The translations under genes and the position numbers were made by a program. The notes under the pieces are model-generated. The model saw only the letters and a program-made list of their open reading frames with translations, had not been told where the DNA came from and made no database searches. This document shows, in pieces, positions 1-64,000 of a stretch of 64,000 nt of DNA. Source of the DNA: Streptomyces ruber (GTDB taxonomy: Bacteria; Actinomycetota; Actinomycetes; Streptomycetales; Streptomycetaceae); contig NZ_BMQK01000001.1 in assembly GCF_014648075.1 (NCBI RefSeq), forward strand, positions 992,001 through 1,056,000, read 5' to 3'. Each line of letters opens with the position of its first letter. Position 1 is the stretch's first letter.

Positions 1-559
1 CCTCCAGGAGCGCATCACCTCGACCCGCGGTCACTCGATCACCTCGATGCAGGCGATCTACGTCCCCGCGGACGACCTGACCGACCCGGCCCCGGCCACC
101 ACCTTCGCCCACCTCGACGCGACGACGGTGCTCTCCCGTCCGATCTCGGAGAAGGGCATCTACCCGGCCGTGGACCCGCTGGACTCGACGTCCCGCATCC
201 TCGACCCGCGGTACATCGCGGCGGACCACTACAACGCCGCGATGCGCGTGAAGAACATCCTGCAGAAGTACAAGGACCTGCAGGACATCATCGCGATCCT
301 CGGTATCGACGAGCTCGGCGAGGAGGACAAGCTCGTCGTCCACCGTGCCCGTCGCGTGGAGCGCTTCCTGTCCCAGAACACCCACGTCGCCAAGCAGTTC
401 ACCGGCGTCGACGGGTCGGACGTCCCGCTGGACGAGTCGATCGCGGCCTTCAACGCGATCATCGACGGTGAGTACGACCACTTCCCGGAGCAGGCGTTCT
501 TCATGTGCGGTGGCATCGAGGACCTGAAGGCGAACGCGAAGGAGCTCGGCGTCTCCTGA
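1..559 (+). CDS. atpD: ATP synthase F1 subunit beta, C-terminal part
   Basis: This is the C-terminal 185 or so residues of the catalytic beta subunit of F1 ATP synthase, read from base 2 to the TGA at 557-559. The usual protein is about 475-480 residues, so the first 60 percent lies outside the window. The visible part starts in the conserved [18 protein letters not shown] region and contains the DDLTDPAP segment and the [13 protein letters not shown] motif. It ends in the C-terminal helical domain ([13 protein letters not shown]). The subunit makes ATP in the alpha3beta3 head on the cytoplasmic side of the membrane. atpC follows 233 bases downstream, the standard order for the end of an atp operon. 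Confidence 0.97.
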
Positions 560-792
560 CGCCGGCGCCGCCGAGCGGCACCGCCTGATGTGTGTGAGGG
601 GGACGGACCGTACCTCATGGGGTGCGTCCCGTCCCCTTCGGCACATCCGCCGGTGCATTTTCCGGGGGCATTCCCCGATTTCCCCGGTCGGACGAGACCG
701 GGGCGGGCCCGGGCACGTGTGTGCGCGGGGCCCTATTAGACTTGTGACCCAACACCCGGCGGAACCGCCGGGTGGTGACCCGAGGAGCCACC

Positions 793-1167
793 TTGGCCGC
801 TGAGCTGCACGTCGCGCTGGTCGCGGCCGACCGAGAGGTCTGGTCCGGCAAGGCCACCCTGGTCGTCGCGCGTACCACGACCGGCGACATCGGCGTCATG
901 CCCGGGCACCAGCCGCTGCTCGTCGTGCTGGAGTCGGGCCCGGTGACCATCCGTACGAGCGAGGGAGGGACGGTCGTCGCCGCGGTGCACGGCGGTTTCA
1001 TCTCCTTCGCGGACAACAAGCTGTCGCTGCTGGCCGAGATCGCCGAGCTGTCGGACGAGATCGACGTCCAGCGCGCGGAGCGGGAACTGGAGCGCGCGAA
1101 GGCGGAGGGCGATGCCACCGCCGCGCGGCGCGCGGACGTCCGGCTGCGTGCGGTGGCGGCGCGCTGA
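793..1167 (+). CDS. atpC: ATP synthase F1 subunit epsilon
   Basis: The epsilon subunit forms part of the central stalk of F1 and restrains ATP hydrolysis. The product has 124 residues: an N-terminal beta-sandwich (AELHVALVAADREVWSG, then GDIGVMPGHQPLL) and a C-terminal helical hairpin rich in Glu and Arg. I chose the TTG at 793 because CGAGGAG (781-787) sits just upstream and the family protein begins MAAELHV. A GTG at 772 would add seven residues with no ribosome site. It is the last gene of the atp operon and is followed by a strong hairpin terminator at 1226-1273. Confidence 0.95.
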   Translation: MAAELHVALVAADREVWSGKATLVVARTTTGDIGVMPGHQPLLVVLESGPVTIRTSEGGTVVAAVHGGFISFADNKLSLLAEIAELSDEIDVQRAERELERAKAEGDATAARRADVRLRAVAAR

Positions 1168-1225
1168 CGTGGGGGCGCCTCCCGGAACCCCGTGGTTCCC
1201 GGGAGAGCGCCGTGTGATGCTGTGA

Positions 1226-1273
1226 CTCAGCCGCGGCGGGGACCGGAGCGATCCGGACCCCGCCGCGGCTGAG
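1226..1273 (+). terminator. Terminator of the atp operon
   Basis: A 16-bp perfect inverted repeat has arms CTCAGCCGCGGCGGGG at 1226-1241 and its complement at 1258-1273. A further inner CCGG/CCGG pairing extends it. It lies 58 bases after atpC and is followed by a short T-run (GTTTTTG) at about 1288, fitting an intrinsic terminator. Confidence 0.88.
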
Positions 1274-1329
1274 GCAGATGTGGGTGTTTTTGTCGTTCCG
1301 TTACCTAGGAGACGAGGAGGTCGAAGTCG

Positions 1330-1785
1330 ATGGTCCTCGCTCTGGCTGTGTGCGTGCTGCTCATCGTGCTCGTGGTGGTGGGACTCTTCGTCTTCGGTCT
1401 GCGACGCCGGCTGATCCAGCGCTCCGGCGGCACCTTCGACTGCAGTCTGCGCTGGGGCGCCCCGGAGAAGCCCGAAAAGGGCGAGGAGAACGGCAAGGGC
1501 TGGAGCTACGGCATCGCCCGTTACAACGGCGACCGCATCGAGTGGTTCCGGGTCTTCAGCTACGCCCCCCGCCCGCGCCGCGTCCTGGAACGCTCGGCGA
1601 TCGAGGTGGCCGGGCGCCGCACGCCCGAGGGCGAGGAAGAGCTGGCGCTGCTCTCCGACGCCGTGATCCTCGCCTGTGTCCACCGGGGCACCCGGCTGGA
1701 GCTGGCGATGAGCGAGGACGCGCTGACCGGGTTCCTCGCCTGGTTGGAGGCGGCGCCTCCCGGTCAGCGTGTCAACGTGGCGTAG
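1330..1785 (+). CDS. DUF2550 family membrane-anchored protein
   Basis: This 151-residue protein has one N-terminal membrane helix (about residues 2-23) and then a basic stop-transfer stretch (GLRRRLIQRS). A soluble, probably cytoplasmic domain follows, with the signature segments GTFDCSLRW and ARYNGDRIEWFRVFS. This pattern matches the DUF2550 family found next to atpC in many actinobacteria; its function is unknown. The ATG at 1330 is preceded by GAGGAGGTCGAAG. The atp terminator separates it from the atp operon, so it probably has its own promoter in 1274-1325, where TTGTCG and TACCTA can be seen (weak evidence). Confidence 0.85.
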   Translation: MVLALAVCVLLIVLVVVGLFVFGLRRRLIQRSGGTFDCSLRWGAPEKPEKGEENGKGWSYGIARYNGDRIEWFRVFSYAPRPRRVLERSAIEVAGRRTPEGEEELALLSDAVILACVHRGTRLELAMSEDALTGFLAWLEAAPPGQRVNVA

Positions 1786-1820
1786 CGACGCCGGTTACTT
1801 CGTTCGGCTGATCGTGCCGG

Positions 1821-3653
<1,833 letters not shown>

Positions 3654-3715
3654 GCTGCGCCTCCTCATGGGGAGTGTCGGGGCATGACTGAGCCTCATGC
3701 CCACACAGTGCCGCG

Positions 3716-3757
3716 AGAATAGAAAGGTCTGTACCACAGGTCAATAGGTCTGGACCA
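3716..3757 (-). promoter_or_regulatory. chiC promoter with paired 12-bp direct repeats
   Basis: On the minus strand, TTGACC (3744-3739) and TATTCT (3721-3716) are separated by 17 nt, a good vegetative-type promoter. Two direct repeats, TGGTCCAGACCT (3757-3746) and TGGTACAGACCT (3736-3725), start 21 bp apart, about two helical turns, and flank or overlap the -35. Such 12-bp repeats are known at Streptomyces chitinase promoters, where they mediate chitin induction and glucose repression. They also resemble the DasR site (consensus ACTGGTCTAGACCAGT). Which protein binds here, ChiR, DasR or another, cannot be read from the sequence. Confidence 0.85.
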
Positions 3758-3847
3758 CTGCTCTTCGGGGCACTACCCTGGGGCCGCTCGGCCCTCTTCC
3801 CGGCCGCGGGCGCTCCGTGCCGGGCGCTCCGTGCCGGGCGATCCGTG

Positions 3848-4489
3848 TCAGATCCCCAACTCCTGCGCCAGGACGGCCGCCTGGACGCGGCTGCGCAGCT
3901 CCAGCTTGCCGAGCAGCCGGCTCACATGCGTCTTCACCGTGGCCTCAGCCATCTCCAGCCGCACCGCGATCTCCGCGTTCGACATCCCCTCACCGAGACA
4001 GGACAACACCTCGCGCTCGCGCCGGGTGAGGGAGTCCAGCACGCCCGGATCGGCGGCCGGCTCCCGTACGGGCTTCGCGGCGAACTCGGCGATCAGCCGC
4101 CGGGTGACCGCGGGCGCGATCGTGCCCTCCCCCCGCGCGACCGTCCGTACGGCCGCTATGAGGTCCTTCGCGTCCGTGTTCTTGAGCAGGAAGCCGGAGG
4201 CGCCCGCCCGCAGCGCCCCGAAGACGTACTCGTCGAGGTCGAAGGTGGTCAGCACGAGTACGTCGGCCAGGTGCTCCGCGACGATCCGCCGGGTGGCGGT
4301 GACCCCGTCGAGGCGCGGCATCTGAACGTCCATCAGCACCAGGTCCGGGCGCAGCTCGCGGGCCATGGCCACGGCCTGCTCGCCGTCGGCCGCCTCGCCG
4401 GCCACCTCGATGTCGGGTGCGCTGCGCAGGATCAGCACGAGCCCGGCGCGTACGGCGGACTGGTCCTCGGCGACGAGCACGCGGATCAT
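3848..4489 (-). CDS. chiR: NarL/LuxR-family response regulator, probable ChiR
   Basis: This 213-residue response regulator has a receiver domain (residues 1-120) with the acidic pocket AEDQ and phospho-acceptor Asp-54 in LVLMDVQMP. A LuxR-type helix-turn-helix follows (about residues 148-205: LTRREREVL, then SNAEIAVRLEMAEATVKTHVS). It probably activates chitinase transcription when phosphorylated by the overlapping kinase; in S. coelicolor and S. thermoviolaceus, chiR and chiS lie beside a chitinase gene in the same way. ATG is at 4489. The ATGA overlap (4486-4489) with the kinase stop suggests translational coupling. It is 194 bases upstream of chiC on the same strand, and the chiC promoter lies between them. 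Confidence 0.88.
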   Translation of the reverse strand: MIRVLVAEDQSAVRAGLVLILRSAPDIEVAGEAADGEQAVAMARELRPDLVLMDVQMPRLDGVTATRRIVAEHLADVLVLTTFDLDEYVFGALRAGASGFLLKNTDAKDLIAAVRTVARGEGTIAPAVTRRLIAEFAAKPVREPAADPGVLDSLTRREREVLSCLGEGMSNAEIAVRLEMAEATVKTHVSRLLGKLELRSRVQAAVLAQELGI

Positions 4490-5706
4490 GCGGGTTCTCC
4501 TAGCGGGTGCCGGGTGGTGGGCAGGGACGCGCGGACGGCCCAGACCCTGGCGTCCGGGTCGTCCGGCAGGCTCTCGGGGCCGGCCTCGAAGCTGCCGTCC
4601 AGCAGGGCGGCCCGCTCCCGCATGCCGACCAGACCGGCACCGGAACCGGGGGCGCGCGGCCCGTCCCGGTCTCCGTACGGACTGGTCACGGTGAGGTCGA
4701 GCCGGTCGTCGCAGCGGGTCAGGACCACCGTGACCCGCCCGGGGCACGCGTGCTTGAGGACGTTGGTGAGGGACTCCTGCACGATGCGGTACGCGGCCAG
4801 CTCCACCGGGGCGGGCAGCGGGCCGCCCGGGGAGGCGTCGAGCACGACGTCCAGGCCGTGGCCGCGGAAACCCTCGACGAGCGCGTCCAGCCCGTCCAGC
4901 GTGGGGGAGGCGGCAGGCTCGGTGCCGCCGCCGTGGTCGCGCAGGATGCCGATGAGACGGCGCATCTCCGCGAGCCCCTCGACGCTGTTCTCCCGGATGA
5001 CGCCGAGGGCCTGCCGGGTGGTCTCCGGGTCGTCGAGGGACTGGGCCGCCGTCGCGTGGATGGCGATCGCGGACAGGTGGTTGGCGACCACGTCGTGCAG
5101 CTCGCGGGCCATCCGGGAGCGCTCGGCGGTGACCGCCTGGACGCGGTCCATCTCGGCGAGCAGGGCGGTCTGCTCGGCACGCAGCCGGGCGGCCTCTGCG
5201 GCGTCGCGGTGGTTGCGCACGATCAGCCCGGTGGCGGCGGAGGCGAAGGTCACGGCGCCCGCCGCCACGCCGACCAGCAGCGCCTCCGGCCCCTGCAGCA
5301 CCGCGACCGCCACCACCGTCACGGCGACGGTGAAGAGTGCGCTGATCCACGGCATGCGGCGGGCGAACGCCGACGGCCCGTACAGGACGGCCGCGTACAG
5401 GACGTCGGTGTACATCACGACCGTGGCCAGGCTGCCCCGCGTGCACAGATCGACGGCGATCGCGGCGGTGCCGGCCAGCAGCGCCGTGCGCGGGGCCGTC
5501 CGGCGCAGCAGTTCGCAGCCCGCCATCACGACGAGCGGCGCCAGCGGGAGCCAGGGGCCTTCCCACAGCACCTGCGGCTGGTCGTCGGGCCGCATGTCCA
5601 GTCCGATGCCCCACAGCAGCAGTCCGCCGAACAGCCCCGCGAGCGCGATGCCCACGTCGAGGCGGTGCGGGCGGGGGAGCGTGACGGCCATGCCACCATC
5701 CAACAC
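4486..5706 (-). CDS. chiS: HisKA_3-type sensor histidine kinase, probable ChiS
   Basis: This 406-residue membrane kinase has about six predicted membrane segments in residues 18-163. A coiled linker follows, then the HisKA_3 dimerisation box with phospho-acceptor His-204 in ARELHDVVANHL. The ATPase domain has an N-box (YRIVQESLTNVLKHA) and a G-box (GAGLVGMRERAALL). There is no large extracellular domain, so it senses through its membrane part. It overlaps chiR by four bases. The start is uncertain: GTG at 5706 or ATG at 5691. Neither has an ideal ribosome site, although GGAGGA lies about 11 nt before the GTG. The chitin connection is inferred from position and the known chiSR pair. Confidence 0.85.
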   Translation of the reverse strand: MLDGGMAVTLPRPHRLDVGIALAGLFGGLLLWGIGLDMRPDDQPQVLWEGPWLPLAPLVVMAGCELLRRTAPRTALLAGTAAIAVDLCTRGSLATVVMYTDVLYAAVLYGPSAFARRMPWISALFTVAVTVVAVAVLQGPEALLVGVAAGAVTFASAATGLIVRNHRDAAEAARLRAEQTALLAEMDRVQAVTAERSRMARELHDVVANHLSAIAIHATAAQSLDDPETTRQALGVIRENSVEGLAEMRRLIGILRDHGGGTEPAASPTLDGLDALVEGFRGHGLDVVLDASPGGPLPAPVELAAYRIVQESLTNVLKHACPGRVTVVLTRCDDRLDLTVTSPYGDRDGPRAPGSGAGLVGMRERAALLDGSFEAGPESLPDDPDARVWAVRASLPTTRHPLGEPA

Positions 5707-5842
5707 GCCCCGGCCGTCCTCCGCCTGATCCTGGGGGAGGGTCCGGACTGCATCCTTCGATGTACGGCGGTCTCGTCACCGCCGACGACGATCTGGCCGT
5801 CCCGGGACGGGAGCCTGGAAGGGTGACCGAGAGGAGCGAGCC

Positions 5843-6430
5843 GTGATCGTCACGCTGATCATCGTCTGTGAGGTCGGCTTCTGGGTGCTGCTGGCCGCGG
5901 GTCTGGCCGCGCGCTATCTGCTGGGCAAGCCGCGCCTGGGCCTGGCCCTGCTGCTGTGCGAGCCGCTGCTGGAGGTCCTGCTGCTGGTCGTCACGGCGAT
6001 CGACCTCAGGAACGGCGCCGATCCGGACTGGACGCACGGCCTGGCCGCGCTCTACATCGGCTACACCGTCGGCCACGGTCACCGCACGGTGCAGTGGCTC
6101 GACGGGCACGCCGCCCACCGCCTCGGCGGCGCCCCGAAGCCCGCCGGACCGCCGCGTCACGGCATGGCATGGGCCCGCCACGAGGGCAGGGTGTGGCTGG
6201 GCACGCTCCTCGGCGCGGCCGTCGCGACCGCCCTGCTGCTGGTCGCGATGTGGTACGTGGGCGATCCGGACCGTACGACGTCCCTGCAGAGCTGGATGCA
6301 CGTGGCCTGGCGGGCGGCCACGTTCCACGGACTCTTCGCCCTCGCCCACTTCGTCTTCCCCAAGAAGCCGCCGGAAGGGGACGGTGCGAAGGAGGAGCGG
6401 CCGGCACGGGAGTCGGCCGCGGGCCGGTAG
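5843..6430 (+). CDS. Four-helix membrane protein of unknown function
   Basis: This 195-residue integral membrane protein is not one I can assign. Hydrophobic segments lie at about residues 2-26, 32-52, 112-138 and possibly 156-172, separated by a His-rich cytoplasmic or periplasmic loop (GYTVGHGHRTVQWLDGHAAHR). The C-terminal tail is charged (KKPPEGDGAKEERPAR). The GTG at 5843 has GAGAGGAGCGAGCC upstream. It diverges from chiS and converges on the cobalamin adenosyltransferase gene, with only six bases between the two stop codons. Codon use is normal for the neighbourhood. It resembles small integral membrane proteins found widely in Streptomyces. Confidence 0.75.
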   Translation: MIVTLIIVCEVGFWVLLAAGLAARYLLGKPRLGLALLLCEPLLEVLLLVVTAIDLRNGADPDWTHGLAALYIGYTVGHGHRTVQWLDGHAAHRLGGAPKPAGPPRHGMAWARHEGRVWLGTLLGAAVATALLLVAMWYVGDPDRTTSLQSWMHVAWRAATFHGLFALAHFVFPKKPPEGDGAKEERPARESAAGR

Positions 6431-6436
6431 CGGGTC

Positions 6437-7009
6437 TCAGCGCTCCCCGCCCGGCACCCACAGCACGTCGCCGGTCTCCTTGTTGGCCGTGCGCGCGAGG
6501 ATGAACAGGAGGTCCGACAGCCGGTTGAGGTAGGTGGCGGTCAGGGGATTCATCGTCTCCCCGTGGACCTCCAGCGCCGCCCACGTCGACCGCTCGGCCC
6601 GGCGGACGACCGTGCACGCCTGGTGCAGCAGGGCCGCGCCGGGGGTGCCGCCGGGGAGGATGAAGGAGCGCAGCTTCTCCAGGTCCTCCAGGAAGCGGTC
6701 GCAGTCCGCCTCCAGCTTGTCGATGTACGGCTGTTCGACCCGCAGCGGCGGGTACTCCGGATCGGCGACGACGGGCGTCGACAGATCGGCCCCGACGTCG
6801 AACAGGTCGTTCTGCACCCGGGTGAGGACCTTCACGACCTCCTCGTCGAGACGGCCCAGCGCCACCGCCGTGCCGATGACCGCGTTGGCCTCGTTGGCGT
6901 CGGCGTACGCGGAGATCCGCAGGTCGGTCTTGGGCACCCGGCTCATGTCCCCCAGGGCCGTGGTGCCCTTGTCGCCGGTCCTCGTGTAAATGCGCGTCAG
7001 GTTGACCAT
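6437..7009 (-). CDS. Cob(I)alamin adenosyltransferase, PduO/MMAB type
   Basis: This 190-residue enzyme transfers the 5'-deoxyadenosyl group of ATP to cob(I)alamin, giving coenzyme B12. The family is a trimeric five-helix bundle. Visible signatures are the N-terminal ATP-binding motif TRTGDKGTTALG (residues 9-20), DANEANAVIG, the PGGTPGAALLHQACTVVRRAER segment with its conserved Arg residues, and YLNRLSDLLFILAR near the C-terminus. Its product is the cofactor for the mutase encoded at 40074-41774 and is loaded with help from MeaB (26145-27101), so three pieces of one cobalamin route sit in this window. The ATG at 7009 has no clear purine-rich ribosome site. Confidence 0.93.
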   Translation of the reverse strand: MVNLTRIYTRTGDKGTTALGDMSRVPKTDLRISAYADANEANAVIGTAVALGRLDEEVVKVLTRVQNDLFDVGADLSTPVVADPEYPPLRVEQPYIDKLEADCDRFLEDLEKLRSFILPGGTPGAALLHQACTVVRRAERSTWAALEVHGETMNPLTATYLNRLSDLLFILARTANKETGDVLWVPGGER

Positions 7010-7269
7010 CCACCCAGCGTAGTTACGCCGGAAGCACCGTTGAGCGCGAAGGTGCTCAACTACGCCGTCCGGGGCGACGGGCGGCCCTCCACGGTGTGAT
7101 GTCCGTCATGTGAGACGTGACGCGCGTTACTTACCGGTCACAAGGCCTCTCACGAGCGCTAGTGTCCGCCAGAGAGGCCCCTCGACCGCTCGGCGCCGCC
7201 GCACGGGGGGACACCCACCGAAGTTCCAGCGTGCAAGCGCTCGTGCGATCGTTCAAAGAGGAGTCGATA
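7010..7269. promoter_or_regulatory. Divergent promoter region, adenosyltransferase / hydroxyacyl-CoA dehydrogenase
   Basis: This 260-base region lies between two divergent genes. It holds an inverted repeat GTTGAGC-8-GCTCAAC (7039-7060) 30 bases upstream of the adenosyltransferase start, a candidate operator. A second pair, GGCCTCT (from about 7145) and AGAGGCC (ending about 7186), lies in the likely leader of the dehydrogenase. TCACAA followed 16 bases later by TAGTGT (about 7138-7165) is a possible promoter for the dehydrogenase. No cobalamin-riboswitch-like block was recognised by eye. Confidence 0.4.
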
Positions 7270-8118
7270 GTGGCACGGAAGCTCGCCGTCATCGGAGCCG
7301 GACTCATGGGGTCCGGTATCGCCCAGGTCTCCGCGCAGGCGGGCTGGGACGTCGTCCTGCGCGACGTCACCGACGAAGCCCTCACGCGCGGCACCGACGG
7401 CATCAAGGCCTCGTACGACAAGTTCGTGGGCAAGGGCCGGATGGAGGCGCGCGACGCCGAGGCCGCCCTGGCGCGCATCACGCCCACCACCGACCTGGAC
7501 GCCGCCGCCGAAGCGGACGTCGTCGTCGAGGCGGTCTTCGAGAAGCTCGACGTGAAGCACGAGATCTTCCGCACGCTCGACAAGATCGTGCGCGCGGACG
7601 CCGTGCTCGCCTCCAACACCTCCGCCATCCCGATCACCAAGATCGCGGCGGTGACGGAGCACCCCGAGCGCGTCGTCGGCACGCACTTCTTCTCGCCCGT
7701 GCCGATGATGCAGCTCTGCGAACTCGTCCGCGGCTACAAGACCAGCGACGAAACCCTCGCCACCGCCCGGGAGTTCGCCGAGTCCGTCGGCAAGACCTGC
7801 ATCGTCGTCAACCGTGACGTGGCCGGCTTCGTCACCACCCGGCTCATCGCCGCCCTCGTCGCCGAGGCCGCGAAACTCCACGAGTCGGGCGTGGCCAGCG
7901 CCGAGGACATCGACCTCGCCTGCCGGCTGGGCTTCGGGCACGCCATGGGCCCCCTGGCCACGGCCGACCTCACCGGCGTGGACATCCTGCTGCACGCCAT
8001 GAACAACATCTACACCGAGTCGCAGGACGAGAAGTTCGCCCCGCCGGAGCTGATGCGCCGGATGGTGGATGCCGGTGACATCGGCCGCAAGAGCGGGCAG
8101 GGCTTCTACAAGCACTGA
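7270..8118 (+). CDS. 3-hydroxybutyryl-CoA dehydrogenase
   Basis: This 282-residue NAD(P)-dependent 3-hydroxyacyl-CoA dehydrogenase interconverts acetoacetyl-CoA and 3-hydroxybutyryl-CoA. The Rossmann motif is at residues 9-14 (VIGAGLMGSGIAQ). SNTSAIPITKIA and the His of GTHFFSPVPMMQL contribute the catalytic Ser and His, and NRDVAGFVTTRL the conserved Asn. The C-terminal half is the helical dimer domain (GFGHAMGPLATADLTGVDI). The GTG at 7270 follows AAAGAGGAG; the reading frame is open further upstream but without a matching ribosome site. With the thiolase (24886-26088) it can supply C4 acyl-CoA for butyryl- and isobutyryl-CoA metabolism. The next 100 bases are AT-richer than average. Confidence 0.93.
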   Translation: MARKLAVIGAGLMGSGIAQVSAQAGWDVVLRDVTDEALTRGTDGIKASYDKFVGKGRMEARDAEAALARITPTTDLDAAAEADVVVEAVFEKLDVKHEIFRTLDKIVRADAVLASNTSAIPITKIAAVTEHPERVVGTHFFSPVPMMQLCELVRGYKTSDETLATAREFAESVGKTCIVVNRDVAGFVTTRLIAALVAEAAKLHESGVASAEDIDLACRLGFGHAMGPLATADLTGVDILLHAMNNIYTESQDEKFAPPELMRRMVDAGDIGRKSGQGFYKH

Positions 8119-8147
8119 GCGGCCGTCGACCGCAGCTCGGTGAGAAA

Positions 8148-8243
8148 GTGAAAGAAGGTCAGCTTTCACACTTTGAGCTGAAATCGGTGTCGACTCGCTT
8201 ACAAGGGGCAACCTCTGGGGTTCTTGACGACGTCAGAGGTTGC
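8148..8243 (+). promoter_or_regulatory. Inverted repeats upstream of the STAS gene
   Basis: Two inverted repeats are visible. GTGAAAG (8148-8154) pairs with CTTTCAC (8163-8169). A perfect 10-bp pair, GCAACCTCTG (8208-8217) and CAGAGGTTGC (8234-8243), has a 16-base centre containing TTGACG. The second ends 46 bases before the STAS start. The first could be a weak terminator for the dehydrogenase gene, and the second an operator or leader hairpin. No regulator is assigned. Confidence 0.5.
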
Positions 8244-8289
8244 ATCACCGACAACGACCGGTGCGGACACGCACTCGCGGGGAGCGCAT

Positions 8290-8613
8290 ATGTTCATCAG
8301 GGGCGACCACGCCGAGCTGGTCGTCGGGGGCCGCCTCGACGTACGCAGCGCGGCGGACGCCCGTACGGTCCTGCACTCGGCCGTCGACGACGGAGCCGGC
8401 GACCTGGTGCTCGACCTGTCACAGCTGGACTCCTGGGACGCCACCGGACTCGGCGTGATCATGGGCGTCCACCGGCGGGCCGGACGGTGCGGGCGGCGGC
8501 TGGTGCTGCGTGACGTACCGCCGCAGATGCAGCGGCTCCTGGTCGCCACCCGGCTGCACCGGATCCTCGCCATCGAGGGCGGTATTGGAGTGGAGTCGCT
8601 GCCCCGCGTGTGA
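8290..8613 (+). CDS. STAS-domain protein (anti-sigma-factor antagonist-like)
   Basis: This 107-residue single-domain STAS protein is of the SpoIIAA/RsbV type. Family members bind anti-sigma kinases and are switched by phosphorylation of a Ser or Thr. The domain fold is evident from GDHAELVVGGRLDVRSA, then VLDLSQLDSWDATGLGVI. The residue at the switch position is Thr in DATGLG. I chose ATG at 8290, preceded by GGGGAG, rather than the TTG at 8224 that lies inside the inverted repeat. The C-terminus resembles RsbV-type Streptomyces STAS proteins (LVLRDVPPQMQRLL). No anti-sigma factor or sigma gene is adjacent, so its partner is probably encoded elsewhere. Confidence 0.85.
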   Translation: MFIRGDHAELVVGGRLDVRSAADARTVLHSAVDDGAGDLVLDLSQLDSWDATGLGVIMGVHRRAGRCGRRLVLRDVPPQMQRLLVATRLHRILAIEGGIGVESLPRV

Positions 8614-8898
8614 ACCCATGTGCGCGCGGGCACGTACGACACACGTGTGACGTGGCGGACACGGGACACCCGGACGACCCGGGAGCCAAGCACACCGCAC
8701 ACGCAATCCTCATGAGACTGTGACGTCTCGGACGGACCGGTACCCCGCCTGGTCAGGGATACTGACTCAAGGTTTAGGGTGCGGCTGCCCGCCGTCTTCA
8801 GACCCTCGAGTGGGCACCGGACCAGAAGCGACAGCGCGGTGTGCGGCACGGCCGGGAGGGGCTGAGAGGCACACGACGCTTTTGGGGGGCGAGAACCT

Positions 8899-11487
8899 AT
8901 GGACCCGACCAGCCCGGGATCCGACGAGTACGGCCACGAGGACGGCCGGGCGCCTCGCCCGCGCCCGCCACGCGAGGCCCTGACACCCGACTTCGGCCAG
9001 CACGCGCCGGCGCTCGCCCGCACCGTCCAGGTCGTCACGGGCGACTTCCTGCTCACCGTCAACCCCGTCGACGGCAGCGAGGTCGAGAACTGCCCGCCCG
9101 CGGAGCGCCCCGGCAGGCCCGGGAAGCACCCGGCCGCCGAGCGCACCGAACTCGACCGCGCCGCCCGGCCGCCCGCCCCCTCCGGCCCCGCCCGGCCCCG
9201 GATGCCGCTCCTCCAGCGCCACGAGGAGCGCGAGCGGCTGGTACGGCTCCTCGCCCGCGGCCGCTCCGTCCACCTCACCGGCCCCGCCGGCTCCGGCCGC
9301 ACCGCACTGCTCGACCTGGTCGCCGAGGACTGCGCCGGTCTCGCGCCCGACGGCGTCGTCCGGCTGACCGGTCATCGCCGCACCCCCGCCGACCTGCTGT
9401 ACGACCTGTTCGCCGCCGTGCACGCGGCGCCGCTCCACCGGCCCGGGCCGGACGAGCTCCTCGCGTACGTCCGTGAGATCGGCGCGGTCGTCGTCCTGGA
9501 CGACGTGGAGTTCGGCGGCGGCGCGCTCGACGAACTGCTCGACGCCACCCCCGAGTGCGCCTTCCTGATCGCCGCCACGCCCGACGTACCCGGGCCGTCC
9601 GCCGGCTCCTCCCTCGAAGAGGTGGTCCTCGGCGGGCTCGGCCGCGACGCGGGACTGCACCTCCTGGAGCGTGCCGTCGGCCGGGTGCTCACCGAGGACG
9701 AGACGACCTGGGCAGGCGACCTCTGGTTCGAGTCCGAGGGGCTGCCCCTGAGGTTCGTGCAGGCCGGGGCGCTGCTGCGGCAGCGGGACCGGCTGCGCGC
9801 CGACTCGGACGCCGTCGACGACCTCGGTGTCTTCGCGGAGGCACCGGACTCCCGGACGCCCGCGTCGTCCGAGCCGGGCGACGTGCCCCGGGACACGGGG
9901 GACGGTTACGCGCCCCTCCCGTCGCTCGCCGAGGCCGCCGCCCCCGCCGCGCTGCTCGCGTCCCGGCTGAGCGAGTCGGCGCGCGAGACGCTGCGGATCG
10001 CGGTCGCGCTCGGCGGCGAGGTGCCGCACCAGGCGCATCTGCCCGCGCTGGTGGGGGACACCCACGCGGACGCGGCCCTGGCGGAGCTGGTGAGCACCGC
10101 ACTCGTCACCCCGGTCGGCGCCCGGTACCGGCTCGCGGCCGGGGTGCTGGCCCAGCTGGAGGCCGCCGGGTACGCCGACGACGCCGAGGAGCGAGCCGTC
10201 TCCGTCGCCCAGCACTACTCCTGGTGGGCCGGGCACCCCTCGGTCACCCCCGAGCGGGTCACGGCCGAGGCGGACGCCGTCCTCGCCGCGCTGACCGTCC
10301 TCGTCCCGCTTGCGACGCCGCCGGGCGAGGGCGAGGAGAGCGCCGCCGTGCGGCTGGCCCGGCAGGCCGCGCCCGCGTTCGCCGCGGGCCTGGACTGGGG
10401 CGCCTGGGAGCGGGCGCTGCGCTCGGGCGCCGAGGCCTCCCGGCTCGCCGGCGAGGTGGGCGAGCAGGCCTACTTCCACCACGAGCTGGGCGTCCTGGCG
10501 CTGCTCTCCGGGCAGCTCGACCGGGCCCGCGCCGAACTGGAGACCTCCATCGGCCTGCGCGGCGCCCTCGCCGACAAGCGCGGCACGGTCGCGGGCCGAC
10601 GCGCCCTCGCCCTGGTCGCCGACCGCTCCGGGGCCACTCCGCCCGGCGGACGCACGGCCGCGGGGGAGGAGGTGCCGGACGCCCGGCACGAGGAGTCGGC
10701 CTCGCCGCCCGGCGGCGTCCCGGCCGCACCCGCCGCCGCGTCGTACCCCACGCCCCAGCCCCACGACCGGTCCCCGGCGGTGGTCGCACAGCGCACCGCT
10801 GCCTCCAAGGGAGGCATCGGCGGCCGTCTGGTCAGCGGCGCCCGGCGCAACCTGGTGGCCGCTGGCGCGGGCGCGCTGCTCGCCGCCGTGCTCGGCACCG
10901 TGGTGACCCTGGGCGCCACCTCCGACGGCGGTGGGAACGCCCCGTCCGAGCAGGTCGGCGTCGATCCGTCGGCCAGCCCCGGCTTCGAGGACGACAGCCT
11001 GGGCGCGGACCGTGCGAAGCAGGGCCCGAACGACGACCCGGGCACCGTGACCACGCCCACGGACCCGGGGCCCGACGGCACGCCGGGCACGGCGGACGAC
11101 CCCTCGCCGACCGGCAGCGCCGAACCGTCGGACGACCCGAGCGGCAGCCGGAAGCCGGACGACGACGAGCCCAGCGGCAGCGGGTCACCGTCGGGGGCTA
11201 CGCCCTCCAAGAGCCCGTCCACGCCCACGAAGCCCGGGACACCGCCGGGGGACACATCGGAGCCGGACCCGGACCCGGAGCCCACCGGCTCCACGAGCGA
11301 CCCGGTGACCCCGCCGGAGTCGACGACGCCCCCGGAGGAGACGGAGCAGCCGGAGGACCCGCCCCCGCCGGAGACGAGTACCTCGGCGAGCGGCACCGCC
11401 CCCGGCGCCCCGACGACCGAAAGCGGTCCGGCCGGCACCCCGGGGAGTACCGGCACCGGCTCGGCGGGCGACCCGGTGAACACCTGA
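8899..11487 (+). CDS. STAND-like P-loop ATPase with one membrane helix and a Pro/Ser/Thr-rich tail
   Basis: This is an 862-residue protein of unknown role. Residues 1-105 are Pro- and charge-rich. An AAA/STAND-type ATPase follows, with Walker A GPAGSGRT (about 128-135) and Walker B AVVVLDDVE (about 194-202), then a winged-helix-like and a helical region up to about residue 580. One membrane helix lies at about 650-675 (NLVAAGAGALLAAVLG). The final 190 residues are a low-complexity Pro/Ser/Thr/Gly/Asp tail. With the ATPase in the cytoplasm, the tail would be outside the cell. The ATG at 8899 follows GGGGGGCGAGAACCT. Neighbours give no functional clue. Similar proteins are common in Streptomyces next to nucS. 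Confidence 0.82.
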   Translation: MDPTSPGSDEYGHEDGRAPRPRPPREALTPDFGQHAPALARTVQVVTGDFLLTVNPVDGSEVENCPPAERPGRPGKHPAAERTELDRAARPPAPSGPARPRMPLLQRHEERERLVRLLARGRSVHLTGPAGSGRTALLDLVAEDCAGLAPDGVVRLTGHRRTPADLLYDLFAAVHAAPLHRPGPDELLAYVREIGAVVVLDDVEFGGGALDELLDATPECAFLIAATPDVPGPSAGSSLEEVVLGGLGRDAGLHLLERAVGRVLTEDETTWAGDLWFESEGLPLRFVQAGALLRQRDRLRADSDAVDDLGVFAEAPDSRTPASSEPGDVPRDTGDGYAPLPSLAEAAAPAALLASRLSESARETLRIAVALGGEVPHQAHLPALVGDTHADAALAELVSTALVTPVGARYRLAAGVLAQLEAAGYADDAEERAVSVAQHYSWWAGHPSVTPERVTAEADAVLAALTVLVPLATPPGEGEESAAVRLARQAAPAFAAGLDWGAWERALRSGAEASRLAGEVGEQAYFHHELGVLALLSGQLDRARAELETSIGLRGALADKRGTVAGRRALALVADRSGATPPGGRTAAGEEVPDARHEESASPPGGVPAAPAAASYPTPQPHDRSPAVVAQRTAASKGGIGGRLVSGARRNLVAAGAGALLAAVLGTVVTLGATSDGGGNAPSEQVGVDPSASPGFEDDSLGADRAKQGPNDDPGTVTTPTDPGPDGTPGTADDPSPTGSAEPSDDPSGSRKPDDDEPSGSGSPSGATPSKSPSTPTKPGTPPGDTSEPDPDPEPTGSTSDPVTPPESTTPPEETEQPEDPPPPETSTSASGTAPGAPTTESGPAGTPGSTGTGSAGDPVNT

Positions 11488-11587
11488 CGGTGCGGTTGCG
11501 GGGACGGATCCGTACCGGAGCGACGGAAGCGAGGCGAGGGCCGGGTCCCGATATCACGGACCCGGCCCCCGGCCGTAAGCGCACCGC

Positions 11588-12259
11588 TCAGAACAAGCGA
11601 AGTTTGTCGTCCTCGATGCCCCGCAGCGCGTCGTAGTCCAGAACCTGGCAGCCGATGCCGCGGTCGGTGGCCAGGACGCGGGCCTGGGGCTTGATCTCCT
11701 GGGCCGCGAAGATGCCGCGGACCGGGGCGAGACGGGGGTCGCGGTTCAGCAGTTCCAGGTAACGGGTGAGCTGTTCGACACCGTCGATCTCCCCGCGCCG
11801 CTTGATCTCGACGGCGACGGTCCGGCCCTCGGCGTCGCGGCACAGGATGTCGACGGGACCGATGGCCGTCATGTACTCGCGGCGGATGAGCGTGTAGCCC
11901 TCACCGAGGGTCTCGATGCGGTCGGCCAGCAGTTCCTGCAGATGGGCCTCCACCCCGTCCTTGATCAGACCGGGGTCGACGCCGAGCTCGTGCGAGGAGT
12001 CGTGCAGGACCTCCTCCATCGTGATGATGAGCTTCTCGCCCGCCTTGTTCACGACCGTCCAGACGCCCTCCTCGTCGCCGGAACCCTCCTTCAGCGTGCA
12101 GGGCGGCGACATCCAGTTGAGGGGTTTGTAGGCCCGGTCGTCCGCGTGGATCGAGACGCTGCCGTCCGCCTTCACCAGGATGAGACGGGGAGCCGAGGGA
12201 AGGTGGGCGGTGAGCCGGCCGGCGTAGTCGACGGAGCACCGGGCAATGACGAGACGCAT
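11588..12259 (-). CDS. nucS: Mismatch-specific endonuclease NucS (EndoMS)
   Basis: This 223-residue NucS cleaves mismatched DNA and starts the non-canonical mismatch repair that replaces MutS/MutL in actinobacteria. Residues 1-110 are the DNA-binding and dimerisation domain with the conserved LNWMSPPC segment (Trp-49). The C-terminal RecB-like nuclease domain has Asp-137 (GPVDILCRD), Glu-151 and Lys-153 ([12 protein letters not shown]). The protein ends DDKLRLF, which fits the C-terminal sliding-clamp-binding motif described for bacterial NucS. It is full length and all catalytic residues are present. It converges on the STAND-like ATPase gene, with 100 bases between the stops, and diverges from the 12569 gene. 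Confidence 0.95.
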
Positions 12260-12568
12260 GGTCGGAAACGCTACTCGACACCCCTCGGCGGACGCGATTC
12301 GCCCACCTCATCACGGCTGTGAGCGCCCACCGGCCCGGTACGCGCCGTTCCGCGCCGCGCGCACGCTGCCAATTGTCACGTGCCGTAGGCAACTCTGATC
12401 ATTAATGGCTGATTGTGACTATCGGAGCGCCTTCCTCCTGGTGCGGTCACCCCGCTGTGCCTACGGTGGAAACAGGAGGTCGCGATCCATGCACACAGAG
12501 TGGTCACTTCGCGGACTCCTTCCCTGTCCGTCAGCCCCCGTTCCCGCGGGGGTTCGAGAGGAGAACCC
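12260..12568. promoter_or_regulatory. Divergent region with an AT-rich promoter candidate
   Basis: This 309-base region lies between nucS and the 12569 gene. On the plus strand, TTGTCA (12373-12378), 17 nt and TGATCA (12396-12401) lie in the most AT-rich patch here. An AGGAGG at about 12475 precedes an ATG at 12489 that opens a 63-codon frame overlapping the main gene; its third positions are not GC-rich, so I do not call it. A CCCCG/CGGGG hairpin (about 12536-12554) lies just upstream of the real ribosome site. Confidence 0.5.
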
Positions 12569-12961
12569 ATGTCGCTCGACGTCTCACCGGCCCTACTCGA
12601 ACAGGCCGAGCGAGGCGAGGTCGACGAAGCGGCCTTCGTCGACTGCGTCCGGACCTCCCTGCCCTTTGCATGGGAGATGATCAGCTCCCTGGTGGCCCAG
12701 CTGAAGGTGGACGGCGGAGACTTCGCCGACAACCAGACGCCGCCGCCGGACGAGCAGGCACGTGGCCAGCTGCTGCGTGCGCTCGCGAGTGACGCGATAC
12801 GCGGCGCGCTGCAGCGGCACTTCGGTGTGCGGCTGGCCTTCCAGAACTGCCACCGGGTGGCGGTCTTCCCGCTGGACTCCGCGGTGGACGACACGCTGGC
12901 ACGCTTCACCTCGGTCCGCAACCAGCTGCTGAACCAGTCCCCGGAGCTCCGGGACTGCTGA
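12569..12961 (+). CDS. Conserved small protein of unknown function
   Basis: This 130-residue soluble protein is probably conserved in Streptomyces; I cannot name its function. The ATG at 12569 has GAGAGGAGAA upstream. The longer frame from 12500 would add a Ser/Arg-rich stretch with no ribosome site. The sequence is acidic at the N-terminus (ALLEQAERGEVDEAAFVDCVRTSLPFAW). It has helices containing WEMISSLVAQL and a C-terminal segment with VRLAFQNCHRVAVFPLDSAVDD. There are no membrane segments and no known catalytic motif. It stands alone between nucS (divergent) and the luciferase-like gene (convergent), with a hairpin-rich region after it. Confidence 0.8.
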   Translation: MSLDVSPALLEQAERGEVDEAAFVDCVRTSLPFAWEMISSLVAQLKVDGGDFADNQTPPPDEQARGQLLRALASDAIRGALQRHFGVRLAFQNCHRVAVFPLDSAVDDTLARFTSVRNQLLNQSPELRDC

Positions 12962-13035
12962 GCGCAGCCCTCGGCACCCTGACTTGTCGTCCCGTACGCG
13001 GGAGGTGCTCAGGTACTGGGGCGGCAAGTCCCCGT

Positions 13036-13062
13036 CGTGCCGCGGTCCCCGACCGCGGCACG
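13036..13062. terminator. Hairpin between convergent genes
   Basis: A perfect 12-bp stem (CGTGCCGCGGTC and its complement) encloses a 3-nt loop, between the convergent genes ending at 12961 and 13172. More self-complementary segments follow to about 13120, including GCCCGGC/GCCGGGC arms around repeated CACCGGTG. There is no T-run. It is probably a bidirectional terminator. Confidence 0.65.
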
Positions 13063-13171
13063 GGTCCGCGGCCCGGCCGCACCGGTGCCACCGGTGCCGG
13101 GCCGGTCGGGGACCCGTCGTACAAGTCCGCGGCTCGGCCGCATCCGGGCGGCCGGGCCGTGGTCCGGCCGC

Positions 13172-14200
13172 TCAGCGCAGCTGGGGGAGGACCTCGGAGC
13201 CGATCCGCCGTACGTTCTCCTCGGTGCAGTACAGGTCGCCGGAGCCCTCGACGAGCAGCGCGAAGCGCGAGATGCCCGTCCGCTCGGCGGTCGCCGCCAG
13301 CCGGTCGGCGCACAGCCGGGGCGAACCCACCGGGTGCAGATCGCAGAGCAGTTCGGTGTACGTCCGCGGATCCCGCATCGCGCGGGCACGGCCGTCCACC
13401 GTCACATGCGCGGCCAGTCCCTGCCGCAGCCATCCCGGCATCGCCTTGGTGAGCACCTCGACGGCGTCCGTCCTCCGGTCCGCGACCTGGCAGACCCCGG
13501 CGGAGACGTGCGCGGCACCGGTGATCTCGTCCGCCGTACGGCCCGCCGCGCGTGCGTACCGCTGCCACAGCGCGACCATCTCCGCCTTCTCCTCGTCTCC
13601 GACGTGCATGCCGAGCAGCATGGGCAGCCCGCGCTCGGCCGCGAGCCGGACGGTCGCGGGAGAGGTGCACGCGACGACGACCTCGGGACCCGGGGCACCG
13701 TGCAGGGAGTCGGCCGGCATCGGGACGACCGGGACCTCGCGGAAGGAGAACCGTTCCCCCGAAGCCCCGACCGACGGTTCGCGCAGCCAGCGCACCAGCA
13801 GATCGAGTGATTCGGGGAACCCCGTCTCGAACGCCTCGACGCCCGTACCGAACACCTCGAGATCCACCCACGGCCCGCCGCGGCCCACGCCGAGCGAGAA
13901 CCTGCCGCCCGACGTCACGTGCAGCAGCGCCGCCTGCTCGCCGAGGGCCACGGGGTGGACGGTGGGGAGCACGCTGACCGCGGTGCCGATCCGGATCCGG
14001 CGGGTGCGGCCGAGGAGTAACGCGGCCAGGGTGATCGCCGACGGGCAGGTCCCGTAGGGGACGAAGTGGTGCTCGGCCAGCCAGACCGAGTCCAGACCCG
14101 CTTCCTCCGCCGCCACGGCCGTCCGCACGGCGCGGTGCAGCGCCTCCCCCTGACCCTGGCCCGGGAACTGGGCCGCGATGACAAAACTTCCAACACGCAT
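13172..14200 (-). CDS. Luciferase-like (LLM class) flavin/F420 oxidoreductase with a TTA codon
   Basis: This 342-residue TIM-barrel oxidoreductase belongs to the bacterial luciferase-like superfamily, which uses FMN or F420. Typical segments are AAEEAGLDSVWLAEHHF (about 30-46), RIRIGTAVSVLPTVHPVALGEQAALL, SGGRFSLGVGRG and the C-terminal barrel strand around FALLVEGSGDLY. The substrate is unknown. The ATG at 14200 follows AGGAAA. Codon 61 is TTA (14020-14018, in frame), the only TTA found by eye in the window's genes. TTA codons in Streptomyces need the bldA tRNA, so translation is probably restricted to late growth. It is transcribed alone, convergent with the 12569 gene. Confidence 0.87.
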   Translation of the reverse strand: MRVGSFVIAAQFPGQGQGEALHRAVRTAVAAEEAGLDSVWLAEHHFVPYGTCPSAITLAALLLGRTRRIRIGTAVSVLPTVHPVALGEQAALLHVTSGGRFSLGVGRGGPWVDLEVFGTGVEAFETGFPESLDLLVRWLREPSVGASGERFSFREVPVVPMPADSLHGAPGPEVVVACTSPATVRLAAERGLPMLLGMHVGDEEKAEMVALWQRYARAAGRTADEITGAAHVSAGVCQVADRRTDAVEVLTKAMPGWLRQGLAAHVTVDGRARAMRDPRTYTELLCDLHPVGSPRLCADRLAATAERTGISRFALLVEGSGDLYCTEENVRRIGSEVLPQLR

Positions 14201-14420
14201 GGTATTTCCTGCTTTCTCGGCTCCGACGCGGAGCTCCCCCACTGGCATAACCGTCTGACACGTGCCTGAGACACGGCGGGCTACGGGTTTTGCGGATTGT
14301 CCGCCGAATGTGCTCGTCAGAGGGGGATGTGTGCCGGTTCGTCGGGGGGCACCCGCCCGCGCGCGGCCCGCGTAGGCTGGAGGAGATCCATGCTCCCCGT
14401 GCAGCCCCGTGAGGTGTTCT

Positions 14421-14753
14421 GTGTCCCCGCGTCGTAACCGACCCAAGGGTGCCGACTCGTCCGGCCGGAGCGCCGACGCGGACCGGGCCGACCGCTACGG
14501 CGGCTGGCAGTCCACCGAGGACTGGCGGGGCGAGGAGTGGAGCGTCCGGCACGTCGCGGGCGCGAGCGCCGTGGGCAAGACCTACCGCTGCCCGGGCTGC
14601 GACCAGATGATCCCCTCGGCGGTGCCGCACGTGGTCGCCTGGCCCGAGTACGCGGGCGTCGACGACCGCCGCCACTGGCACAAGGCCTGCTGGAACGCGC
14701 GGGACCGCCGCACCTCCCCGGTGCAGCGGTCCCGTAACGCCCCGCGTTACTAG
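14421..14753 (+). CDS. Small zinc-ribbon-like protein
   Basis: This basic protein of about 110 residues is conserved in Streptomyces, where it is often labelled an ATP/GTP-binding protein without evidence. I see no P-loop. What can be seen is a CPGC pair (YRCPGCDQMIP) followed about 35 residues later by HWHKAC, a plausible Cys/His zinc site. The N-terminal 30 residues are Arg/Ser-rich and probably disordered. GTG at 14421 is preferred (GAGG six bases before it) over the GTG at 14409. It diverges from the luciferase-like gene and converges on the ABC permease, 16 bases between stops. Confidence 0.75.
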   Translation: MSPRRNRPKGADSSGRSADADRADRYGGWQSTEDWRGEEWSVRHVAGASAVGKTYRCPGCDQMIPSAVPHVVAWPEYAGVDDRRHWHKACWNARDRRTSPVQRSRNAPRY

Positions 14754-14769
14754 CCGTGGCCGCGGACGG

Positions 14770-15656
14770 TCACACGTCCCTGCGGTCCAGCAGCGCGAAC
14801 GCGCCGGCGATCGCCGCGGCGGTGATGACGGCGAGGACGGCGAGCTGACGGCCGCCCCCGTCGCCGCCCACGTCGAAGACGGCGGCGAGGGAGTTGATGG
14901 CGTTGTACTCCAGCACCTTCTCGGCGACCGGGCGCAGGCTCTCGGAGATCAGCAGGAACGCGGGCAGGATCGCGGGGACCAGCACCACGCCGAGCATCGT
15001 GGTGATCGCGCCCGCCGAGTGCCGCAGCATCGAGCCCACCGCGAGCGCGAGGACACCGAGCAGCGAGACGTACAGGGCGCCGATGACGACCGTGCCGCCC
15101 CACGGCGCGCCGCCCGCCCCGCTGTGCAGACCCGCCGAGAACAGGCCGACCACGCCGATCGCGAGGGCCGAGACGACGAACGCCACCGCGAAGAAGATGA
15201 TGAGCTTGGCGGCGAGCACCCGGTGGCGCTGCGGCGAGGCCGTGAACGTCGTACGGATCATCCCCGTGCCGTACTCCGACGAGACCACCAGCACGCCCAG
15301 CGTGATCAGGCAGATCTGCCCGAGGATCAGGCCGAAGAGGGCGGGGATGGTGTACGGGGTGTCGCGGTAGTCGAGGTCGGTCGTCTGCAGGGCGACCAGG
15401 AACCCGATGCCGACCACCAGGAGCAGGAAGACGCCGAGCGTCCACATCGTGGAGCGGACCGAGCGGATCTTCGTCCACTCGGAGGCGATCGCGTGCCCGA
15501 GGTGGGTGCGCACGACGGGGATGGGCGAGGTGTACGAGGACGGGCCGGGCGCCGGCTGCCAGTGGGGCGCGGGCTGCTGCGGCGCGTGCTGCGGTGCGGG
15601 CGGCTGGGGCGCGTGCTGCGGTGCGGGCGGCTGGGGCGCGGAGGGCTGGGGCGTGC

Positions 15657-15660
<4 letters not shown>
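14770..15660 (-). CDS. ABC-2 type permease with a Pro/Gln-rich N-terminal tail
   Basis: This 296-residue membrane subunit belongs to an ABC-2 exporter. About residues 1-45 are a repetitive Pro/Gln/Ala/His tail, partly encoded by a 27-bp tandem repeat (15584-15637). Then comes the family signature ASEWTKIRSVRSTMWTL, six membrane segments, SSEYGTGMIRTTFTASPQR between them and a C-terminal LLDRRDV. The ATG at 15660 overlaps the ATPase stop (15657-15660), so the two are translationally coupled. Permeases of this type usually export antibiotics, lipids or peptides; the substrate is unknown. A second, tail-less cassette lies next to it at 16968-18703. Confidence 0.88.
15584..15637 (-). repeat. 27-bp tandem repeat, two perfect copies
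   Basis: Two identical 27-bp units at 15584-15610 and 15611-15637 lie inside the permease gene. They encode the doubled QPPAPQHAP tail. The unit length keeps the reading frame, so copy-number change would alter only tail length. Confidence 0.9.
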
Positions 15661-16856
<1,196 letters not shown>

Positions 16857-16967
16857 TCTCCGCACCCATCGAAAGGATCGGGACGCCGGGTCGTACGCCC
16901 CCGTAAGGATTAGGAGCTTATCCGGCCGCTGACGGTTCCCACCAAGGCTCAGCCGCCCCCCTCGCCA

Positions 16968-17738
16968 CTAGGCGTCGCGCCGCCGCAGCAGCACGTACCC
17001 GCCCACCAGCGCCGCGAGGACCCACAGCGCCATGATGCCCAGCCCGCCCCACGGGCCGTACGGGGTGTCGTCGCCGGCCGGCGGAACCACCTGCATGATT
17101 CTGCGGCCGGCCTGGTCGGGCAGGAAGCGGCCGACCTTCTCCGTCGCCGGGACGTTGCCCAGGACGCCGGAGATGAGGAAGAAGAACGGCATGAGGGTGC
17201 CGAGCGACAGCATCGGGAAGCGCAGCATCGCGGCGACGCCCATCGAGAACACCGCGATGAGCGTCATGTAGAGCCCGCCGCCGATCACCGCGCGCAGCAC
17301 ACCGGGCTCGCCGATCGACGTGCCGTGCTCGTCGAGCATCGCCTGGCCCAGGAAGAACGCGGCGAAGGCGGTGGCGAGCGAGACGAGCAGGGCGAGCGCC
17401 GTGGCCGGCGCGATCTTGCCGAGGAGGAAGGTGCCGCGCCGCGGCACGGCTGCCAGCGAGGTGCGGATCATGCCGGTGCTGTACTCGTTCGACACCACGA
17501 GCACGCCGAAGACGATCATCGCCAGCTGGCCGAGGCTCATACCGGCGAAGCTGATCAGCGTCGGGTCGAAGGAGAGGCGGTCCGCGGGTCCCAGCCGGCC
17601 GAACTCCCGGTCCGTCAGCGCGGAGATCAGCATGCCGAGGGCGACGGTGACGACCACGGCGAGCGAGAGCGTCCACACCGTGGACGCCACCGAGCGGATC
17701 TTCGTCCACTCGGAGCGGACGACCTGTACCACCGTCAT
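16968..17738 (-). CDS. ABC-2 type permease, second cassette
   Basis: This 256-residue permease has the same signature as its neighbour (RSEWTKIRSVASTVWTL, then VSNEYSTGMIRTSLAAVPRR), six predicted membrane helices and a C-terminal LLRRRDA. It lacks the Pro/Gln-rich N-terminal tail of the 14770-15660 permease. The ATG at 17738 lies two bases after the ATPase stop, with AAGGGG inside the end of the ATPase gene as ribosome site, so the two are surely co-transcribed. The two cassettes look like an ancient tandem duplication. The substrate is unknown. Confidence 0.88.
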   Translation of the reverse strand: MTVVQVVRSEWTKIRSVASTVWTLSLAVVVTVALGMLISALTDREFGRLGPADRLSFDPTLISFAGMSLGQLAMIVFGVLVVSNEYSTGMIRTSLAAVPRRGTFLLGKIAPATALALLVSLATAFAAFFLGQAMLDEHGTSIGEPGVLRAVIGGGLYMTLIAVFSMGVAAMLRFPMLSLGTLMPFFFLISGVLGNVPATEKVGRFLPDQAGRRIMQVVPPAGDDTPYGPWGGLGIMALWVLAALVGGYVLLRRRDA

Positions 17739-17740
17739 GG

Positions 17741-18703
17741 TCAGGACCCCTTCCGCCAGCCGGCGCCCCACTGCCCGGACGGCGGGGACGACGCCGGGCC
17801 GGTGTGCGCGTGGTACTCCACGGACTCGGCCGTCAGCCGCATGAACGCCTCCTCCAGCGAGGCCTGCCGCGGGCTCAGCTCGTGCAGCACGATCCCGTGC
17901 CGCGCGGCCAGTTCGCCCAGGTGCTCCGGCCGTACGCCGTCCACCTCCAGCGCGCCGTCGTCCGCGCCGGCCGGGGTGATGCCCTCCGTGCGCAGTGCGT
18001 CGAGCAACTGCTCGCGCTGCGGTGTGCGCACCCGCACGTACGACCGGCTGTTGCGCCGGATGAAGTCCGCCATCGAGGTGTCCGCGAGCAGCCGTCCCTG
18101 CCCGATCACGACCAGGTGCTCCGCGGTCACCGCCATCTCGCTCATCAGGTGCGAGGAGACGAAGACCGTACGGCCCTCGGCGGCCAGGGTCTGCATCAGC
18201 GTGCGGATCCAGTGGATGCCCTCCGGGTCGAGCCCGTTGACCGGCTCGTCGAACATCAGGATCCGCGGGTCGCCGAGCAGCGCGCCCGCGATACCGAGCC
18301 GCTGGCCCATGCCGAGCGAGAAGTTCTTGGCCTTCCTGCGGGCCACCGCCTTCAGACCCACCGTGTCGAGGACCTCGCCCACCCGGCTCGCCGGGATGCC
18401 GTTGCTCTGGGCGAGGCACAGCAGATGGTGGTACGCGCTCCGCCCGCCGTGCACGGCCTTCGCGTCCAGCAGGGCGCCGATGTACGTCAGCGGGTCCTCG
18501 AGCCGGTCGTAGCGCGTGCCGTCGATGCGCACGTCGCCCGTGGTCGGCCGGTCCAGGCCGAGGATCATCCGCATGGTGGTCGACTTGCCGGCGCCGTTCG
18601 GCCCGAGGAATCCGGTCACGAGGCCCGGCCGGACGGTGAAGGTGAGGTTGTTGACCGCCACCTTCTCGCCGTACCGCTTGGTCAGCCCCTCGATCTCGAT
18701 CAT
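17741..18703 (-). CDS. ABC transporter ATPase, second cassette
   Basis: This 320-residue ATPase has Walker A GPNGAGKST, signature NFSLGMGQRLGIA, Walker B ILMFDEP and H-loop SSHLMSEM. It has the normal family length, unlike the extended paralogue at 15657-16856, with which it shares most of the ATPase core (for example GALLDAKAVHGGRSA in both). I chose ATG at 18703 because the family begins MIEIEGLTKRYG; GTG at 18712 is possible. Neither has a strong ribosome site. It drives the permease at 16968-17738. The 84 bases to filP contain no clear terminator. Confidence 0.88.
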   Translation of the reverse strand: MIEIEGLTKRYGEKVAVNNLTFTVRPGLVTGFLGPNGAGKSTTMRMILGLDRPTTGDVRIDGTRYDRLEDPLTYIGALLDAKAVHGGRSAYHHLLCLAQSNGIPASRVGEVLDTVGLKAVARRKAKNFSLGMGQRLGIAGALLGDPRILMFDEPVNGLDPEGIHWIRTLMQTLAAEGRTVFVSSHLMSEMAVTAEHLVVIGQGRLLADTSMADFIRRNSRSYVRVRTPQREQLLDALRTEGITPAGADDGALEVDGVRPEHLGELAARHGIVLHELSPRQASLEEAFMRLTAESVEYHAHTGPASSPPSGQWGAGWRKGS

Positions 18704-18787
18704 GCGTTTCACGCTAGGACGCGACGGAGCCCCCTGCCACTCCAGGTGGACAGGAGGCTCCGTGCCGCAGGGGGAGACCCCCGGGTG

Positions 18788-19726
18788 TTACCGGGACTGC
18801 TGCGCCGGGACCCCGCGCGAGATCGGCTCGTCGTCCGTGGCCGGCGCACCGGCCGCGGCGACCGCGGCGCCCGTGAGCGTCGCGAGCATCTCGCGGACGT
18901 TCGTGAGCTGGGCGTTGATCGAGTCGCGGCGGTTGGTGAGGGCGGCCAGCTCGCGCTCGGACTCCGAACGGATGCGGTCGGCCTTGGCGTTGGCGTCGGC
19001 CACGATGTCCTCGGCCTGGCGCTGCGCGGTCTCCACCGTCTGGCGGGCGCGGCGCTCGGCGTCGGTGCGCAGCTTCTCCGCCTCCAGGCGGAGCTGCTCG
19101 GCGCGGTGCTCGATCTCGGCCAGGCGCTTCTCGGCCTTGGCCTGACGGGAGGCCAGGTCGCGCTCGGACTGCTCGCGGCGCTTGGCCAGGTTGGTCTCGA
19201 AGTCCGCGGCGGCCTGCGCGGCCTTGGCGCGGGTCTCCTCGAAGAGGGCGTCCGCCTCCTCGCGCTTGGACTGCGCGTCCTTCTGCGCCTCGGCGCGCAG
19301 CTGCGACGCGTCGGTCTTGGCCTTCTCGACGATCCGGACGCCCTCGTCCTCGGCCGCGGCCTTGCGCTCGGCCGCGAACGACTCGGCGTCGTTGCGCACC
19401 TGCTGGGCGGCGGACTCCGCCAGCTCGCGGTGCTGCTCGGCGGCGCGTCGGGCCTCCTCACGCAGGTCCTTCGCCTCTTCCTCGGCGAGACGGAGGATCT
19501 TTTCGACGCGCGCGCCGAGACCCGCGTACGACGGCTCGGCGTCACTGACCGCGGCCTGGGCGTTCTGCGTCTCGAGGTGCAGCTCCTCGATGCGCTTCTC
19601 CAGAGCAGTGATACGGGCCAGAGCACTGTCACGGTCGGAGACGAGCTTCGAGATGCGTTCGTCCACCTGAGCGCGGTCGTACCCACGCCGCACAAGCTCG
19701 AAGCCGTAGGGGGAAGTGTCGCTCAT
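18788..19726 (-). CDS. filP: FilP, coiled-coil filament protein
   Basis: This 312-residue protein is nearly all coiled coil, apart from a short N-terminal DivIVA-like segment (YGFELVRRGYDRAQVDERI) and a disordered tail ending GVPAQQSR. It is rich in Glu, Ala, Arg and Gln with heptad spacing. Length, sequence style and position next to scy identify it as FilP (S. coelicolor SCO5396), which self-assembles into filaments near hyphal tips, works with DivIVA and gives the hyphae mechanical stiffness. The ATG at 19726 follows AGGAA. It lies 350 bases downstream of scy on the same strand, with room for its own promoter. Confidence 0.95.
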   Translation of the reverse strand: MSDTSPYGFELVRRGYDRAQVDERISKLVSDRDSALARITALEKRIEELHLETQNAQAAVSDAEPSYAGLGARVEKILRLAEEEAKDLREEARRAAEQHRELAESAAQQVRNDAESFAAERKAAAEDEGVRIVEKAKTDASQLRAEAQKDAQSKREEADALFEETRAKAAQAAADFETNLAKRREQSERDLASRQAKAEKRLAEIEHRAEQLRLEAEKLRTDAERRARQTVETAQRQAEDIVADANAKADRIRSESERELAALTNRRDSINAQLTNVREMLATLTGAAVAAAGAPATDDEPISRGVPAQQSR

Positions 19727-20076
19727 GGGGTTCCTGTCGAAAGAGACCGGTGAGGTGATAGGTGGAATCCTAGGGGGCGTGGCGGCGTGTCATCGAGCGG
19801 ATGCGCGTTTGATCTGGACAATGACACCCCTTTTGAGTGGTCGGCCGAGGGTGGGAAACACCGGGACCTGTGTGCCGAAATCCCGGCAAAAACGCGCCGT
19901 CGCGCCCTGTCGCCCGGGCGGTACCGGGGAGGACCAGCATCCTCCTGCACCACTCGTGCGTACTCCCGCCACTGTGGCCGATGGCCCAAGTTACCTTAGG
20001 TCACGGAACCTTGACACCGCGCATCCGGAAGTCGGGCGCGACGAGGCGGGACCGTAACCGCATCTTGCTCGCTTCG
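19727..20076 (-). promoter_or_regulatory. scy-filP intergenic region
   Basis: This 350-base region is non-coding. It probably holds the end of the scy transcript and a filP promoter. On the minus strand, TGTCAA is followed about 18 bases later by TAAGGT (around 20015-19990), the best promoter-like pair I can see, and it is weak. No strong hairpin was found. Confidence 0.35.
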
Positions 20077-23000
20077 CTATCCGTCCGACGCTTTGCCACC
20101 CGAACGGGTGGCCCCCGCTGCGGCCCCGGCCTTCACACCGTCCTTGCCGTTCGACGGAGCCTCGAAGGACTCCAACGCCTCCAGCACGTCCTGGACACGG
20201 GAGATCTCCGCGTTGATGTCCTCGCGGCGGCGGACCAGGACCTCCAGCTCGCGCTTGCCCTCCTCCACGGTGGCCTTGGCCTCGCGGATCGCCTCGGCCT
20301 TGAGCTCCTCGGCCTCCCGGACGAGCGTGGCCTTCTTCTGCTCGGCCTCCTTCAGCAGCCCCTCCGCCTTCTTGACGGCGGCGATCCGCACCTTGCCCGC
20401 CTCGGAGTTGGCCTCCGAGACCAGCTCCTTCGCCTTGGCCTGAGCCTTCGCCAGCTGCTCCTCGGCGGCCTTGATGAGGGCGTCGCACCGGTCGCCGGCC
20501 GCCTTCATCGTCTCGGCCGACTCCCGGCGGGCCCGCTCGTGCAGCTCCTCGATCTCGCTCGTGATGCGGTCGCGCAGCTCCTCGGCGCGCTCCCGGATCG
20601 CGGTGGCGTCCCGCCGCGCCCCGACCAGCAGCTCGTCCGCGTCCGCACGGGCCCGCTCCACCAGGGAGTTGCCCTCCACGATCGCCTCCTCGACCAGCCG
20701 GTCGGCCTCCGCGCGGGCCGCGCCGACCATCGTGTCGGCCTGCGCCTCGGCGTCCGCGGTCGTCTTCAGCGCGGACGCCTGCGCCTCCGCCATCAGCTTG
20801 TCGGCCTCGCCGGCGGTCTCCGTGATCAGCTTGTCGACCTGCTCGGCGGCCTCGGACCGCCGCTTGTTGGCGTCCTTGCGGGCCTCGTCCAGCGTCCGCC
20901 CGGCCTCGTCGCGCGCGGCCGCGGTGACCCGCTCGGCCTCCGCCTCCGCCGCGGCCTTGATCCGTGCGGCCTCGTCGCGCGTCCGCTCGGCGTGCGCCTG
21001 AGCCGAGGCCACCGTCTCCGACGCCTCGGCCCGCAGCCGCTCGGCGTCGTCGGTCGCCTCCGCGACCAGCCGCTCGGCCGCCGCCACCGCCTCGGCGCGC
21101 ACCCGCTCGGTCTCCGCCGCCGTCTCCGTGGTGAGCCGCTCCGCCTCGGCGGCCGCCTCCGTGATGAGGGTGTCGGCCTGCGTGGCCGCGTCCGAACGAA
21201 TGCGGTTGGCGTCCTCGCGGGCCTCCGCCCGGGTGCGCGTGGCGTCCTGCTCGGCCTTCGCGATGGTGTCCGAGGCCTCGGTACGGACCCGCTGGGCGTG
21301 CTCGGACGCCTCCGACCGCACCCGCTGGGCGTGCTCGTCGGCCTCCGCGCGCATCCGCTCGGCCTCGGAGAGCGCGTCCGAGACGGTCCGCTCCGCCAGC
21401 GACTTGGCGGCCTCCGACTCCTCGGCCGCCGCACGCCGGACCCGGGTCGCCTCCTCGGCCGCCTCGCGCCGGACGCGGTCCGATTCCTCGGCCGCCTCGC
21501 GCCGGACGCGGTCGGACTCCTCGGTGGCCTCGCGGCGCAGCCGGGCCGCGTCCTCGCCGGCCCGCTCCCGCTCCGCGTACGCGTCGGAACGGACCCGGTC
21601 GGCCTCGTCCTGCGCCTCGGTGCGCGTGCGCTCCGCCGCGTGCTCGGCGGCGCTGCGCAGCCCCGCGATCTCCTCCTGAGCCTGCTCGTGCAGCCCGGCC
21701 ACGGAGTCGCGCACCTGCTGGGCGTGGGACTCGGCGGCCGACACCATCTCGGTCGCCCGCCGGTCCGCCTCCTCGACCAGCCGCCGCGCCTCGGTCTCGG
21801 CCTCCTCGACGCGGGTGCGCGCCGACGCCAGCAGCTCCTCGCTCTGCTCGCGGGCCCGCATCCGCTCCTGGTCGGCCTCCTGCCGGGCGGAACCGAGGGT
21901 CTCCTCGGCCTCGCGGCGGCGCCGGGCGGCCTCCTCCTGCGCGGCGGCCAGCGTCTCGGCGCTCTCGGCGGCCAGCCGTTCGGCCGCGGCCTTCGCCTCG
22001 GCCCGCACCCGGTCGGCGGTCTCCTGGGCCTCCGTCCTCAGCCGCTCCGCCTCGGCGGCGGCCTCCGACCGCAGCCGTACGGCGACGGCCTCGCCCTCGG
22101 CACGGGAGGCGGACGCGTCGGCGGCGGCCTCGTCGCGCAGCCGCTCGGCCTCGGCCTCGGCCTGCGCCCGGAGCGTACGGATCCGCTCGGCGGCCTCGGA
22201 GCGCAGCCGGTCGCTCTCCTCGGCGGCCTCGCGGCGGATGCGCTCCGCCTCCGTACGGGCGTCGGCGAGCGCCTCCTCGGCCGAGGCGAGCCGCTGCTCG
22301 GCCTCGGTCTGCAGCCGGGCCAGCTCCTGAGCGGCCTCCGCCTGTCGGGCCGCGACGGCGCGCTCGGTCTCCTCACGCAGGTCACGGGCCGCCTGCTCGG
22401 CCTCGGCCGTGATGCTCTCGGACCGCTCGACGGCCTCCGCGAGATTCCGCTCGGCCTCCGCGCGGGTGCGCTCCAGGGTCTCCTCGGCCTGGCGGCGCAG
22501 CGTGGAGGCCCGCTCGATGGCCTCGGTGCGGACCTTCTCGCTGTCCGCCGTGGCGGTGCTGCGCAGCTCGTCCGCGTCCGCCTTGGCCTTGGCGAGCAGT
22601 TCCTCGGCGGTCTTCGCCGCCTCCTCGATCTGCTGGACGGCCTCGCGCCGCGCCTCGGAGCGGATGCGCTCGCCCTCGGCGACCGCCTCGGACCGCAGCT
22701 GCTCGGCCTCGCCGCGCAGCCGGCGCGCCTCCTCCTGCAGCTCGACCGTCTTGGCGCGGTACTCCTTGGTGTCGTCCTTCGCCGCGCCCTTGAGCTGTTC
22801 GGCGATGTCGTGCGCCTCGGCGCGCAGCCGGTCCGCCTCGGCCTCCGCCTCCGTACGGATGCGCTCGGCCTCGTCGGCGGCGGCCCTGGTCGTCTTCTTG
22901 GCGTCCTCGGACGCCTTGTTGAGGACCTCCTCGGCCGTTCTGGCCGCCTTCGACAGCTGGGAGGCGGTCTCCTCGGCGGTGATCGTGCGGGCCTTCTCGG

Positions 23001-24054
23001 CGGCCTCGGCGACGATCTTCTCCGCCTCGGCCCTGGCGTCCTCGACGACCTGCTCGGCGTCCGCCCTCGTCGCCTCGGCCTCCTTGGTGGCCTCGCCGAC
23101 CAGCCGGGCGACCTGCTCCTTGGCGGTCCGGGTGCGCTGCTCGTTCGCCGCCTCGGCACTCGCCAGGGCCTTGGCCGCGGCCTCCTTCGCCTCGGCGACC
23201 ACCTTGTCGGCCTCGGCGCGGGCCTCGCGCAGCGCCGCCTCGGCCTCGGACATGCGCTGCTCGGCGCTCCGGCTCAGCTCGGCGGCCTGGCGGCGGGCGG
23301 CGTCCGACTCGCTCGCGGAGGCGGAGCGCAGCTGCTCGGCGTGCTCGGTGGCCTCCTGGGCCTGCGTGGAGGCGGCGTTCAGCAGCCGCTCGGCCTCCGC
23401 GCGGGCGCGGCGCAGGATCTGGTCGGCCTCCGCGCGGGCCGTCTCCGCCTCGCCCTGCACCCGCTGGCGGGCCTCGGCGGCGACCCGCTCGGCCTCCGCG
23501 CGGGCGGCGGCCAGCGCCTGCTCGGCCTCGGCGCGGGACTCGTCGAGGAGCCGGCGGGCCTGCTGCTCGGTGCGGGCGCGCAGCTGCTCGGCCCAGGCGA
23601 CGTTCTCGTTGACGTGGGACTCGACGGTCTGCCGGCGCTCGGCGAGCTCCTGGTCGAGCTGCTGGCGGCGGGTGACCGCCTCCTGGTGCAGCTCCGCCTG
23701 GAGCCGGGCCGCCTGCTCGGCGTGCTCCTGGAGGATGCGCTGGGTCTGCGCGCGGGCCTGGCTGAGCTCGCGCTCGGCCTCGGCGCGCAACTGGTCGGCC
23801 TGCACCTGCGCCTGGCGCAGCATCTGCTCGGCCTGGTACCCGAGGTCGCCGCCGTCGTAGGCGGGCCGGGACATGAGGGAGCGGCGCGCCTCGTGCAGCT
23901 TGGCGCGCAGCACCTCGACCTGGTAGCCGAGGTCCTCGGCGTGCTGGATCGCCTTTTCCCGCTCGGTCTTGAGCCGATCCATCTCGGCCTCGAACCGAGA
24001 GAGGTGGTCGACGTCAGCCGCCGGCTCTCGCTCCTGGCGTTCGTAGCCCCGCAC
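20077..24054 (-). CDS. scy: Scy, giant coiled-coil polarity scaffold
   Basis: This 1325-residue protein has an N-terminal DivIVA-like region (residues 1-70: DVDHLSRFEAEMDRLKTEREKAIQHAEDLGYQVE). More than 1100 residues of coiled coil follow, with relentless Glu/Ala/Arg repeats (AEAERIRxEA type). Published work describes Scy (SCO5397) as having an unusual 51-residue coiled-coil periodicity. It organises the tip polarisome, recruits DivIVA and FilP, and sets branch sites. GTG at 24054 gives the known length; a TTG at 24084 is the alternative. The plus strand of this gene is open for more than 4 kb, which is a compositional effect and not a gene. The repetitive DNA makes assembly or recombination errors possible, but the frame is intact throughout. 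Confidence 0.95.
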   Translation of the reverse strand: MRGYERQEREPAADVDHLSRFEAEMDRLKTEREKAIQHAEDLGYQVEVLRAKLHEARRSLMSRPAYDGGDLGYQAEQMLRQAQVQADQLRAEAERELSQARAQTQRILQEHAEQAARLQAELHQEAVTRRQQLDQELAERRQTVESHVNENVAWAEQLRARTEQQARRLLDESRAEAEQALAAARAEAERVAAEARQRVQGEAETARAEADQILRRARAEAERLLNAASTQAQEATEHAEQLRSASASESDAARRQAAELSRSAEQRMSEAEAALREARAEADKVVAEAKEAAAKALASAEAANEQRTRTAKEQVARLVGEATKEAEATRADAEQVVEDARAEAEKIVAEAAEKARTITAEETASQLSKAARTAEEVLNKASEDAKKTTRAAADEAERIRTEAEAEADRLRAEAHDIAEQLKGAAKDDTKEYRAKTVELQEEARRLRGEAEQLRSEAVAEGERIRSEARREAVQQIEEAAKTAEELLAKAKADADELRSTATADSEKVRTEAIERASTLRRQAEETLERTRAEAERNLAEAVERSESITAEAEQAARDLREETERAVAARQAEAAQELARLQTEAEQRLASAEEALADARTEAERIRREAAEESDRLRSEAAERIRTLRAQAEAEAERLRDEAAADASASRAEGEAVAVRLRSEAAAEAERLRTEAQETADRVRAEAKAAAERLAAESAETLAAAQEEAARRRREAEETLGSARQEADQERMRAREQSEELLASARTRVEEAETEARRLVEEADRRATEMVSAAESHAQQVRDSVAGLHEQAQEEIAGLRSAAEHAAERTRTEAQDEADRVRSDAYAERERAGEDAARLRREATEESDRVRREAAEESDRVRREAAEEATRVRRAAAEESEAAKSLAERTVSDALSEAERMRAEADEHAQRVRSEASEHAQRVRTEASDTIAKAEQDATRTRAEAREDANRIRSDAATQADTLITEAAAEAERLTTETAAETERVRAEAVAAAERLVAEATDDAERLRAEASETVASAQAHAERTRDEAARIKAAAEAEAERVTAAARDEAGRTLDEARKDANKRRSEAAEQVDKLITETAGEADKLMAEAQASALKTTADAEAQADTMVGAARAEADRLVEEAIVEGNSLVERARADADELLVGARRDATAIRERAEELRDRITSEIEELHERARRESAETMKAAGDRCDALIKAAEEQLAKAQAKAKELVSEANSEAGKVRIAAVKKAEGLLKEAEQKKATLVREAEELKAEAIREAKATVEEGKRELEVLVRRREDINAEISRVQDVLEALESFEAPSNGKDGVKAGAAAGATRSGGKASDG

Positions 24055-24237
24055 TGCGCGGTCCCATCCGTCCCCTGGTCGCAAGCTTCTGGAATACGAG
24101 CTCCGTCCAACCGCCGAACGGGGCCCCCGGGGGAATGGTGTCAGATCAACGGCGGAGCGGGCTCGCGCCCTCGCCCTCGTCCCCCGAAACCTGGACCCCG
24201 GCCCTCGGATCCCGGCGTCCTGAGTACGGCGGAACCC

Positions 24238-24265
24238 CGGCCGTCCCCGTGACGGAGGACGGCCG
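24238..24265 (-). terminator. Hairpin downstream of the epimerase gene
   Basis: A perfect 9-bp inverted repeat CGGCCGTCC/GGACGGCCG (24238-24246 and 24257-24265) lies 33 bases after the epimerase stop on the minus strand and about 180 bases upstream of scy. It probably ends the epimerase transcript. Confidence 0.65.
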
Positions 24266-24297
24266 TCCCCAACCCTACCGGCCCTTATGTACGGCGG

Positions 24298-24738
24298 TCA
24301 GTGCTCAGTCGACTCAACTGGCGCCGATGTGACCAGTTCTGTCAGAACGCCATGACAATCCTTCGGGTGCAGGAAGGTGATCCGCGACCCCATGGAGCCG
24401 CGCCGCGGCTCGTCGTACAGGACGCGCACGCCCTTCTCCCGGACGTCCGCCGCGTCGGCGTCCACGTCCGCCGTGCCGAAGGCGATGTGATGCACCCCCT
24501 CACCGTTCTTGGCCAGCCACTTCGCGACGGTGGAGTCCTCCCGGACCGGCTCCAGGAGCTGGAGGTAGGAGGCGCCGCCGTCATCGGTGCCGTTGATCCT
24601 GAGCATGGCCTCGCGCACGCCCTGTTCCTCGTTGACCTCGGTGTGGAACACCTCGAAGCCGTACGTGGCCCGGTAGAACTCGACTGTCCTGTCGAGATCG
24701 AAGCAGGCGATCCCGATGTGGTCGATTCGCGTCAGCAT
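24298..24738 (-). CDS. Methylmalonyl-CoA epimerase
   Basis: This 146-residue enzyme of the glyoxalase/VOC fold interconverts (2R)- and (2S)-methylmalonyl-CoA in the propionate-succinate route. Two paired beta-alpha-beta3 modules are visible. Expected metal ligands are His-7 (RIDHIGIA), the Gln of SYLQLLEP, the His of GVHHIAFG and the Glu of GVLTELV. The ATG at 24738 has no ribosome site. TTGCGT followed by TGCACT just upstream suggests a very short leader or leaderless message (weak). It diverges from the thiolase gene. Together with MeaB 1.4 kb away, this marks a methylmalonyl-CoA metabolic neighbourhood, although the methylmalonyl-CoA mutase itself is not in the window. Confidence 0.94.
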   Translation of the reverse strand: MLTRIDHIGIACFDLDRTVEFYRATYGFEVFHTEVNEEQGVREAMLRINGTDDGGASYLQLLEPVREDSTVAKWLAKNGEGVHHIAFGTADVDADAADVREKGVRVLYDEPRRGSMGSRITFLHPKDCHGVLTELVTSAPVESTEH

Positions 24739-24885
24739 GCTGTCAGTGCAGCGCTCCCGGGGCGGTTACGCAACGTGCGCGCGATCACACTCACCGCCCG
24801 ATGACGGGGTGGCGTACCGCTCAGTACATTCGAGTAAACCCTCGTTCACTCCTCGGCCGCGCAGGCTGGAAGGGGATCGCACCTC

Positions 24886-26088
24886 ATGTCTGGAACGAAC
24901 GGCAACACCTCGGTGATCGTCGCGGGCGCGCGTACGCCCATGGGGCGCCTGCTGGGTTCGCTGAAGTCCTTCTCGGGAGCCGACCTCGGCGGCTTCGCGA
25001 TCAAGGCCGCCCTCGACCGTGCGGGGATCACGGGCGACCAGGTGCAGTACGTGATCATGGGCCAGGTGCTGCAGGCCGGGGCGGGGCAGATCCCGGCGCG
25101 TCAGGCCGCGGTCAAGGCGGGCATCCCGATGAACGTGCCCGCGCTGACGATCAACAAGGTGTGTCTCTCCGGTCTCGACGCGATCGCGCTGGCCGACCAG
25201 CTGATCCGCGCGGGCGAGTTCGACGTCGTCGTCGCGGGCGGCCAGGAGTCCATGACCAACGCCCCCCACCTGCTGCCGAAGTCCCGCGAGGGCTTCAAGT
25301 ACGGCGCGGTCCAGATGCTCGACGCCATGGCGCACGACGGGCTGACCGACTCCTTCGACGGCGTCGCCATGGGCGAGTCCACCGAGAAGCACAACACCCG
25401 GCTGGGCATCGGCCGGGCCGAGCAGGACGAGATCGCCGCCCTGTCGCACCAGCGCGCCGCGGCCGCCCAGAAGAACGGGATCTTCGACGCGGAGATCACG
25501 CCTGTCGAGATCCCGCAGCGCAAGGGCGAGCCGGTCGTCCTCGGCAAGGACGAGGGCATCCGCGGCGACACGACACCCGAGTCCCTCGCCAAGCTGCGCC
25601 CCGCCTTCGCGAAGGACGGCACGATCACCGCCGGCTCGTCGTCGCAGATCTCCGACGGCGCGGCGGCCGTGGTCGTGATGAGCCGGGCCAGGGCCGAGGA
25701 GCTGGGCCTCTCCTGGATCGCGGAGATCGGCGCGCACGGGAACGTGGCCGGGCCGGACAACTCCCTGCAGTCACAGCCGTCGAATGCGATCATGCACGCG
25801 CTGGGCAAGGAGGGGCTGCAGGTGGCGGACCTCGACCTGATCGAGATCAACGAGGCCTTCGCCGCGGTCGCGGTCCAGTCAATGAAGGACCTCGGAGTAT
25901 CCACGGAAAAGGTGAACGTCAACGGCGGCGCCATTGCCCTGGGTCACCCGATCGGCATGTCCGGCGCCCGTCTCGTGCTGCACCTGGCACTGGAGCTGAA
26001 GCGGCGCGGCGGCGGTGTGGGCGCGGCGGCGCTGTGCGGGGGCGGCGGGCAGGGCGACGCGCTGATCGTGCGGGTGCCGAAGGCCTGA
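24886..26088 (+). CDS. Acetyl-CoA C-acetyltransferase (acetoacetyl-CoA thiolase)
   Basis: This 400-residue thiolase condenses two acetyl-CoA to acetoacetyl-CoA, or the reverse. The acylated Cys lies in [11 protein letters not shown] (about residue 90). The C-terminal catalytic blocks are [28 protein letters not shown] and the second Cys in [12 protein letters not shown]. It is full length. ATG at 24886 is preceded by AAGGGG at a rather long spacing. It runs into meaB (57 bases between), with which it is probably co-transcribed. With the hydroxybutyryl-CoA dehydrogenase at 7270-8118 it can start the route acetyl-CoA to butyryl- and isobutyryl-CoA and methylmalonyl-CoA, the source of polyketide extender units. 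Confidence 0.94.
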
Positions 26089-26144
26089 GCGCTACCGCAC
26101 GCTGTCGTACGCCCCTCCTCGGACCTCCTCGGAACGGAGCTGTG

Positions 26145-27101
26145 ATGCAGGACGTCTCCTCACTGGTCGCCCAGGCCAGGGAAGGCCGGCCGCGGGCGGT
26201 GGCCCGGCTGATCTCCCTGGTGGAGGGGGCGTCGCCGCAACTGCGCGAGGTCATGGCGGCGCTCGCCCCGCTGACCGGCGGGGCGTACGTCGTGGGGCTC
26301 ACCGGTTCGCCCGGCGTGGGCAAGTCCACGTGCACCTCGGCGCTGGTGACCGCGTACCGCAGGCAGGGCAGGCGGGTCGGCGTCCTCGCGGTGGACCCCT
26401 CCTCGCCGTTCTCCGGCGGTGCGCTCCTCGGTGACCGGGTGCGGATGTCCGAGCACGCCTCCGACCCCGGCGTCTACATCCGCTCGATGGCGACGCGCGG
26501 CCACCTCGGCGGGCTGGCCTGGGCGGCCCCGCAGGCGGTGCGGGTGCTGGACGCCGCGGGCTGCGACGTGATCCTGGTCGAGACGGTCGGGGTGGGCCAG
26601 TCCGAGGTGGAGATCGCCTCCCAGGCCGACACCTCGGTGGTGCTCCTGGCGCCCGGCATGGGCGACGGCATCCAGGCGGCCAAGGCCGGGATCCTGGAGA
26701 TCGGCGACGTGTACGTCGTCAACAAGGCCGACCGCGACGGCGCGGACGCCACCGCGCGGGAGCTCAACCACATGCTGGGCCTGGGCGAGGCGCGCGGCCC
26801 CGGCGACTGGCGCCCGCCGATCGTGAAGACGGTCGCGGCCCGGGGCGAGGGCGTCGACGAGACGGTCGAGGCGCTGGAGAAGCACCGGGCGTGGATGGAG
26901 GAGCGCGGGGTGCTGGCCGAGCGGCGGCGGGCGCGGGCCGCCCGGGAGGTCGAGACGATCGCCGTCACCGCCCTGCGGGAGCGGATCGGCGACCTGCGCG
27001 GCGACCGCCGTCTGTCCGCCCTCGCCGAGCGCATCGTGGCGGGCGGACTGGACCCGTACCGCGCGGCGGACGAACTGGTGTCGGGGCTCACCGAGGGCTG
27101 A
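26145..27101 (+). CDS. meaB: MeaB, GTPase chaperone of cobalamin-dependent mutases
   Basis: This 318-residue G3E-family GTPase protects and reloads adenosylcobalamin in acyl-CoA mutases. Walker A is GSPGVGKST at residues 54-62. It also has AVDPSSPFSGGALLGDRVRM, the switch region VETVGVGQSEVE, the base-recognition VNKADRDG and the C-terminal dimerisation helices. ATG at 26145 comes after GGAACGGAGC. It is probably co-transcribed with the thiolase. A 19-bp terminator hairpin follows directly. Clients are likely to be methylmalonyl-CoA mutase (elsewhere) and perhaps the isobutyryl-CoA mutase encoded at 40074-41774. Confidence 0.95.
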   Translation: MQDVSSLVAQAREGRPRAVARLISLVEGASPQLREVMAALAPLTGGAYVVGLTGSPGVGKSTCTSALVTAYRRQGRRVGVLAVDPSSPFSGGALLGDRVRMSEHASDPGVYIRSMATRGHLGGLAWAAPQAVRVLDAAGCDVILVETVGVGQSEVEIASQADTSVVLLAPGMGDGIQAAKAGILEIGDVYVVNKADRDGADATARELNHMLGLGEARGPGDWRPPIVKTVAARGEGVDETVEALEKHRAWMEERGVLAERRRARAAREVETIAVTALRERIGDLRGDRRLSALAERIVAGGLDPYRAADELVSGLTEG

Positions 27102-27115
27102 GGGAGCCGTGCGGG

Positions 27116-27158
27116 ACGGGCGGGGGCGGCCACCGGTCGGGTGGCCGCCCCCGCCCGT
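27116..27158 (+). terminator. Terminator after meaB
   Basis: A perfect 19-bp inverted repeat (27116-27134 with 27140-27158) encloses a 5-nt loop, starting 15 bases after the meaB stop. It may also serve the converging PepSY gene, which ends at 27272. Confidence 0.9.
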
Positions 27159-27271
27159 GGCGGCCGCGGCCGCGTGGCTCCCGGCCCGTCCGGCGCCGGC
27201 GTTCACCGGGCAGGCCCCGGACGAGGCCCCGCCGACGGCGCTCCCGCCGCCCGCCCGAGCACGGACGTGCG

Positions 27272-27955
27272 TCAGTCGTCGGAGTCGTCCGAGTGGTCGT
27301 CGGAGGCGTCGTCGTCCGTGTCGTCGTCGGCCCGGTCCGCCGTGACCTTCGACGTCTTCAGGTCCACGTCCCACTCGCTCTCCGCTCCGTCGGCACCCGT
27401 GGTCTCGATCCGCCACGCGTGGCTGCGGCCGTCGTCGTCCAGGTCGACGGAGGTCACGACGCCCTTCCCGGCGGCGGCCTGCGCGGCCTCGGCGGCCGAG
27501 ACCGACGTGCCCTTCAGCGCGGCGCGGGCCTCGGCGGCGTCGTCGGCATCGTCGTCGCCCGTCTCGGTGCGGGAGTCGAGGACCTTGCCCGTGCCCGGGT
27601 CCACCAGGACGCTGTGCCAGGTCGTACCCGAGGACAGGACGTCCACGTCCCACACCAGGTCGCGGCCCTCGCTGTCCAGCTCGGCGCCGACCGCCGTGCC
27701 GGAGGTGTGCTTCAGCGCCGCGTCGATCGCGTCGGCCGCCGTCACCTTCGCCGCGCCGGCCCCGGCCGCGTCGTCGTCCCGGTCGTCCCGGCCGTCCCGT
27801 CCGTCGTCGCCGTCGTCACGGTCGTCGTCCCGTGTCTGCACGCTCGACCGCTGCGCGGGCGCCTCGTCGTCGTCCGAGACCGCGAGGGCGGTCGCGGTAC
27901 CGCCGCCGATCAGGGCGGCTGCCGCGACGGTGGCGATGACGATGTTGCGCTTCAT
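27272..27955 (-). CDS. Exported Asp-rich PepSY-domain protein
   Basis: This 227-residue protein has a signal peptide or anchor (MKRNIVIATVAAAALIGGG) and then a very acidic stretch (about residues 28-63, Asp with interspersed Arg). Two PepSY domains follow (about 70-130 and 145-205), each ending with the W-x-V/I strand pattern, and then an Asp/Ser-rich tail. PepSY domains are extracytoplasmic and often regulate peptidases or work with signalling kinases. The ATG at 27955 has GGGAGGAA upstream. It is divergent from the response regulator at 28082, with 126 bases between, a layout typical of a two-component system controlling its own exported PepSY protein. The acidic stretch suggests binding of metal or another cation (inference). 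Confidence 0.85.
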   Translation of the reverse strand: MKRNIVIATVAAAALIGGGTATALAVSDDDEAPAQRSSVQTRDDDRDDGDDGRDGRDDRDDDAAGAGAAKVTAADAIDAALKHTSGTAVGAELDSEGRDLVWDVDVLSSGTTWHSVLVDPGTGKVLDSRTETGDDDADDAAEARAALKGTSVSAAEAAQAAAGKGVVTSVDLDDDGRSHAWRIETTGADGAESEWDVDLKTSKVTADRADDDTDDDASDDHSDDSDD

Positions 27956-28021
27956 GGTGGTTCCTCCCGAGTGCGACCGATAGCGTTTGCTTTCGACGGG
28001 AACCAATCTCCCTGAGGCATG

Positions 28022-28047
28022 CTGAAGCCGGGCTGAAAGCCCCTGAA
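28022..28047. promoter_or_regulatory. Tandem CTGAA repeats in the PepSY / response-regulator intergenic region
   Basis: CTGAA occurs at 28022-28026, 28033-28037 and 28043-28047, spaced 11 and 10 bp, followed by TTCAG at about 28053. Such helical-turn-spaced direct repeats are typical sites for OmpR/PhoP-type regulators. They lie 35 bases before the response regulator start and 67 bases before the PepSY start, so they may control both. The response regulator start has no ribosome site, which could mean a leaderless message. Confidence 0.6.
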
Positions 28048-28081
28048 GGGTTCTTCAGGTTCCGTTTGGGACGCTGTCCCC

Positions 28082-28744
28082 ATGCGTCTGTTGATCGTCG
28101 AGGATGAGAAGCGACTCGCCCTGTCGCTGGCCAGGGGCCTGACGGCCGAGGGGTTCGCCGTGGACGTGGTCCACGACGGCGTCGACGGGCTGCACCGGGC
28201 CGGTGAGGGCGGTTACGACCTCGTCATCCTGGACATCATGCTGCCCGGCATGAACGGCTACCGCGTGTGCGCCGCCCTGCGCGCCGCCGGTCACGACGTG
28301 CCCATCCTCATGCTCACCGCCAAGGACGGCGAGTACGACGAGGCCGAGGGGCTCGACACGGGTGCCGACGACTACCTGACCAAGCCCTTCTCGTACGTGG
28401 TGCTCGTCGCCCGGGTGAAGGCGCTGCTGCGGCGGCGCAGGGCGGCGGGCGTCTCCCCCGTGCGGGTCGTCGGCGACCTCAAGGTGGACACCGCCGCCCG
28501 GCGCGTCTTCCTCGGAGAGGACGAGGTCACGCTGACCGCCAAGGAGTTCTCGGTCCTGGAGCAGCTCGTCGTCCGGGCCGGCCAGGTGGTCTCCAAGGCC
28601 GACATCCTGGAGCACGTCTGGGACTTCGCGTACGAGGGCGACCCGAACATCGTCGAGGTCTACGTCAGCACCCTGCGGCGCAAGCTCGGCGCCGGGCTGA
28701 TCAAGACCGTGCGCGGCGCCGGGTACCGGCTGGAGAAGAGGTGA
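28082..28744 (+). CDS. OmpR-family response regulator
   Basis: This 220-residue regulator has a receiver domain (residues 1-118, phospho-acceptor Asp-51 in LVILDIMLPGMNG, conserved Lys in LTKPFSY) and a winged-helix output domain (about 125-218: LTAKEFSVLEQLV, then VEVYVSTLRRKLG, ending RGAGYRLEKR). It acts with the kinase that overlaps it by four bases. Candidate targets are its own promoter and the divergent PepSY gene, through the CTGAA repeats. The ATG at 28082 has no Shine-Dalgarno sequence. Confidence 0.93.
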   Translation: MRLLIVEDEKRLALSLARGLTAEGFAVDVVHDGVDGLHRAGEGGYDLVILDIMLPGMNGYRVCAALRAAGHDVPILMLTAKDGEYDEAEGLDTGADDYLTKPFSYVVLVARVKALLRRRRAAGVSPVRVVGDLKVDTAARRVFLGEDEVTLTAKEFSVLEQLVVRAGQVVSKADILEHVWDFAYEGDPNIVEVYVSTLRRKLGAGLIKTVRGAGYRLEKR

Positions 28745-30177
28745 GGCGCCTGCTGGGGTCCGTACGGGCCCGCGCCACGCTGGCCGCCACCCTCGTCGTC
28801 GCGGTCGCCCTGGTCGCCGCCGGGGCCGCCGTCCTGATCTCGCTGCGGACCAACCTCATCGACGTCGCCGACGCCCAGGCCGAGAGCCAGGCCCGCAAGG
28901 TGGCCGCCGACCTCACCGCCGGCCTGCCGTACGACCAGATCGACCTGCCCGACGGGGACGAGCACCCCGTCCAGGTCGTCGACGAGCGGGGGCGGCTCGT
29001 GGCGGTCGCGGACGGTGTCGAGCACATCAGCCTGGTCGACACCGTGCCCGGACCGCCTGTCGAGGGCCCGGCCACGGAGGGCGGCCGGGACGACGCCGAC
29101 GACGCCGACGACGGGGACGACGACGAGGACCTGCCCGGGGCCGGCGAGATCTCCGATGTGCGGCCCTCCGAGGGCACCGCGACGGTCGACGGCGAGACCG
29201 AGGACTACCGGTTCGCCGTGGTCGGCGTGACCACGCCCCACGGGGTCCCCCTGACCGTGTACGCGGGCGCCCCCCTCTCCGCCGAGCAGAGCGCCGTCGG
29301 CACCGCGCAGACGGCCATGCTGATCGGGCTCCCCGCGCTGCTGCTCACGGTGAGCGGCGCCACCTATGTCGTGACCCGGCGCGCGCTCCGGCCCGTGGAA
29401 GGCATCCGCGCCGAGATGGCCGCCATCACGGCCTCCGAGGACCTCTCCCGCCGGGTGCCCGAGCCCGCCACGCACGACGAGATCGCCCGGCTGGCCCGTA
29501 CGACCAACGAGACCCTCGCCGCCCTGGAGTCCTCCGTCGAGCGGCAGCGGCGGTTCGTCGCCGACGCCTCGCACGAGCTGCGCAGCCCGATCGCCTCCCT
29601 GCGCACCCAGCTGGAGGTGGGCGCCGCGCACCCGGAGCTGCTCGACGTGGAGGGCGCCGTCGAGGACACCGTACGGCTGCAGCGGCTCGCCGCCGATCTG
29701 CTGCTGCTGGCGCGCCTGGACGCGGGGGAGCGGCCGCAGGACGCGCGGTTCGACCTGGCGGAACTGGTGCGGGAGGAGACGGAGGGGCGGGACGGCGTCC
29801 GTCTCGACGGCGTGACGTCCGTGACGGTGACCGGATCACGCGGGCAGCTGGCGCGCGTACTCGCCAATCTGCTGGACAACGCGCGCCGGCACGCGCGCGA
29901 GCGCATCGACGTGGCGCTGCGGGCCGAGGGGGAGTGGGCCGTGCTGGAGGTGGCCGACGACGGCTCGGGTGTCCCGGCCGACCAGCGGGAGCGCATCTTC
30001 GAGCGGTTCGTACGGCTCGACGAGGCCCGCAGCAGGGACGACGGCGGGGCCGGTCTGGGCCTCGCCATCGCCCGTGACGTCGCCGCGGGGCACGGGGGCA
30101 CCCTCACGGTGCGCGAGGCGCCGCGTGGCGGCGCCCTGTTCGTGCTGCGGCTGCCGCTGGGCCGGCCGCCGGGCTGA
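28741..30177 (+). CDS. Sensor histidine kinase with an Asp-rich extracellular loop
   Basis: This 478-residue kinase has membrane helix 1 (about residues 13-35) and an extracellular domain of about 155 residues. That domain has a striking acidic block (116-131, mainly Asp). Membrane helix 2 (about 189-211), a HAMP domain, the HisKA box with His-278 (FVADASHELRSPIASL) and the ATPase domain (N-box LLDNARRHA, G-boxes ADDGSGVP and GGAGLGLAI) follow. GTG at 28741 overlaps the regulator's stop (GTGA), showing translational coupling. The acidic loop echoes the acidic regions of the divergent PepSY protein, so the two may bind the same cationic ligand or metal (inference). Confidence 0.92.
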   Translation: MRRLLGSVRARATLAATLVVAVALVAAGAAVLISLRTNLIDVADAQAESQARKVAADLTAGLPYDQIDLPDGDEHPVQVVDERGRLVAVADGVEHISLVDTVPGPPVEGPATEGGRDDADDADDGDDDEDLPGAGEISDVRPSEGTATVDGETEDYRFAVVGVTTPHGVPLTVYAGAPLSAEQSAVGTAQTAMLIGLPALLLTVSGATYVVTRRALRPVEGIRAEMAAITASEDLSRRVPEPATHDEIARLARTTNETLAALESSVERQRRFVADASHELRSPIASLRTQLEVGAAHPELLDVEGAVEDTVRLQRLAADLLLLARLDAGERPQDARFDLAELVREETEGRDGVRLDGVTSVTVTGSRGQLARVLANLLDNARRHARERIDVALRAEGEWAVLEVADDGSGVPADQRERIFERFVRLDEARSRDDGGAGLGLAIARDVAAGHGGTLTVREAPRGGALFVLRLPLGRPPG

Positions 30178-30194
30178 CGCCCGAACGGCGGTCG

Positions 30195-30671
30195 TTACGG
30201 CTTGCCCCGGTGGCCGCGCAGGTGTTCGGCGATCGGGGTGAGGGACTTGTGGAGCTGTTCCAGTGCCTCGGGCGACAGCAGGTCGATGAAGTGCCGCCGC
30301 ACGGACGCCACATGGTGCGGCGCCACCTTCCGCATCGTCTCCTCGCCGTGCTCGGTCAGCACCGCGAACAGCCCGCGGCGGTCCGACTCGCAGTTCTCCC
30401 GCCGCACCAGGTTGGCGTTCTCCATGCGGGTGATCTGGTGCGAGAGGCGGCTCTTCGACTGGAGGGTGGCGGCCGCGAGGTCGCTCATCCGCATGCGGAC
30501 GCCCTCCGACTCGGAGAGGTTGACCAGGATCTCGTAGTCGTTCATTGTCAGGCCGAACGGCTGCAGATCCCTTTCGAGCTGGTACGTCAACAGCCTGTTG
30601 ACCTCCAGGTGGGTGCGCCAGGCGCACTGCTCCGCATCGGTCAGCCAGCGGGTGGCCGTCTCGGTCTCCAT
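30195..30671 (-). CDS. MarR-family transcriptional regulator
   Basis: This 158-residue winged-helix regulator has dimerisation helices at both ends, a recognition region (SDLAAATLQSKSRLSHQITRMENANLV), a wing with the conserved DRRG and a following helix-rich C-terminus. ATG at 30671; TAA stop at 30197-30195. It converges on the kinase gene (17 bases between stops). It lies 92 bases downstream of the AIM24-like trio on the same strand and could be read through from it or have its own promoter. Ligand and targets are unknown; MarR proteins usually bind small phenolics or oxidants. A short basic tail (RGHRGKP) ends the protein. Confidence 0.9.
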   Translation of the reverse strand: METETATRWLTDAEQCAWRTHLEVNRLLTYQLERDLQPFGLTMNDYEILVNLSESEGVRMRMSDLAAATLQSKSRLSHQITRMENANLVRRENCESDRRGLFAVLTEHGEETMRKVAPHHVASVRRHFIDLLSPEALEQLHKSLTPIAEHLRGHRGKP

Positions 30672-30763
30672 GAATGAAGTCTACCTAAGAAGTTGAAAGG
30701 CGAACTAGTGAGGGTGGCGTGACCCTGTGCACGCGTTCGAGGTCACACTCCGCAGACTACCGC

Positions 30764-31561
30764 TCACAGCCCGAAGCGACGCTGGAGGTCTCCCAGCTGT
30801 CCGGGAAGGCGCGGTGTGCCGCCTTGCTGTCCCGGGTGACCTGTGGTCGCCCCCGACCCCGGTACGCCCGGCTCGCCCGGCACGGCTCCCGTGGCCTGCT
30901 CCGCCATGAGGGTCTCGGAGGACTGGAGCAGTACGGTGCCCGCCCCCACGAACTCGAACTGGTGCTCCTCGCCGGAGACCCCGCCGATGCCCGTCATCGC
31001 ACGTAGACCGCCCATCACGCCGGTCATGTACCCGTGGTCGTAGTGGTGGCACGGCGAGGGGCAGTCGGCCCAGCCGACCAGTGCCTGCGGGTCGACCCGG
31101 AGCGGCGGTTCCATGAACACGACGGGCCCGTTCGACGCGGCCACGAACTTGCCGGTACCGATCAGCGTGAGGAACCCCGGAACGATCGACTGCTTGAGCG
31201 CGAGACTTGGCTGAAAAGCGAGGAGATTGCCCGAGCGAATGGTCAGATTGCCGTCGTCCAGGTCATAGGAGTTCACGTCGAATGCCCGGTCGGCGAGGAG
31301 CATCTTGCCCGAGCCCTCCGCCACGACCCAGTCGCTCGCGTGCAATGGCGAATGAAAGGAAGTGCGGACGAGACGGTCGAGACGCCCGTGTCCGATGCCC
31401 TCGAACCGGATGTCGCCGTAGTAGGCGATCATCTTCCCCTTCTGCAGGAACCACTGGCTCCCCTTCAGCTCCACACAGAAGGTGTAGTGATCGACGTTGT
31501 CGTCGCTCGGCAGCGTCGTCGGGTCGTGGACGACGGGCCCCGCGCCCGCGTACGTGCTCAC
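30764..31561 (-). CDS. AIM24 family protein, third of a trio, with a Gly/Pro tail
   Basis: This 265-residue protein has the repeated beta-strand pattern of the AIM24 (TraB/VSIG-like double-psi) fold. Segments are FLQKGKMIAYYGDIRFEG, GKMLLADRAFDVNSYDL, LLAFQPSLALKQSIVPG and GPVVFMEPPLRVDPQAL. It is the most divergent of three adjacent paralogues. It has an N-terminal extension and a C-terminal Gly/Pro/Gln tail of about 45 residues that the others lack. Yeast AIM24 is mitochondrial and bacterial functions are poorly known. ATG at 31561 overlaps the stop of the upstream paralogue (31558-31561), so all three are one operon. Confidence 0.8.
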   Translation of the reverse strand: MSTYAGAGPVVHDPTTLPSDDNVDHYTFCVELKGSQWFLQKGKMIAYYGDIRFEGIGHGRLDRLVRTSFHSPLHASDWVVAEGSGKMLLADRAFDVNSYDLDDGNLTIRSGNLLAFQPSLALKQSIVPGFLTLIGTGKFVAASNGPVVFMEPPLRVDPQALVGWADCPSPCHHYDHGYMTGVMGGLRAMTGIGGVSGEEHQFEFVGAGTVLLQSSETLMAEQATGAVPGEPGVPGSGATTGHPGQQGGTPRLPGQLGDLQRRFGL

Positions 31562-32208
31562 AGCTTCTCCTCCGACGCCTGGACGAACACCGCACCGTCG
31601 CCGCTCAGCTCCAGCTGGAACGCCTCACCCGAGGAGCGTCCCACCATGTCGCGCCAGCCGAGCGCGGCGGACAGCTTGTTGCGCACGTCGCCGTGGTGGG
31701 CCACGTACGCCTGCGGATCCACGTGCACCGGCCGCTGCGGGGTGACGGGCACCTCGATGACCCCGCCGTGCGCCATGACGGCGACCGACCCGTGGCCCTT
31801 CAGGGTGGTCGTGAACAGCCCCTGCCCGGTCACCTGCCCCCGCACCATGCCCATCACACCCCCCTGCGATCCCATGAACATCGTGCCCTGCTCCAGCGTC
31901 CCGTCGAACGCCAGCAGCCGGTCCGCCTCCACGTACAGCGTGTCGCCCGCCAGCTCGATCACCTGTACATGATGGCCGCCGTGCCCGAACAGCACGGTCC
32001 CGTTGCCCTCGACGGTCATCAGCGGCGTGGCCTCCCCGGCCACCCGCCGCCCGATCATCGACATGACCCCGCCCTGCCCGCCCTGCAGATTGGGCGTGAA
32101 GGACACGTCACCCCGGTAGGCGAGCATGGCGCCCCGCTGGCTGAACAACCGCTGCCCGGGCGCGACGACAGCCTCGATCATCTTGGAATTGATCTCCCGG
32201 AAGGGCAT
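31558..32208 (-). CDS. AIM24 family protein, second of a trio
   Basis: This 216-residue AIM24-like protein has no signal peptide or membrane helix. The strand repeats include LFSQRGAMLAYRGDVSF, GGVMSMIGRRVAGEATPLMTVEG, TLYVEADRLLAFDGTLEQG and RPVHVDPQAYVAHHGDV. The same blocks occur in the paralogue encoded just upstream. I chose ATG at 32208, one base after that gene's stop. An ATG at 32217 would overlap it and add three residues. The close spacing implies coordinated expression and possibly a heteromeric complex (inference). Confidence 0.82.
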   Translation of the reverse strand: MPFREINSKMIEAVVAPGQRLFSQRGAMLAYRGDVSFTPNLQGGQGGVMSMIGRRVAGEATPLMTVEGNGTVLFGHGGHHVQVIELAGDTLYVEADRLLAFDGTLEQGTMFMGSQGGVMGMVRGQVTGQGLFTTTLKGHGSVAVMAHGGVIEVPVTPQRPVHVDPQAYVAHHGDVRNKLSAALGWRDMVGRSSGEAFQLELSGDGAVFVQASEEKL

Positions 32209-32209
32209 C

Positions 32210-32848
32210 TCACACATCCCCCGCGATGGTGTTCCGCTCACTCGGCTGCACGTACACCAGCCCGTCCCCCTCGAACCGGATCTGGAAGGCCTCGCCACCG
32301 CCCTCGCCCACGAAGGTGCGGAACGTCACGCCCGACTGGAACGACTGCCGCACGTTCCCCTGGTGCGCGATGTACGCCCCCGGGTCCACCACCAGCGGGT
32401 ACTGCGCGCTCACCCGCAGCACCACGGCCGGCCCGTCCGACAGCAGGGCCGCCTGCCCGTGCCCCTCCACGGTGGTCGTGAACAGCCCGTTGCCCTGCGA
32501 GGCGCCGCGCAGCCCGGTGAACGACGTCCCCGTCCTCAGCCCCGCGTCCGTCGCCAGCAGATTGCTCGACTCGACGAACAGCCTGTCCCCCTGCAGGCTC
32601 ACCAGATTGATCTCGGACGCCCGGTCCGCGAACCAGCACGTCCCGTGCCCCTTCACCTCCATCACCGTCATCTGCTCACCGGTGATCCGCCGGGTCACCA
32701 TGCCCCGGATCCCCTCCCCGCCGCCGCTGAGCTTCTTGAAGGACATCTGCCCGTCGTACGCGACCATCGAGCCGTTCTTCGCCTTCACGGCGTCCCCGGT
32801 CATGTCGACGGCCAGCACCTTGCTGCCTTGAAGTCGGAACATCGCCAC
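32210..32848 (-). CDS. AIM24 family protein, first of a trio
   Basis: This 212-residue AIM24-like protein begins MAMFRLQGSKVLAVDMTGDAV. It contains GSMVAYDGQMSFKKLSGG, GMVTRRITGEQMTVMEVKGHG, LFVESSNLLATDAG and YPLVVDPGAYIAHQGNV. These match the second paralogue block by block. It leads the operon. The start is GTG at 32848 or ATG at 32842, and neither has a strong ribosome site. The likely promoter lies in 32849-33033, a region shared with the divergent DUF3817 gene. Glycine-rich turns between short strands dominate the composition and no catalytic motif is evident. Confidence 0.82.
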   Translation of the reverse strand: MAMFRLQGSKVLAVDMTGDAVKAKNGSMVAYDGQMSFKKLSGGGEGIRGMVTRRITGEQMTVMEVKGHGTCWFADRASEINLVSLQGDRLFVESSNLLATDAGLRTGTSFTGLRGASQGNGLFTTTVEGHGQAALLSDGPAVVLRVSAQYPLVVDPGAYIAHQGNVRQSFQSGVTFRTFVGEGGGEAFQIRFEGDGLVYVQPSERNTIAGDV

Positions 32849-33033
32849 GCTGCGACGTTAGCCGCCGCTCCGGCGGGCGCGACAGGTACCGCGGGAGGAT
32901 CCCGCCCCGGAGGCGACCCGGACGGGTACCCCCTTGCGGCCCCGGCCACGCTCCTGATGTCACAATGGGCGCGCTTGTGCTTGCGTTCACAAGAACGAGA
33001 AGCGACGACACTCCCACCGACCGAAGGTGATCC

Positions 33034-33378
33034 GTGGACATCAAGACCGCCTCCGCCCTCCGCCGTCTGCGCCTCGTCTCCACCGTCGAGGCCGTCTCCT
33101 TCCTGCTCCTGCTCGTCTGCTCGGTGCTCAAGCGGACCACGGACTTCAACGCGGTGCCCACCATGGGCGCGATCCACGGCATTCTCGTCGTCCTGTTCCT
33201 CATCTTCTGGGCCGACGCCTGGAACCGCACCAAGTGGCCCCTGAAGACGGCGGCGCTCTACCTGGTCCTCTCCGTCATCCCGTTCGGCGGCTTCTACGCC
33301 GACCGCAAGCTCAAGCGCGAGGCCGAGGACGCCGTGATCGCCTCCCGCGCCCGTCAGGAAAGGGCCGTCAACGCATGA
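33034..33378 (+). CDS. DUF3817 membrane protein
   Basis: This 114-residue protein has three membrane helices. The family signature is clear: [15 protein letters not shown], the loop [12 protein letters not shown], then [20 protein letters not shown] and the basic end YADRKLKRE. Its function is unknown. The GTG at 33034 has GAAGGTGATCC upstream. Its stop overlaps the start of the MTH1187 gene (ATGA, 33375-33378), so they are co-translated. A paralogue (39669-40001) lies 6 kb away beside icmA. Confidence 0.87.
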
Positions 33379-33668
33379 TCGTCGCCTTCTCCGTGACGCC
33401 CCTCGGCGTCGGCGAGGACGTGGGGGAGTACGTCGCCGACGCGGTCCGCGTCGTCCGCGAGTCCGGCCTGCCGAACCGCACCGACGCGATGTTCACGTCC
33501 GTCGAGGGGGAGTGGGACGAGGTCATGGACGTCGTGAAACGTGCCGTGGCCGCCGTCGAGGCACGCGCCCCCCGCGTCTCCCTGGTCCTCAAGGCGGACA
33601 TCCGCCCCGGCGTCACGGACGCCCTCACGGCCAAGGTCGAGACAGTGGAACGCCACCTGTCGTCCTGA
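33375..33668 (+). CDS. MTH1187 family (thiamine-binding-like) protein
   Basis: This 97-residue ferredoxin-like-fold protein belongs to the MTH1187/YkoF-like family; some members bind thiamine or related pyrimidines. It begins [24 protein letters not shown] and contains [22 protein letters not shown] and [11 protein letters not shown], all family-typical. It overlaps the DUF3817 gene by four bases. A terminator hairpin follows 13 bases later. The exact ligand is unknown. Confidence 0.88.
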
Positions 33669-33680
33669 GCGGCACCGCAT

Positions 33681-33711
33681 GAAGCCCCCGGCCCCGAAGG
33701 CCGGGGGCTTC
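33681..33711 (+). terminator. Terminator after the MTH1187 gene
   Basis: A perfect 13-bp hairpin GAAGCCCCCGGCC/GGCCGGGGGCTTC encloses a 5-nt loop, 12 bases after the stop codon. No long T-run follows, as is usual in Streptomyces. Confidence 0.9.
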
Positions 33712-33762
33712 CGCGTACGCCTCCACGGACCGGCAGCCGCGTACGGCGGAAAGGGGGCGTGT

Positions 33763-33969
33763 CGGGGGGTGTCCGCGCGCAGCGGCCGGCGGTCCACCAC
33801 GGAGCACTCTCCCAAGGCGGCACGGCACCCCGCCGGACCGAGCACGGACACCCCCCGGCGCGTCCCCGACCCACACCAGACCCCAGGCGCCCCGATCGCC
33901 GACCGCCGGAGGTGCACCTCATCGGACCTCCCCAGTTCGACACGCCCCCGTTCGTCCACTTCTGTGGAC
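33763..33969 (+). promoter_or_regulatory. Upstream region of the glycosyltransferase operon
   Basis: The non-coding stretch 33712-34000 holds two inverted repeats. The first is a 13-bp pair, CGGGGGGTGTCCG (33763-33775) and CGGACACCCCCCG (33845-33857), with 69 bases between. The second is a compact palindrome, GTCCAC-4-GTGGAC (33954-33969), 31 bases before the glycosyltransferase start and close enough to be an operator or leader hairpin. No convincing -10/-35 pair was seen. Confidence 0.5.
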
Positions 33970-34000
33970 ACAACACCTCGTTCGATCACTGGAGGGTGCT

Positions 34001-35842
34001 GTGCGGCCGGAGGGCTACGACTACGACACCCACAGCCGACTCGCCGGCCCCCTCACGGAGCCGGAGCCGGAGCCGTCCGGGTCGGCGTACCGGGTGCAGT
34101 ACACCAAGCTCCTCTCACGTGAGCCGCGCCGAATACGAGCCGTCGCGCTCATGACCCTCGCGCCGCTGCTCACCGGCGCCCTCCTCGTCTACCTCGTCTG
34201 GCCGGCCCACTGGGTCGAACGCGAGGGCGGTGACACCTGGCTCATCGGCCTCGACGTCACCATGCTGGTCTCTATCGGGCTCATCGAGCTCTTCATGCTG
34301 GTGAACGTCGTCTCGATCGCCCACGCCACGATGGCCGCCCGCGACCCCGTCCCCGTGGCCCCCCTCCCCGGCACCCGCGTCGCCTTCCTGACCACGTACG
34401 TCCCCGGCAAGGAACCGCTCTCCATGGTCCGCGCCACCCTGGAGGGCGCCGTCCGCGTCCGCCACGACGGCCCGCTGGACGTCTGGCTGCTCGACGAGGG
34501 CGACGACGCCCGCGCGAAGGCCCTCTGCGCGGAGCTCGGCGTCCGCCACTTCACCCGGCACGGCGTACCCGCCTGGAACCGCTCCGCAGGCGTGCACAAG
34601 GCCCGCACCAAGCACGGCAACTACAACGCGTGGATCGCGATGCACGGCGACGACTACGACTTCTTCGCCTCCGTCGACACCGATCACGTACCGCTCCCCG
34701 GCTTCCTGGAGCGGATGACGGGCTACTTCCGCGACCCGGACGTCGCGTTCGTCGTCGGCCCGCAGGTGTACGGCAACTACACGGCCGCCGTCACCAAGGC
34801 CGCCGAGTCCCAGCAGTTCCTCTTCCACGCCCTGATCCAGCGCGCGGGCAACCGCTACCACGCCCCCATGTTCGTCGGCACCAACAACGTCGTCCGCGTC
34901 GCCGCCGTCAAACAGATCGGGGGCCTGCGCGACTCCATCACCGAGGACATGGCCACCGGCTTCGAGCTCCACCGGCACCGCAACCCCCGCACCGGCCGGC
35001 ACTGGCGGTCCGTCTACACCCCCGACGTGCTCGCCGTCGGCGAGGGCCCCGCCACCTGGACCGACTTCTTCACCCAGCAGACGCGCTGGTCGCGGGGCAC
35101 CTACGAGACGCTCTTCACGCAGTACGGGAAGGCACTGCTCACCATGCCTCCCGGGCGGCTCTTCTCGTACACCCTGATGCTCGTCTACTACCCGATGACG
35201 GCCGTCAACTGGTTCCTGGGCATCCTCAGCTGCTTCCTGTTCCTGTGGTTCGGCGCCTCCGGGACCCAGGTGGCCGCGTCCGTCTGGCTGATGCTCTACA
35301 GCGACGCCGCCGCCCTCCAGATCGGCCTCTACCTCTGGAACCGCCGGCACAACGTCAGTCCCCACGAGCCGGCGGGCTCCGGCGGTCTCGCCGGCATGGC
35401 GATGTCCGCGCTCTGCGCGCCCATCTACCTCAAGTCCCTCGGCGCCGCGCTCGTCCGCAGGCCCTGCCGCTTCGTCGTCACCCCGAAGGGCGGCGACGCC
35501 AGCACCGACCGGCTGCGGACGTTCCGCGTGCACCTCTTCTGGGCGGCGGTCCTCGTCGTCTCGCTCGCCGGGTCGTCCGTCCTCGGCCACAGCCATGTGG
35601 CCATGCGCACCTGGGCGGTCCTCGCGACGGCGATCTCGCTGGCGCCGGTGGCGGTCTGGACGGTCACGGCCCGGCGGGCGGCGCGCCCCGCACCGGCACC
35701 GGAGACGAAGCCGCACCCCGAACCGGCGCCGAGGACGAAGCAGCCGCAGGCCCCCGCGCCCAGCCCCGCCCCCGCACCCGCCCCCGCCCTCATCGCCCCC
35801 GCCCCGACCGCGGTCACCGGCACCCCGACAGGAGGCAACTAG
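34001..35842 (+). CDS. Family 2 (cellulose synthase-like) membrane glycosyltransferase
   Basis: This 613-residue processive-type glycosyltransferase has a cytoplasmic N-terminus (1-46) and two membrane helices (about 48-67 and 84-108). The GT2 catalytic domain has Asp-165 (LLDEG), DTD at 226-228, FVGTNN (291-296), TED at 314-316 and QQTRW at 359-363, the full D, DxD, TED, QxxRW set. About four to five membrane helices and a Pro/Ala-rich tail follow. It should extrude a beta-linked polysaccharide. Order and partners match cslA-glxA-cslZ, whose products make a tip-located glycan in Streptomyces. GTG at 34001 follows GGAGGG. The GlxA-like gene starts 3 bases after its stop. I leave the symbol blank because it could be a paralogue of cslA. 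Confidence 0.9.
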   Translation: MRPEGYDYDTHSRLAGPLTEPEPEPSGSAYRVQYTKLLSREPRRIRAVALMTLAPLLTGALLVYLVWPAHWVEREGGDTWLIGLDVTMLVSIGLIELFMLVNVVSIAHATMAARDPVPVAPLPGTRVAFLTTYVPGKEPLSMVRATLEGAVRVRHDGPLDVWLLDEGDDARAKALCAELGVRHFTRHGVPAWNRSAGVHKARTKHGNYNAWIAMHGDDYDFFASVDTDHVPLPGFLERMTGYFRDPDVAFVVGPQVYGNYTAAVTKAAESQQFLFHALIQRAGNRYHAPMFVGTNNVVRVAAVKQIGGLRDSITEDMATGFELHRHRNPRTGRHWRSVYTPDVLAVGEGPATWTDFFTQQTRWSRGTYETLFTQYGKALLTMPPGRLFSYTLMLVYYPMTAVNWFLGILSCFLFLWFGASGTQVAASVWLMLYSDAAALQIGLYLWNRRHNVSPHEPAGSGGLAGMAMSALCAPIYLKSLGAALVRRPCRFVVTPKGGDASTDRLRTFRVHLFWAAVLVVSLAGSSVLGHSHVAMRTWAVLATAISLAPVAVWTVTARRAARPAPAPETKPHPEPAPRTKQPQAPAPSPAPAPAPALIAPAPTAVTGTPTGGN

Positions 35843-35845
35843 CCC

Positions 35846-37777
35846 ATGGCCTACCAGCCCTCGCAGAAGACCAAGAGGACCGTGCTGGGCATCGGCGGTT
35901 TCGCCCTGCTCGCCGGACTCAACGCCCCGGCCGCGCTCGGCTTCGCGCAGGAGCGGTACCACGAGTGGAGGATCGCGCAGCCCGCCTACAGGGCGAAGTA
36001 CGGCTCCTGGGCGCACGTCGACATCCCCGAGAAGTACCGCACGAACGCCATCCACGCCGCCCTGCTGCACACCGGCAAGGTGCTGATCGTCGCGGGCTCC
36101 GGCAACGAGCAGCGGAAATTCGACGAGGGCTCCTTCGACACCGTTCTGTGGGACCCGCGGAAGAACACGTTCCGCAAGATTCCGACCCCCGAGGACTTCT
36201 TCTGCTCCGGGCACGCCCAGCTCCCCGACGGCCGCCTGCTCGTGGCGGGCGGCACGGCCCGGTACGAGCTGCTCGACGGCGAGGTGGAACGGGCCGGCGG
36301 CGCCATGCGGGTGAAGAACGAGAACCCCGCCAAGGCGATGACCCTGAAGAAGGGGACCCGCTTCCGCTCACCCTCGGGCACCGAGTACGTCAGCCGCTTC
36401 GACGTGACCGTGCCGAAGGCCGAGGCGTCCCCGCCCGTCCGGTCCGGGCGGACGAGGACCGTCGCAGGGGAGGCCCGCGTCTTCGTCGAGGCCGCCGAGA
36501 AGGGCCCGCGGTCGGTCACCGAAGGGCGGGCCCAGTACGGGATCGTCGGTCTGAAGGGGAAGGACGCGCGGAACACGTACGGCCTCGCCGAGAGGATCAC
36601 CCTGGACAAACAGGACTTCCAGGGCATCAGGGCCGCGTACGAGTTCGACCCGAGGACCGAGCGGTACGTGCCCGTCGACCCGATGGACAAGGCCCGCTGG
36701 TATCCCACCCTGGTCGGCCTGGCGGACGGACGTGTCCTCGCCGTCTCCGGGCTGGACGACATCGGGGTCGTCGACCCGGGCGACAACGAGATCTACGACC
36801 CGGGGACGAAGAAGTGGGAGCCCGGCCCCAAGCGGTACTTCCCGACCTACCCCGCCCTGTTCCTCACCAAGGGCGGCAAGCTGTTCTACCCGGCCTCCAA
36901 CGCGGGCTACGGCCCCGCGGACCAGGGCCGCGAACCGGGCCTGTGGGACCTGCGGACCAACACGTTCACCAGAACGCCGGGCCTGAAGGACCTCGACCAG
37001 ACCGAGACCTCGGCCTCCCTGCTGCTGCCGCCCGCCCAGGACCAGAAGGTGATGATCCTCGGCGGCGGGGGCGTCGGCGAGTCGAGGAAGTCGACCCCGC
37101 GCACGGCCGTCGTCGACCTGCGCAAGGACGATCCGGCGTTCACCGACGGTCCCGACCTGCCCCAGGGCACCCGCTACCTGAACAGCGTGATCATGCCGGA
37201 CGACACCGTGTTCACCAGCAACGGCTCCCGCGACTACCGCGGCCGCAGCGCCAGCAACATCCTCAAGGCCCAGTTCTACGACCCGGGGACCAACGCCTTC
37301 CGGGCGGCCGCCGCCCCGCGGGTCGGCCGCAACTACCACTCCGAGGCGCTGCTCCTGCCCGACGGCCGCGTCGTCACCTTCGGCTCCGACCCGCTCTTCG
37401 ACGACCGGCAGAACACCAAGCTCGGCCACTTCGAGCAGCGCATGGAGATCTACACCCCGCCCGCCCTGCACCGGGACGGGGCGCGACGGCCCGTCCTCGG
37501 TGACGGCCCCGAGGAGACGGACCGGAAGGGCCGCGCCACCTTCGCCGCCGAGCGTCCGCGGCAGGTGACGAGGGCCCGGCTGATGCGCCCGAGCGCGGTC
37601 ACGCACTCGACGGACGTGGAACAGCGCTCCATCGCCCTCGACTTCACCCGTACGAGCGACTCGATCACGGTCGAGGTCCCCCGCGACAGGACGCTGGTCC
37701 CGCCCGGCTGGTACATGCTCTTCGTGACGGACGCGCGGGGCACGCCGTCGGAGGCGAAGTGGATCCAGGTGAGGTGA
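35846..37777 (+). CDS. GlxA-like copper radical oxidase (galactose oxidase family)
   Basis: This 643-residue protein has a cytoplasmic start (KKTKR-like) and one N-terminal membrane anchor (about 12-34). A seven-bladed kelch beta-propeller and a C-terminal Ig-like DUF1929 domain follow. The mononuclear copper site is complete: Cys-120 (FFCSGHAQL) and Tyr-286 for the Tyr-Cys cofactor, Trp-285 beside it (ARWYPT), Tyr-497/His-498 (GRNYHSE) and His-587 (VTHSTD). In S. lividans, GlxA oxidises and helps deposit the CslA glycan at hyphal tips and needs copper delivered by Sco. ATG at 35846; translation is probably coupled to the glycosyltransferase. It could be GlxA itself or a paralogue. Confidence 0.92.
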   Translation: MAYQPSQKTKRTVLGIGGFALLAGLNAPAALGFAQERYHEWRIAQPAYRAKYGSWAHVDIPEKYRTNAIHAALLHTGKVLIVAGSGNEQRKFDEGSFDTVLWDPRKNTFRKIPTPEDFFCSGHAQLPDGRLLVAGGTARYELLDGEVERAGGAMRVKNENPAKAMTLKKGTRFRSPSGTEYVSRFDVTVPKAEASPPVRSGRTRTVAGEARVFVEAAEKGPRSVTEGRAQYGIVGLKGKDARNTYGLAERITLDKQDFQGIRAAYEFDPRTERYVPVDPMDKARWYPTLVGLADGRVLAVSGLDDIGVVDPGDNEIYDPGTKKWEPGPKRYFPTYPALFLTKGGKLFYPASNAGYGPADQGREPGLWDLRTNTFTRTPGLKDLDQTETSASLLLPPAQDQKVMILGGGGVGESRKSTPRTAVVDLRKDDPAFTDGPDLPQGTRYLNSVIMPDDTVFTSNGSRDYRGRSASNILKAQFYDPGTNAFRAAAAPRVGRNYHSEALLLPDGRVVTFGSDPLFDDRQNTKLGHFEQRMEIYTPPALHRDGARRPVLGDGPEETDRKGRATFAAERPRQVTRARLMRPSAVTHSTDVEQRSIALDFTRTSDSITVEVPRDRTLVPPGWYMLFVTDARGTPSEAKWIQVR

Positions 37778-37810
37778 GGTGAGCGGGCGGCCGGGCGGGC
37801 GCGCCGGGGG

Positions 37811-38830
37811 TTACGCGCGCGAGTTGCGGGCGAGTCCCAGCGCGTACTCCGGCCACCACTGCCCGGCCGCCGGGCCGCCGCGGCACGGGCCGTCCGACTC
37901 GCCGGGCCGCTTGATCCACAGGTAGGCGTCGAGCGCGGCCTCGCCCGTGTCGGTCGTCGGCGGGGTGCCGAGGGCGCGGCCGGGCGGGTTGCACCAGGTG
38001 TCGCCGCGGTCGCCGGCCGGTGGTCCGTTGCCGTTGCGGCTGCTGTCCACGACGAAGTGCTTCCCGCCGAGCTGCCCGGACAGGCTGAGGCCGTACCGCT
38101 TGGTGACGGTGTCCGTCTGGAAGTTGGAGACGTTGAGGGAGAAGCCGTCCGCGCCGGCGACGCCGGCCCGCCGCAGCGGCTCCACCAGCTTCCACGGCTC
38201 CTCGATCCAGTCCGGGTTGCCCGCGTCCAGGTACACCCTGGTGCGGGGCTGCCGCTTCAGCCGGGTGATCGCCTCGCTCAGCAGCAGCTCACGCTCCGCG
38301 TGGTACTCGGGCGGGGTGCAGCCGTCCACGATGTGGGCCACCGCGTCCGGCTCCAGGACGACGATCGCCTCGCTGTCGCCGATCGCGCCGGCGAACCTGC
38401 CGATCCAGTCGCGGTAGGCGGCCGCGTCGTGCGCGCCGCCCGCCGAGTGCTGGCCGCAGTCGCGGTGCGGGATGTTGTACGCGACGAAGACCGGCGTCCG
38501 GCCCTCCTCGGCCGCCGCCCGCGTGGCCGTGCCGATCACCGGCTCCGGGTGGTCGCCCGCGGGCCAGAGCGCGGCAGGCCGCTCGGCGATCCGGCGCAGC
38601 AGCTCGGCGTCCTCCGTCCGGCCCTGCTCCCGCCACTCGTGGATCTGCCGGACGGCCGGGCTCGCCGGGTCCACCCAGAACGGGGACCGGGTGTCCGGGC
38701 CCGTCCGCCGGACGGACCTCTCGGTGGCGCCCCCGGGTGCGGGCGCCTCGTCGGACCCGGACCCGGACGAACAGCCCGCCGCGAGTCCGAGCAGCGAGAG
38801 CGCCGCGAAGATACGGATCAGCCGGGTCAT
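37811..38830 (-). CDS. GH6 endoglucanase-like lipoprotein
   Basis: This 339-residue glycoside hydrolase family 6 protein has a lipobox LAAGC (Cys-20), so it is probably anchored to the outer face of the membrane. GH6 landmarks include PFWVDPASPAVRQI, the acid Asp in VVLEPDAVAHI, YLDAGNPDW, GFSLNVSNFQTD, DSSRNGNGP and WCNPPGRALG. It should cut beta-1,4-glucan internally. The ATG at 38830 follows GGGAGCAGC. It converges on the GlxA-like gene with 33 bases between stops. The GT2/oxidase/GH6 grouping parallels cslA-glxA-cslZ, where CslZ is thought to trim or release the glycan. Its promoter (38857-38893) carries direct repeats. Confidence 0.9.
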   Translation of the reverse strand: MTRLIRIFAALSLLGLAAGCSSGSGSDEAPAPGGATERSVRRTGPDTRSPFWVDPASPAVRQIHEWREQGRTEDAELLRRIAERPAALWPAGDHPEPVIGTATRAAAEEGRTPVFVAYNIPHRDCGQHSAGGAHDAAAYRDWIGRFAGAIGDSEAIVVLEPDAVAHIVDGCTPPEYHAERELLLSEAITRLKRQPRTRVYLDAGNPDWIEEPWKLVEPLRRAGVAGADGFSLNVSNFQTDTVTKRYGLSLSGQLGGKHFVVDSSRNGNGPPAGDRGDTWCNPPGRALGTPPTTDTGEAALDAYLWIKRPGESDGPCRGGPAAGQWWPEYALGLARNSRA

Positions 38831-38856
38831 GCTGCTCCCTCGGTTCCCTGAGCCTG

Positions 38857-38893
38857 GTGACGAACGCTGACGGAAGGTGACATAAGGTGACGT
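38857..38893 (-). promoter_or_regulatory. Direct repeats upstream of the GH6 gene
   Basis: A 10-bp tandem pair, AAGGTGACAT (38874-38883) and AAGGTGACGT (38884-38893), lies about 45 bases before the GH6 start. Further TGAC cores occur at about 38858 and 38868, and GTGACGAACG/CGTTCGGTCA give an outer imperfect inverted repeat. This looks like a regulator binding array between two divergent genes (GH6 and MarR). The factor is unknown. Confidence 0.5.
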
Positions 38894-39088
38894 TCGGTCA
38901 TCATCTTTTCACAGGAGGCTGTCGTGGAACGCGTGCGACACCGCGGGTGTACACGGGTTGACGTGCCCCTTCGCCCGGTTGACCGGCACGCGCGCGGTGG
39001 TTCCGGAGGTGGCCGATCGGCGACGGTCGGCCAGCCGAAAAGCGGGACACGGCTGACCGCCATATGACCGGCCGGTAGGGTCGATGAC

Positions 39089-39598
39089 GTGCCGAAGCCG
39101 CTCAGTCTCACCTTCGATCCCATCTCCCGCGCCGACGAACACTGGAAGCAGCGCTGGGGGAACGTCCCGTCCATGGCGGCGATCACCTCGATCATGCGCG
39201 CGCACCAGATCCTGCTCGCCGAGGTCGACGCGGTCGTCAAGCCGTACGGGCTGACCTTCGCGCGCTACGAGGCGCTGGTGCTGCTCACCTTCTCCAAGGC
39301 CGGCGAGCTGCCGATGTCCAAGCTCGGCGAGCGGCTCATGGTGCACCCGACCTCGGTGACGAACACCGTGGACCGCCTGGTGCGGTCCGGGCTCGTGGAC
39401 AAGCGGCCCAACCCCAACGACGGCCGCGGCACGCTCGCCTCCATCACGGACAAGGGGCGCGAGGTGTGCGAGGCGGCCACCCGGGACCTGATGGCGATGG
39501 ACTTCGGGCTCGGCGCCTACGACGCCGAGGAGTGCAGCGAGATCTTCGCCATGCTCCGGCCGCTGCGGGTGGCGGCGGGGGACTTCGTGGAGAGCTGA
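39089..39598 (+). CDS. MarR-family transcriptional regulator
   Basis: This 169-residue winged-helix regulator begins PKPLSLTFDPISRADEHWKQRWG. The helix-turn-helix is MSKLGERLMVHPTSVTNTVDRLVRSGLVD, the wing is PNPNDGRGTLASIT and helices follow for dimerisation. GTG at 39089. It is followed by a DUF3817 gene and icmA on the same strand (71 and 72 bases apart), so it may control acyl-CoA mutase expression (inference). This arrangement next to icmA is one I recall from Streptomyces genomes. Confidence 0.9.
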   Translation: MPKPLSLTFDPISRADEHWKQRWGNVPSMAAITSIMRAHQILLAEVDAVVKPYGLTFARYEALVLLTFSKAGELPMSKLGERLMVHPTSVTNTVDRLVRSGLVDKRPNPNDGRGTLASITDKGREVCEAATRDLMAMDFGLGAYDAEECSEIFAMLRPLRVAAGDFVES

Positions 39599-39668
39599 CG
39601 GTGCCCGTCGCGCGCACGGGGGCGGGGCGCGCGAAGATCGCGCGCGGCCGGTCGTTACGCTCGTACCC

Positions 39669-40001
39669 ATGAAACCCAGCGTGCTGACCCGCTACCGAGT
39701 CATGGCCTACGTGACCGCCGTCATGCTGCTCGTGCTGTGCACCTGCATGGTGTTCAAGTACGGGTTCGGCATGGGCGAGGACCTGACCTTCATGGTCTCC
39801 CAGGCTCACGGCTTCCTCTTCATCATCTACCTGGTCTTCGCCTTCGACCTGGGCTCCAAGGCCAAGTGGCCGTTCGGCAAGCTGCTGTGGGTGTTCCTGT
39901 CCGGGACCATTCCCCTCGCCGCCTTCTTCGTCGAGCGCAAGGTCGTCCGCGAGACGCTTCCGCTGGTCAGCGACGCACAGCCGGCTCCCGTCAAGGCGTA
40001 A
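39669..40001 (+). CDS. DUF3817 membrane protein, second copy
   Basis: This 110-residue protein has three membrane helices and is homologous to the 33034-33378 product. Shared blocks include SQAHGFLFIIYLVF (compare [13 protein letters not shown]), KWPFGKLLWVFLSGTIPLAAFF and the basic end VERKVVRE. Its function is unknown. The ATG at 39669 lies 70 bases after the MarR gene. The palindrome and promoter region of icmA follow its stop. The two DUF3817 genes bracket the glycosyltransferase/oxidase/GH6 locus. Confidence 0.87.
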   Translation: MKPSVLTRYRVMAYVTAVMLLVLCTCMVFKYGFGMGEDLTFMVSQAHGFLFIIYLVFAFDLGSKAKWPFGKLLWVFLSGTIPLAAFFVERKVVRETLPLVSDAQPAPVKA

Positions 40002-40043
40002 CCCCCACCGCCGCGAGTCCCTCGTGGCGGTCGCCCATCGACA

Positions 40044-40065
40044 TTTACTTGGACGTCCTAGTAAA
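40044..40065 (+). promoter_or_regulatory. 22-bp palindrome just upstream of icmA
   Basis: The half-sites TTTACTTGGAC and GTCCTAGTAAA (40044-40054 and 40055-40065) are complementary at 10 of 11 positions. The element ends eight bases before the icmA ATG, so it lies over the transcription start or ribosome-binding region. No ribosome site is visible between it and the ATG. TTGGAC may act as a -35, in which case the promoter would lie inside the palindrome and transcription would start at or near the ATG. It is a strong operator candidate, perhaps for the neighbouring MarR or the damaged TetR gene. Confidence 0.7.
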
Positions 40066-40073
40066 TTGGTGAT

Positions 40074-41749
<1,676 letters not shown>

Positions 41750-41774
<25 letters not shown>

Positions 41775-42392
41775 GCCGTTCCCGCGATCCCGGGCAGCAG
41801 GACCCGGGTCAGGGAGCGTACCCAGGCGGGGTCCACCGGCTCCGAGCCGGCCAGACAGCGGTGGACCACCGCTCCCGCCACCATGTCGAGGACCAGGTCG
41901 GAATCGCGCGCCGCCGTCCGGGGGTCCTTCCCGGGCGGCAGCCCGCCGCGGGCCCGGGCGCGGGCGCGGCCCTCCGCCACCAGGCGCTTCCGGGGGCCGA
42001 CGATCGAGGCGCGGATGCGCTCGCGCAGGGCGTCGTCACGGGCGGACTCGGCGACGACGCCCATGAGGCCGCACCGGGTCTCCGGACGGGCCAGGAGCGC
42101 CGCGAACTGCAGCACCACGCCCTCGACGTCGGCGGCCGGACTGCCCCGGTCCGGCATCCGGGAGTTCGCCGGAGAGCTCGCCCACCGCGTCCACGACCAG
42201 TTCGTGCTTGTTCGCCCAGCGGCGGTAGAGCGTCGTCTTGGCCACGCCCGCCCGGGTCGCCACGTCGCCCAACGTCAGCCGGGACCGGCCCAGTTCGACC
42301 AGCGCCGCGCGCGTCGCCGCCGGGAGCGCCCGGTCCGCGGCGGCGCTGCGCGGACGGCCCGTGGCGCGTGGGGCGGAGGACCGGCTCTGCAT
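41750..42392 (-). pseudogene. TetR-family regulator interrupted by a frameshift
   Basis: The N-terminal part (ATG at 42392) encodes a normal TetR DNA-binding domain: RLTLGDVATRAGVAKTTLYRRWANKHELVVDAVGELSGELP. The frame then changes at about 42157-42165, near CTCCCGGATGCC. The C-terminal ligand domain (AADVEGVVLQFAALL, then RASIVGPRKRLVAEG) continues in the next frame down to 41750. The whole span is 643 bases, one more than a multiple of three, as a single inserted base would give. If real, the gene makes only the DNA-binding half plus out-of-frame residues. A sequencing error is equally possible. It converges on icmA, so it may once have regulated acyl-CoA mutation. Confidence 0.75.
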
Positions 42393-42640
42393 CCGGAGAC
42401 CATACCCGCCGGTACGTTCAACCGAAGTTCGTGTGAAGCGGTGAGGGAGATCACGGGTGCGCTGTTCCCCGGGCCCATGAGGGGCAGTTACGCTACGACC
42501 CGTATCGAAAGCGCGAGCGAATGCGCGAGCGCGGGCGACGACCACGGGCGCCGGGTGGGGACCCGGCGCCGCTTCACGCGAACAGGCGGGGTGGGGACCA
42601 CGCTTTTCGCGGGCGCGCGGTAAGGGGGGAGACTGTACGC

Positions 42641-43615
42641 ATGCAGCCACGGAACATGTCCATGAGCGGAGTCGTCGACCTCGCCGCGGTGAAGGCGGCC
42701 CAGGAGGCCAAGGCGAAGGCGGAGCAGGCGCGAGCCGAAGCGGCCCGGCAGGGCGGCGGCGGGGCCGTCTCACCCGCCGACCTGGTGATCGACGTCGACG
42801 AGGCGGCCTTCGAGCAGGCCGTCCTGCAGCGCTCCACCGAGGTGCCCGTCGTCATCGACTTCTGGGCCGAGTGGTGTCAGCCCTGCAAGCAACTGAGCCC
42901 GGTCCTGGAGCGGCTCGCGGTCGAGTACAACGGGCGCTTCGTCCTCGCCAAGATCGATGTCGACGCCAACCAGATGCTGATGCAGCAGTTCGGGGTGCAG
43001 GGCATCCCCGCGGTGTTCGCCGTCGTCGCGGGGCAGGCGCTGCCCCTCTTCCAGGGCGCCGCCCCGGAGACGCAGATCCGCGGCACCCTCGACCAGCTGG
43101 TCCAGGTCGCCGAGCAGCGCTTCGGCCTCACCGGCCTGACGGTGGACCCGGACGCGCAGCCGGGCGAGGCGCCGGCGGCCCCGCAGGTCCCGGCCGGCCC
43201 GTACGACGCCCTGCTCGAGGCCGCCGTGCAGGCGCTGGACGCGGGCGACCTGGGCGGTGCGGTCCAGGCGTACAACAACGTGCTGAGCGAGGACCCGGGC
43301 AACACGGAGGCCAAGCTGGGGCTCGCCCAGGCCGAGTTGCTCCAGCGGGTGCGGGGCGCGGACCCGCAGGCGGTGCGCAAGGCGGCGGCGGAGAACCCCG
43401 CCGACGTCCAGGCGCAGATCGCGGCCGCCGACCTCGACCTCGTGGGCGGGCACGTGGAGGACGCCTTCGGGCGGCTGACCGACGCCGTGCGGCGCACCGC
43501 CGGGGACGACCGGGACACCGTGCGCAAGCGGCTCCTGGAGCTGTTCGAGGTGGTGGGTGCCGACGACCCGCGGGTGGCCGCGGCGCGGCGGGCGCTGGCG
43601 CGCGCCCTGTTCTGA
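42641..43615 (+). CDS. Thioredoxin-fold protein with a TPR-like C-terminus (CnoX/YbbN type)
   Basis: This 324-residue cytoplasmic protein has an N-terminal Ala/Lys/Glu-rich helix (about residues 11-36). A thioredoxin domain (about 45-155) has the active-site pair Cys-79/Cys-82 (WAEWCQPCKQ) and a cis-Pro in GIPAVFAV. The C-terminal tetratricopeptide-like domain (about 190-324) includes LLEAAVQALDAGDLGGAVQAYNNVL. This is the layout of CnoX/YbbN, a redox-linked holdase that passes clients to chaperones. Unlike E. coli YbbN, it keeps both cysteines. ATG at 42641 has GGGGGGAGA upstream at a long spacing; ATG at 42656 is an alternative. A terminator hairpin follows at 43626-43665. Confidence 0.88.
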   Translation: MQPRNMSMSGVVDLAAVKAAQEAKAKAEQARAEAARQGGGGAVSPADLVIDVDEAAFEQAVLQRSTEVPVVIDFWAEWCQPCKQLSPVLERLAVEYNGRFVLAKIDVDANQMLMQQFGVQGIPAVFAVVAGQALPLFQGAAPETQIRGTLDQLVQVAEQRFGLTGLTVDPDAQPGEAPAAPQVPAGPYDALLEAAVQALDAGDLGGAVQAYNNVLSEDPGNTEAKLGLAQAELLQRVRGADPQAVRKAAAENPADVQAQIAAADLDLVGGHVEDAFGRLTDAVRRTAGDDRDTVRKRLLELFEVVGADDPRVAAARRALARALF

Positions 43616-43625
43616 CGGGTGGTGA

Positions 43626-43665
43626 AGCGGCCGCGTTTTACCTAATCTTGGTAAACGCGGCCGCT
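43626..43665 (+). terminator. Terminator after the thioredoxin-fold gene
   Basis: The arms AGCGGCCGCGTTTTACC and GGTAAACGCGGCCGCT (43626-43642, 43650-43665) pair over 16 bp with one bulged T, around a loop TAATCTT. It starts 10 bases after the stop codon. Confidence 0.88.
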
Positions 43666-43666
43666 G

Positions 43667-43810
43667 TTACTGCGAGTAAGTCGAGCTCGCCGATCTGTCG
43701 GATTCCGTCCGGGGATCGGTCATTTCATCGAATCGCTTGCGGCGACATAGGGTCGCGGGGCGATATCGGAGGGTCACCTTCCGGTTATCTGTCCGTTACT
43801 GGAGAGTAAC
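43667..43810 (+). promoter_or_regulatory. Two TTACT...AGTAA palindromes upstream of the DUF6230 gene
   Basis: TTACT-3-AGTAA occurs at 43667-43679. GTTACT-4-AGTAAC, a perfect palindrome, occurs at 43795-43810. They share half-sites and lie 129 bases apart in the 573-base region before the DUF6230 gene, the second about 380 bases from its start. They may be binding sites of one dimeric repressor, or the first may belong to the preceding terminator region. Nothing coding was found in 43666-44188. Confidence 0.55.
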
Positions 43811-43949
43811 GAACCCCCTTGCGGGGTCGGCGAGAATGCACCACGATCAGCCACGCTCGGTCCGATATCCCGTACCCCGCCGGCCAGTCGGGTCAACGGG
43901 TTTTCCGGTTCCCCACCGGGCAGAGACGGCGGCAGTGGCGCCGGCTCTT

Positions 43950-43988
43950 CGGACAGGGGGGTCTCTGCCCCGTGGCAGAGCCTGTCCG
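43950..43988 (+). ncRNA. Structured leader element of the DUF6230 transcript
   Basis: An extended hairpin can be drawn: CGGACAGG (43950-43957) pairs with CCTGTCCG (43981-43988). Inside it, CTCTGCC (43963-43969) pairs with GGCAGAG (43974-43980) around a 4-nt loop, with a one-sided 5-nt internal bulge. It lies about 200 bases upstream of the start codon, so it would be in the 5' leader if transcription starts near the palindrome at 43795-43810. It could be a regulatory RNA fold or simply a terminator for upstream transcripts. It matches no riboswitch class I can recognise by eye. Confidence 0.4.
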
Positions 43989-44188
43989 GCAGGTTGTGCG
44001 TGATGTGCGTCAGGCGCGACCAGTGGTTGTCGCTCGGGGGTGATCGCCGGTGATTCGGGCGCGGTTCGCGCCGCCGAGTGCGGGCGCTCTTCTTCCCGGG
44101 GACGTAGCACTTCTCCCATCCCTGCCCGGCCGAGCCGCCGCGAAGGGGCGGTCGGGCCAGGAGATGTACGTCCGAGAAGGAGGAAAAC

Positions 44189-44824
44189 ATGGGTTCCACG
44201 CCTCGTGGCGGAACCAGATGGAAGCGGTTCGCTGTGGTCATGGTGCCCAGCGTCGCCGCGGCAGCGGCGGTGGGCATCGGGCTGGCGCAGGGCGCGCTCG
44301 CGGCGTCATTCACTGTGTCGGGTCAGGAGTTCAAGGTTGCGGCCGGGCATCTCGAGGGCCATGGCTTCTCGCAGTACGGCGGAGTGGTCGAGGGATACGA
44401 GACCGTCGAGGGCGGGAAGAAGGTCCCGCGCCCTGTCGCGATCTCGTCGTTCGACCGCGCCGAGATCAATGATCTCTGTCAGTCCCTCGCGACGGAGGTC
44501 CCGCTCCTCGGGACCGTCTACATGCGTATCGACGCGGGCAACACCCAGGGGGAGCCGGTCGAGGCGACCCAGCTCTACCTGGACATAGCCAAGCTCGAAG
44601 CCGACGCGACGTTCACGAACATGGACATCGGTGTGGCCGTCAAGGACAAGACCAGGGGCCCCGCGAGGGCTTCCGGCGTGAAGGACGGCCAGTTCTCCCA
44701 GCAGGCGGAACTGGCGGTGCTCGACAACGCCGAACAGACGGCGTGGGCCACCACCGCAGGCACGTTCACCCTGAGGGGACTGAACCTGCGACTCGGCACC
44801 GACCCCAAGATGGAATGCTTCTGA
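44189..44824 (+). CDS. DUF6230 family exported protein
   Basis: This 211-residue protein has an N-terminal export signal or anchor (RWKRFAVVMVPSVAAAAAVGIGLAQGALAA, about residues 10-39) and a beta-rich extracellular domain (FTVSGQEFKVAAGHLEGHGFSQYGG to TFTLRGLNLRLGTDPKMECF). Older annotations call such proteins cholesterol esterase, but no hydrolase motif (such as GxSxG) is present. Two cysteines (in NDLCQSLA and MECF) could form a disulphide. The ATG at 44189 has a strong GAAGGAGG site. It is followed by DUF6114 and acidic-repeat genes on the same strand, a set I recall as recurring in Streptomyces. Confidence 0.85.
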   Translation: MGSTPRGGTRWKRFAVVMVPSVAAAAAVGIGLAQGALAASFTVSGQEFKVAAGHLEGHGFSQYGGVVEGYETVEGGKKVPRPVAISSFDRAEINDLCQSLATEVPLLGTVYMRIDAGNTQGEPVEATQLYLDIAKLEADATFTNMDIGVAVKDKTRGPARASGVKDGQFSQQAELAVLDNAEQTAWATTAGTFTLRGLNLRLGTDPKMECF

Positions 44825-44944
44825 CGGTCCCCGTCGCGCCCCGGGCGGGGAGGTCCGCTCCCCGCCCCTCGCGCATCTCCCCCCTTCCCCCCTACGGCAT
44901 GACCCCGGCACGCACGTCCGCCGGACCCAGGGAGCTGTTTTTCC

Positions 44945-45451
44945 ATGAGTGCTGATACTCCGGTCCAGAGCGCGAGCGCCGGGATCCTCACCCGGATCCG
45001 TCTGCGCTTCCGCGACTGGCGGGGCAGCCGGCCGTTCTGGGCGGGGCTGTTCACCTTGCTCGCCGGGGTGCCGATCGCGTACTTCCCGTACGCCACCCTC
45101 AACCTGGGCCACATCTCGATAGCCCTGGCGACCACCGGTGGAGCCGGCTCCCTGATCATCGGCGTGCTGTTGGTGACGCTCGGCCTGACCATGTGGTTCC
45201 AGCAGGTCATCCGCGTCTTCGCCGGTGTCGCCGCGATCGTGCTGTCACTGGTCTCGCTGGTGGTGTCCAACTTCGGCGGCTTCGTGATGGGCTTCCTGCT
45301 CGCCATGATCGGCGGTGCCCTCTCCATCGCCTGGGCACCGGGCCGGGAGGAGCCGCCGGCGACGGCCGCGGACGCCGCGGACGGCGACGCCCACGAAGCG
45401 GCGGGTACCGCCCCGGCGAACGGCACCCCCGGGAGGCGGAATGACGACTGA
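44945..45451 (+). CDS. DUF6114 family membrane protein
   Basis: This 168-residue protein has four membrane helices. It begins with a basic cytoplasmic part containing the family segment FRDWRGSRPFWAGLFTLLAGVPIAYFPY. Helices over about residues 32-52, 58-82, 86-106 and 110-130 follow (VVSNFGGFVMGFLLAMIGGALSIAWAPG), with an Ala/Asp/Glu-rich tail. It has no known function. ATG at 44945 is preceded by AGGGAGCTG. Its 3' end overlaps the next gene by 11 bases. It probably forms a unit with the DUF6230 protein and the acidic-repeat protein. Confidence 0.87.
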   Translation: MSADTPVQSASAGILTRIRLRFRDWRGSRPFWAGLFTLLAGVPIAYFPYATLNLGHISIALATTGGAGSLIIGVLLVTLGLTMWFQQVIRVFAGVAAIVLSLVSLVVSNFGGFVMGFLLAMIGGALSIAWAPGREEPPATAADAADGDAHEAAGTAPANGTPGRRNDD

Positions 45452-46988
45452 CGAGGAGGCCCTCGGCGCTCCGGCGCCGGATTCCGGTACGGGGTCCGGG
45501 CCGCGGCACGCGGTGTTCCGGAAACCGTTCCTCGCGCGGTTGCAGGTACCCGCGGGCAAGGCGATGGCCCTGGCGGCGATGCCGACGGCGGTCCTCATGG
45601 GCATGGGCATCGCACCCGCGCTCGCCCGGGCCGACGACAAGGCGACGACCTCCCGGAGCCTGACGCTGGAGGAGTACCAGAGCTGCGTCGAGATCCTGGA
45701 GGAGGCCCGGGACGACGCGGAGTCGGAGGACGGCGAGAAGAAGGACGAGGAGAAGCCGGAGGAGACCGAAGAGGACGGGGAGGGCGAGGAGGACGGGCAG
45801 GACGACCAGGGCGGGCGGAACGAGAAGGCCCCGGTCGTGCCGTCGCCCTCGGTCTCGTCGAGTGTCCCGGCGGCCGGCGGCAGGGAGGAGCAGAGCTCCC
45901 CGGGCGGCTCCCCGCCGGACGAGGACTCCCCGGGCGACGGCTCCCCGGAGGACACGTCCCACGAGGGCGGCGAAGCCGCGGACGGCGGCTCTTCGTCGGA
46001 TTCAGGTTCCGACGACGAGACCGGGTCCGCACCGGCTCCGGCTCCGGTCCCGACCGCGCCGGACGGGTCCTCGCAAAGCGGCGACCGCCCGCGGATCCCC
46101 GGGCTGTCCGACCTCGGCGACGCGCTCGAAGGCCTCGGCAGTGCGCTCGAGGACGTGCTCACGCCCCGGGCGGGGGAGTCCGCCTCCCCGTCCGCTCCGG
46201 CCGACGAGGACACCGCGGAACCGGCCGAGGGTACGGCGGACGAGGCCACCGGCACCGGGGAGGAGCCCGGGAAGCGCGCGGCGCAGGACGTCACCGGGGA
46301 CGTGGCCGCTCCGGTGACCGAGCCGGCGCCCGAGCCGGAGGCGGACGCCACGGCGCCGGTCGCGGAGCCGGACGGGGAACCGGCCGAAGAGCCCGCCGAG
46401 GAGCCGGCCGGCGAGGTCACCGCGTCGCCGAGCACGAGCACCAGCCCCGGCCCCGGTTCCGGCCCCAGTCCCAGCCCCACCCCGTCCGAGACCTCCACCA
46501 CCGACCCGGACGACTGCCCGGTCGCCACCGACGCGGAGGGCGGCCTGGAGCAGGACCTCCCGGCGCTGCCCGACGCCCCCTGGTACCTGGACGCCGGCTC
46601 GCTGCTGCTCAAGGGCGCCGACTACCAGGGCATCGTGCAGGTGCGGACCGCGAACGGCACGGTCAAGAAGGTGCTGAAGTACGTCATCTCCGACGGCACC
46701 GACATCGGCGACCTGCACCAGACGGTCCGTGACGAGCGGACCGGCAAGCTCTACCACGTGCAGGCGGGCGAAGGCACGACCTCCACCATCCGCGACGGCG
46801 ACACCGTGATGTACACGGAGTCGATCTCCGGCAAGCTGCTGGGCCTCGTCCCGGTCGAGTTCAGCCCGGAGAATCCCCCGCCGCTGGACATCCCCGTCAT
46901 CTACTTCACCGATGTCCGGGTGGTCCAGGCCGGCCAGTTCGGCGGCACGCTCCACATTCCCGGGCTGCGGCAGTACGTGACGGACTAG
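45441..46988 (+). CDS. Acidic low-complexity surface protein with a conserved C-terminal domain
   Basis: This 515-residue protein has a basic N-terminus and a hydrophobic helix (about 42-62, MALAAMPTAVLMGMGIAPALA) acting as a signal peptide or anchor. About 310 residues of Glu/Asp/Pro/Ser/Gly-rich low-complexity sequence follow. The compact C-terminal domain (about 385-515) includes WYLDAGSLLLKGADYQGIVQV, LKYVISDGTDIGDLHQ and GKLLGLVPVEFSPENPPPLDIPVIYFTDV. That domain looks like the conserved functional part, while the acidic region looks like a flexible wall spacer. ATG at 45441 with GGGAGGCGGA inside the end of the DUF6114 gene indicates coupled translation. No catalytic motif is recognised. 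Confidence 0.83.
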   Translation: MTTDEEALGAPAPDSGTGSGPRHAVFRKPFLARLQVPAGKAMALAAMPTAVLMGMGIAPALARADDKATTSRSLTLEEYQSCVEILEEARDDAESEDGEKKDEEKPEETEEDGEGEEDGQDDQGGRNEKAPVVPSPSVSSSVPAAGGREEQSSPGGSPPDEDSPGDGSPEDTSHEGGEAADGGSSSDSGSDDETGSAPAPAPVPTAPDGSSQSGDRPRIPGLSDLGDALEGLGSALEDVLTPRAGESASPSAPADEDTAEPAEGTADEATGTGEEPGKRAAQDVTGDVAAPVTEPAPEPEADATAPVAEPDGEPAEEPAEEPAGEVTASPSTSTSPGPGSGPSPSPTPSETSTTDPDDCPVATDAEGGLEQDLPALPDAPWYLDAGSLLLKGADYQGIVQVRTANGTVKKVLKYVISDGTDIGDLHQTVRDERTGKLYHVQAGEGTTSTIRDGDTVMYTESISGKLLGLVPVEFSPENPPPLDIPVIYFTDVRVVQAGQFGGTLHIPGLRQYVTD

Positions 46989-46993
46989 AACGA

Positions 46994-47027
46994 CGGGGCG
47001 CCCCCTGGTGGACCAGGGGGCGCCCCG
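46994..47027. terminator. Bidirectional terminator, acidic-protein gene / pyk
   Basis: A perfect 15-bp stem (CGGGGCGCCCCCTGG and its complement) with a 4-nt loop lies between two convergent genes that end at 46988 and 47045. It can serve both directions. Confidence 0.92.
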
Positions 47028-47044
47028 TTCGCGGGATCGCGGCG

Positions 47045-48475
47045 TCAGGCGCGGTTGTCGCCGCCCAGGTGGTGCACCCGGACCATGTTGGTGGTGCCGG
47101 CCACGCCGGGGGGCGAACCGGCGGTGATGACCACGGTGTCGCCCTCGTGGAACCGCTTCAGCTTGAGCAGCTCCTGGTCGACGAGCTCGACCATCTCGTC
47201 GGTGCTGTTCACGAACGGCACCACGTGGGACTCCACGCCCCAGCTCAGGGCGAGCTGGTTGCGGGTGGACTCGTCCGTGGTGAACGCGATGATCGGCTGG
47301 GCCGCGCGGTAGCGGGACAGCCGGCGGGCGGTGTCACCGGACTTGGTGAAGGCGACCAGGCCCCTGCCGCCGAGGAAGTCGGCGATCTCGGCCGCGGCGC
47401 GGGCCACGGAACCGCCCTGCGTACGGGGCTTCTTGCCCGGCACCAGCGGCTGCAGGCCCTTGGACAGCAGCTCCTCCTCGGCCGCGGCGACGATCTTCGA
47501 CATCGTCTTCACGGTCTCGATCGGGTACGCGCCCACGGAGGACTCGGCGGAGAGCATGACCGCGTCCGCGCCGTCCAGGATCGCGTTGGCCACGTCGGAC
47601 GCCTCGGCGCGGGTGGGGCGCGAGTTGGTGATCATCGACTCCATCATCTGGGTCGCCACGATCACCGGCTTGGCGTTGCGGCGGCACAGCTCGATGAGCC
47701 GCTTCTGCACCATGGGGACCTTTTCGAGCGGGTACTCGACGGCCAGGTCACCGCGGGCCACCATCACGCCGTCGAACGCCATCACGACGTCCTGCATGTT
47801 CTCGACGGCCTGCGGCTTCTCCACCTTGGCGATGACGGGGACGCGGCGGCCCACCTCGTCCATCACCTTGTGGACGTCCTGGACGTCGTCCGCGTCCCGC
47901 ACGAACGACAGCGCCACCAGGTCGCACCCCATGTTCAGGGCGAACTTCAGGTCCTCGACGTCCTTCTCGGACAGCGCGGGCACGTTGACGGCCGCGCCGG
48001 GCAGGTTGATGCCCTTGTGGTCGGAGACCACGCCGCCCTCGATGACCACCGTCTTCACCCGGGGACCGTCGACCTCGACGACGCGCAGCTCGACGTTGCC
48101 GTCGTTGATCAGGACCTGGTCGCCCTTGGAGACGTCACCCGGCAGGCCCTTGTACGTCGTCCCGCAGATGTGCCTGTCGCCCGGCACGTCCTCGGTGGTG
48201 ATGGTGAACTCGTCACCGCGCACCAGCTCGACGGGACCCTCCGCGAAGGTCTCCAGGCGGATCTTGGGGCCCTGGAGGTCGGCGAGGACGCCGATGGCCT
48301 TCCCGGTCTCGGCCGAGGCGGCCCGGACGCGGTCGTACCGGCCCTGGTGCTCTTCGTGCGAGCCGTGGCTGAAGTTGAAACGGGCCACGTTCATGCCCGC
48401 CTCGATCAGCGCGACGAGCTTGTCGTGGGAGTCGACGGCGGGGCCGAGAGTACAGACGATTTTCGAACGGCGCAT
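47045..48475 (-). CDS. pyk: Pyruvate kinase
   Basis: This 476-residue glycolytic enzyme converts phosphoenolpyruvate and ADP to pyruvate and ATP. It begins MRRSKIVCTLGPAVDSHDKL. The active-site signature is VIAKVEKPQAVENM, followed by MVARGDLAVEYP and TQMMESMITNSRPTRAEASDVANAILDGADAVMLSAE. The B domain lies between about residues 70 and 170 and the C-terminal allosteric domain at the end. The ATG at 48475 is followed downstream by a shared terminator. S. coelicolor has two pyruvate kinases; this position matches the one at SCO5423 (pyk2). It heads a stretch of carbon genes: pyk, ackA and pta on this strand, pfkA opposite. Confidence 0.97.
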   Translation of the reverse strand: MRRSKIVCTLGPAVDSHDKLVALIEAGMNVARFNFSHGSHEEHQGRYDRVRAASAETGKAIGVLADLQGPKIRLETFAEGPVELVRGDEFTITTEDVPGDRHICGTTYKGLPGDVSKGDQVLINDGNVELRVVEVDGPRVKTVVIEGGVVSDHKGINLPGAAVNVPALSEKDVEDLKFALNMGCDLVALSFVRDADDVQDVHKVMDEVGRRVPVIAKVEKPQAVENMQDVVMAFDGVMVARGDLAVEYPLEKVPMVQKRLIELCRRNAKPVIVATQMMESMITNSRPTRAEASDVANAILDGADAVMLSAESSVGAYPIETVKTMSKIVAAAEEELLSKGLQPLVPGKKPRTQGGSVARAAAEIADFLGGRGLVAFTKSGDTARRLSRYRAAQPIIAFTTDESTRNQLALSWGVESHVVPFVNSTDEMVELVDQELLKLKRFHEGDTVVITAGSPPGVAGTTNMVRVHHLGGDNRA

Positions 48476-48586
48476 GGGGCGATCCTATCGGTTTGTTTCG
48501 CTACGGAATTTTCCGTCTGGCGGAAGACACAAATGGGCGGCCGGGCGCTCAGCTGTGGCGTGCGTCACGCCGTCCGCCCTCTCTTC

Positions 48587-49795
48587 TCATTCCCGTCCGA
48601 CCAGCGCGTAGGTCTGCGTGGCGATCTCCAGCTCCTCGTCGGTGGGGACCACGGCGACCGCGACCCGCGCGGAGTCCGGGGATATCAGCCGCGCCTCGTC
48701 GCCGCGCACGGCGTTCAGGTCCGCGTCGACCGCGAGCCCCAGTCCTTCCAGGCCCGCGACCGCCGCCTCGCGCACCGCCGCCGCGTTCTCGCCGACCCCG
48801 GCCGTGAAGGCCACCGCGTCCACCCGGCCCAGGACGGCGTAGTAGGCACCTATGTACTTCTTCAGCCGGTGGATGTAGATGTCGAAGGCCAGCTTCGCCT
48901 GCTCGTCCCCCTCCTCGACCCGGCGGCGGATCTCCCGCATGTCGTTGTCGCCGCACAGGCCGAACAGGCCGCTCCTCTTGTTGAGGAGAGTGTCGATCTC
49001 GTCCATGTCCATTCCGCCGACACGCGCCAAATGGAAGATGACGGCCGGGTCCAGATCACCGGACCGCGTACCCATCACCAGTCCCTCCAAAGGCGTCAGT
49101 CCCATGGAGGTGTCGACGCACACGCCGCCCCGTACGGCCGACGCGGACGCGCCGTTGCCGAGGTGCAGCACGATGACGTTCACCTCCGACGGGTCCTTGC
49201 CCAGCAGCCGCGCCGTCTCGCGGGAGACGTACGCGTGCGAGGTGCCGTGGAAGCCGTAGCGCCGGATGCGGTGCCGGTCGGCGATCCTCGGGTCGATCGC
49301 GTAGCGCGCCGCGGACTCCGGCATCGTCGTGTGGAACGCCGTGTCGAAGACCGCGACCTGCGGCAGGTCGGGGCGGAGCTCCTGCGCGGTGCGGATGCCG
49401 GTGAGGTTGGCCGGGTTGTGCAGCGGCGCGACGGGGATCAGCCGCTCGATCTCGATGAGCACGGTGTCGTCGACGACGGTGGGCTCGGTGAAGAACTCCC
49501 CGCCGTGCACCACGCGGTGCCCGATCGCGGCCAGCTCCGGCGAGTCCAGGCCCAGGCCGTCCTTGGCGAGCTCCCCGGCGACCGCCTTCAGGGCGGCGCC
49601 GTGGTCGGCCATCGGCCCGTTCTGCTCGCGGGTCTCGCCGCTGCCCACGCAGGTGTGCTTCAGGCGGGAGGTCCGCTCGCCGATGCGCTCGACCAGCCCC
49701 ACCGCCAGCCGGCTGCGGTCCCGCATGTCCAGCAGCTGGTACTTCACCGACGAGGAGCCGGAGTTGAGGACGAGGACACGGGTGGGTGAGGTCAC
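48587..49795 (-). CDS. ackA: Acetate kinase
   Basis: This 402-residue enzyme interconverts acetyl phosphate plus ADP and acetate plus ATP. Signature 1 is RVLVLNSGSSSVKYQLL and signature 2 is GHRVVHGGE. It also has AVFDTAFH, RRYGFHGTSH, VLHLGNGAS and VDAVAFTAGVGENA. GTG at 49795 overlaps the pta stop (49792-49795), so AckA is translationally coupled to Pta and the two form the pta-ackA overflow and acetyl-phosphate module. The 111-base gap to pyk contains no obvious terminator. Confidence 0.97.
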   Translation of the reverse strand: MTSPTRVLVLNSGSSSVKYQLLDMRDRSRLAVGLVERIGERTSRLKHTCVGSGETREQNGPMADHGAALKAVAGELAKDGLGLDSPELAAIGHRVVHGGEFFTEPTVVDDTVLIEIERLIPVAPLHNPANLTGIRTAQELRPDLPQVAVFDTAFHTTMPESAARYAIDPRIADRHRIRRYGFHGTSHAYVSRETARLLGKDPSEVNVIVLHLGNGASASAVRGGVCVDTSMGLTPLEGLVMGTRSGDLDPAVIFHLARVGGMDMDEIDTLLNKRSGLFGLCGDNDMREIRRRVEEGDEQAKLAFDIYIHRLKKYIGAYYAVLGRVDAVAFTAGVGENAAAVREAAVAGLEGLGLAVDADLNAVRGDEARLISPDSARVAVAVVPTDEELEIATQTYALVGRE

Positions 49796-51906
49796 TGCTC
49801 GGAGGCCTTCTCGTTCGGGTGCTGCGACGGGTTGGGGTTCGGGTTCTGGGACTGGATCGCGGTGATGGCGACGGTGTTCACGATGTCGCCGACCAGCGCG
49901 CCGCGCGACAGGTCGTTGACCGGCTTGCGCAGGCCCTGGAGGACCGGGCCGACGGCGATCGCGCCGGCCGAGCGCTGCACGGCCTTGTAGGTGTTGTTGC
50001 CGGTGTTGAGGTCCGGGAAGACCAGCACGGTGGCCTGGCCCGCGACCTCGGAGCCCGGCAGCTTGGTCGCGGCGACCGTCGGCTCGACGGCGGCGTCGTA
50101 CTGGATCGGGCCCTCGATCTTCAGGTCGGGCCGCCGGGATCGCGCGATCTCCGTCGCCCGGCGCACCTTGTCGACGTCGGCGCCGGAGCCGGAGGTGCCC
50201 GTCGAGTACGACAGCATCGCGATCCGCGGCTCCACACCGAACTGCGCGGCCGTCTCCGCGGACTGGATGGCGATGTCGGCGAGCTGCTCGGCGTCCGGGT
50301 CCGGGTTGACCGCGCAGTCGCCGTACACCAGCACCTTGTCGGCCAGGCACATGAAGAACACGGACGACACGATCGAGGCGTCCGGCTTGGTCTTGATGAT
50401 CTCGAAGGAGGGACGGATGGTCGCGGCCGTGGAGTGCACCGAGCCCGACACCATGCCGTCCGCGAGCCCCTCCTGCACCATCAGGGTGCCGAAGTAGTTC
50501 ACGTCCGAGACGACGTCGTACGCCAGCTCCACGGTGACGCCCTTGTGGGCGCGCAGCGCCGCGTACCGCTCGGCGAAGCGGTCCCGCAGCGGGGAGGTCT
50601 GCGGGTCGACGAGGTCGGCGTCACCGAGGTCGATGCCGAGGTCGGCGGCGTTCTTGCGGATCTGGTCGACGGGCCCGAGCAGGGTCAGCGCGCACACGTC
50701 GCGGCGCAGCAGCACCTCGGCGGCGCGCAGCACGCGCTCCTCGGTGCCCTCGGGCAGCACCACGCGGCGCCGGTCCGAGCGGGCCCGTTCCAGCAGCTTG
50801 TGCTCGAACATCATCGGCGTGACCCGGTCACTGCTCGGCGCCGACACCCTGGTCAGCAGTGCGCCGCCGTCCACGTACCGCTCGAACAGGCCGAGCGCGA
50901 CCTCCGCCTTGCGGGGCGTGACCGCGCTCAGCTTGCCCTCCATGGCGAAGAGCTCGGACGCCGTGTCGAAGGAGCCCGAGGCGACCGCGACCACCGGGGT
51001 GCCGGGGGCGAGCCGCGCGGCCAGGGTGAGGACCTCGTCGCTGGGCCGCTCGTCGAGGGTGAGCAGCACACCGGCGATCGGCGGGGTGCCGGCGCTGTGC
51101 GCGGCCAGCGCGCCCACGACCAGGTCGGCGCGGTCGCCGGGGGTGACGACGAGGCAGCCGGGGGTCAGCGCGTTCAGGAAGGTCGACAGGGTGGCGCCGC
51201 CGAAGACGAAGCCCAGCGCGTCGCGCGCGAGCCCCGCGTCGTCGCCGAGCAGCACCTTGCCGCCGAGCGCGTGGGTGATCTGGGCGACGCTCGGCGCGGA
51301 CAGGGCGGGCTCGTCGGGCAGGACGTAGGCGGGCACGGGCAGGCGGGCGTCGAGGCCCTCCGCTATCGCGGCCCGGTCGGCCGGGTCGACCCGATTGGTG
51401 ATCACGGCGATGACGTCGCAGCCGAGCGCCTCGTACGCGCGGTGGGCGTTCCTGGTCTCCGCCAGCACGGAACCGGGGGTCTGCTTGCGGCCCCCGACCA
51501 CCGGGAGCACCGAGGCGCCGAACTCGTTGGCCAGCCGCGCGTTGAGCGCCAGCTCGTCCGGAAACTGGGTGTCGGCGAAGTCGGTGCCGAGGACGAGCAC
51601 CACGTCGTAGTCGCGGGCCACCCGGTGGAAGCGGTCCACGAGCGTCGACACCAGCTCGTCGGTGCCCCGCTCGGCCTGGAGCGCGGACGCCTCCTGGTAG
51701 TCCATGCCGTACACGGTCGCCGGGTCCTGGGAGAGCCGGTAACGGGCGCGCAGCAGCTCGAAGAGCCGGTCGGGGGTGTGGTGGACGAGCGGGCGGAACA
51801 CCCCCACCCGGTCGACCTGGCGGGTCAGGAGCTCCATGACTCCCAGCTCCACGACCTGGCGGCCGTCGCCGCGGTCGATCCCGGTCACGTACACGCTGCG
51901 CGTCAC
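49792..51906 (-). CDS. pta: Phosphate acetyltransferase, long three-domain form
   Basis: This 704-residue enzyme converts acetyl-CoA and phosphate to acetyl phosphate. The N-terminal P-loop-like/BioD-like domain (about 1-220) is followed by a DRTGG domain (about 230-340) and the catalytic PTA domain (about 370-690), with RVVLPEGTEERVLRAAEVLLRR and MLSYSTGTSGSG. GTG at 51906 has GGAGAA upstream. The C-terminus is an unusual NPNPNPSQHPNEKASEQ tail. It forms an operon with ackA. The divergent pfkA gene starts 341 bases upstream, so regulation could be shared. Confidence 0.96.
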   Translation of the reverse strand: MTRSVYVTGIDRGDGRQVVELGVMELLTRQVDRVGVFRPLVHHTPDRLFELLRARYRLSQDPATVYGMDYQEASALQAERGTDELVSTLVDRFHRVARDYDVVLVLGTDFADTQFPDELALNARLANEFGASVLPVVGGRKQTPGSVLAETRNAHRAYEALGCDVIAVITNRVDPADRAAIAEGLDARLPVPAYVLPDEPALSAPSVAQITHALGGKVLLGDDAGLARDALGFVFGGATLSTFLNALTPGCLVVTPGDRADLVVGALAAHSAGTPPIAGVLLTLDERPSDEVLTLAARLAPGTPVVAVASGSFDTASELFAMEGKLSAVTPRKAEVALGLFERYVDGGALLTRVSAPSSDRVTPMMFEHKLLERARSDRRRVVLPEGTEERVLRAAEVLLRRDVCALTLLGPVDQIRKNAADLGIDLGDADLVDPQTSPLRDRFAERYAALRAHKGVTVELAYDVVSDVNYFGTLMVQEGLADGMVSGSVHSTAATIRPSFEIIKTKPDASIVSSVFFMCLADKVLVYGDCAVNPDPDAEQLADIAIQSAETAAQFGVEPRIAMLSYSTGTSGSGADVDKVRRATEIARSRRPDLKIEGPIQYDAAVEPTVAATKLPGSEVAGQATVLVFPDLNTGNNTYKAVQRSAGAIAVGPVLQGLRKPVNDLSRGALVGDIVNTVAITAIQSQNPNPNPSQHPNEKASEQ

Positions 51907-52247
51907 GCGTGGTTCTCCGTTCCGTGTCGTCGTGGGGTGCCCCCGGTGCGGGGGAGGGCGGCCACTGTGAGGCGTTTCCGTTGTGCGCGAAATCCGCCCG
52001 CCGTGACGGACGGAACCCCCTTGACAGTACCTCCCTGGATGGATAAGGAACCCGCCAGGGCGAGGTGGGGCGAGGTGCTGTATCCGGTGCGCGGGGTACG
52101 CGCGGGGTACACGGGATGTACAAGGGTCGGCAACGGAGGTGCCTCGTGGGGCGTGAAACAATCGGACCGGCGCACCAGTAACACCAGTACCCGTCATGGC
52201 TCCGGGTCACCGGCCACGGACCAGCACCGAGCAGGAGACACAGCACG
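51907..52247 (+). promoter_or_regulatory. pta-pfkA divergent control region
   Basis: This 341-base region is non-coding. Toward pfkA, a perfect -35 TTGACA (52021-52026) is followed after 17 bases by a poor -10 (TAAGGA, 52044-52049). An exact 11-bp tandem repeat, GCGCGGGGTAC twice (52089-52110), lies downstream of it, in the likely leader, and could bind a regulator. No clear promoter for pta was seen. The leader to the pfkA ATG would be about 190 bases. Confidence 0.55.
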
Positions 52248-53273
52248 ATGCGTATCGGAGTCCTCACCGCAGGCGGCGACTGCCCGGGTCTGAACGCAGT
52301 GATCCGGTCGGTCGTGCACCGCGCGGTCACGCAGTACGACGACGAGGTGATCGGTTTCGAGGACGGCTACTCGGGGCTGCTGGACGGCCGCTACCGGGTG
52401 CTCGGCCTCGACGACGTCAGCGGCATCCTGGCCCGCGGCGGCACCATCCTCGGCTCCTCCCGGCTGGAGCGGGACCGGCTGCGCGAGGCCTGTGTCAACG
52501 CCAGCGACATGGTCCGCGAGTTCGGCATCGACGCGCTGATCCCGATCGGCGGCGAGGGCACGCTCACCGCGGCCCGGATGCTCAGCGACGCGGGCCTGCC
52601 GGTGGTCGGCGTCCCCAAGACGATCGACAACGACATCTCCTCCACGGACCGCACCTTCGGCTTCGACACGGCGGTCGGCGTCGCCACCGAGGCCATGGAC
52701 CGCCTGAAGACCACCGCCGAGTCGCACCAGCGCGTGATGGTCGTCGAGGTCATGGGCCGGCACGCGGGCTGGATCGCGCTGGAGTCCGGCATGGCGGCCG
52801 GCGCCCACGGCATCTGCCTGCCCGAGCGCCCCTTCGACCCCGCCGACCTGGTGAAGATGGTCGAGGAGCGCTTCTCCCGCGGCAAGAAGTTCGCGGTCGT
52901 CTGCGTGGCCGAGGGCGCCCACCCCGCCGAGGGCACGATGGACTACGGCAAGGGCGCCATCGACCAGTTCGGCCACGAGCGCTTCCAGGGCATCGGCACG
53001 GCGCTCGCGTACGAGCTGGAGCGGCGCCTGGGCAAGGAGGCCAAGCCGGTCATCCTCGGCCACGTCCAGCGGGGCGGCACGCCGACCGCGTACGACCGGG
53101 TGCTCGCCACCCGCTTCGGCTGGCACGCGATCGAGGCCGCGCACCGGGGCGAGTTCGGCATGATGACCGCCCTGCGCGGCACGGACATCGTGATGGTGCC
53201 GCTCGCGGAGGCGGTCACGGAGCTGAAGACGGTGCCGAAGGACCGCATGGACGAGGCCGAGTCGGTCTTCTAG
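52248..53273 (+). CDS. pfkA: 6-phosphofructokinase
   Basis: This 341-residue enzyme phosphorylates fructose 6-phosphate. It begins RIGVLTAGGDCPGLNAVIR. Gly-104 in GGEGTLTAAR favours ATP over pyrophosphate as phosphoryl donor, while Lys-124 in VPKTIDNDI is the residue usual in PPi-type enzymes. This mixed pair matches the Streptomyces ATP-dependent enzymes that cluster with PPi-PFKs. IDNDI supplies the catalytic Asp, and MGRHAGWIAL and GHVQRGGTPTAYDR are substrate-binding blocks. ATG at 52248 follows CAGGAGACACAG. Its stop shares the palindrome CTAG with the stop of the convergent regulator gene (53270-53273). Confidence 0.96.
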   Translation: MRIGVLTAGGDCPGLNAVIRSVVHRAVTQYDDEVIGFEDGYSGLLDGRYRVLGLDDVSGILARGGTILGSSRLERDRLREACVNASDMVREFGIDALIPIGGEGTLTAARMLSDAGLPVVGVPKTIDNDISSTDRTFGFDTAVGVATEAMDRLKTTAESHQRVMVVEVMGRHAGWIALESGMAAGAHGICLPERPFDPADLVKMVEERFSRGKKFAVVCVAEGAHPAEGTMDYGKGAIDQFGHERFQGIGTALAYELERRLGKEAKPVILGHVQRGGTPTAYDRVLATRFGWHAIEAAHRGEFGMMTALRGTDIVMVPLAEAVTELKTVPKDRMDEAESVF

Positions 53274-53971
53274 GAGCCCTGCGTGCCCGGGTCGGCCGCC
53301 GCCCAGAACCGTTCGGCGATGTGATCGAGGAAGTCGCGGGCGGCGCCCTGGTCGGCGGCCGCCGTCCGGTACGTGGCGTGCAGCTCCTGGAGGACCCTCT
53401 CCAGGAGTCCCCGGTCCAGCGGCACCAGCTTGGCCAGCGGACGCGCGGACACGGGCCGGCGCGAGGCCACGGCGCCGCGCAGCAGCTCGGCCAGCTTCTC
53501 CTCCCGCCCCGTGACGGTGACGAGGCCGCGCGGGGACAGGTCGAACAGCTCGGCGAGGGCGGTGGTCTGGCGCTCGGTCCCGCGCCACCGGCCGGACTCC
53601 TCCATCCGCCGGTAGGCGACGGGGTCCAGACCGGTACGGCGGGCCACGTCCTCGGGGGCGAGGCTCCGGGCGAGACGGTGCTCGCGCAACGTGCGGGGTT
53701 CCCCGAGGAGCTCGCCGGCGGAACACCACAGCACCCCGGCGAGGGCGGCCAGCTCGGGGCCGGTGGGCGCGACGACGCCTCCCTCCCAGCCGAGGACCAG
53801 GTCAGGGGTGACGTAGGGCAGTCCGTACGAGGAGCGCATGCCGTACGCGACATGCTCGACCCCCATGCCGAGCCCGGCACGGAGCCTGCGGGCGGCCAAG
53901 GGGTCGAAGGGGCGGGTGGAGGGGATGTCCTGTGTCTCGTGCTGCGCTGATGGTCGGTGCACGCGGGACAC
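53270..53971 (-). CDS. XRE-like helix-turn-helix regulator
   Basis: This 233-residue protein has two Cro/C1-type helix-turn-helix regions. The first is at about residues 25-85 (FDPLAARRLRAGLGMGVEHVAYGM, then PDLVLGWEGGVVAPTGPELAALAGVL). The second is at about 95-150 (LREHRLARSLAPEDVARRTGLDPVAYRRMEESG). A helical C-terminal domain follows. GTG at 53971. Its stop codon TAG overlaps the TAG of the convergent pfkA (four shared bases, CTAG). It is probably monocistronic. Targets are unknown; closeness to pfkA alone does not show control of glycolysis. Confidence 0.85.
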   Translation of the reverse strand: MSRVHRPSAQHETQDIPSTRPFDPLAARRLRAGLGMGVEHVAYGMRSSYGLPYVTPDLVLGWEGGVVAPTGPELAALAGVLWCSAGELLGEPRTLREHRLARSLAPEDVARRTGLDPVAYRRMEESGRWRGTERQTTALAELFDLSPRGLVTVTGREEKLAELLRGAVASRRPVSARPLAKLVPLDRGLLERVLQELHATYRTAAADQGAARDFLDHIAERFWAAADPGTQGS

Positions 53972-54017
53972 GGTAGGGGGCGTGGGGCTGCGGTGACTAC
54001 CGTCCGTGCGTTAACTA

Positions 54018-55040
54018 TTACGGATTGTAGGAACCTACGGTAGGTGAGGGGGGCTCTGTTTTCCCTTCCCTCTGACCCTTGCCCTTCTCTTCTTTCTCCT
54101 CCTTCTCCTCTTTCTCCTCTTTCTCCTCTCCGTCCCGCTCCCGTTGCTCGTCCGGCTGCGCCGGTTCCAGCAGCTCGCGCGTGACGGTGAGGTTCTTGGC
54201 GACGCGCTCCGCGCCCTCGCGGTCACCGAGGGCGCGGAAGGCGGTGAGGGCCTCCTCGTAGGCACGCTGCGCGTCCTCGAGGCGGCCGGCCCGCAGGAGG
54301 GCGCCGGCGAGGTTGTTCAGCGTGCGGGCCCGGCCGAGCGTGTCCCGGGTCGCGCGGGCCCTCCCCACGGCCCGCTCGAACAGGGAGACGGCTTCGTGGG
54401 CCCGGTCGGCCAGGAGGTAGGCGCTGCCCAGGTTGGACAGCGTCGAGCCCAGCCGGGGATGGTCCTCCGGGAGGTCGTCGATGGCCCGGTGGCCCAGCTC
54501 GATGGCCTCGGTGAGATCGCCGTCGTACCCCGTGTGCGTCTGCCGCGTGTGCTCGTGGCGCACCCGCAGCGCGCTGCTCAGGCTGGCGAGGGCCGCTGCC
54601 CGCTGCGGCAGGCCGACGGGCAGGTGGACCACCGCGTGGCGGCCCCAGGAGATGGCCCGGTCCAGGTCCTCCGTGGTGCCGTAGACCTCGGCCCTGGTGT
54701 GGAGGGCGCTGATCAGGTTGGGGATCGAGGCGCTCAGGGCGGGAGGAGTGCCGTGGGCTCCCCGGCCGAGCTGGGCCGTCACGGCCTCGGCGAGGTGGGT
54801 GATCGCCCGGTTCAGGTCGTCGCGGTCGGCGCTGTGCCGGAAGCGGGCCAGCCGCAGCAGGCCGAGGGTGGAGAGGATCGTCGCGCGCAGCGGTTCCTCG
54901 TGGGTCGCGGGGAGCACCCGCTCCAGCGGCTCCAGGGCGCGGTCGGCCTCCTCGACGCCGGCGACGTCCTCCGGGGGTGTCCGCAGGATCTCCACCGCGC
55001 GGAGCTGGGTCGCGGGGTCGATGTCGGGGCGGCTACTCAT
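54018..55040 (-). CDS. Tetratricopeptide-repeat protein with a Glu/Lys repeat tail
   Basis: This 340-residue helical protein has several TPR units between about residues 40 and 285, for example DDLNRAITHLAEAVTAQL, DLDRAISWGRHAVVHLP, LTEAIELGHRAIDDLPEDH and HEAVSLFERAVGRARA. The last 45 residues are low complexity, with EEK repeated five times. TPR arrays of this sort are common C-terminal or partner parts of actinobacterial STAND/conflict proteins. No enzyme domain is attached. ATG at 55040 overlaps the end of the upstream small gene by 8 bases, so the two are coupled. The stop is TAA at 54020-54018. Confidence 0.85.
   Translation of the reverse strand: MSSRPDIDPATQLRAVEILRTPPEDVAGVEEADRALEPLERVLPATHEEPLRATILSTLGLLRLARFRHSADRDDLNRAITHLAEAVTAQLGRGAHGTPPALSASIPNLISALHTRAEVYGTTEDLDRAISWGRHAVVHLPVGLPQRAAALASLSSALRVRHEHTRQTHTGYDGDLTEAIELGHRAIDDLPEDHPRLGSTLSNLGSAYLLADRAHEAVSLFERAVGRARATRDTLGRARTLNNLAGALLRAGRLEDAQRAYEEALTAFRALGDREGAERVAKNLTVTRELLEPAQPDEQRERDGEEKEEKEEKEEKEEKGKGQREGKTEPPSPTVGSYNP
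54085..54130 (-). repeat. CTC/TTC-rich microsatellite encoding the EEK tail
   Basis: About five near-perfect 9-bp units (CTCCTTCTC / CTCTTTCTC type on the plus strand) encode the EEK repeats of the TPR protein. The stretch is an almost pure pyrimidine tract on the plus strand. Units are multiples of three, so slippage changes tail length without breaking the frame. Confidence 0.8.
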
Positions 55041-55443
55041 GACCCAGGCCCAGTCCCTTCAGATGCGCGTTGATGATGTAGCGGGCCAGGCCCTCGTCGT
55101 AGATCTCGATGTACCGCTGATGGGCGATCTCCACCCGGATGATCACACCGGACGGCTGCGGGCCGTGGCGCGGGACGTCGTCGGGCGGCGGTTCGGCCCG
55201 CGGGGACGCCGGTTCGGCCGGCGGTGCGCTCGGCGGAGGCGGTGGCCCGGGGGGCGGGTGGACGTGGAGGTTGGTGACGTCCCTGACCTGGACGGTGCTG
55301 CCCTGGATCCGGGGTGTGCCCTGAACGGTGTTGGTGTGGCTCTGAGGTGAGGACGGGGGCGGGGAGGGTGGCGGCACCGCGGGCCCGTCCCGGAAGTCGT
55401 GGCGGCCGTGGGTCTCCCCCAAGTCCTCCCCGGCGCCGTCCAC
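55033..55443 (-). CDS. Small TPR partner protein with an NTVQGT-type motif
   Basis: This protein of about 136 residues has an acidic, Pro-rich start and the block TNTVQGTPRIQGSTVQVRDVTNLHVH. A Pro-rich linker and the C-terminal segment VIIRVEIAHQRYIEIYDEGLARYIINAHLKGLG follow. The N-T-V-x-G...IQ...V...LHVH pattern resembles the linker motif that many actinobacterial proteins carry between an effector-associated domain and a TPR or STAND ATPase. Its gene overlaps the TPR gene by 8 bases, which supports a joint role. The start is uncertain: GTG at 55443 or TTG at 55452. I do not recognise the C-terminal segment. An open frame one base over (about 142 codons) is a shadow. Confidence 0.65.
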   Translation of the reverse strand: MDGAGEDLGETHGRHDFRDGPAVPPPSPPPSSPQSHTNTVQGTPRIQGSTVQVRDVTNLHVHPPPGPPPPPSAPPAEPASPRAEPPPDDVPRHGPQPSGVIIRVEIAHQRYIEIYDEGLARYIINAHLKGLGLGHE

Positions 55444-55547
55444 TTGATCCAACCCCCGTCGTCACTGCCGTACCTCAGTGCAGTCTGACCGTCAGGAGGC
55501 GGGTACAGCAACCGGCGGACCGTGACGGCCCGGCGGGCGCCGGACAC

Positions 55548-56393
55548 TCACCCCTTCACCGCCCCGCCCAGCGCGAAGCCCCCGCCCAGCTTCCGGGACA
55601 CCAGGACGTAGAGCGCCAGCACCGGCGTCGAGTAGATCACCGAGAACGCGGCCAGCTGTCCGTACACCACCGTCCCCCGGTTGCCGAAGAACTCGTTGAT
55701 GCTCACGGCGGCGGGCATCTGGTCCGGGGTCAGCAGGAGCATGAAGGGGACGAAGAAGTTCCCCCACATCAGCACGAACGAGAAGACCGTCACCACGGCG
55801 ACCCCGGGGCCCATCAGCGGGAGCACGATCCGCAGCAGGGACTGGAGCGACGACGCGCCGTCCGTCCACGCGGCCTCCTCCAGCTCCCTGGGCACGCCGT
55901 CCATGAAGTTCTTCATCAGCCAGACGGCGAACGGGAGCTGGGACGCGGCGAAGAAGAAGATCGTGCCCTGCATGGTGTCGATCAGGTTCACCTGGACGAA
56001 CAGGGCGTACACCGGAACCATGATCGCCGTTATCGGCAGACACGTGGCGAAGAGGATTGTGAGCAGGAACGGCCGGTTGAGGCGTGAGCTGAAGCGGGAC
56101 AGGGGGTAGGCCGCCAGGGCCGCGCAGACGACCGTCAGGGCCGTGCCCCCGCCGCACAGGATCAGGCTGTTGAGGAGGGGCCTGAAGGTGATCTCGGGGG
56201 TCAGGACCGCGTCGAAGTTGCCGAGGGTGATGCCGCTCGGCGCCTTCACCCGCAGGTCCGCGTCGGTGTCCAGGGACGAGAGGACCACCCAGGCCAGGGG
56301 GAGCGCGAAGCAGGCGGCCACGGCCAGCAGGCCCGCGTCCGCCGCCAGCCGGCGCTGTGCCCGGCGGGCCGGGAGCGTGGGGGTAGGGGGCAT
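55548..56393 (-). CDS. CUT1 sugar ABC transporter permease (MalG-like)
   Basis: This 281-residue inner-membrane permease has six helices and the EAA loop LEEAAWTDGASSLQSLLRIVLPLMGPG, typical of carbohydrate importers. It begins MPPTPTLPARRAQRRLAADAG. ATG at 56393. It lies six bases after the MalF-like permease gene and is the last gene of a binding protein-permease-permease operon. No ATPase gene is present. In Streptomyces, such operons share the ATPase MsiK, encoded elsewhere. The substrate is suggested by a DasR-like operator (amino sugars), not by the protein itself. Confidence 0.93.
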   Translation of the reverse strand: MPPTPTLPARRAQRRLAADAGLLAVAACFALPLAWVVLSSLDTDADLRVKAPSGITLGNFDAVLTPEITFRPLLNSLILCGGGTALTVVCAALAAYPLSRFSSRLNRPFLLTILFATCLPITAIMVPVYALFVQVNLIDTMQGTIFFFAASQLPFAVWLMKNFMDGVPRELEEAAWTDGASSLQSLLRIVLPLMGPGVAVVTVFSFVLMWGNFFVPFMLLLTPDQMPAAVSINEFFGNRGTVVYGQLAAFSVIYSTPVLALYVLVSRKLGGGFALGGAVKG

Positions 56394-56399
56394 CGGGTC

Positions 56400-57446
56400 T
56401 CAGACCTCCGTCCGCAGCAGCCGCAGGTAGACCAGCGAGAACAGCGAGCCGACCACGAGCAGCAGCAGCGCCACGGCCGTGCCGTACCCGATCATGCTGT
56501 TCTGGAAGGCCTGCTCGTACATGAACAGGGGGAGGGTCTGGCTGCGGTTCCCCGGGCCGCCCCGGGTCATCACCCAGATCAGCCCGAAGACGGACAGCGT
56601 CTGCAGGGTGTTGAGCATCAGGTTCGTGCCGATCGAGCGGCGGATCATGGGCAGGGTGATGTGCCAGAGCCGGCGCGGGCCGCTCGCGCCGTCCACCTCC
56701 GCCGCCTCCGTGACCTCCTTCGGGATCTCGGCCAGCGCCGCGGAGTAGACCAGCATCGAGAAGGCCGTGCCCCGCCAGACGTTCGCGAACGACACCGCGA
56801 GGATCGGCAGGGTGAACAGCCAGTTCTGGGACGGCAGGTGCAGCCAGTCCAGGATGGCGTTCAGGGTGCCCTCGCGGCGGAAGAACGCGTACAGCAGGAA
56901 ACCGGCGACGACCTCCGGCAGCACCCACGCCGTGACGACCACGCCGCCCGCCAGCGTGCGCACGGGCTTCGAGGCGCGCCGCATCAGCAGGGCCAGGGCG
57001 AGCCCCAGGGTGTTCTGGCCGACGAGCGAGGACAGGACCGTGAAGACCAGGGTCAGCAGTACCGCGTTGCGGAACGCCTCGTCGCCGAAGGCCGTGCGGA
57101 AGTTCTCCAGACCGACGAACGACGCGCTCGCCTGGCCGGTGAGCTGGAGGTCGGTGAAGGCGATGTACGCGCAGTACGCGATCGGGCCGGCGAGGAAGAG
57201 GAGCAGCAGGACGACGGCGGGGGTGACCGGCAGGGCGCGGGTGAGGGAGCGCAGGGCGCGGTGGGGGCCGGTGCGGTGCGGCGGGTGCGGGGTGCGGGAC
57301 GGTGGTGCCGGGTCGGTGGAACGGTTCCGGTCGGCCCGGTCGTCGCCGTCGTGTCCGTCGTGTCCGTCGCTCCTGCCGCCCCCGTCGCTTCCGCCGTTGC
57401 CGTCCTTCTCGGCGAAGCCGGGGCCGGGGAGGGGTGTGGTCGTCAT
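56400..57446 (-). CDS. CUT1 sugar ABC transporter permease (MalF-like)
   Basis: This 348-residue permease has a long Gly/Asp/Arg/His-rich cytoplasmic N-terminus (about residues 1-70, SDGGGRSDGHDGHDGDD) that is unusual for the family. Six to seven membrane helices follow, with the EAA loop VTEAAEVDGASGPRRLWHITLPMIRRS. Its gene lies between the binding-protein gene (10 bases) and the second permease gene (6 bases). The tail is low complexity but in frame, with clean start and stop. The ATG at 57446 has no strong ribosome site, so translation may depend on the upstream gene. Confidence 0.9.
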   Translation of the reverse strand: MTTTPLPGPGFAEKDGNGGSDGGGRSDGHDGHDGDDRADRNRSTDPAPPSRTPHPPHRTGPHRALRSLTRALPVTPAVVLLLLFLAGPIAYCAYIAFTDLQLTGQASASFVGLENFRTAFGDEAFRNAVLLTLVFTVLSSLVGQNTLGLALALLMRRASKPVRTLAGGVVVTAWVLPEVVAGFLLYAFFRREGTLNAILDWLHLPSQNWLFTLPILAVSFANVWRGTAFSMLVYSAALAEIPKEVTEAAEVDGASGPRRLWHITLPMIRRSIGTNLMLNTLQTLSVFGLIWVMTRGGPGNRSQTLPLFMYEQAFQNSMIGYGTAVALLLLVVGSLFSLVYLRLLRTEV

Positions 57447-57456
57447 GGGCGGCGGC

Positions 57457-58851
57457 TCACCCCTCGGTCACCTGGTCGTCCGTGGCCGCCCGGAGCTCCT
57501 CGTCGTAGCCCTCGACCGCCTCCTTCACCGACAGGTCGCCCGTGGTGACTCCCTCCATGGCCTCCTGTATGGCCGTGGAGACCCTGGGATACGCGGGGTA
57601 GGCGGGCCGGTAGTGGGTGACGGGGACCAGACCGGTGAAGAACGCGAGACCGGGCCGGGCCTTCAGGTACGCGGGATCCTCGGCGACGTCCTCGCGGACC
57701 GCGATGCCCGCGTTGGCGAGGTACCACTTCATCGCGTTCGCCTTGGTCTGCATCGTCTTGATGAACTCGAAGGCCAGGTCGGGGTTGCCCGCCTTGGCCG
57801 GGACGGCCCAGGTCCAGCCGCCGGACATGCTCACCCTGCCGGGCGCCTGGCCGGCTTGCGTGGGCATGGCCGCGAGGCCGAGCTCCTCGGACCAGGTCGG
57901 CCACGCGTGCCCCGCGCCCTCCCCCCAGTCCTGCGGCAGCCAGGAGCCGTCGAGGGCGATCGCGAGCTTCCCCTCCGGGAGGAGTTCACCGCGGACGTGC
58001 GTCTGCATGTTGGGGTCGAGGGCCTCGGAGACGTCCGGGCCGAGCTTCTCCGCGTACACGGTGCGGACGAAGCGGAGAGCGTCCTCGAAGCCCCGGCCCG
58101 CCGTGACCCACTTCTGCGACCCCTCGTCGTACAGCGGGCCGGTGCGGCCGTCGCCCGTGCCGTACAGGAGCATCTGGAAGGTCTGCATCGTGGCGGCCTC
58201 GCCGGCGGCCTTCCCGGTGTAGACGTTCAGCGGGATGACGCCGGGCACCTTCTTCTTGACGGTGCGGGCGGCGGTGAGGAGGTCGTCCCAGGTCCTCGGC
58301 TGCCAGTCGGCCGGCAGTCCGGCCTTCGCGAGGATCTTCTTGTTGAACCACAGGCCGCGGGTGTCGGTGCCGTCCGGTACGCCGTACGTCCTGCCGTCCT
58401 CCGCCCGGGCCGCCGCCTTCGCCGTCTCGGCGAAGTGGTCCCAGTCCTTCCAGCCGTCCAGGTACTCGTCGAGCGGCTTGAGGTAGCCGCTGGTGATGTC
58501 GGAGTTGATGAGGAAGGTGTCCTCGTAGACCAGGTCCGGCGCCGTCCTCGGGGAGCGCAGCATCTGCTGGACCTTGGTGTAGTACTCCGCGTCCGGGGCC
58601 TTGACGGGGAGCAGCTCGACCTTCTTGCCCGGGTGCGCCTTCTCGAACTGCTCCTTCATGTCGGCCAGGTAGTCGTCCATGACCCGGACGTTGTTGTCGG
58701 TCGACTGTTTGAAGGAGACCTTCAGGGTGTCCGGGTCGCTGCCGGCCCCGCCGCCGCAGGCGGTGAGCGTGCCGGAGGCGGCCACGGTGAGCAGGGCGGC
58801 GAGGAGGAGCGGCGGGGCTGTGGTGCGGGAGCGGGCGGCGGTGGGGCGCAC
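57457..58851 (-). CDS. CUT1 sugar-binding lipoprotein
   Basis: This binding protein of about 464 residues has a lipobox LTAC (Cys at about residue 32) and then GGGAGSDPDTLKVSFKQ. The body has the two-lobe family 1 fold, with RTAPDLVYEDTFLINSDI, YGVPDGTDTRGLWFNKKILAKAGLP, GKLAIALDGSWLPQDWGEG and the C-terminal WTWAVPAKAGNPDLAFEFI. It captures an oligosaccharide and delivers it to the two permeases. I chose GTG at 58851 because AGGAGG lies 8 bases upstream; GTG at 58857 would have only 2. The promoter and a DasR-like site lie immediately upstream. The sugar is not known. Confidence 0.93.
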   Translation of the reverse strand: MRPTAARSRTTAPPLLLAALLTVAASGTLTACGGGAGSDPDTLKVSFKQSTDNNVRVMDDYLADMKEQFEKAHPGKKVELLPVKAPDAEYYTKVQQMLRSPRTAPDLVYEDTFLINSDITSGYLKPLDEYLDGWKDWDHFAETAKAAARAEDGRTYGVPDGTDTRGLWFNKKILAKAGLPADWQPRTWDDLLTAARTVKKKVPGVIPLNVYTGKAAGEAATMQTFQMLLYGTGDGRTGPLYDEGSQKWVTAGRGFEDALRFVRTVYAEKLGPDVSEALDPNMQTHVRGELLPEGKLAIALDGSWLPQDWGEGAGHAWPTWSEELGLAAMPTQAGQAPGRVSMSGGWTWAVPAKAGNPDLAFEFIKTMQTKANAMKWYLANAGIAVREDVAEDPAYLKARPGLAFFTGLVPVTHYRPAYPAYPRVSTAIQEAMEGVTTGDLSVKEAVEGYDEELRAATDDQVTEG

Positions 58852-58906
58852 GGGCACGACCTCCTGGGGGCCGACGTCTTTGTGGCCGGGTACTGCCTGC
58901 TCCGTG

Positions 58907-58936
58907 AACGTAGGAGAACTGGTCTAGTCAGGTCAA
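58907..58936 (-). promoter_or_regulatory. Promoter of the sugar ABC operon overlapped by a DasR-like site
   Basis: On the minus strand, TTGACC (58936-58931) and TACGTT (58912-58907) are 18 nt apart. Within the spacer, the plus strand reads ACTGGTCTAGTCAGGT (58918-58933), 13 of 16 matches to the DasR consensus ACTGGTCTAGACCAGT and overlapping the -35. Such a position would let a repressor block RNA polymerase. DasR represses amino-sugar uptake and chitinase genes and is released by glucosamine 6-phosphate, so the operon may import a GlcNAc-containing sugar (inference). Confidence 0.7.
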
Positions 58937-58975
58937 TGACCCTCGCACCGGTCGGCGCGGTGCCCGCGAGGCGAA

Positions 58976-59007
58976 TGTCCCACCGCGACACATGTCCCAA
59001 TGAGACA
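58976..59007 (+). promoter_or_regulatory. Two tandem operators before the tetR-SDR operon
   Basis: TGTCCCACCGCGACA (58976-58990) and TGTCCCAATGAGACA (58993-59007) are two 15-bp elements with TGTC...GACA ends, 17 bp centre to centre. They lie 15 to 46 bases upstream of the TetR start, as expected for an autoregulating TetR repressor. Confidence 0.75.
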
Positions 59008-59021
59008 CAAGAGGAGTATCG

Positions 59022-59765
59022 TTGCCCGACGTGAAGGCGAAGAAGCCCACCGCCCCGGCCGGGGAATCCGGGGCAGCCCGCGAGGACCGCAGGCGGCGCA
59101 GGGCGCGGCGGACGCGGGACGCGATGGCGTCCGCCGCCCTGGACCTGGCCCTGGAGCACGGTCTCGCGGCCGTGACCGTGGCCGCCGTGGCGGAGCGCGC
59201 CGATGTCACCCGCCGCACCTTCAGCCGCCATTTCGCCGGCAAGGAGGACGCGGTCCTGGACTTCGTCCGCGACGACGGCGCCCGCATCAACGCCGCGCTG
59301 CGCGCCCGGCCCGCGGACGAACCCCCGCTGCTCGCGTTCCGCAGGGCCGTGGGCGAGTGGCTGGCCGACGAGGAGCACCCCGCCCTGCACCGGCGCCCGC
59401 GCATGCGTGAGCTGCTGGCCCTCATCGACACCGAGCCCGCCCTGTTCGCCGCGTACCAGCGCATCCGGGCCGACGCCCAGGAGGACTCGGCCCGCATCAT
59501 CGCCGGCCGCCTCGGTGCCGACGCCGTACGGGACACGCGCCCGGCCGTCGTCGTGGAGACCGCGGCCGGTGTCCTCGTCGCCGCCCAGCGCCTGTGGGCG
59601 CGCGGCATCGGGGACGACGACCCCGATGCCGCGGACCTGCCCGAGCTGGTGGAGCAGGCCTACGAGGCCCTGACGGGGGAGGCCGCCGCGGCCGCCCGTG
59701 CAGCCACCGGCGGCGACGACACAGACGCCGACGCCACCGTCGGAAGAACCGCACACAGGAAGTGA
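59022..59765 (+). CDS. TetR-family transcriptional regulator
   Basis: This 247-residue regulator has a basic N-terminal stretch (REDRRRRRARRTRDA) and the TetR DNA-binding domain (about 30-80: ALEHGLAAVTVAAVAERADVTRRTFSRHFAGKEDAVLDF). A ligand domain and an Ala/Asp-rich tail follow. TTG at 59022 with GAGGAG eight bases upstream fits. It is followed 8 bases later by an SDR gene, so the pair is an operon. The two TGTC...GACA sites before it suggest autoregulation, with the SDR product or substrate as possible inducer (inference). Confidence 0.9.
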   Translation: MPDVKAKKPTAPAGESGAAREDRRRRRARRTRDAMASAALDLALEHGLAAVTVAAVAERADVTRRTFSRHFAGKEDAVLDFVRDDGARINAALRARPADEPPLLAFRRAVGEWLADEEHPALHRRPRMRELLALIDTEPALFAAYQRIRADAQEDSARIIAGRLGADAVRDTRPAVVVETAAGVLVAAQRLWARGIGDDDPDAADLPELVEQAYEALTGEAAAAARAATGGDDTDADATVGRTAHRK

Positions 59766-59773
59766 GTACCACC

Positions 59774-60562
59774 ATGAGCATCCCCACCCCCGTTCCGGAC
59801 CACGCCACGGAGTTCGCCGGGCGGACCGTCCTCGTCACCGGCGGCGCCTCCGGCATCGGCCTGGCCACCGTCCGCCGCCTCGCCGCCGGCGGCGGACACG
59901 TCGTCGTCGCCGACTACAACGCGCAGGGCGCCGAGCAGGTCGCCGCCGAGCTGACGGAGCAGGGCCTCAGCGCGGCCGGTGTCGCCCTGGACGTGACGGA
60001 CGCGGCGTCCGTCGAGGCGGCCGTGCGCTTCGCCGTCGACACCTTCGGCGCGCTGCACCTGGCCGTGAACAACGCGGGCATCGGCGGCCCGCTCGCCCCC
60101 ACGGGCGAGTACGACATCGAGGGGTACGAGCGGGTCATCGCCACGAACCTCAACGGTGTCTTCTACTCGATGCGCTACGAGCTCCCCGCCATCGAGGCGG
60201 CCGGCCGGGGCGGCGCGATCGTCAACGTCGCCTCCGTCCTGGGCACCGTCTCCTCCCGGGGCTCCGTCGCCTACGTGGCCGCCAAGCACGGTGTGGTGGG
60301 CCTGACCAAGACGGCCGCCGCCGAGTACGCGCCGAAGAACATCCGCGTCAACGCCGTGGGCCCCGGCTTCATCGAGACGCCGCTGCTCGCCGCCGTGCCG
60401 CTGGAGCAGGCCGCGCACGACGCCCTGGTCGCCGCGCACCCGGCCGGCCGCCTCGGCCGCTCCGAGGAGGTCGCCGAGCTGATCGTCTTCCTTCTCAGCG
60501 AGCGCGCCTCCTTCGTGCACGGCAGCTACCACCTGGTGGACGGCGGGTACACGGCCGTCTGA
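59774..60562 (+). CDS. Short-chain dehydrogenase/reductase
   Basis: This 262-residue SDR oxidoreductase has the cofactor motif TGGASGIG (about 22-29), VADYN after the second strand (a hint of NAD preference), NNAG and the catalytic Ser/Tyr/Lys in NVASVLGTVSSRGSVAYVAAKHGVVG, then PGFIETPL. The C-terminus is LVDGGYTAV. The substrate is unknown. The ATG at 59774 has a weak ribosome site (AGGAAGTGAG before it). It is encoded directly after tetR and is probably the gene that TetR controls. Such pairs often respond to a small organic compound, but nothing here identifies it. Confidence 0.92.
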   Translation: MSIPTPVPDHATEFAGRTVLVTGGASGIGLATVRRLAAGGGHVVVADYNAQGAEQVAAELTEQGLSAAGVALDVTDAASVEAAVRFAVDTFGALHLAVNNAGIGGPLAPTGEYDIEGYERVIATNLNGVFYSMRYELPAIEAAGRGGAIVNVASVLGTVSSRGSVAYVAAKHGVVGLTKTAAAEYAPKNIRVNAVGPGFIETPLLAAVPLEQAAHDALVAAHPAGRLGRSEEVAELIVFLLSERASFVHGSYHLVDGGYTAV

Positions 60563-60607
60563 CGACGGCGCCGCGACGATGCCGGGCGCCGCGACCCGCG
60601 GCGCCCG

Positions 60608-61321
60608 TCAGGGTCTCTCCCGGTCCCGCACCCACCGGTACTGCAACTCCGGCCGGCCCACCTGCCCGTACTGCGGGCTGCGCGCGGCCCGGCCCGCCTC
60701 GACCAGGTGCTCCAGGTAGCGGCGGGCCGTGATGCGGGAGATGCCGACCGCCTCGGCGACCCCGGCCGCCGTCAGCCCCCCGGAGGTGTCCCGCAGCGCC
60801 CGGGTCACCCGCTCCAGGGTCGGCCCGCTCAGCCCTTTCGGCAGGGCCGCCGGGCCCGGCGCGCGCAGGGACGCCAGCGCCCGGTCCACCTCGTCCTGGC
60901 CGCTCGCCTCGCCCGCCGCCGCGTGGTACTCCGCGTACCGCACCAGCCGGTCCCGCAGCGTGGCGAACGTGAACGGCTTCAGCACGTACTGCACGACCCC
61001 CAGCGACACGCCCTCCCGCACCACCGCCAGGTCCCGCGCCGACGTCACCGCGATCACGTCCGCGTGGTGGCCGGCGGCCCGCAGCGTGCGGGCGAGCTGC
61101 AGACCGTGCACGTCCGGCAGGTGCAGGTCCAGCAGGAGCAGGTCCACCGGGAAACGGTCCAGCGCACGGCGGGCCTCCGCCCCGGTGTGCGCCTTGCCGA
61201 CCGCCGTGAAGCCGGGCACGCGCTCCACGTACATCAGGTGCGCGTCGGCGGCGACGGGGTCGTCCTCCACGACGAGGACGCGGATGGGGGCCGTCGTCCC
61301 GGGTCTCGGGTCGGTGCTCAT
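60608..61321 (-). CDS. CitB/DcuR-type response regulator
   Basis: This 237-residue regulator has a receiver domain with Asp-65 (LLLLDLHLPDVHG), a conserved Lys in VLKPFTFATL and a C-terminal helix-turn-helix region (GGLTAAGVAEAVGISRITARRYLEHLVEAGRA), typical of the CitB/DpiA family. ATG at 61321 overlaps the kinase stop (61318-61321). It probably activates the dctA-type symporter gene transcribed away from the kinase. It converges on the SDR gene (45 bases between stops, no clear hairpin). Confidence 0.92.
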   Translation of the reverse strand: MSTDPRPGTTAPIRVLVVEDDPVAADAHLMYVERVPGFTAVGKAHTGAEARRALDRFPVDLLLLDLHLPDVHGLQLARTLRAAGHHADVIAVTSARDLAVVREGVSLGVVQYVLKPFTFATLRDRLVRYAEYHAAAGEASGQDEVDRALASLRAPGPAALPKGLSGPTLERVTRALRDTSGGLTAAGVAEAVGISRITARRYLEHLVEAGRAARSPQYGQVGRPELQYRWVRDRERP

Positions 61322-63048
61322 ACGGTGCCGCCCCGTCCCGCCCCGTGGCGCTCGGCCCGTCCCACGTGTGTGGCCCTCTCCATGGTCTCGGTCGTCCCGG
61401 TGATCGCGGTGGTGTCGGTGGCCTGCGCGGCGGCGCGGGCGGCCCCCACCGTAGGCAATGGCAGCCGCACCTCGAACACCGCCCCACCCCCTTCGGCCCG
61501 CGCGACCGTCAGCGTGCCCTCGTGGCGGCGCACGGTCTGGCGTACGAGGGCGAGGCCTAGCCCCCGGCCCCCGGGACCCGCCGGCTTGGTGGAGAAACCG
61601 CGCTCGAAGACCGCCTCCGCGTGCGCCGGGTCCACGCCCGAGCCCGTGTCGGTGACCCGCACGAACAGCTCCGTACCGGCCGTGTACGCCGTCACCGTCA
61701 CCCGCGCCCCGGCCGACCCCTGGGCCGCGTCGACCGCGTTGTCGATCAGGTTGCCGAGGACGGTGACCAGGTCACGGGCCGGCAGGGACCGCGGAAGCAG
61801 GCCGTCGTCGATGCGGCTGTCCGCCGAGACGACCAGCTCCACGCCCCGCTCGTTCGCCTGGGCCGCCTTGCCGAGGAGCAGGGCGGCCAGGACCGGTTCG
61901 CCGACCGCCGCGACCACCTGGTCGGTCAGGGCCTGGGCCAGTTCCAGTTCCGCCGTGGCGAACTCGACCGCCTCGTCCGCGCGGCCCAGCTCGATGAGGG
62001 AGACCACCGTGTGCAGCCGGTTCGCCGCCTCGTGCGCCTGCGAGCGCAGGGCCTGGGTGAAGCCGCGCTCCGAGTCCAGCTCGCCCATCAGCGACTGGAG
62101 CTCGGTGACGTCGCGCAGGGTGACCACCGTGCCGCGGCGGTGCCCGCCCGTCACCGGGGACGTGTTGACCACGAGGACGCGCGTGGCCGTCAGGTGCACC
62201 TCGTCCACCCGGGGCTCGGAGGCGAGCAGCGCACCGGTGAGCGGCAGGGGCAGCCCGAGGCCGGCGACCGAACGGCCCACCGCCTCCTCGGTCAGCTCGA
62301 GCAGTTCCCGCGCGCCGTCGTTGAGCAGCGCCACCCGGTACTGCCCGTCCAGCATCACCAGACCCTCGCGCACAGCGTGCAGCGCGGCCTGGTGGTAGTC
62401 GTGCATGTTGCTGAGCTCGGCGGCGTTCATGTTGTGGGTGTGGCGGCGCAGCCGGGCGTTCACGACGTACGTGCCGACGCCACCCAGCACCAGGGCGCCC
62501 GCCGCCACGCCGAGCAGCGCCGCGAGCTGCTCCCGCACCCGGGCGCTGATCGCCTCCACCTTGATGCCCGCGCTGACCAGCCCGACGATCCGGGCGCCGT
62601 CCCGGACGGGCGCGACCGCGCGGACGGACGGGCCGAGCGTGCCCGTGTACGTCTCGGTGAAGGACGTGCCGCGCAGCGCCGGCTCGATGTGGCCCCAGAA
62701 CCGCTCGCCGATCAGGTCCGGATCGGGGTGCGTCCAGCGGATGCCCTCGGGGCTCATGATCGTGACGAAGTCCACGTCCGTGTCGCGCAGCACCGCCAGC
62801 GCGTACGGCTGGAGGGTGCGCGTGGGGTCGTCGGTGCGGACGGCCTCGCGCACGGTGGGCGCGTCGGCGACCGCGCCGGCCACGGCGGTCGCCTGCCGCC
62901 CCGCCGCCTCCTCGGCCTGGGCGCGGTCGCTCACGTAGCTGAACAGCGCGTACCCGGTCACGACGACCGCGAGCAGCACGGCCTGCACGGCGAAGAGCTG
63001 GCCGGCCAGGCTGCGGGGGCGGAGGACGCGGGGGAGGCGCATGCCCAC
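61318..63048 (-). CDS. CitA/DcuS-type sensor histidine kinase
   Basis: This 576-residue kinase has membrane helices at about 15-38 and 172-197 flanking an extracellular PAS-like sensor domain (THPDPDLIGERFWGH, then VRAVAPVRDGARIVGLVSAG). A cytoplasmic PAS (LDGQYRVALLNDGARELL), the H-box with His-339 (SQAHEAANRLHTVVSLIELG) and an ATPase domain (LIDNAVDAA, DTGSGVDP, GRGLGLALVRQ) follow. This layout matches sensors of citrate and C4-dicarboxylates. GTG at 63048 has GGAGG six bases upstream. It diverges from the dctA-type gene, as in known dicarboxylate-sensing systems. Confidence 0.93.
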   Translation of the reverse strand: MGMRLPRVLRPRSLAGQLFAVQAVLLAVVVTGYALFSYVSDRAQAEEAAGRQATAVAGAVADAPTVREAVRTDDPTRTLQPYALAVLRDTDVDFVTIMSPEGIRWTHPDPDLIGERFWGHIEPALRGTSFTETYTGTLGPSVRAVAPVRDGARIVGLVSAGIKVEAISARVREQLAALLGVAAGALVLGGVGTYVVNARLRRHTHNMNAAELSNMHDYHQAALHAVREGLVMLDGQYRVALLNDGARELLELTEEAVGRSVAGLGLPLPLTGALLASEPRVDEVHLTATRVLVVNTSPVTGGHRRGTVVTLRDVTELQSLMGELDSERGFTQALRSQAHEAANRLHTVVSLIELGRADEAVEFATAELELAQALTDQVVAAVGEPVLAALLLGKAAQANERGVELVVSADSRIDDGLLPRSLPARDLVTVLGNLIDNAVDAAQGSAGARVTVTAYTAGTELFVRVTDTGSGVDPAHAEAVFERGFSTKPAGPGGRGLGLALVRQTVRRHEGTLTVARAEGGGAVFEVRLPLPTVGAARAAAQATDTTAITGTTETMERATHVGRAERHGAGRGGTV

Positions 63049-63339
63049 AGTCTGCCTCCGCTCGCCGGCGTGAACTAAATGAACGGAAGGGTGACCGGGC
63101 TCACAGGGCGGGAGATAGTCACCCAGTCACCCATAACCCCAGGGAGCCGCCGCCGCGCGCGGAACCGGTCTCCCGCCCCGGAGAACCCGCTCCCCGACCC
63201 ATCGGGACCGTTCTCCGGCTCCGGGAGTCCGCTCCCACCCCTGAGATCCGCCGGGAGCGCAGAGCGCCCCCGACATGCCCGGACGTGAGCCGCACGCCGG
63301 AGAAGCCGAGAGCCGACGACGTCGTCGAGGAGGGCAGCC
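63049..63339. promoter_or_regulatory. Kinase-dctA divergent region with inverted repeats
   Basis: This 291-base region is non-coding. A perfect 8-bp inverted repeat CGGAGAAC/GTTCTCCG (63179-63186, 63210-63217) encloses a GC-rich centre. Related GGGAG/CTCCC blocks repeat around it. GTCACCC appears twice near 63116-63131. These could be sites for the response regulator. No clear -10/-35 was seen on either strand. Confidence 0.45.
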
Positions 63340-64000
63340 GTGGCCAGCACATCTGAGACGGGAACCAAAGCACCCGCCGCCAAGCGGGACCGCACCCATT
63401 ACCTGTACATAGCCGTGATCATCGCGGTGGTCCTCGGCATCGCCGTGGGTCTCATCGCCCCGGACTTCGCGGTCGAGCTGAAGCCCATCGGCACGGGCTT
63501 CGTGAACCTGATCAAGATGATGATCTCGCCGATCATCTTCTGCACGATCGTGCTCGGCATCGGTTCCGTGCGGAAGGCCGCCAAGGTCGGCGCCGTCGGC
63601 GGCATAGCCCTGGTGTACTTCCTGATCATGTCCGTCGTGGCGCTCGCCATCGGCCTGGTCGTCGGCAACATCCTGGACCCGGGCACGGGTCTCGCCGTCA
63701 CCGACGCGATCAAGGAGACCGGTCAGGCGCAGGTCGAGCCGGAGGCCAAGGGCACCACCGAGTTCCTGCTCGGCATCATCCCGACCACGTTCGTCTCCGC
63801 GTTCGTCTCCGGCGAGGTGCTGCAGGCGCTGTTCGTCGCGCTGCTGGCCGGTTTCGCCCTGCAGGCCATGGGCCAGGCCGGGGAGCCGATCCTGCGCGGT
63901 ATCGGGCACATCCAGCGGCTGGTCTTCCGCATCCTCGCCATGATCATGTGGCTCGCCCCGGTCGGTGCCTTCGGCGCCATCGCCGCGGTCACCGGCTCCG
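63340..64000 (+). CDS. dctA: Dicarboxylate:cation symporter (DctA family), partial
   Basis: This is the first 220 residues of a glutamate/aspartate-dicarboxylate symporter; the family has about 420-460, so half is beyond the window. It begins with a charged start (SETGTKAPAAKRDRTHYLY), then membrane helices including IAVIIAVVLGIAVGLIAP, the typical LIKMMISPIIFCTIVLGIGSV, LVYFLIMSVVALAIGLVVGNIL and PTTFVSAFVSGEVLQALFVALLAGFAL. It imports C4-dicarboxylates such as succinate, fumarate and malate with protons or Na+. GTG at 63340 follows GTCGAGGAGG. The divergent CitAB-type pair is its probable regulator. It is read to base 64000 without a stop. Confidence 0.9.
   Translation, partial: MASTSETGTKAPAAKRDRTHYLYIAVIIAVVLGIAVGLIAPDFAVELKPIGTGFVNLIKMMISPIIFCTIVLGIGSVRKAAKVGAVGGIALVYFLIMSVVALAIGLVVGNILDPGTGLAVTDAIKETGQAQVEPEAKGTTEFLLGIIPTTFVSAFVSGEVLQALFVALLAGFALQAMGQAGEPILRGIGHIQRLVFRILAMIMWLAPVGAFGAIAAVTGS

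Follow-up and report, generated by a model that had tools for sequence, protein, structure and literature searches.

A conserved DUF6230–DUF6114–G3 gene set of Streptomyces, probably surface machinery for water-insoluble lipids

Three forward-strand genes of Streptomyces ruber, encoding a DUF6230 protein, a DUF6114 protein and an acidic-linker protein termed G3, probably specify surface machinery that handles water-insoluble lipids. The genes were located by open reading frame and profile searches of the window, a 64,000-nucleotide stretch of contig NZ_BMQK01000001.1 (assembly GCF_014648075.1), where they occupy positions 44189 to 46988; the set that a sequence-only reading had described there is thus present. 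With moderate confidence, we propose that the products work together in the envelope, where they would capture water-insoluble lipids or hydrocarbons and pass them to the membrane for catabolism. The gene neighbours and expression of relatives suggest that the substances concerned are sterols, acyl esters or hydrocarbons.

Layout of the locus and its products

Profile matches identify the first two products securely. P0001 matches PF19741 (DUF6230) at E 1.9e-50 and 171.3 bits, against a gathering cut-off of 27.5, and P0002 matches PF19609 (DUF6114) at E 4.3e-34 and 117.8 bits, against a cut-off of 27.9; the product of gene 3 has zero Pfam or NCBIfam matches at E ≤ 1. The sequence-only reading spoke of overlapping genes, which holds for genes 2 and 3, whose 11-bp overlap suggests translational coupling, whereas genes 1 and 2 are separated by 120 bp. 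An alternative upstream GTG start for gene 3, at 45315, is in our judgement less likely than the ATG, because the overlap with gene 2 would grow far larger. The interval between genes 1 and 2 holds a GC-rich stem, a possible processing or attenuation hairpin. Its candidacy as a conserved regulator was rejected: stems of at least 9 bp occur in 25 of 80 loci (the window plus 79 named loci) versus 12 of 79 random windows.

Features of the three-gene set, in window coordinates
Feature	Position	Strand	Remarks
Gene 1, DUF6230 protein P0001	44189..44824	+	211 aa; PF19741
DUF6230 export leader, residues 1-38	44189..44302	+	hydrophobic peak 14-32; cleavage likely between ALA and AS
GC-rich 10-bp stem, interval between genes 1 and 2	44843..44867	+	possible processing or attenuation hairpin
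Gene 2, DUF6114 protein P0002	44945..45451	+	168 aa; PF19609
Overlap of genes 2 and 3	45441..45451	+	11 bp, read from sequence
Gene 3, G3 protein P0003	45441..46988, from ATG	+	515 aa
Gene 3 conserved helix (membrane or signal), residues 41-61	45561..45623	+	motif AMPTA[VL][LIV][MV]G
Gene 3 linker, acidic and of low complexity, residues 67-360	45639..46520	+	by composition
Gene 3 C-terminal beta domain, modelled over residues 356-515	46506..46985	+	AF2 model; fusions to DUF6114

The description of gene 1 as encoding an exported, beta-rich protein is borne out. Its hydrophobic leader carries the motif GGTRWKRFA in 79 of 80 named loci, and the sequenced N-termini of the Geobacillus proteins P21 and P16 served as the model for placing the likely cleavage site. 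The AF2 model of the mature protein is nearly all-beta (mean pLDDT 86.8), being mostly strand with a single helix of at least four residues. DUF6114, earlier read as a four-helix membrane protein, indeed has four hydrophobic peaks, with first residues 31, 69, 91 and 113 by hydropathy.

G3 runs from a short N-terminal part through a hydrophobic helix and an acidic linker to a C-terminal beta domain. The helix (residues 41-61) holds the protein's single N-terminal hydrophobic segment (residues 43-61), which may stay in the membrane as an anchor, in line with the sequence-only reading, or be removed as a signal; the helix motif recurs in 71 of 80 named loci. Among the 294 linker residues are 76 D/E, 14 K/R, 40 P and 38 S. 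A conserved amphipathic helix within the linker was considered and discarded, the motif being found in 0 of 61 rows; a repeat look showed the N-terminal membrane helix instead, in the 25 rows listed of the 61. The terminal domain, modelled as all-beta (mean pLDDT 91), is conserved across Streptomyces, in keeping with the sequence-only reading.

Comparison with known structures was largely negative. PDB sequence searches gave one chance-level match for P0001 (E 0.32) and none for P0003, and PDB fold searches with the DUF6230 and G3-domain models returned 0 matches each at E ≤ 0.001. In a second fold comparison, against about 1000 chains each, the top chain reached Z ≤ 2.9 for DUF6230 and ≤ 2.4 for the G3 domain, and no match marked either as lipid-binding. 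This does not prove a new fold. When the two were aligned with each other by hhalign, diverse sets gave a probability of 35% (E 3.9e-4 over 125 columns), which is suggestive rather than decisive, and Streptomyces-only sets gave 0.4%.

Linkage and distribution

All three families are present in every one of 121 Streptomyces genomes. The order DUF6230–DUF6114–G3 is kept in 77 of 80 named loci, the remaining three stopping at a contig end, and pyk follows in 71 of the 80. An origin of the window locus as a mobile or accessory element was rejected on the strength of this universality and of the pyk adjacency. The flanking genes of the main Streptomyces locus encode thioredoxin and pyruvate kinase and have nothing to do with lipids, and in the window the locus has no adjoining sterol enzyme.

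Linkage extends beyond the genus. In a class-wide draw, DUF6114 precedes G3 at all 69 G3 places, at a distance of 0.46-1.8 kb and in the same orientation, and across 40 diverse loci DUF6230 always adjoins DUF6114, which is fused through a linker to G3 in 16; such fusion implies contact between DUF6114 and G3. The frequent separation of the genes that would have spoken against a linked unit was not seen in this survey, although G3 is dispensable, because 48 of 117 DUF6114 places in the class-wide draw have no G3 match within 3 kb. Absences are upper bounds, because the two genome searches scored no more than 13 and 11 candidates in each genome, and one of the 48 places (L074) does carry a weak G3 in the diverse-locus search. 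Order, adjacency and fusion together support the earlier proposal of one linked extracytoplasmic unit.

The DUF6230–DUF6114 pair is found outside the bacteria too. The haloarchaeon Natronococcus has DUF6230 and DUF6114 together with an exported acidic-repeat protein, on a 12.5-kb stretch where an AMP-binding gene of acyl-CoA-ligase-like type and a fragment of an acyl-CoA dehydrogenase also lie. In a control search, Bacillus subtilis gave a DUF6114-like signal below the cut-off.

The cholesterol esterase label and the Geobacillus proteins

The sequence-only reading held that no motif supports naming the first product a cholesterol esterase. The label's biochemical sources, represented here by titles and citing work, are Nishimura and Sugiyama (1994) and Xiang et al. 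(2006, 2007). A published title announces a 'novel family of cholesterol esterases' in Streptomyces, and a citing paper relates that the Streptomyces enzymes aggregate and that detergent raises their activity. Among expression data, S. coelicolor SCO5420, named cholesterol esterase, rises almost 37-fold on Tween 40, and S. scabiei 'cholesterol esterase' C9Z6Y6, by our inference a DUF6230 member, makes up 33-39% of lipid-class extracellular protein. A DUF6230 promoter of S. albulus was classed as moderate. Other genes named 'cholesterol esterase', which may or may not encode DUF6230 proteins, respond to xylose/xylobiose or nitrogen, and this counts against a lipid role if they do. Like the ChoE family (S. 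lavendulae ChoE; SCO5420), the window DUF6230 has an export leader, and it is the SCO5420 orthologue by synteny only, through the pyk order noted above (pyk2 is SCO5423). The label covers gene 1 alone: in main texts, we found no description of DUF6114 and G3 as partners of the 'cholesterol esterase', and no paper treating the families of DUF6230, DUF6114, SCO5420-5422 and GK2769/GK2770 together.

The published title, the detergent effect, the abundance of C9Z6Y6 and the rise of SCO5420 on Tween would all suit a true secreted sterol or acyl-ester hydrolase of a new catalytic type, for which DUF6114 and G3 serve only as an anchor or export aid. We nonetheless think this unlikely. A Ser-His-Asp alpha/beta hydrolase has a conserved catalytic His, yet in a 56-row DUF6230 alignment no His column reaches 95%, the best standing at 33 of 56. 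The polar residues that do reach 95% are Ser, Gln, Lys, Tyr, Thr, Asp, Trp, Glu and a Cys pair, and across 15 diverse members invariance is confined to G35, G45 and L129. Furthermore, P21 and P16 were judged by their finders not to be cholesterol esterases. Skepticism about the label is sound as regards the lack of a conserved His and of a helix-rich model, but published biochemistry, neighbours and expression of relatives count the other way, and the sequence-only reading dismissed it too easily.

The Geobacillus proteins bring alkanes into the picture. P21 (A0A098L0L6) and P16 are alkane-induced; palmitic acid, tributyrin and trimyristin fail to induce them. Both have predicted signal peptides and were found in the insoluble membrane fraction, and their AlphaFold models are reported to show a large beta-barrel plus an N-terminal helix. 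GK2770, the orthologue of P21, bears the number next to that of GK2771, an alkane monooxygenase, within a beta-oxidation cluster. An N-terminal likeness to the Streptomyces 'cholesterol esterases' was noticed in 2009, then set aside. We compared peptides only: the top six of 221,325 windows for the P21 N-terminal peptide, and of 222,348 for that of P16, are the mature N-termini of the same distant DUF6230 proteins (L069-L072, L077 and L270), with ordinary actinomycete DUF6230 outside the best eight. Internal peptides from P21 differ and lend little support. P21-37 places two DUF6230 proteins first (scores 33 and 32, against a background of up to 30), a weak result, while P21-14 and P21-20 have no DUF6230 top match. 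In size, export leader and mature N-terminal motif, then, P21/P16 (GK2770/GK3040) resemble distant DUF6230 members.

Neighbouring genes, mechanism and wider meaning

Some relatives do lie among sterol genes. CYP125 steroid C26-monooxygenase (E 1.8e-159 to 2x5l) stands beside DUF6230/DUF6114 at 7 of 22 type-B loci (6 of 21 once the query locus is set aside), and a cholesterol-oxidase-like GMC (ChoD-like) gene at 7 of 23 non-Streptomyces loci (6 of 22 on the same basis), all seven in one family, f77; neither occurs in 19 control stretches. Sterol loci are accordingly shared with DUF6230–DUF6114 in part of Streptomyces and in f77. CYP125 is absent from 15 of the 22 type-B loci, one of which has a weak P450 match, and the ChoD-like gene from 16 of the 23 non-Streptomyces loci. 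Weak P450 matches aside, all 16 type-C and all 12 'other' loci lack both neighbours, and nine of the latter gave no match to any sterol or isoprenoid gene searched. Locus types were grouped by eye from gene spacing, and weak CYP125 matches at five type-C loci (107-261 bits) and one type-B locus (60 bits) were excluded as other P450s. CYP125 is found in 87 Streptomyces genomes, and beside DUF6230 in at least 7, counting fetched loci only.

Loci L073, L074, L083 and L192-L198 had been read before the neighbour queries were picked, which makes the squalene-synthase, MPAB and polyprenyl-synthase cases anecdotal and no test of the idea. These are a squalene/phytoene synthase fused to a cis-prenyltransferase (L073), MPAB/rubber oxygenases (L073 and L074) and a polyprenyl synthase beside the genome's own second copy of the locus (L002); a fatty-acid desaturase in the L066 cluster is a further single case. 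The two synthases and the desaturase, along with the presence of DUF6230 in every Streptomyces genome and its moderate promoter in S. albulus, might mean that isoprenoid or acyl lipids made by the cell itself, such as polyprenols, hopanoids or carotenoids, are what the module carries, outward or between envelope layers, rather than nutrients inward. That is a doubtful prospect to our minds, as the recurrent neighbours are catabolic (CYP125, cholesterol-oxidase-like, thiolase) and relatives are induced by alkane and Tween.

Very unlikely is a structural or cell-wall assembly devoid of lipid function, which would accommodate the acidic wall-spanning linker, the LPxTG-like repeat protein at L070 and L071, and a protein with a DUF6230-like N-terminal stretch encoded divergently to the pair in three of five f18 loci (L070, L071 and L077; at L070 with SLT transglycosylase and M23 peptidase domains), but which relies on weak similarity (1.6e-6 at best) and leaves the sterol, isoprenoid and alkane links unexplained.

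In the capture module that we favor, exported DUF6230 would be a beta-sheet carrier for acyl esters, sterols, isoprenoids or alkanes, possibly hydrolyzing esters as well. The C-terminal domain of G3, held through the wall on its acidic linker, would receive or dock DUF6230, and DUF6114 would act as the membrane partner at which cargo enters the bilayer on its way to catabolism. Against this module speak the non-lipid setting of the main Streptomyces locus, the many loci that lack CYP125 and ChoD-like neighbours, the modest ranking of ordinary actinomycete DUF6230 and of internal P21 peptides in the Geobacillus comparison, and the lack of P21/P16 induction by fatty acid or triglycerides. An extracytoplasmic beta carrier with a membrane partner would resemble LptA/LptC, AsmA/TamB and Mce, which are lipid-carrier systems with beta domains. 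Membership of these systems is not claimed, however: the searches gave no sequence or fold match to them, and no ATPase is among the members of the set.

More broadly, and only tentatively, we suggest that DUF6230–DUF6114, with or without G3, is an ancient and unrecognized system by which water-insoluble hydrocarbons, sterols and acyl esters cross the envelope in monoderm bacteria and haloarchaea. A single family would then embrace both the 'cholesterol esterases' of Streptomyces and the alkane-inducible 'membrane transporters' of Geobacillus, its fold being one to which the PDB searches gave no match, and the G3 domain would repeat the carrier fold, such that cargo passes between two like domains. 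Two domains of unknown function, the contested 'cholesterol esterase' name and an alkane-induced orphan would become one problem. The passage of hydrophobic substrates across the thick monoderm wall is poorly known outside Mce systems. If our suggestion is correct, a set carried by every sampled Streptomyces, and common to a haloarchaeon and probably Bacillota, would offer a directly testable answer to how such substrates cross the wall.

Linkage of the three genes in Streptomyces

The three genes form a tightly linked unit, as a sequence-only reading had proposed. Each is present in 121/121 Streptomyces genomes, and all three stand in order at 77 of the 80 loci compared (the best 80 of 539 confirmed), the remaining three stopping at a contig end. 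Overlap, claimed for the whole set, holds for genes 2 and 3, which share 11 bp, but not for genes 1 and 2, which 120 bp separate. A methylmalonyl-CoA-mutase-like gene, a reverse TetR-like gene and a thioredoxin-like gene precede the three forward genes, and convergent pyk, ackA and pta follow; these neighbors were recognized from translations, part of them also being covered by the profile scan.

The products are largely built as first described. DUF6230 carries an export leader, DUF6114 has the four hydrophobic peaks of a four-helix membrane protein, and G3, the product of gene 3, runs from an N-terminal hydrophobic segment through a linker of 294 residues, 76 of them acidic, to a C-terminal domain. 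The GGTRWKRFA leader of DUF6230 is kept in 79, and the AMPTA motif of G3 in 71, of the same best 80 loci, which appears to exceed what a mere signal would demand. A 10-bp GC-rich stem-loop (44843-44867) lies immediately 3' of the DUF6230 stop, and some relatives carry a similar stem. The same genome also holds a second, diverged three-gene set (G000:C12:164176-165598, L002), downstream of a polyprenyl synthase gene; in NCBIfam, the product of that gene comes closest to the family 2 encapsulin cargo polyprenyl transferase, at 357 bits, short of the 450-bit cut-off.

Coordinates of the three genes and of associated genes in relatives
Feature	Location	Strand	Remark
DUF6230	44189-44824	+	gene 1 of three
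DUF6114	44945-45451	+	gene 2 of three
G3, 515 aa	45441-46988	+	gene 3 of three
Exported acidic-repeat protein, small N-terminal part	L270: about 7115-8407	+	Natronococcus sp. AD-5 plasmid, directly after DUF6230-DUF6114
DUF6230-like-N-terminus protein and LPxTG-like repeat protein	L070: 4506-7040 and 7125-7790	-	divergent from DUF6230-DUF6114 pair
Squalene/phytoene synthase-cis-prenyltransferase fusion protein	L073: 8742-10652	+	Streptomyces genome G067; begins at end of DUF6114 frame

A DUF6230-DUF6114 core and its reach

Co-occurrence was surveyed in a class-wide draw of 345 genomes, of which 76 hold DUF6114 (72 above cut-off) and 62 the G3 domain. Each of the 69 G3 places has a same-strand DUF6114 gene 0.46-1.8 kb upstream, while a G3 match is absent within 3 kb at no more than 48 of 117 DUF6114 places, an upper bound, as the number of candidates scored in each genome was limited and one of the 48 (L074) shows a weak G3 in a comparison of 40 diverse loci. 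Every one of these 40 loci, 20 of them chosen by DUF6114 matches alone, has DUF6230 next to DUF6114; G3 is found in 20, and in 16 of those it forms a single protein with DUF6114. This adjacency, the dependence of G3 and the fusion counts argue that DUF6230-DUF6114 is the core, with G3 an extension of DUF6114. One fusion (L204) follows mutase-like and thioredoxin genes, the Streptomyces arrangement, and therefore probably represents that locus in a form where genes 2 and 3 are not split. At L066, L202 and L203, three DUF6230-like and two DUF6114 genes cluster within ~5 kb.

Across a phylum draw, the Pfam families of DUF6230 (PF19741) and DUF6114 (PF19609) occur in 16 and 18 of 246 genomes. Beyond Actinomycetes the pair is found in family f18 and also in a haloarchaeon, Natronococcus sp. 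AD-5 (38.7 and 90.9 bits, both above Pfam cut-offs). There the next gene encodes an exported protein in which a small N-terminal part precedes a very long acidic repeat, the reverse of the part order in G3. A divergent protein at three of the five f18 loci (L070, L071, L077) begins with a DUF6230-like stretch (E 1.6e-6 to 1e-3), and that of L070 bears SLT transglycosylase and M23 peptidase domains. L071 has a gene pair similar to L070's DUF6230-like and LPxTG-like repeat proteins. A literature search of main texts found no paper treating DUF6230, DUF6114 and G3 together; recognition of the three-part module, the DUF6114-G3 fusion and the reach into archaea are new here.

Folds, the esterase label and alkane-induced relatives

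The mature DUF6230 model is strand-rich, with strands of up to 23 residues (pLDDT 86.8), in line with the beta-rich protein first described, and structure prediction makes the G3 domain all-beta (pLDDT 91). Foldseek returned no match at E <= 0.001 for either model; among the ~1000 chains compared for each, the top Z is 2.9 for DUF6230 (rmsd 6.3, 66 aligned) and 2.4 for G3 (rmsd 5.1, 78 aligned). Profiles of the two from diverse sets align over 125 columns (E 3.9e-4, probability 35%), a likeness that is suggestive only, and Streptomyces-only profiles give no alignment.

The claim that motifs do not support a cholesterol esterase label survives in part. In 56 rows (the window and 55 Streptomyces loci) two Cys are invariant and no His column reaches 95%, and in a set of 15 diverse members the invariant positions shrink to two Gly and one Leu; with a conserved His absent and invariant residues so few, a standard catalytic triad is unlikely. 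Even so, the label has some basis: by their titles, Nishimura and Sugiyama reportedly described a Streptomyces cholesterol esterase gene in 1994, and Xiang et al. are said to have published the cholesterol esterase papers behind the label. The name and place of SCO5420, the S. coelicolor orthologue by synteny, suggest that the 2007 esterase family of Xiang et al. is DUF6230. According to a citing paper, Streptomyces cholesterol esterases aggregate and are activated by detergent (PMC3514274, excerpt).

P21 and P16 of Geobacillus thermoleovorans, insoluble-fraction proteins with predicted signal peptides, are induced by long-chain alkanes and, in the excerpted text, not by palmitic acid, tributyrin or trimyristin (PMC2676291), which counts against a general fatty-acid role. 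In 2009 their authors noted N-termini resembling S. lavendulae cholesterol esterase, then set the likeness aside, judging from full sequences that neither is such an enzyme (PMC2676291, excerpt). When these N-terminal peptides were scored along the full set of ORF windows from 16 loci, the top six windows for each were mature N-termini of f18 and haloarchaeal DUF6230 proteins, with no ordinary actinomycete DUF6230 protein of that set among the best eight; internal P21 peptides, scored likewise, gave little support. GK2770, the G. kaustophilus P21 orthologue, lies in one cluster with the alkane monooxygenase gene GK2771 and genes for beta-oxidation; models of P21/P16 are described as having a large beta-barrel with an N-terminal helix (PMC10867098, excerpt). 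We propose, as a new connection, that DUF6230 is the family joining Streptomyces 'cholesterol esterases' and P21/P16.

Lipid associations and a possible surface module

Expression points toward lipids: SCO5420 rises almost 37-fold on Tween 40 versus glucose (PMC7494193, excerpt), and in S. scabiei a 'cholesterol esterase', presumably a DUF6230 protein, makes up the largest share of lipid-class extracellular proteins (PMC5158115, excerpt). Streptomyces loci were grouped by eye on spacing. CYP125 (728-947 bits) and a thiolase lie by the pair in 7 of the 22 type-B loci so defined, and GMC enzymes (1043-1434 bits) do so in 7 of 23 loci outside Streptomyces; each count includes the locus that supplied the query. 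Three of these enzymes score 553-586 bits against the NCBI cholesterol oxidase model (cut-off 850), and are hence termed only cholesterol-oxidase-like; MerR accompanies the GMC enzymes in seven loci and an AurF-like gene in six. Neither CYP125 nor such GMC enzymes occur in 19 control stretches, 16 type-C and 12 other loci, save weak P450 matches. Since CYP125 is present in 87/121 Streptomyces genomes, most copies are not known to adjoin DUF6230. The pair has a MerR-like regulator nearby in 12/22 type-B loci (L211-L221, L223; 140-162 bits) and 7/23 non-Streptomyces loci (family f77: L191-L196, L198; one the query source), and in 0/19 control stretches. Single cases include MPAB/rubber oxygenases (L073, L074), the squalene/phytoene synthase-cis-prenyltransferase fusion protein of L073, a desaturase (L066) and the polyprenyl synthase of the second copy (L002). 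In 16/16 type-C loci (15/15 without the query locus) a small exported protein that matched no Pfam family lies near the pair (e.g. L080:9678-10328).

Against a lipid reading, the main Streptomyces locus has non-lipid neighbors, type-C loci have neither CYP125 nor GMC enzymes, and 'cholesterol esterases' that are only putatively DUF6230 respond to xylose/xylobiose or nitrogen (PMC12772271, PMC3087709, excerpts). The cell-surface assembly first envisaged, its observations confirmed, is as an interpretation partly supported and here extended. Linkage and export-type leaders are observed; a cargo, a docking step and a direction are what we infer for the module. DUF6230 would be a carrier at the surface, soluble or loosely held and perhaps a hydrolase; the G3 domain, borne through the wall by its linker, would be its docking partner; and DUF6114, fused to G3 in other actinomycetes, may serve as the membrane entry point.
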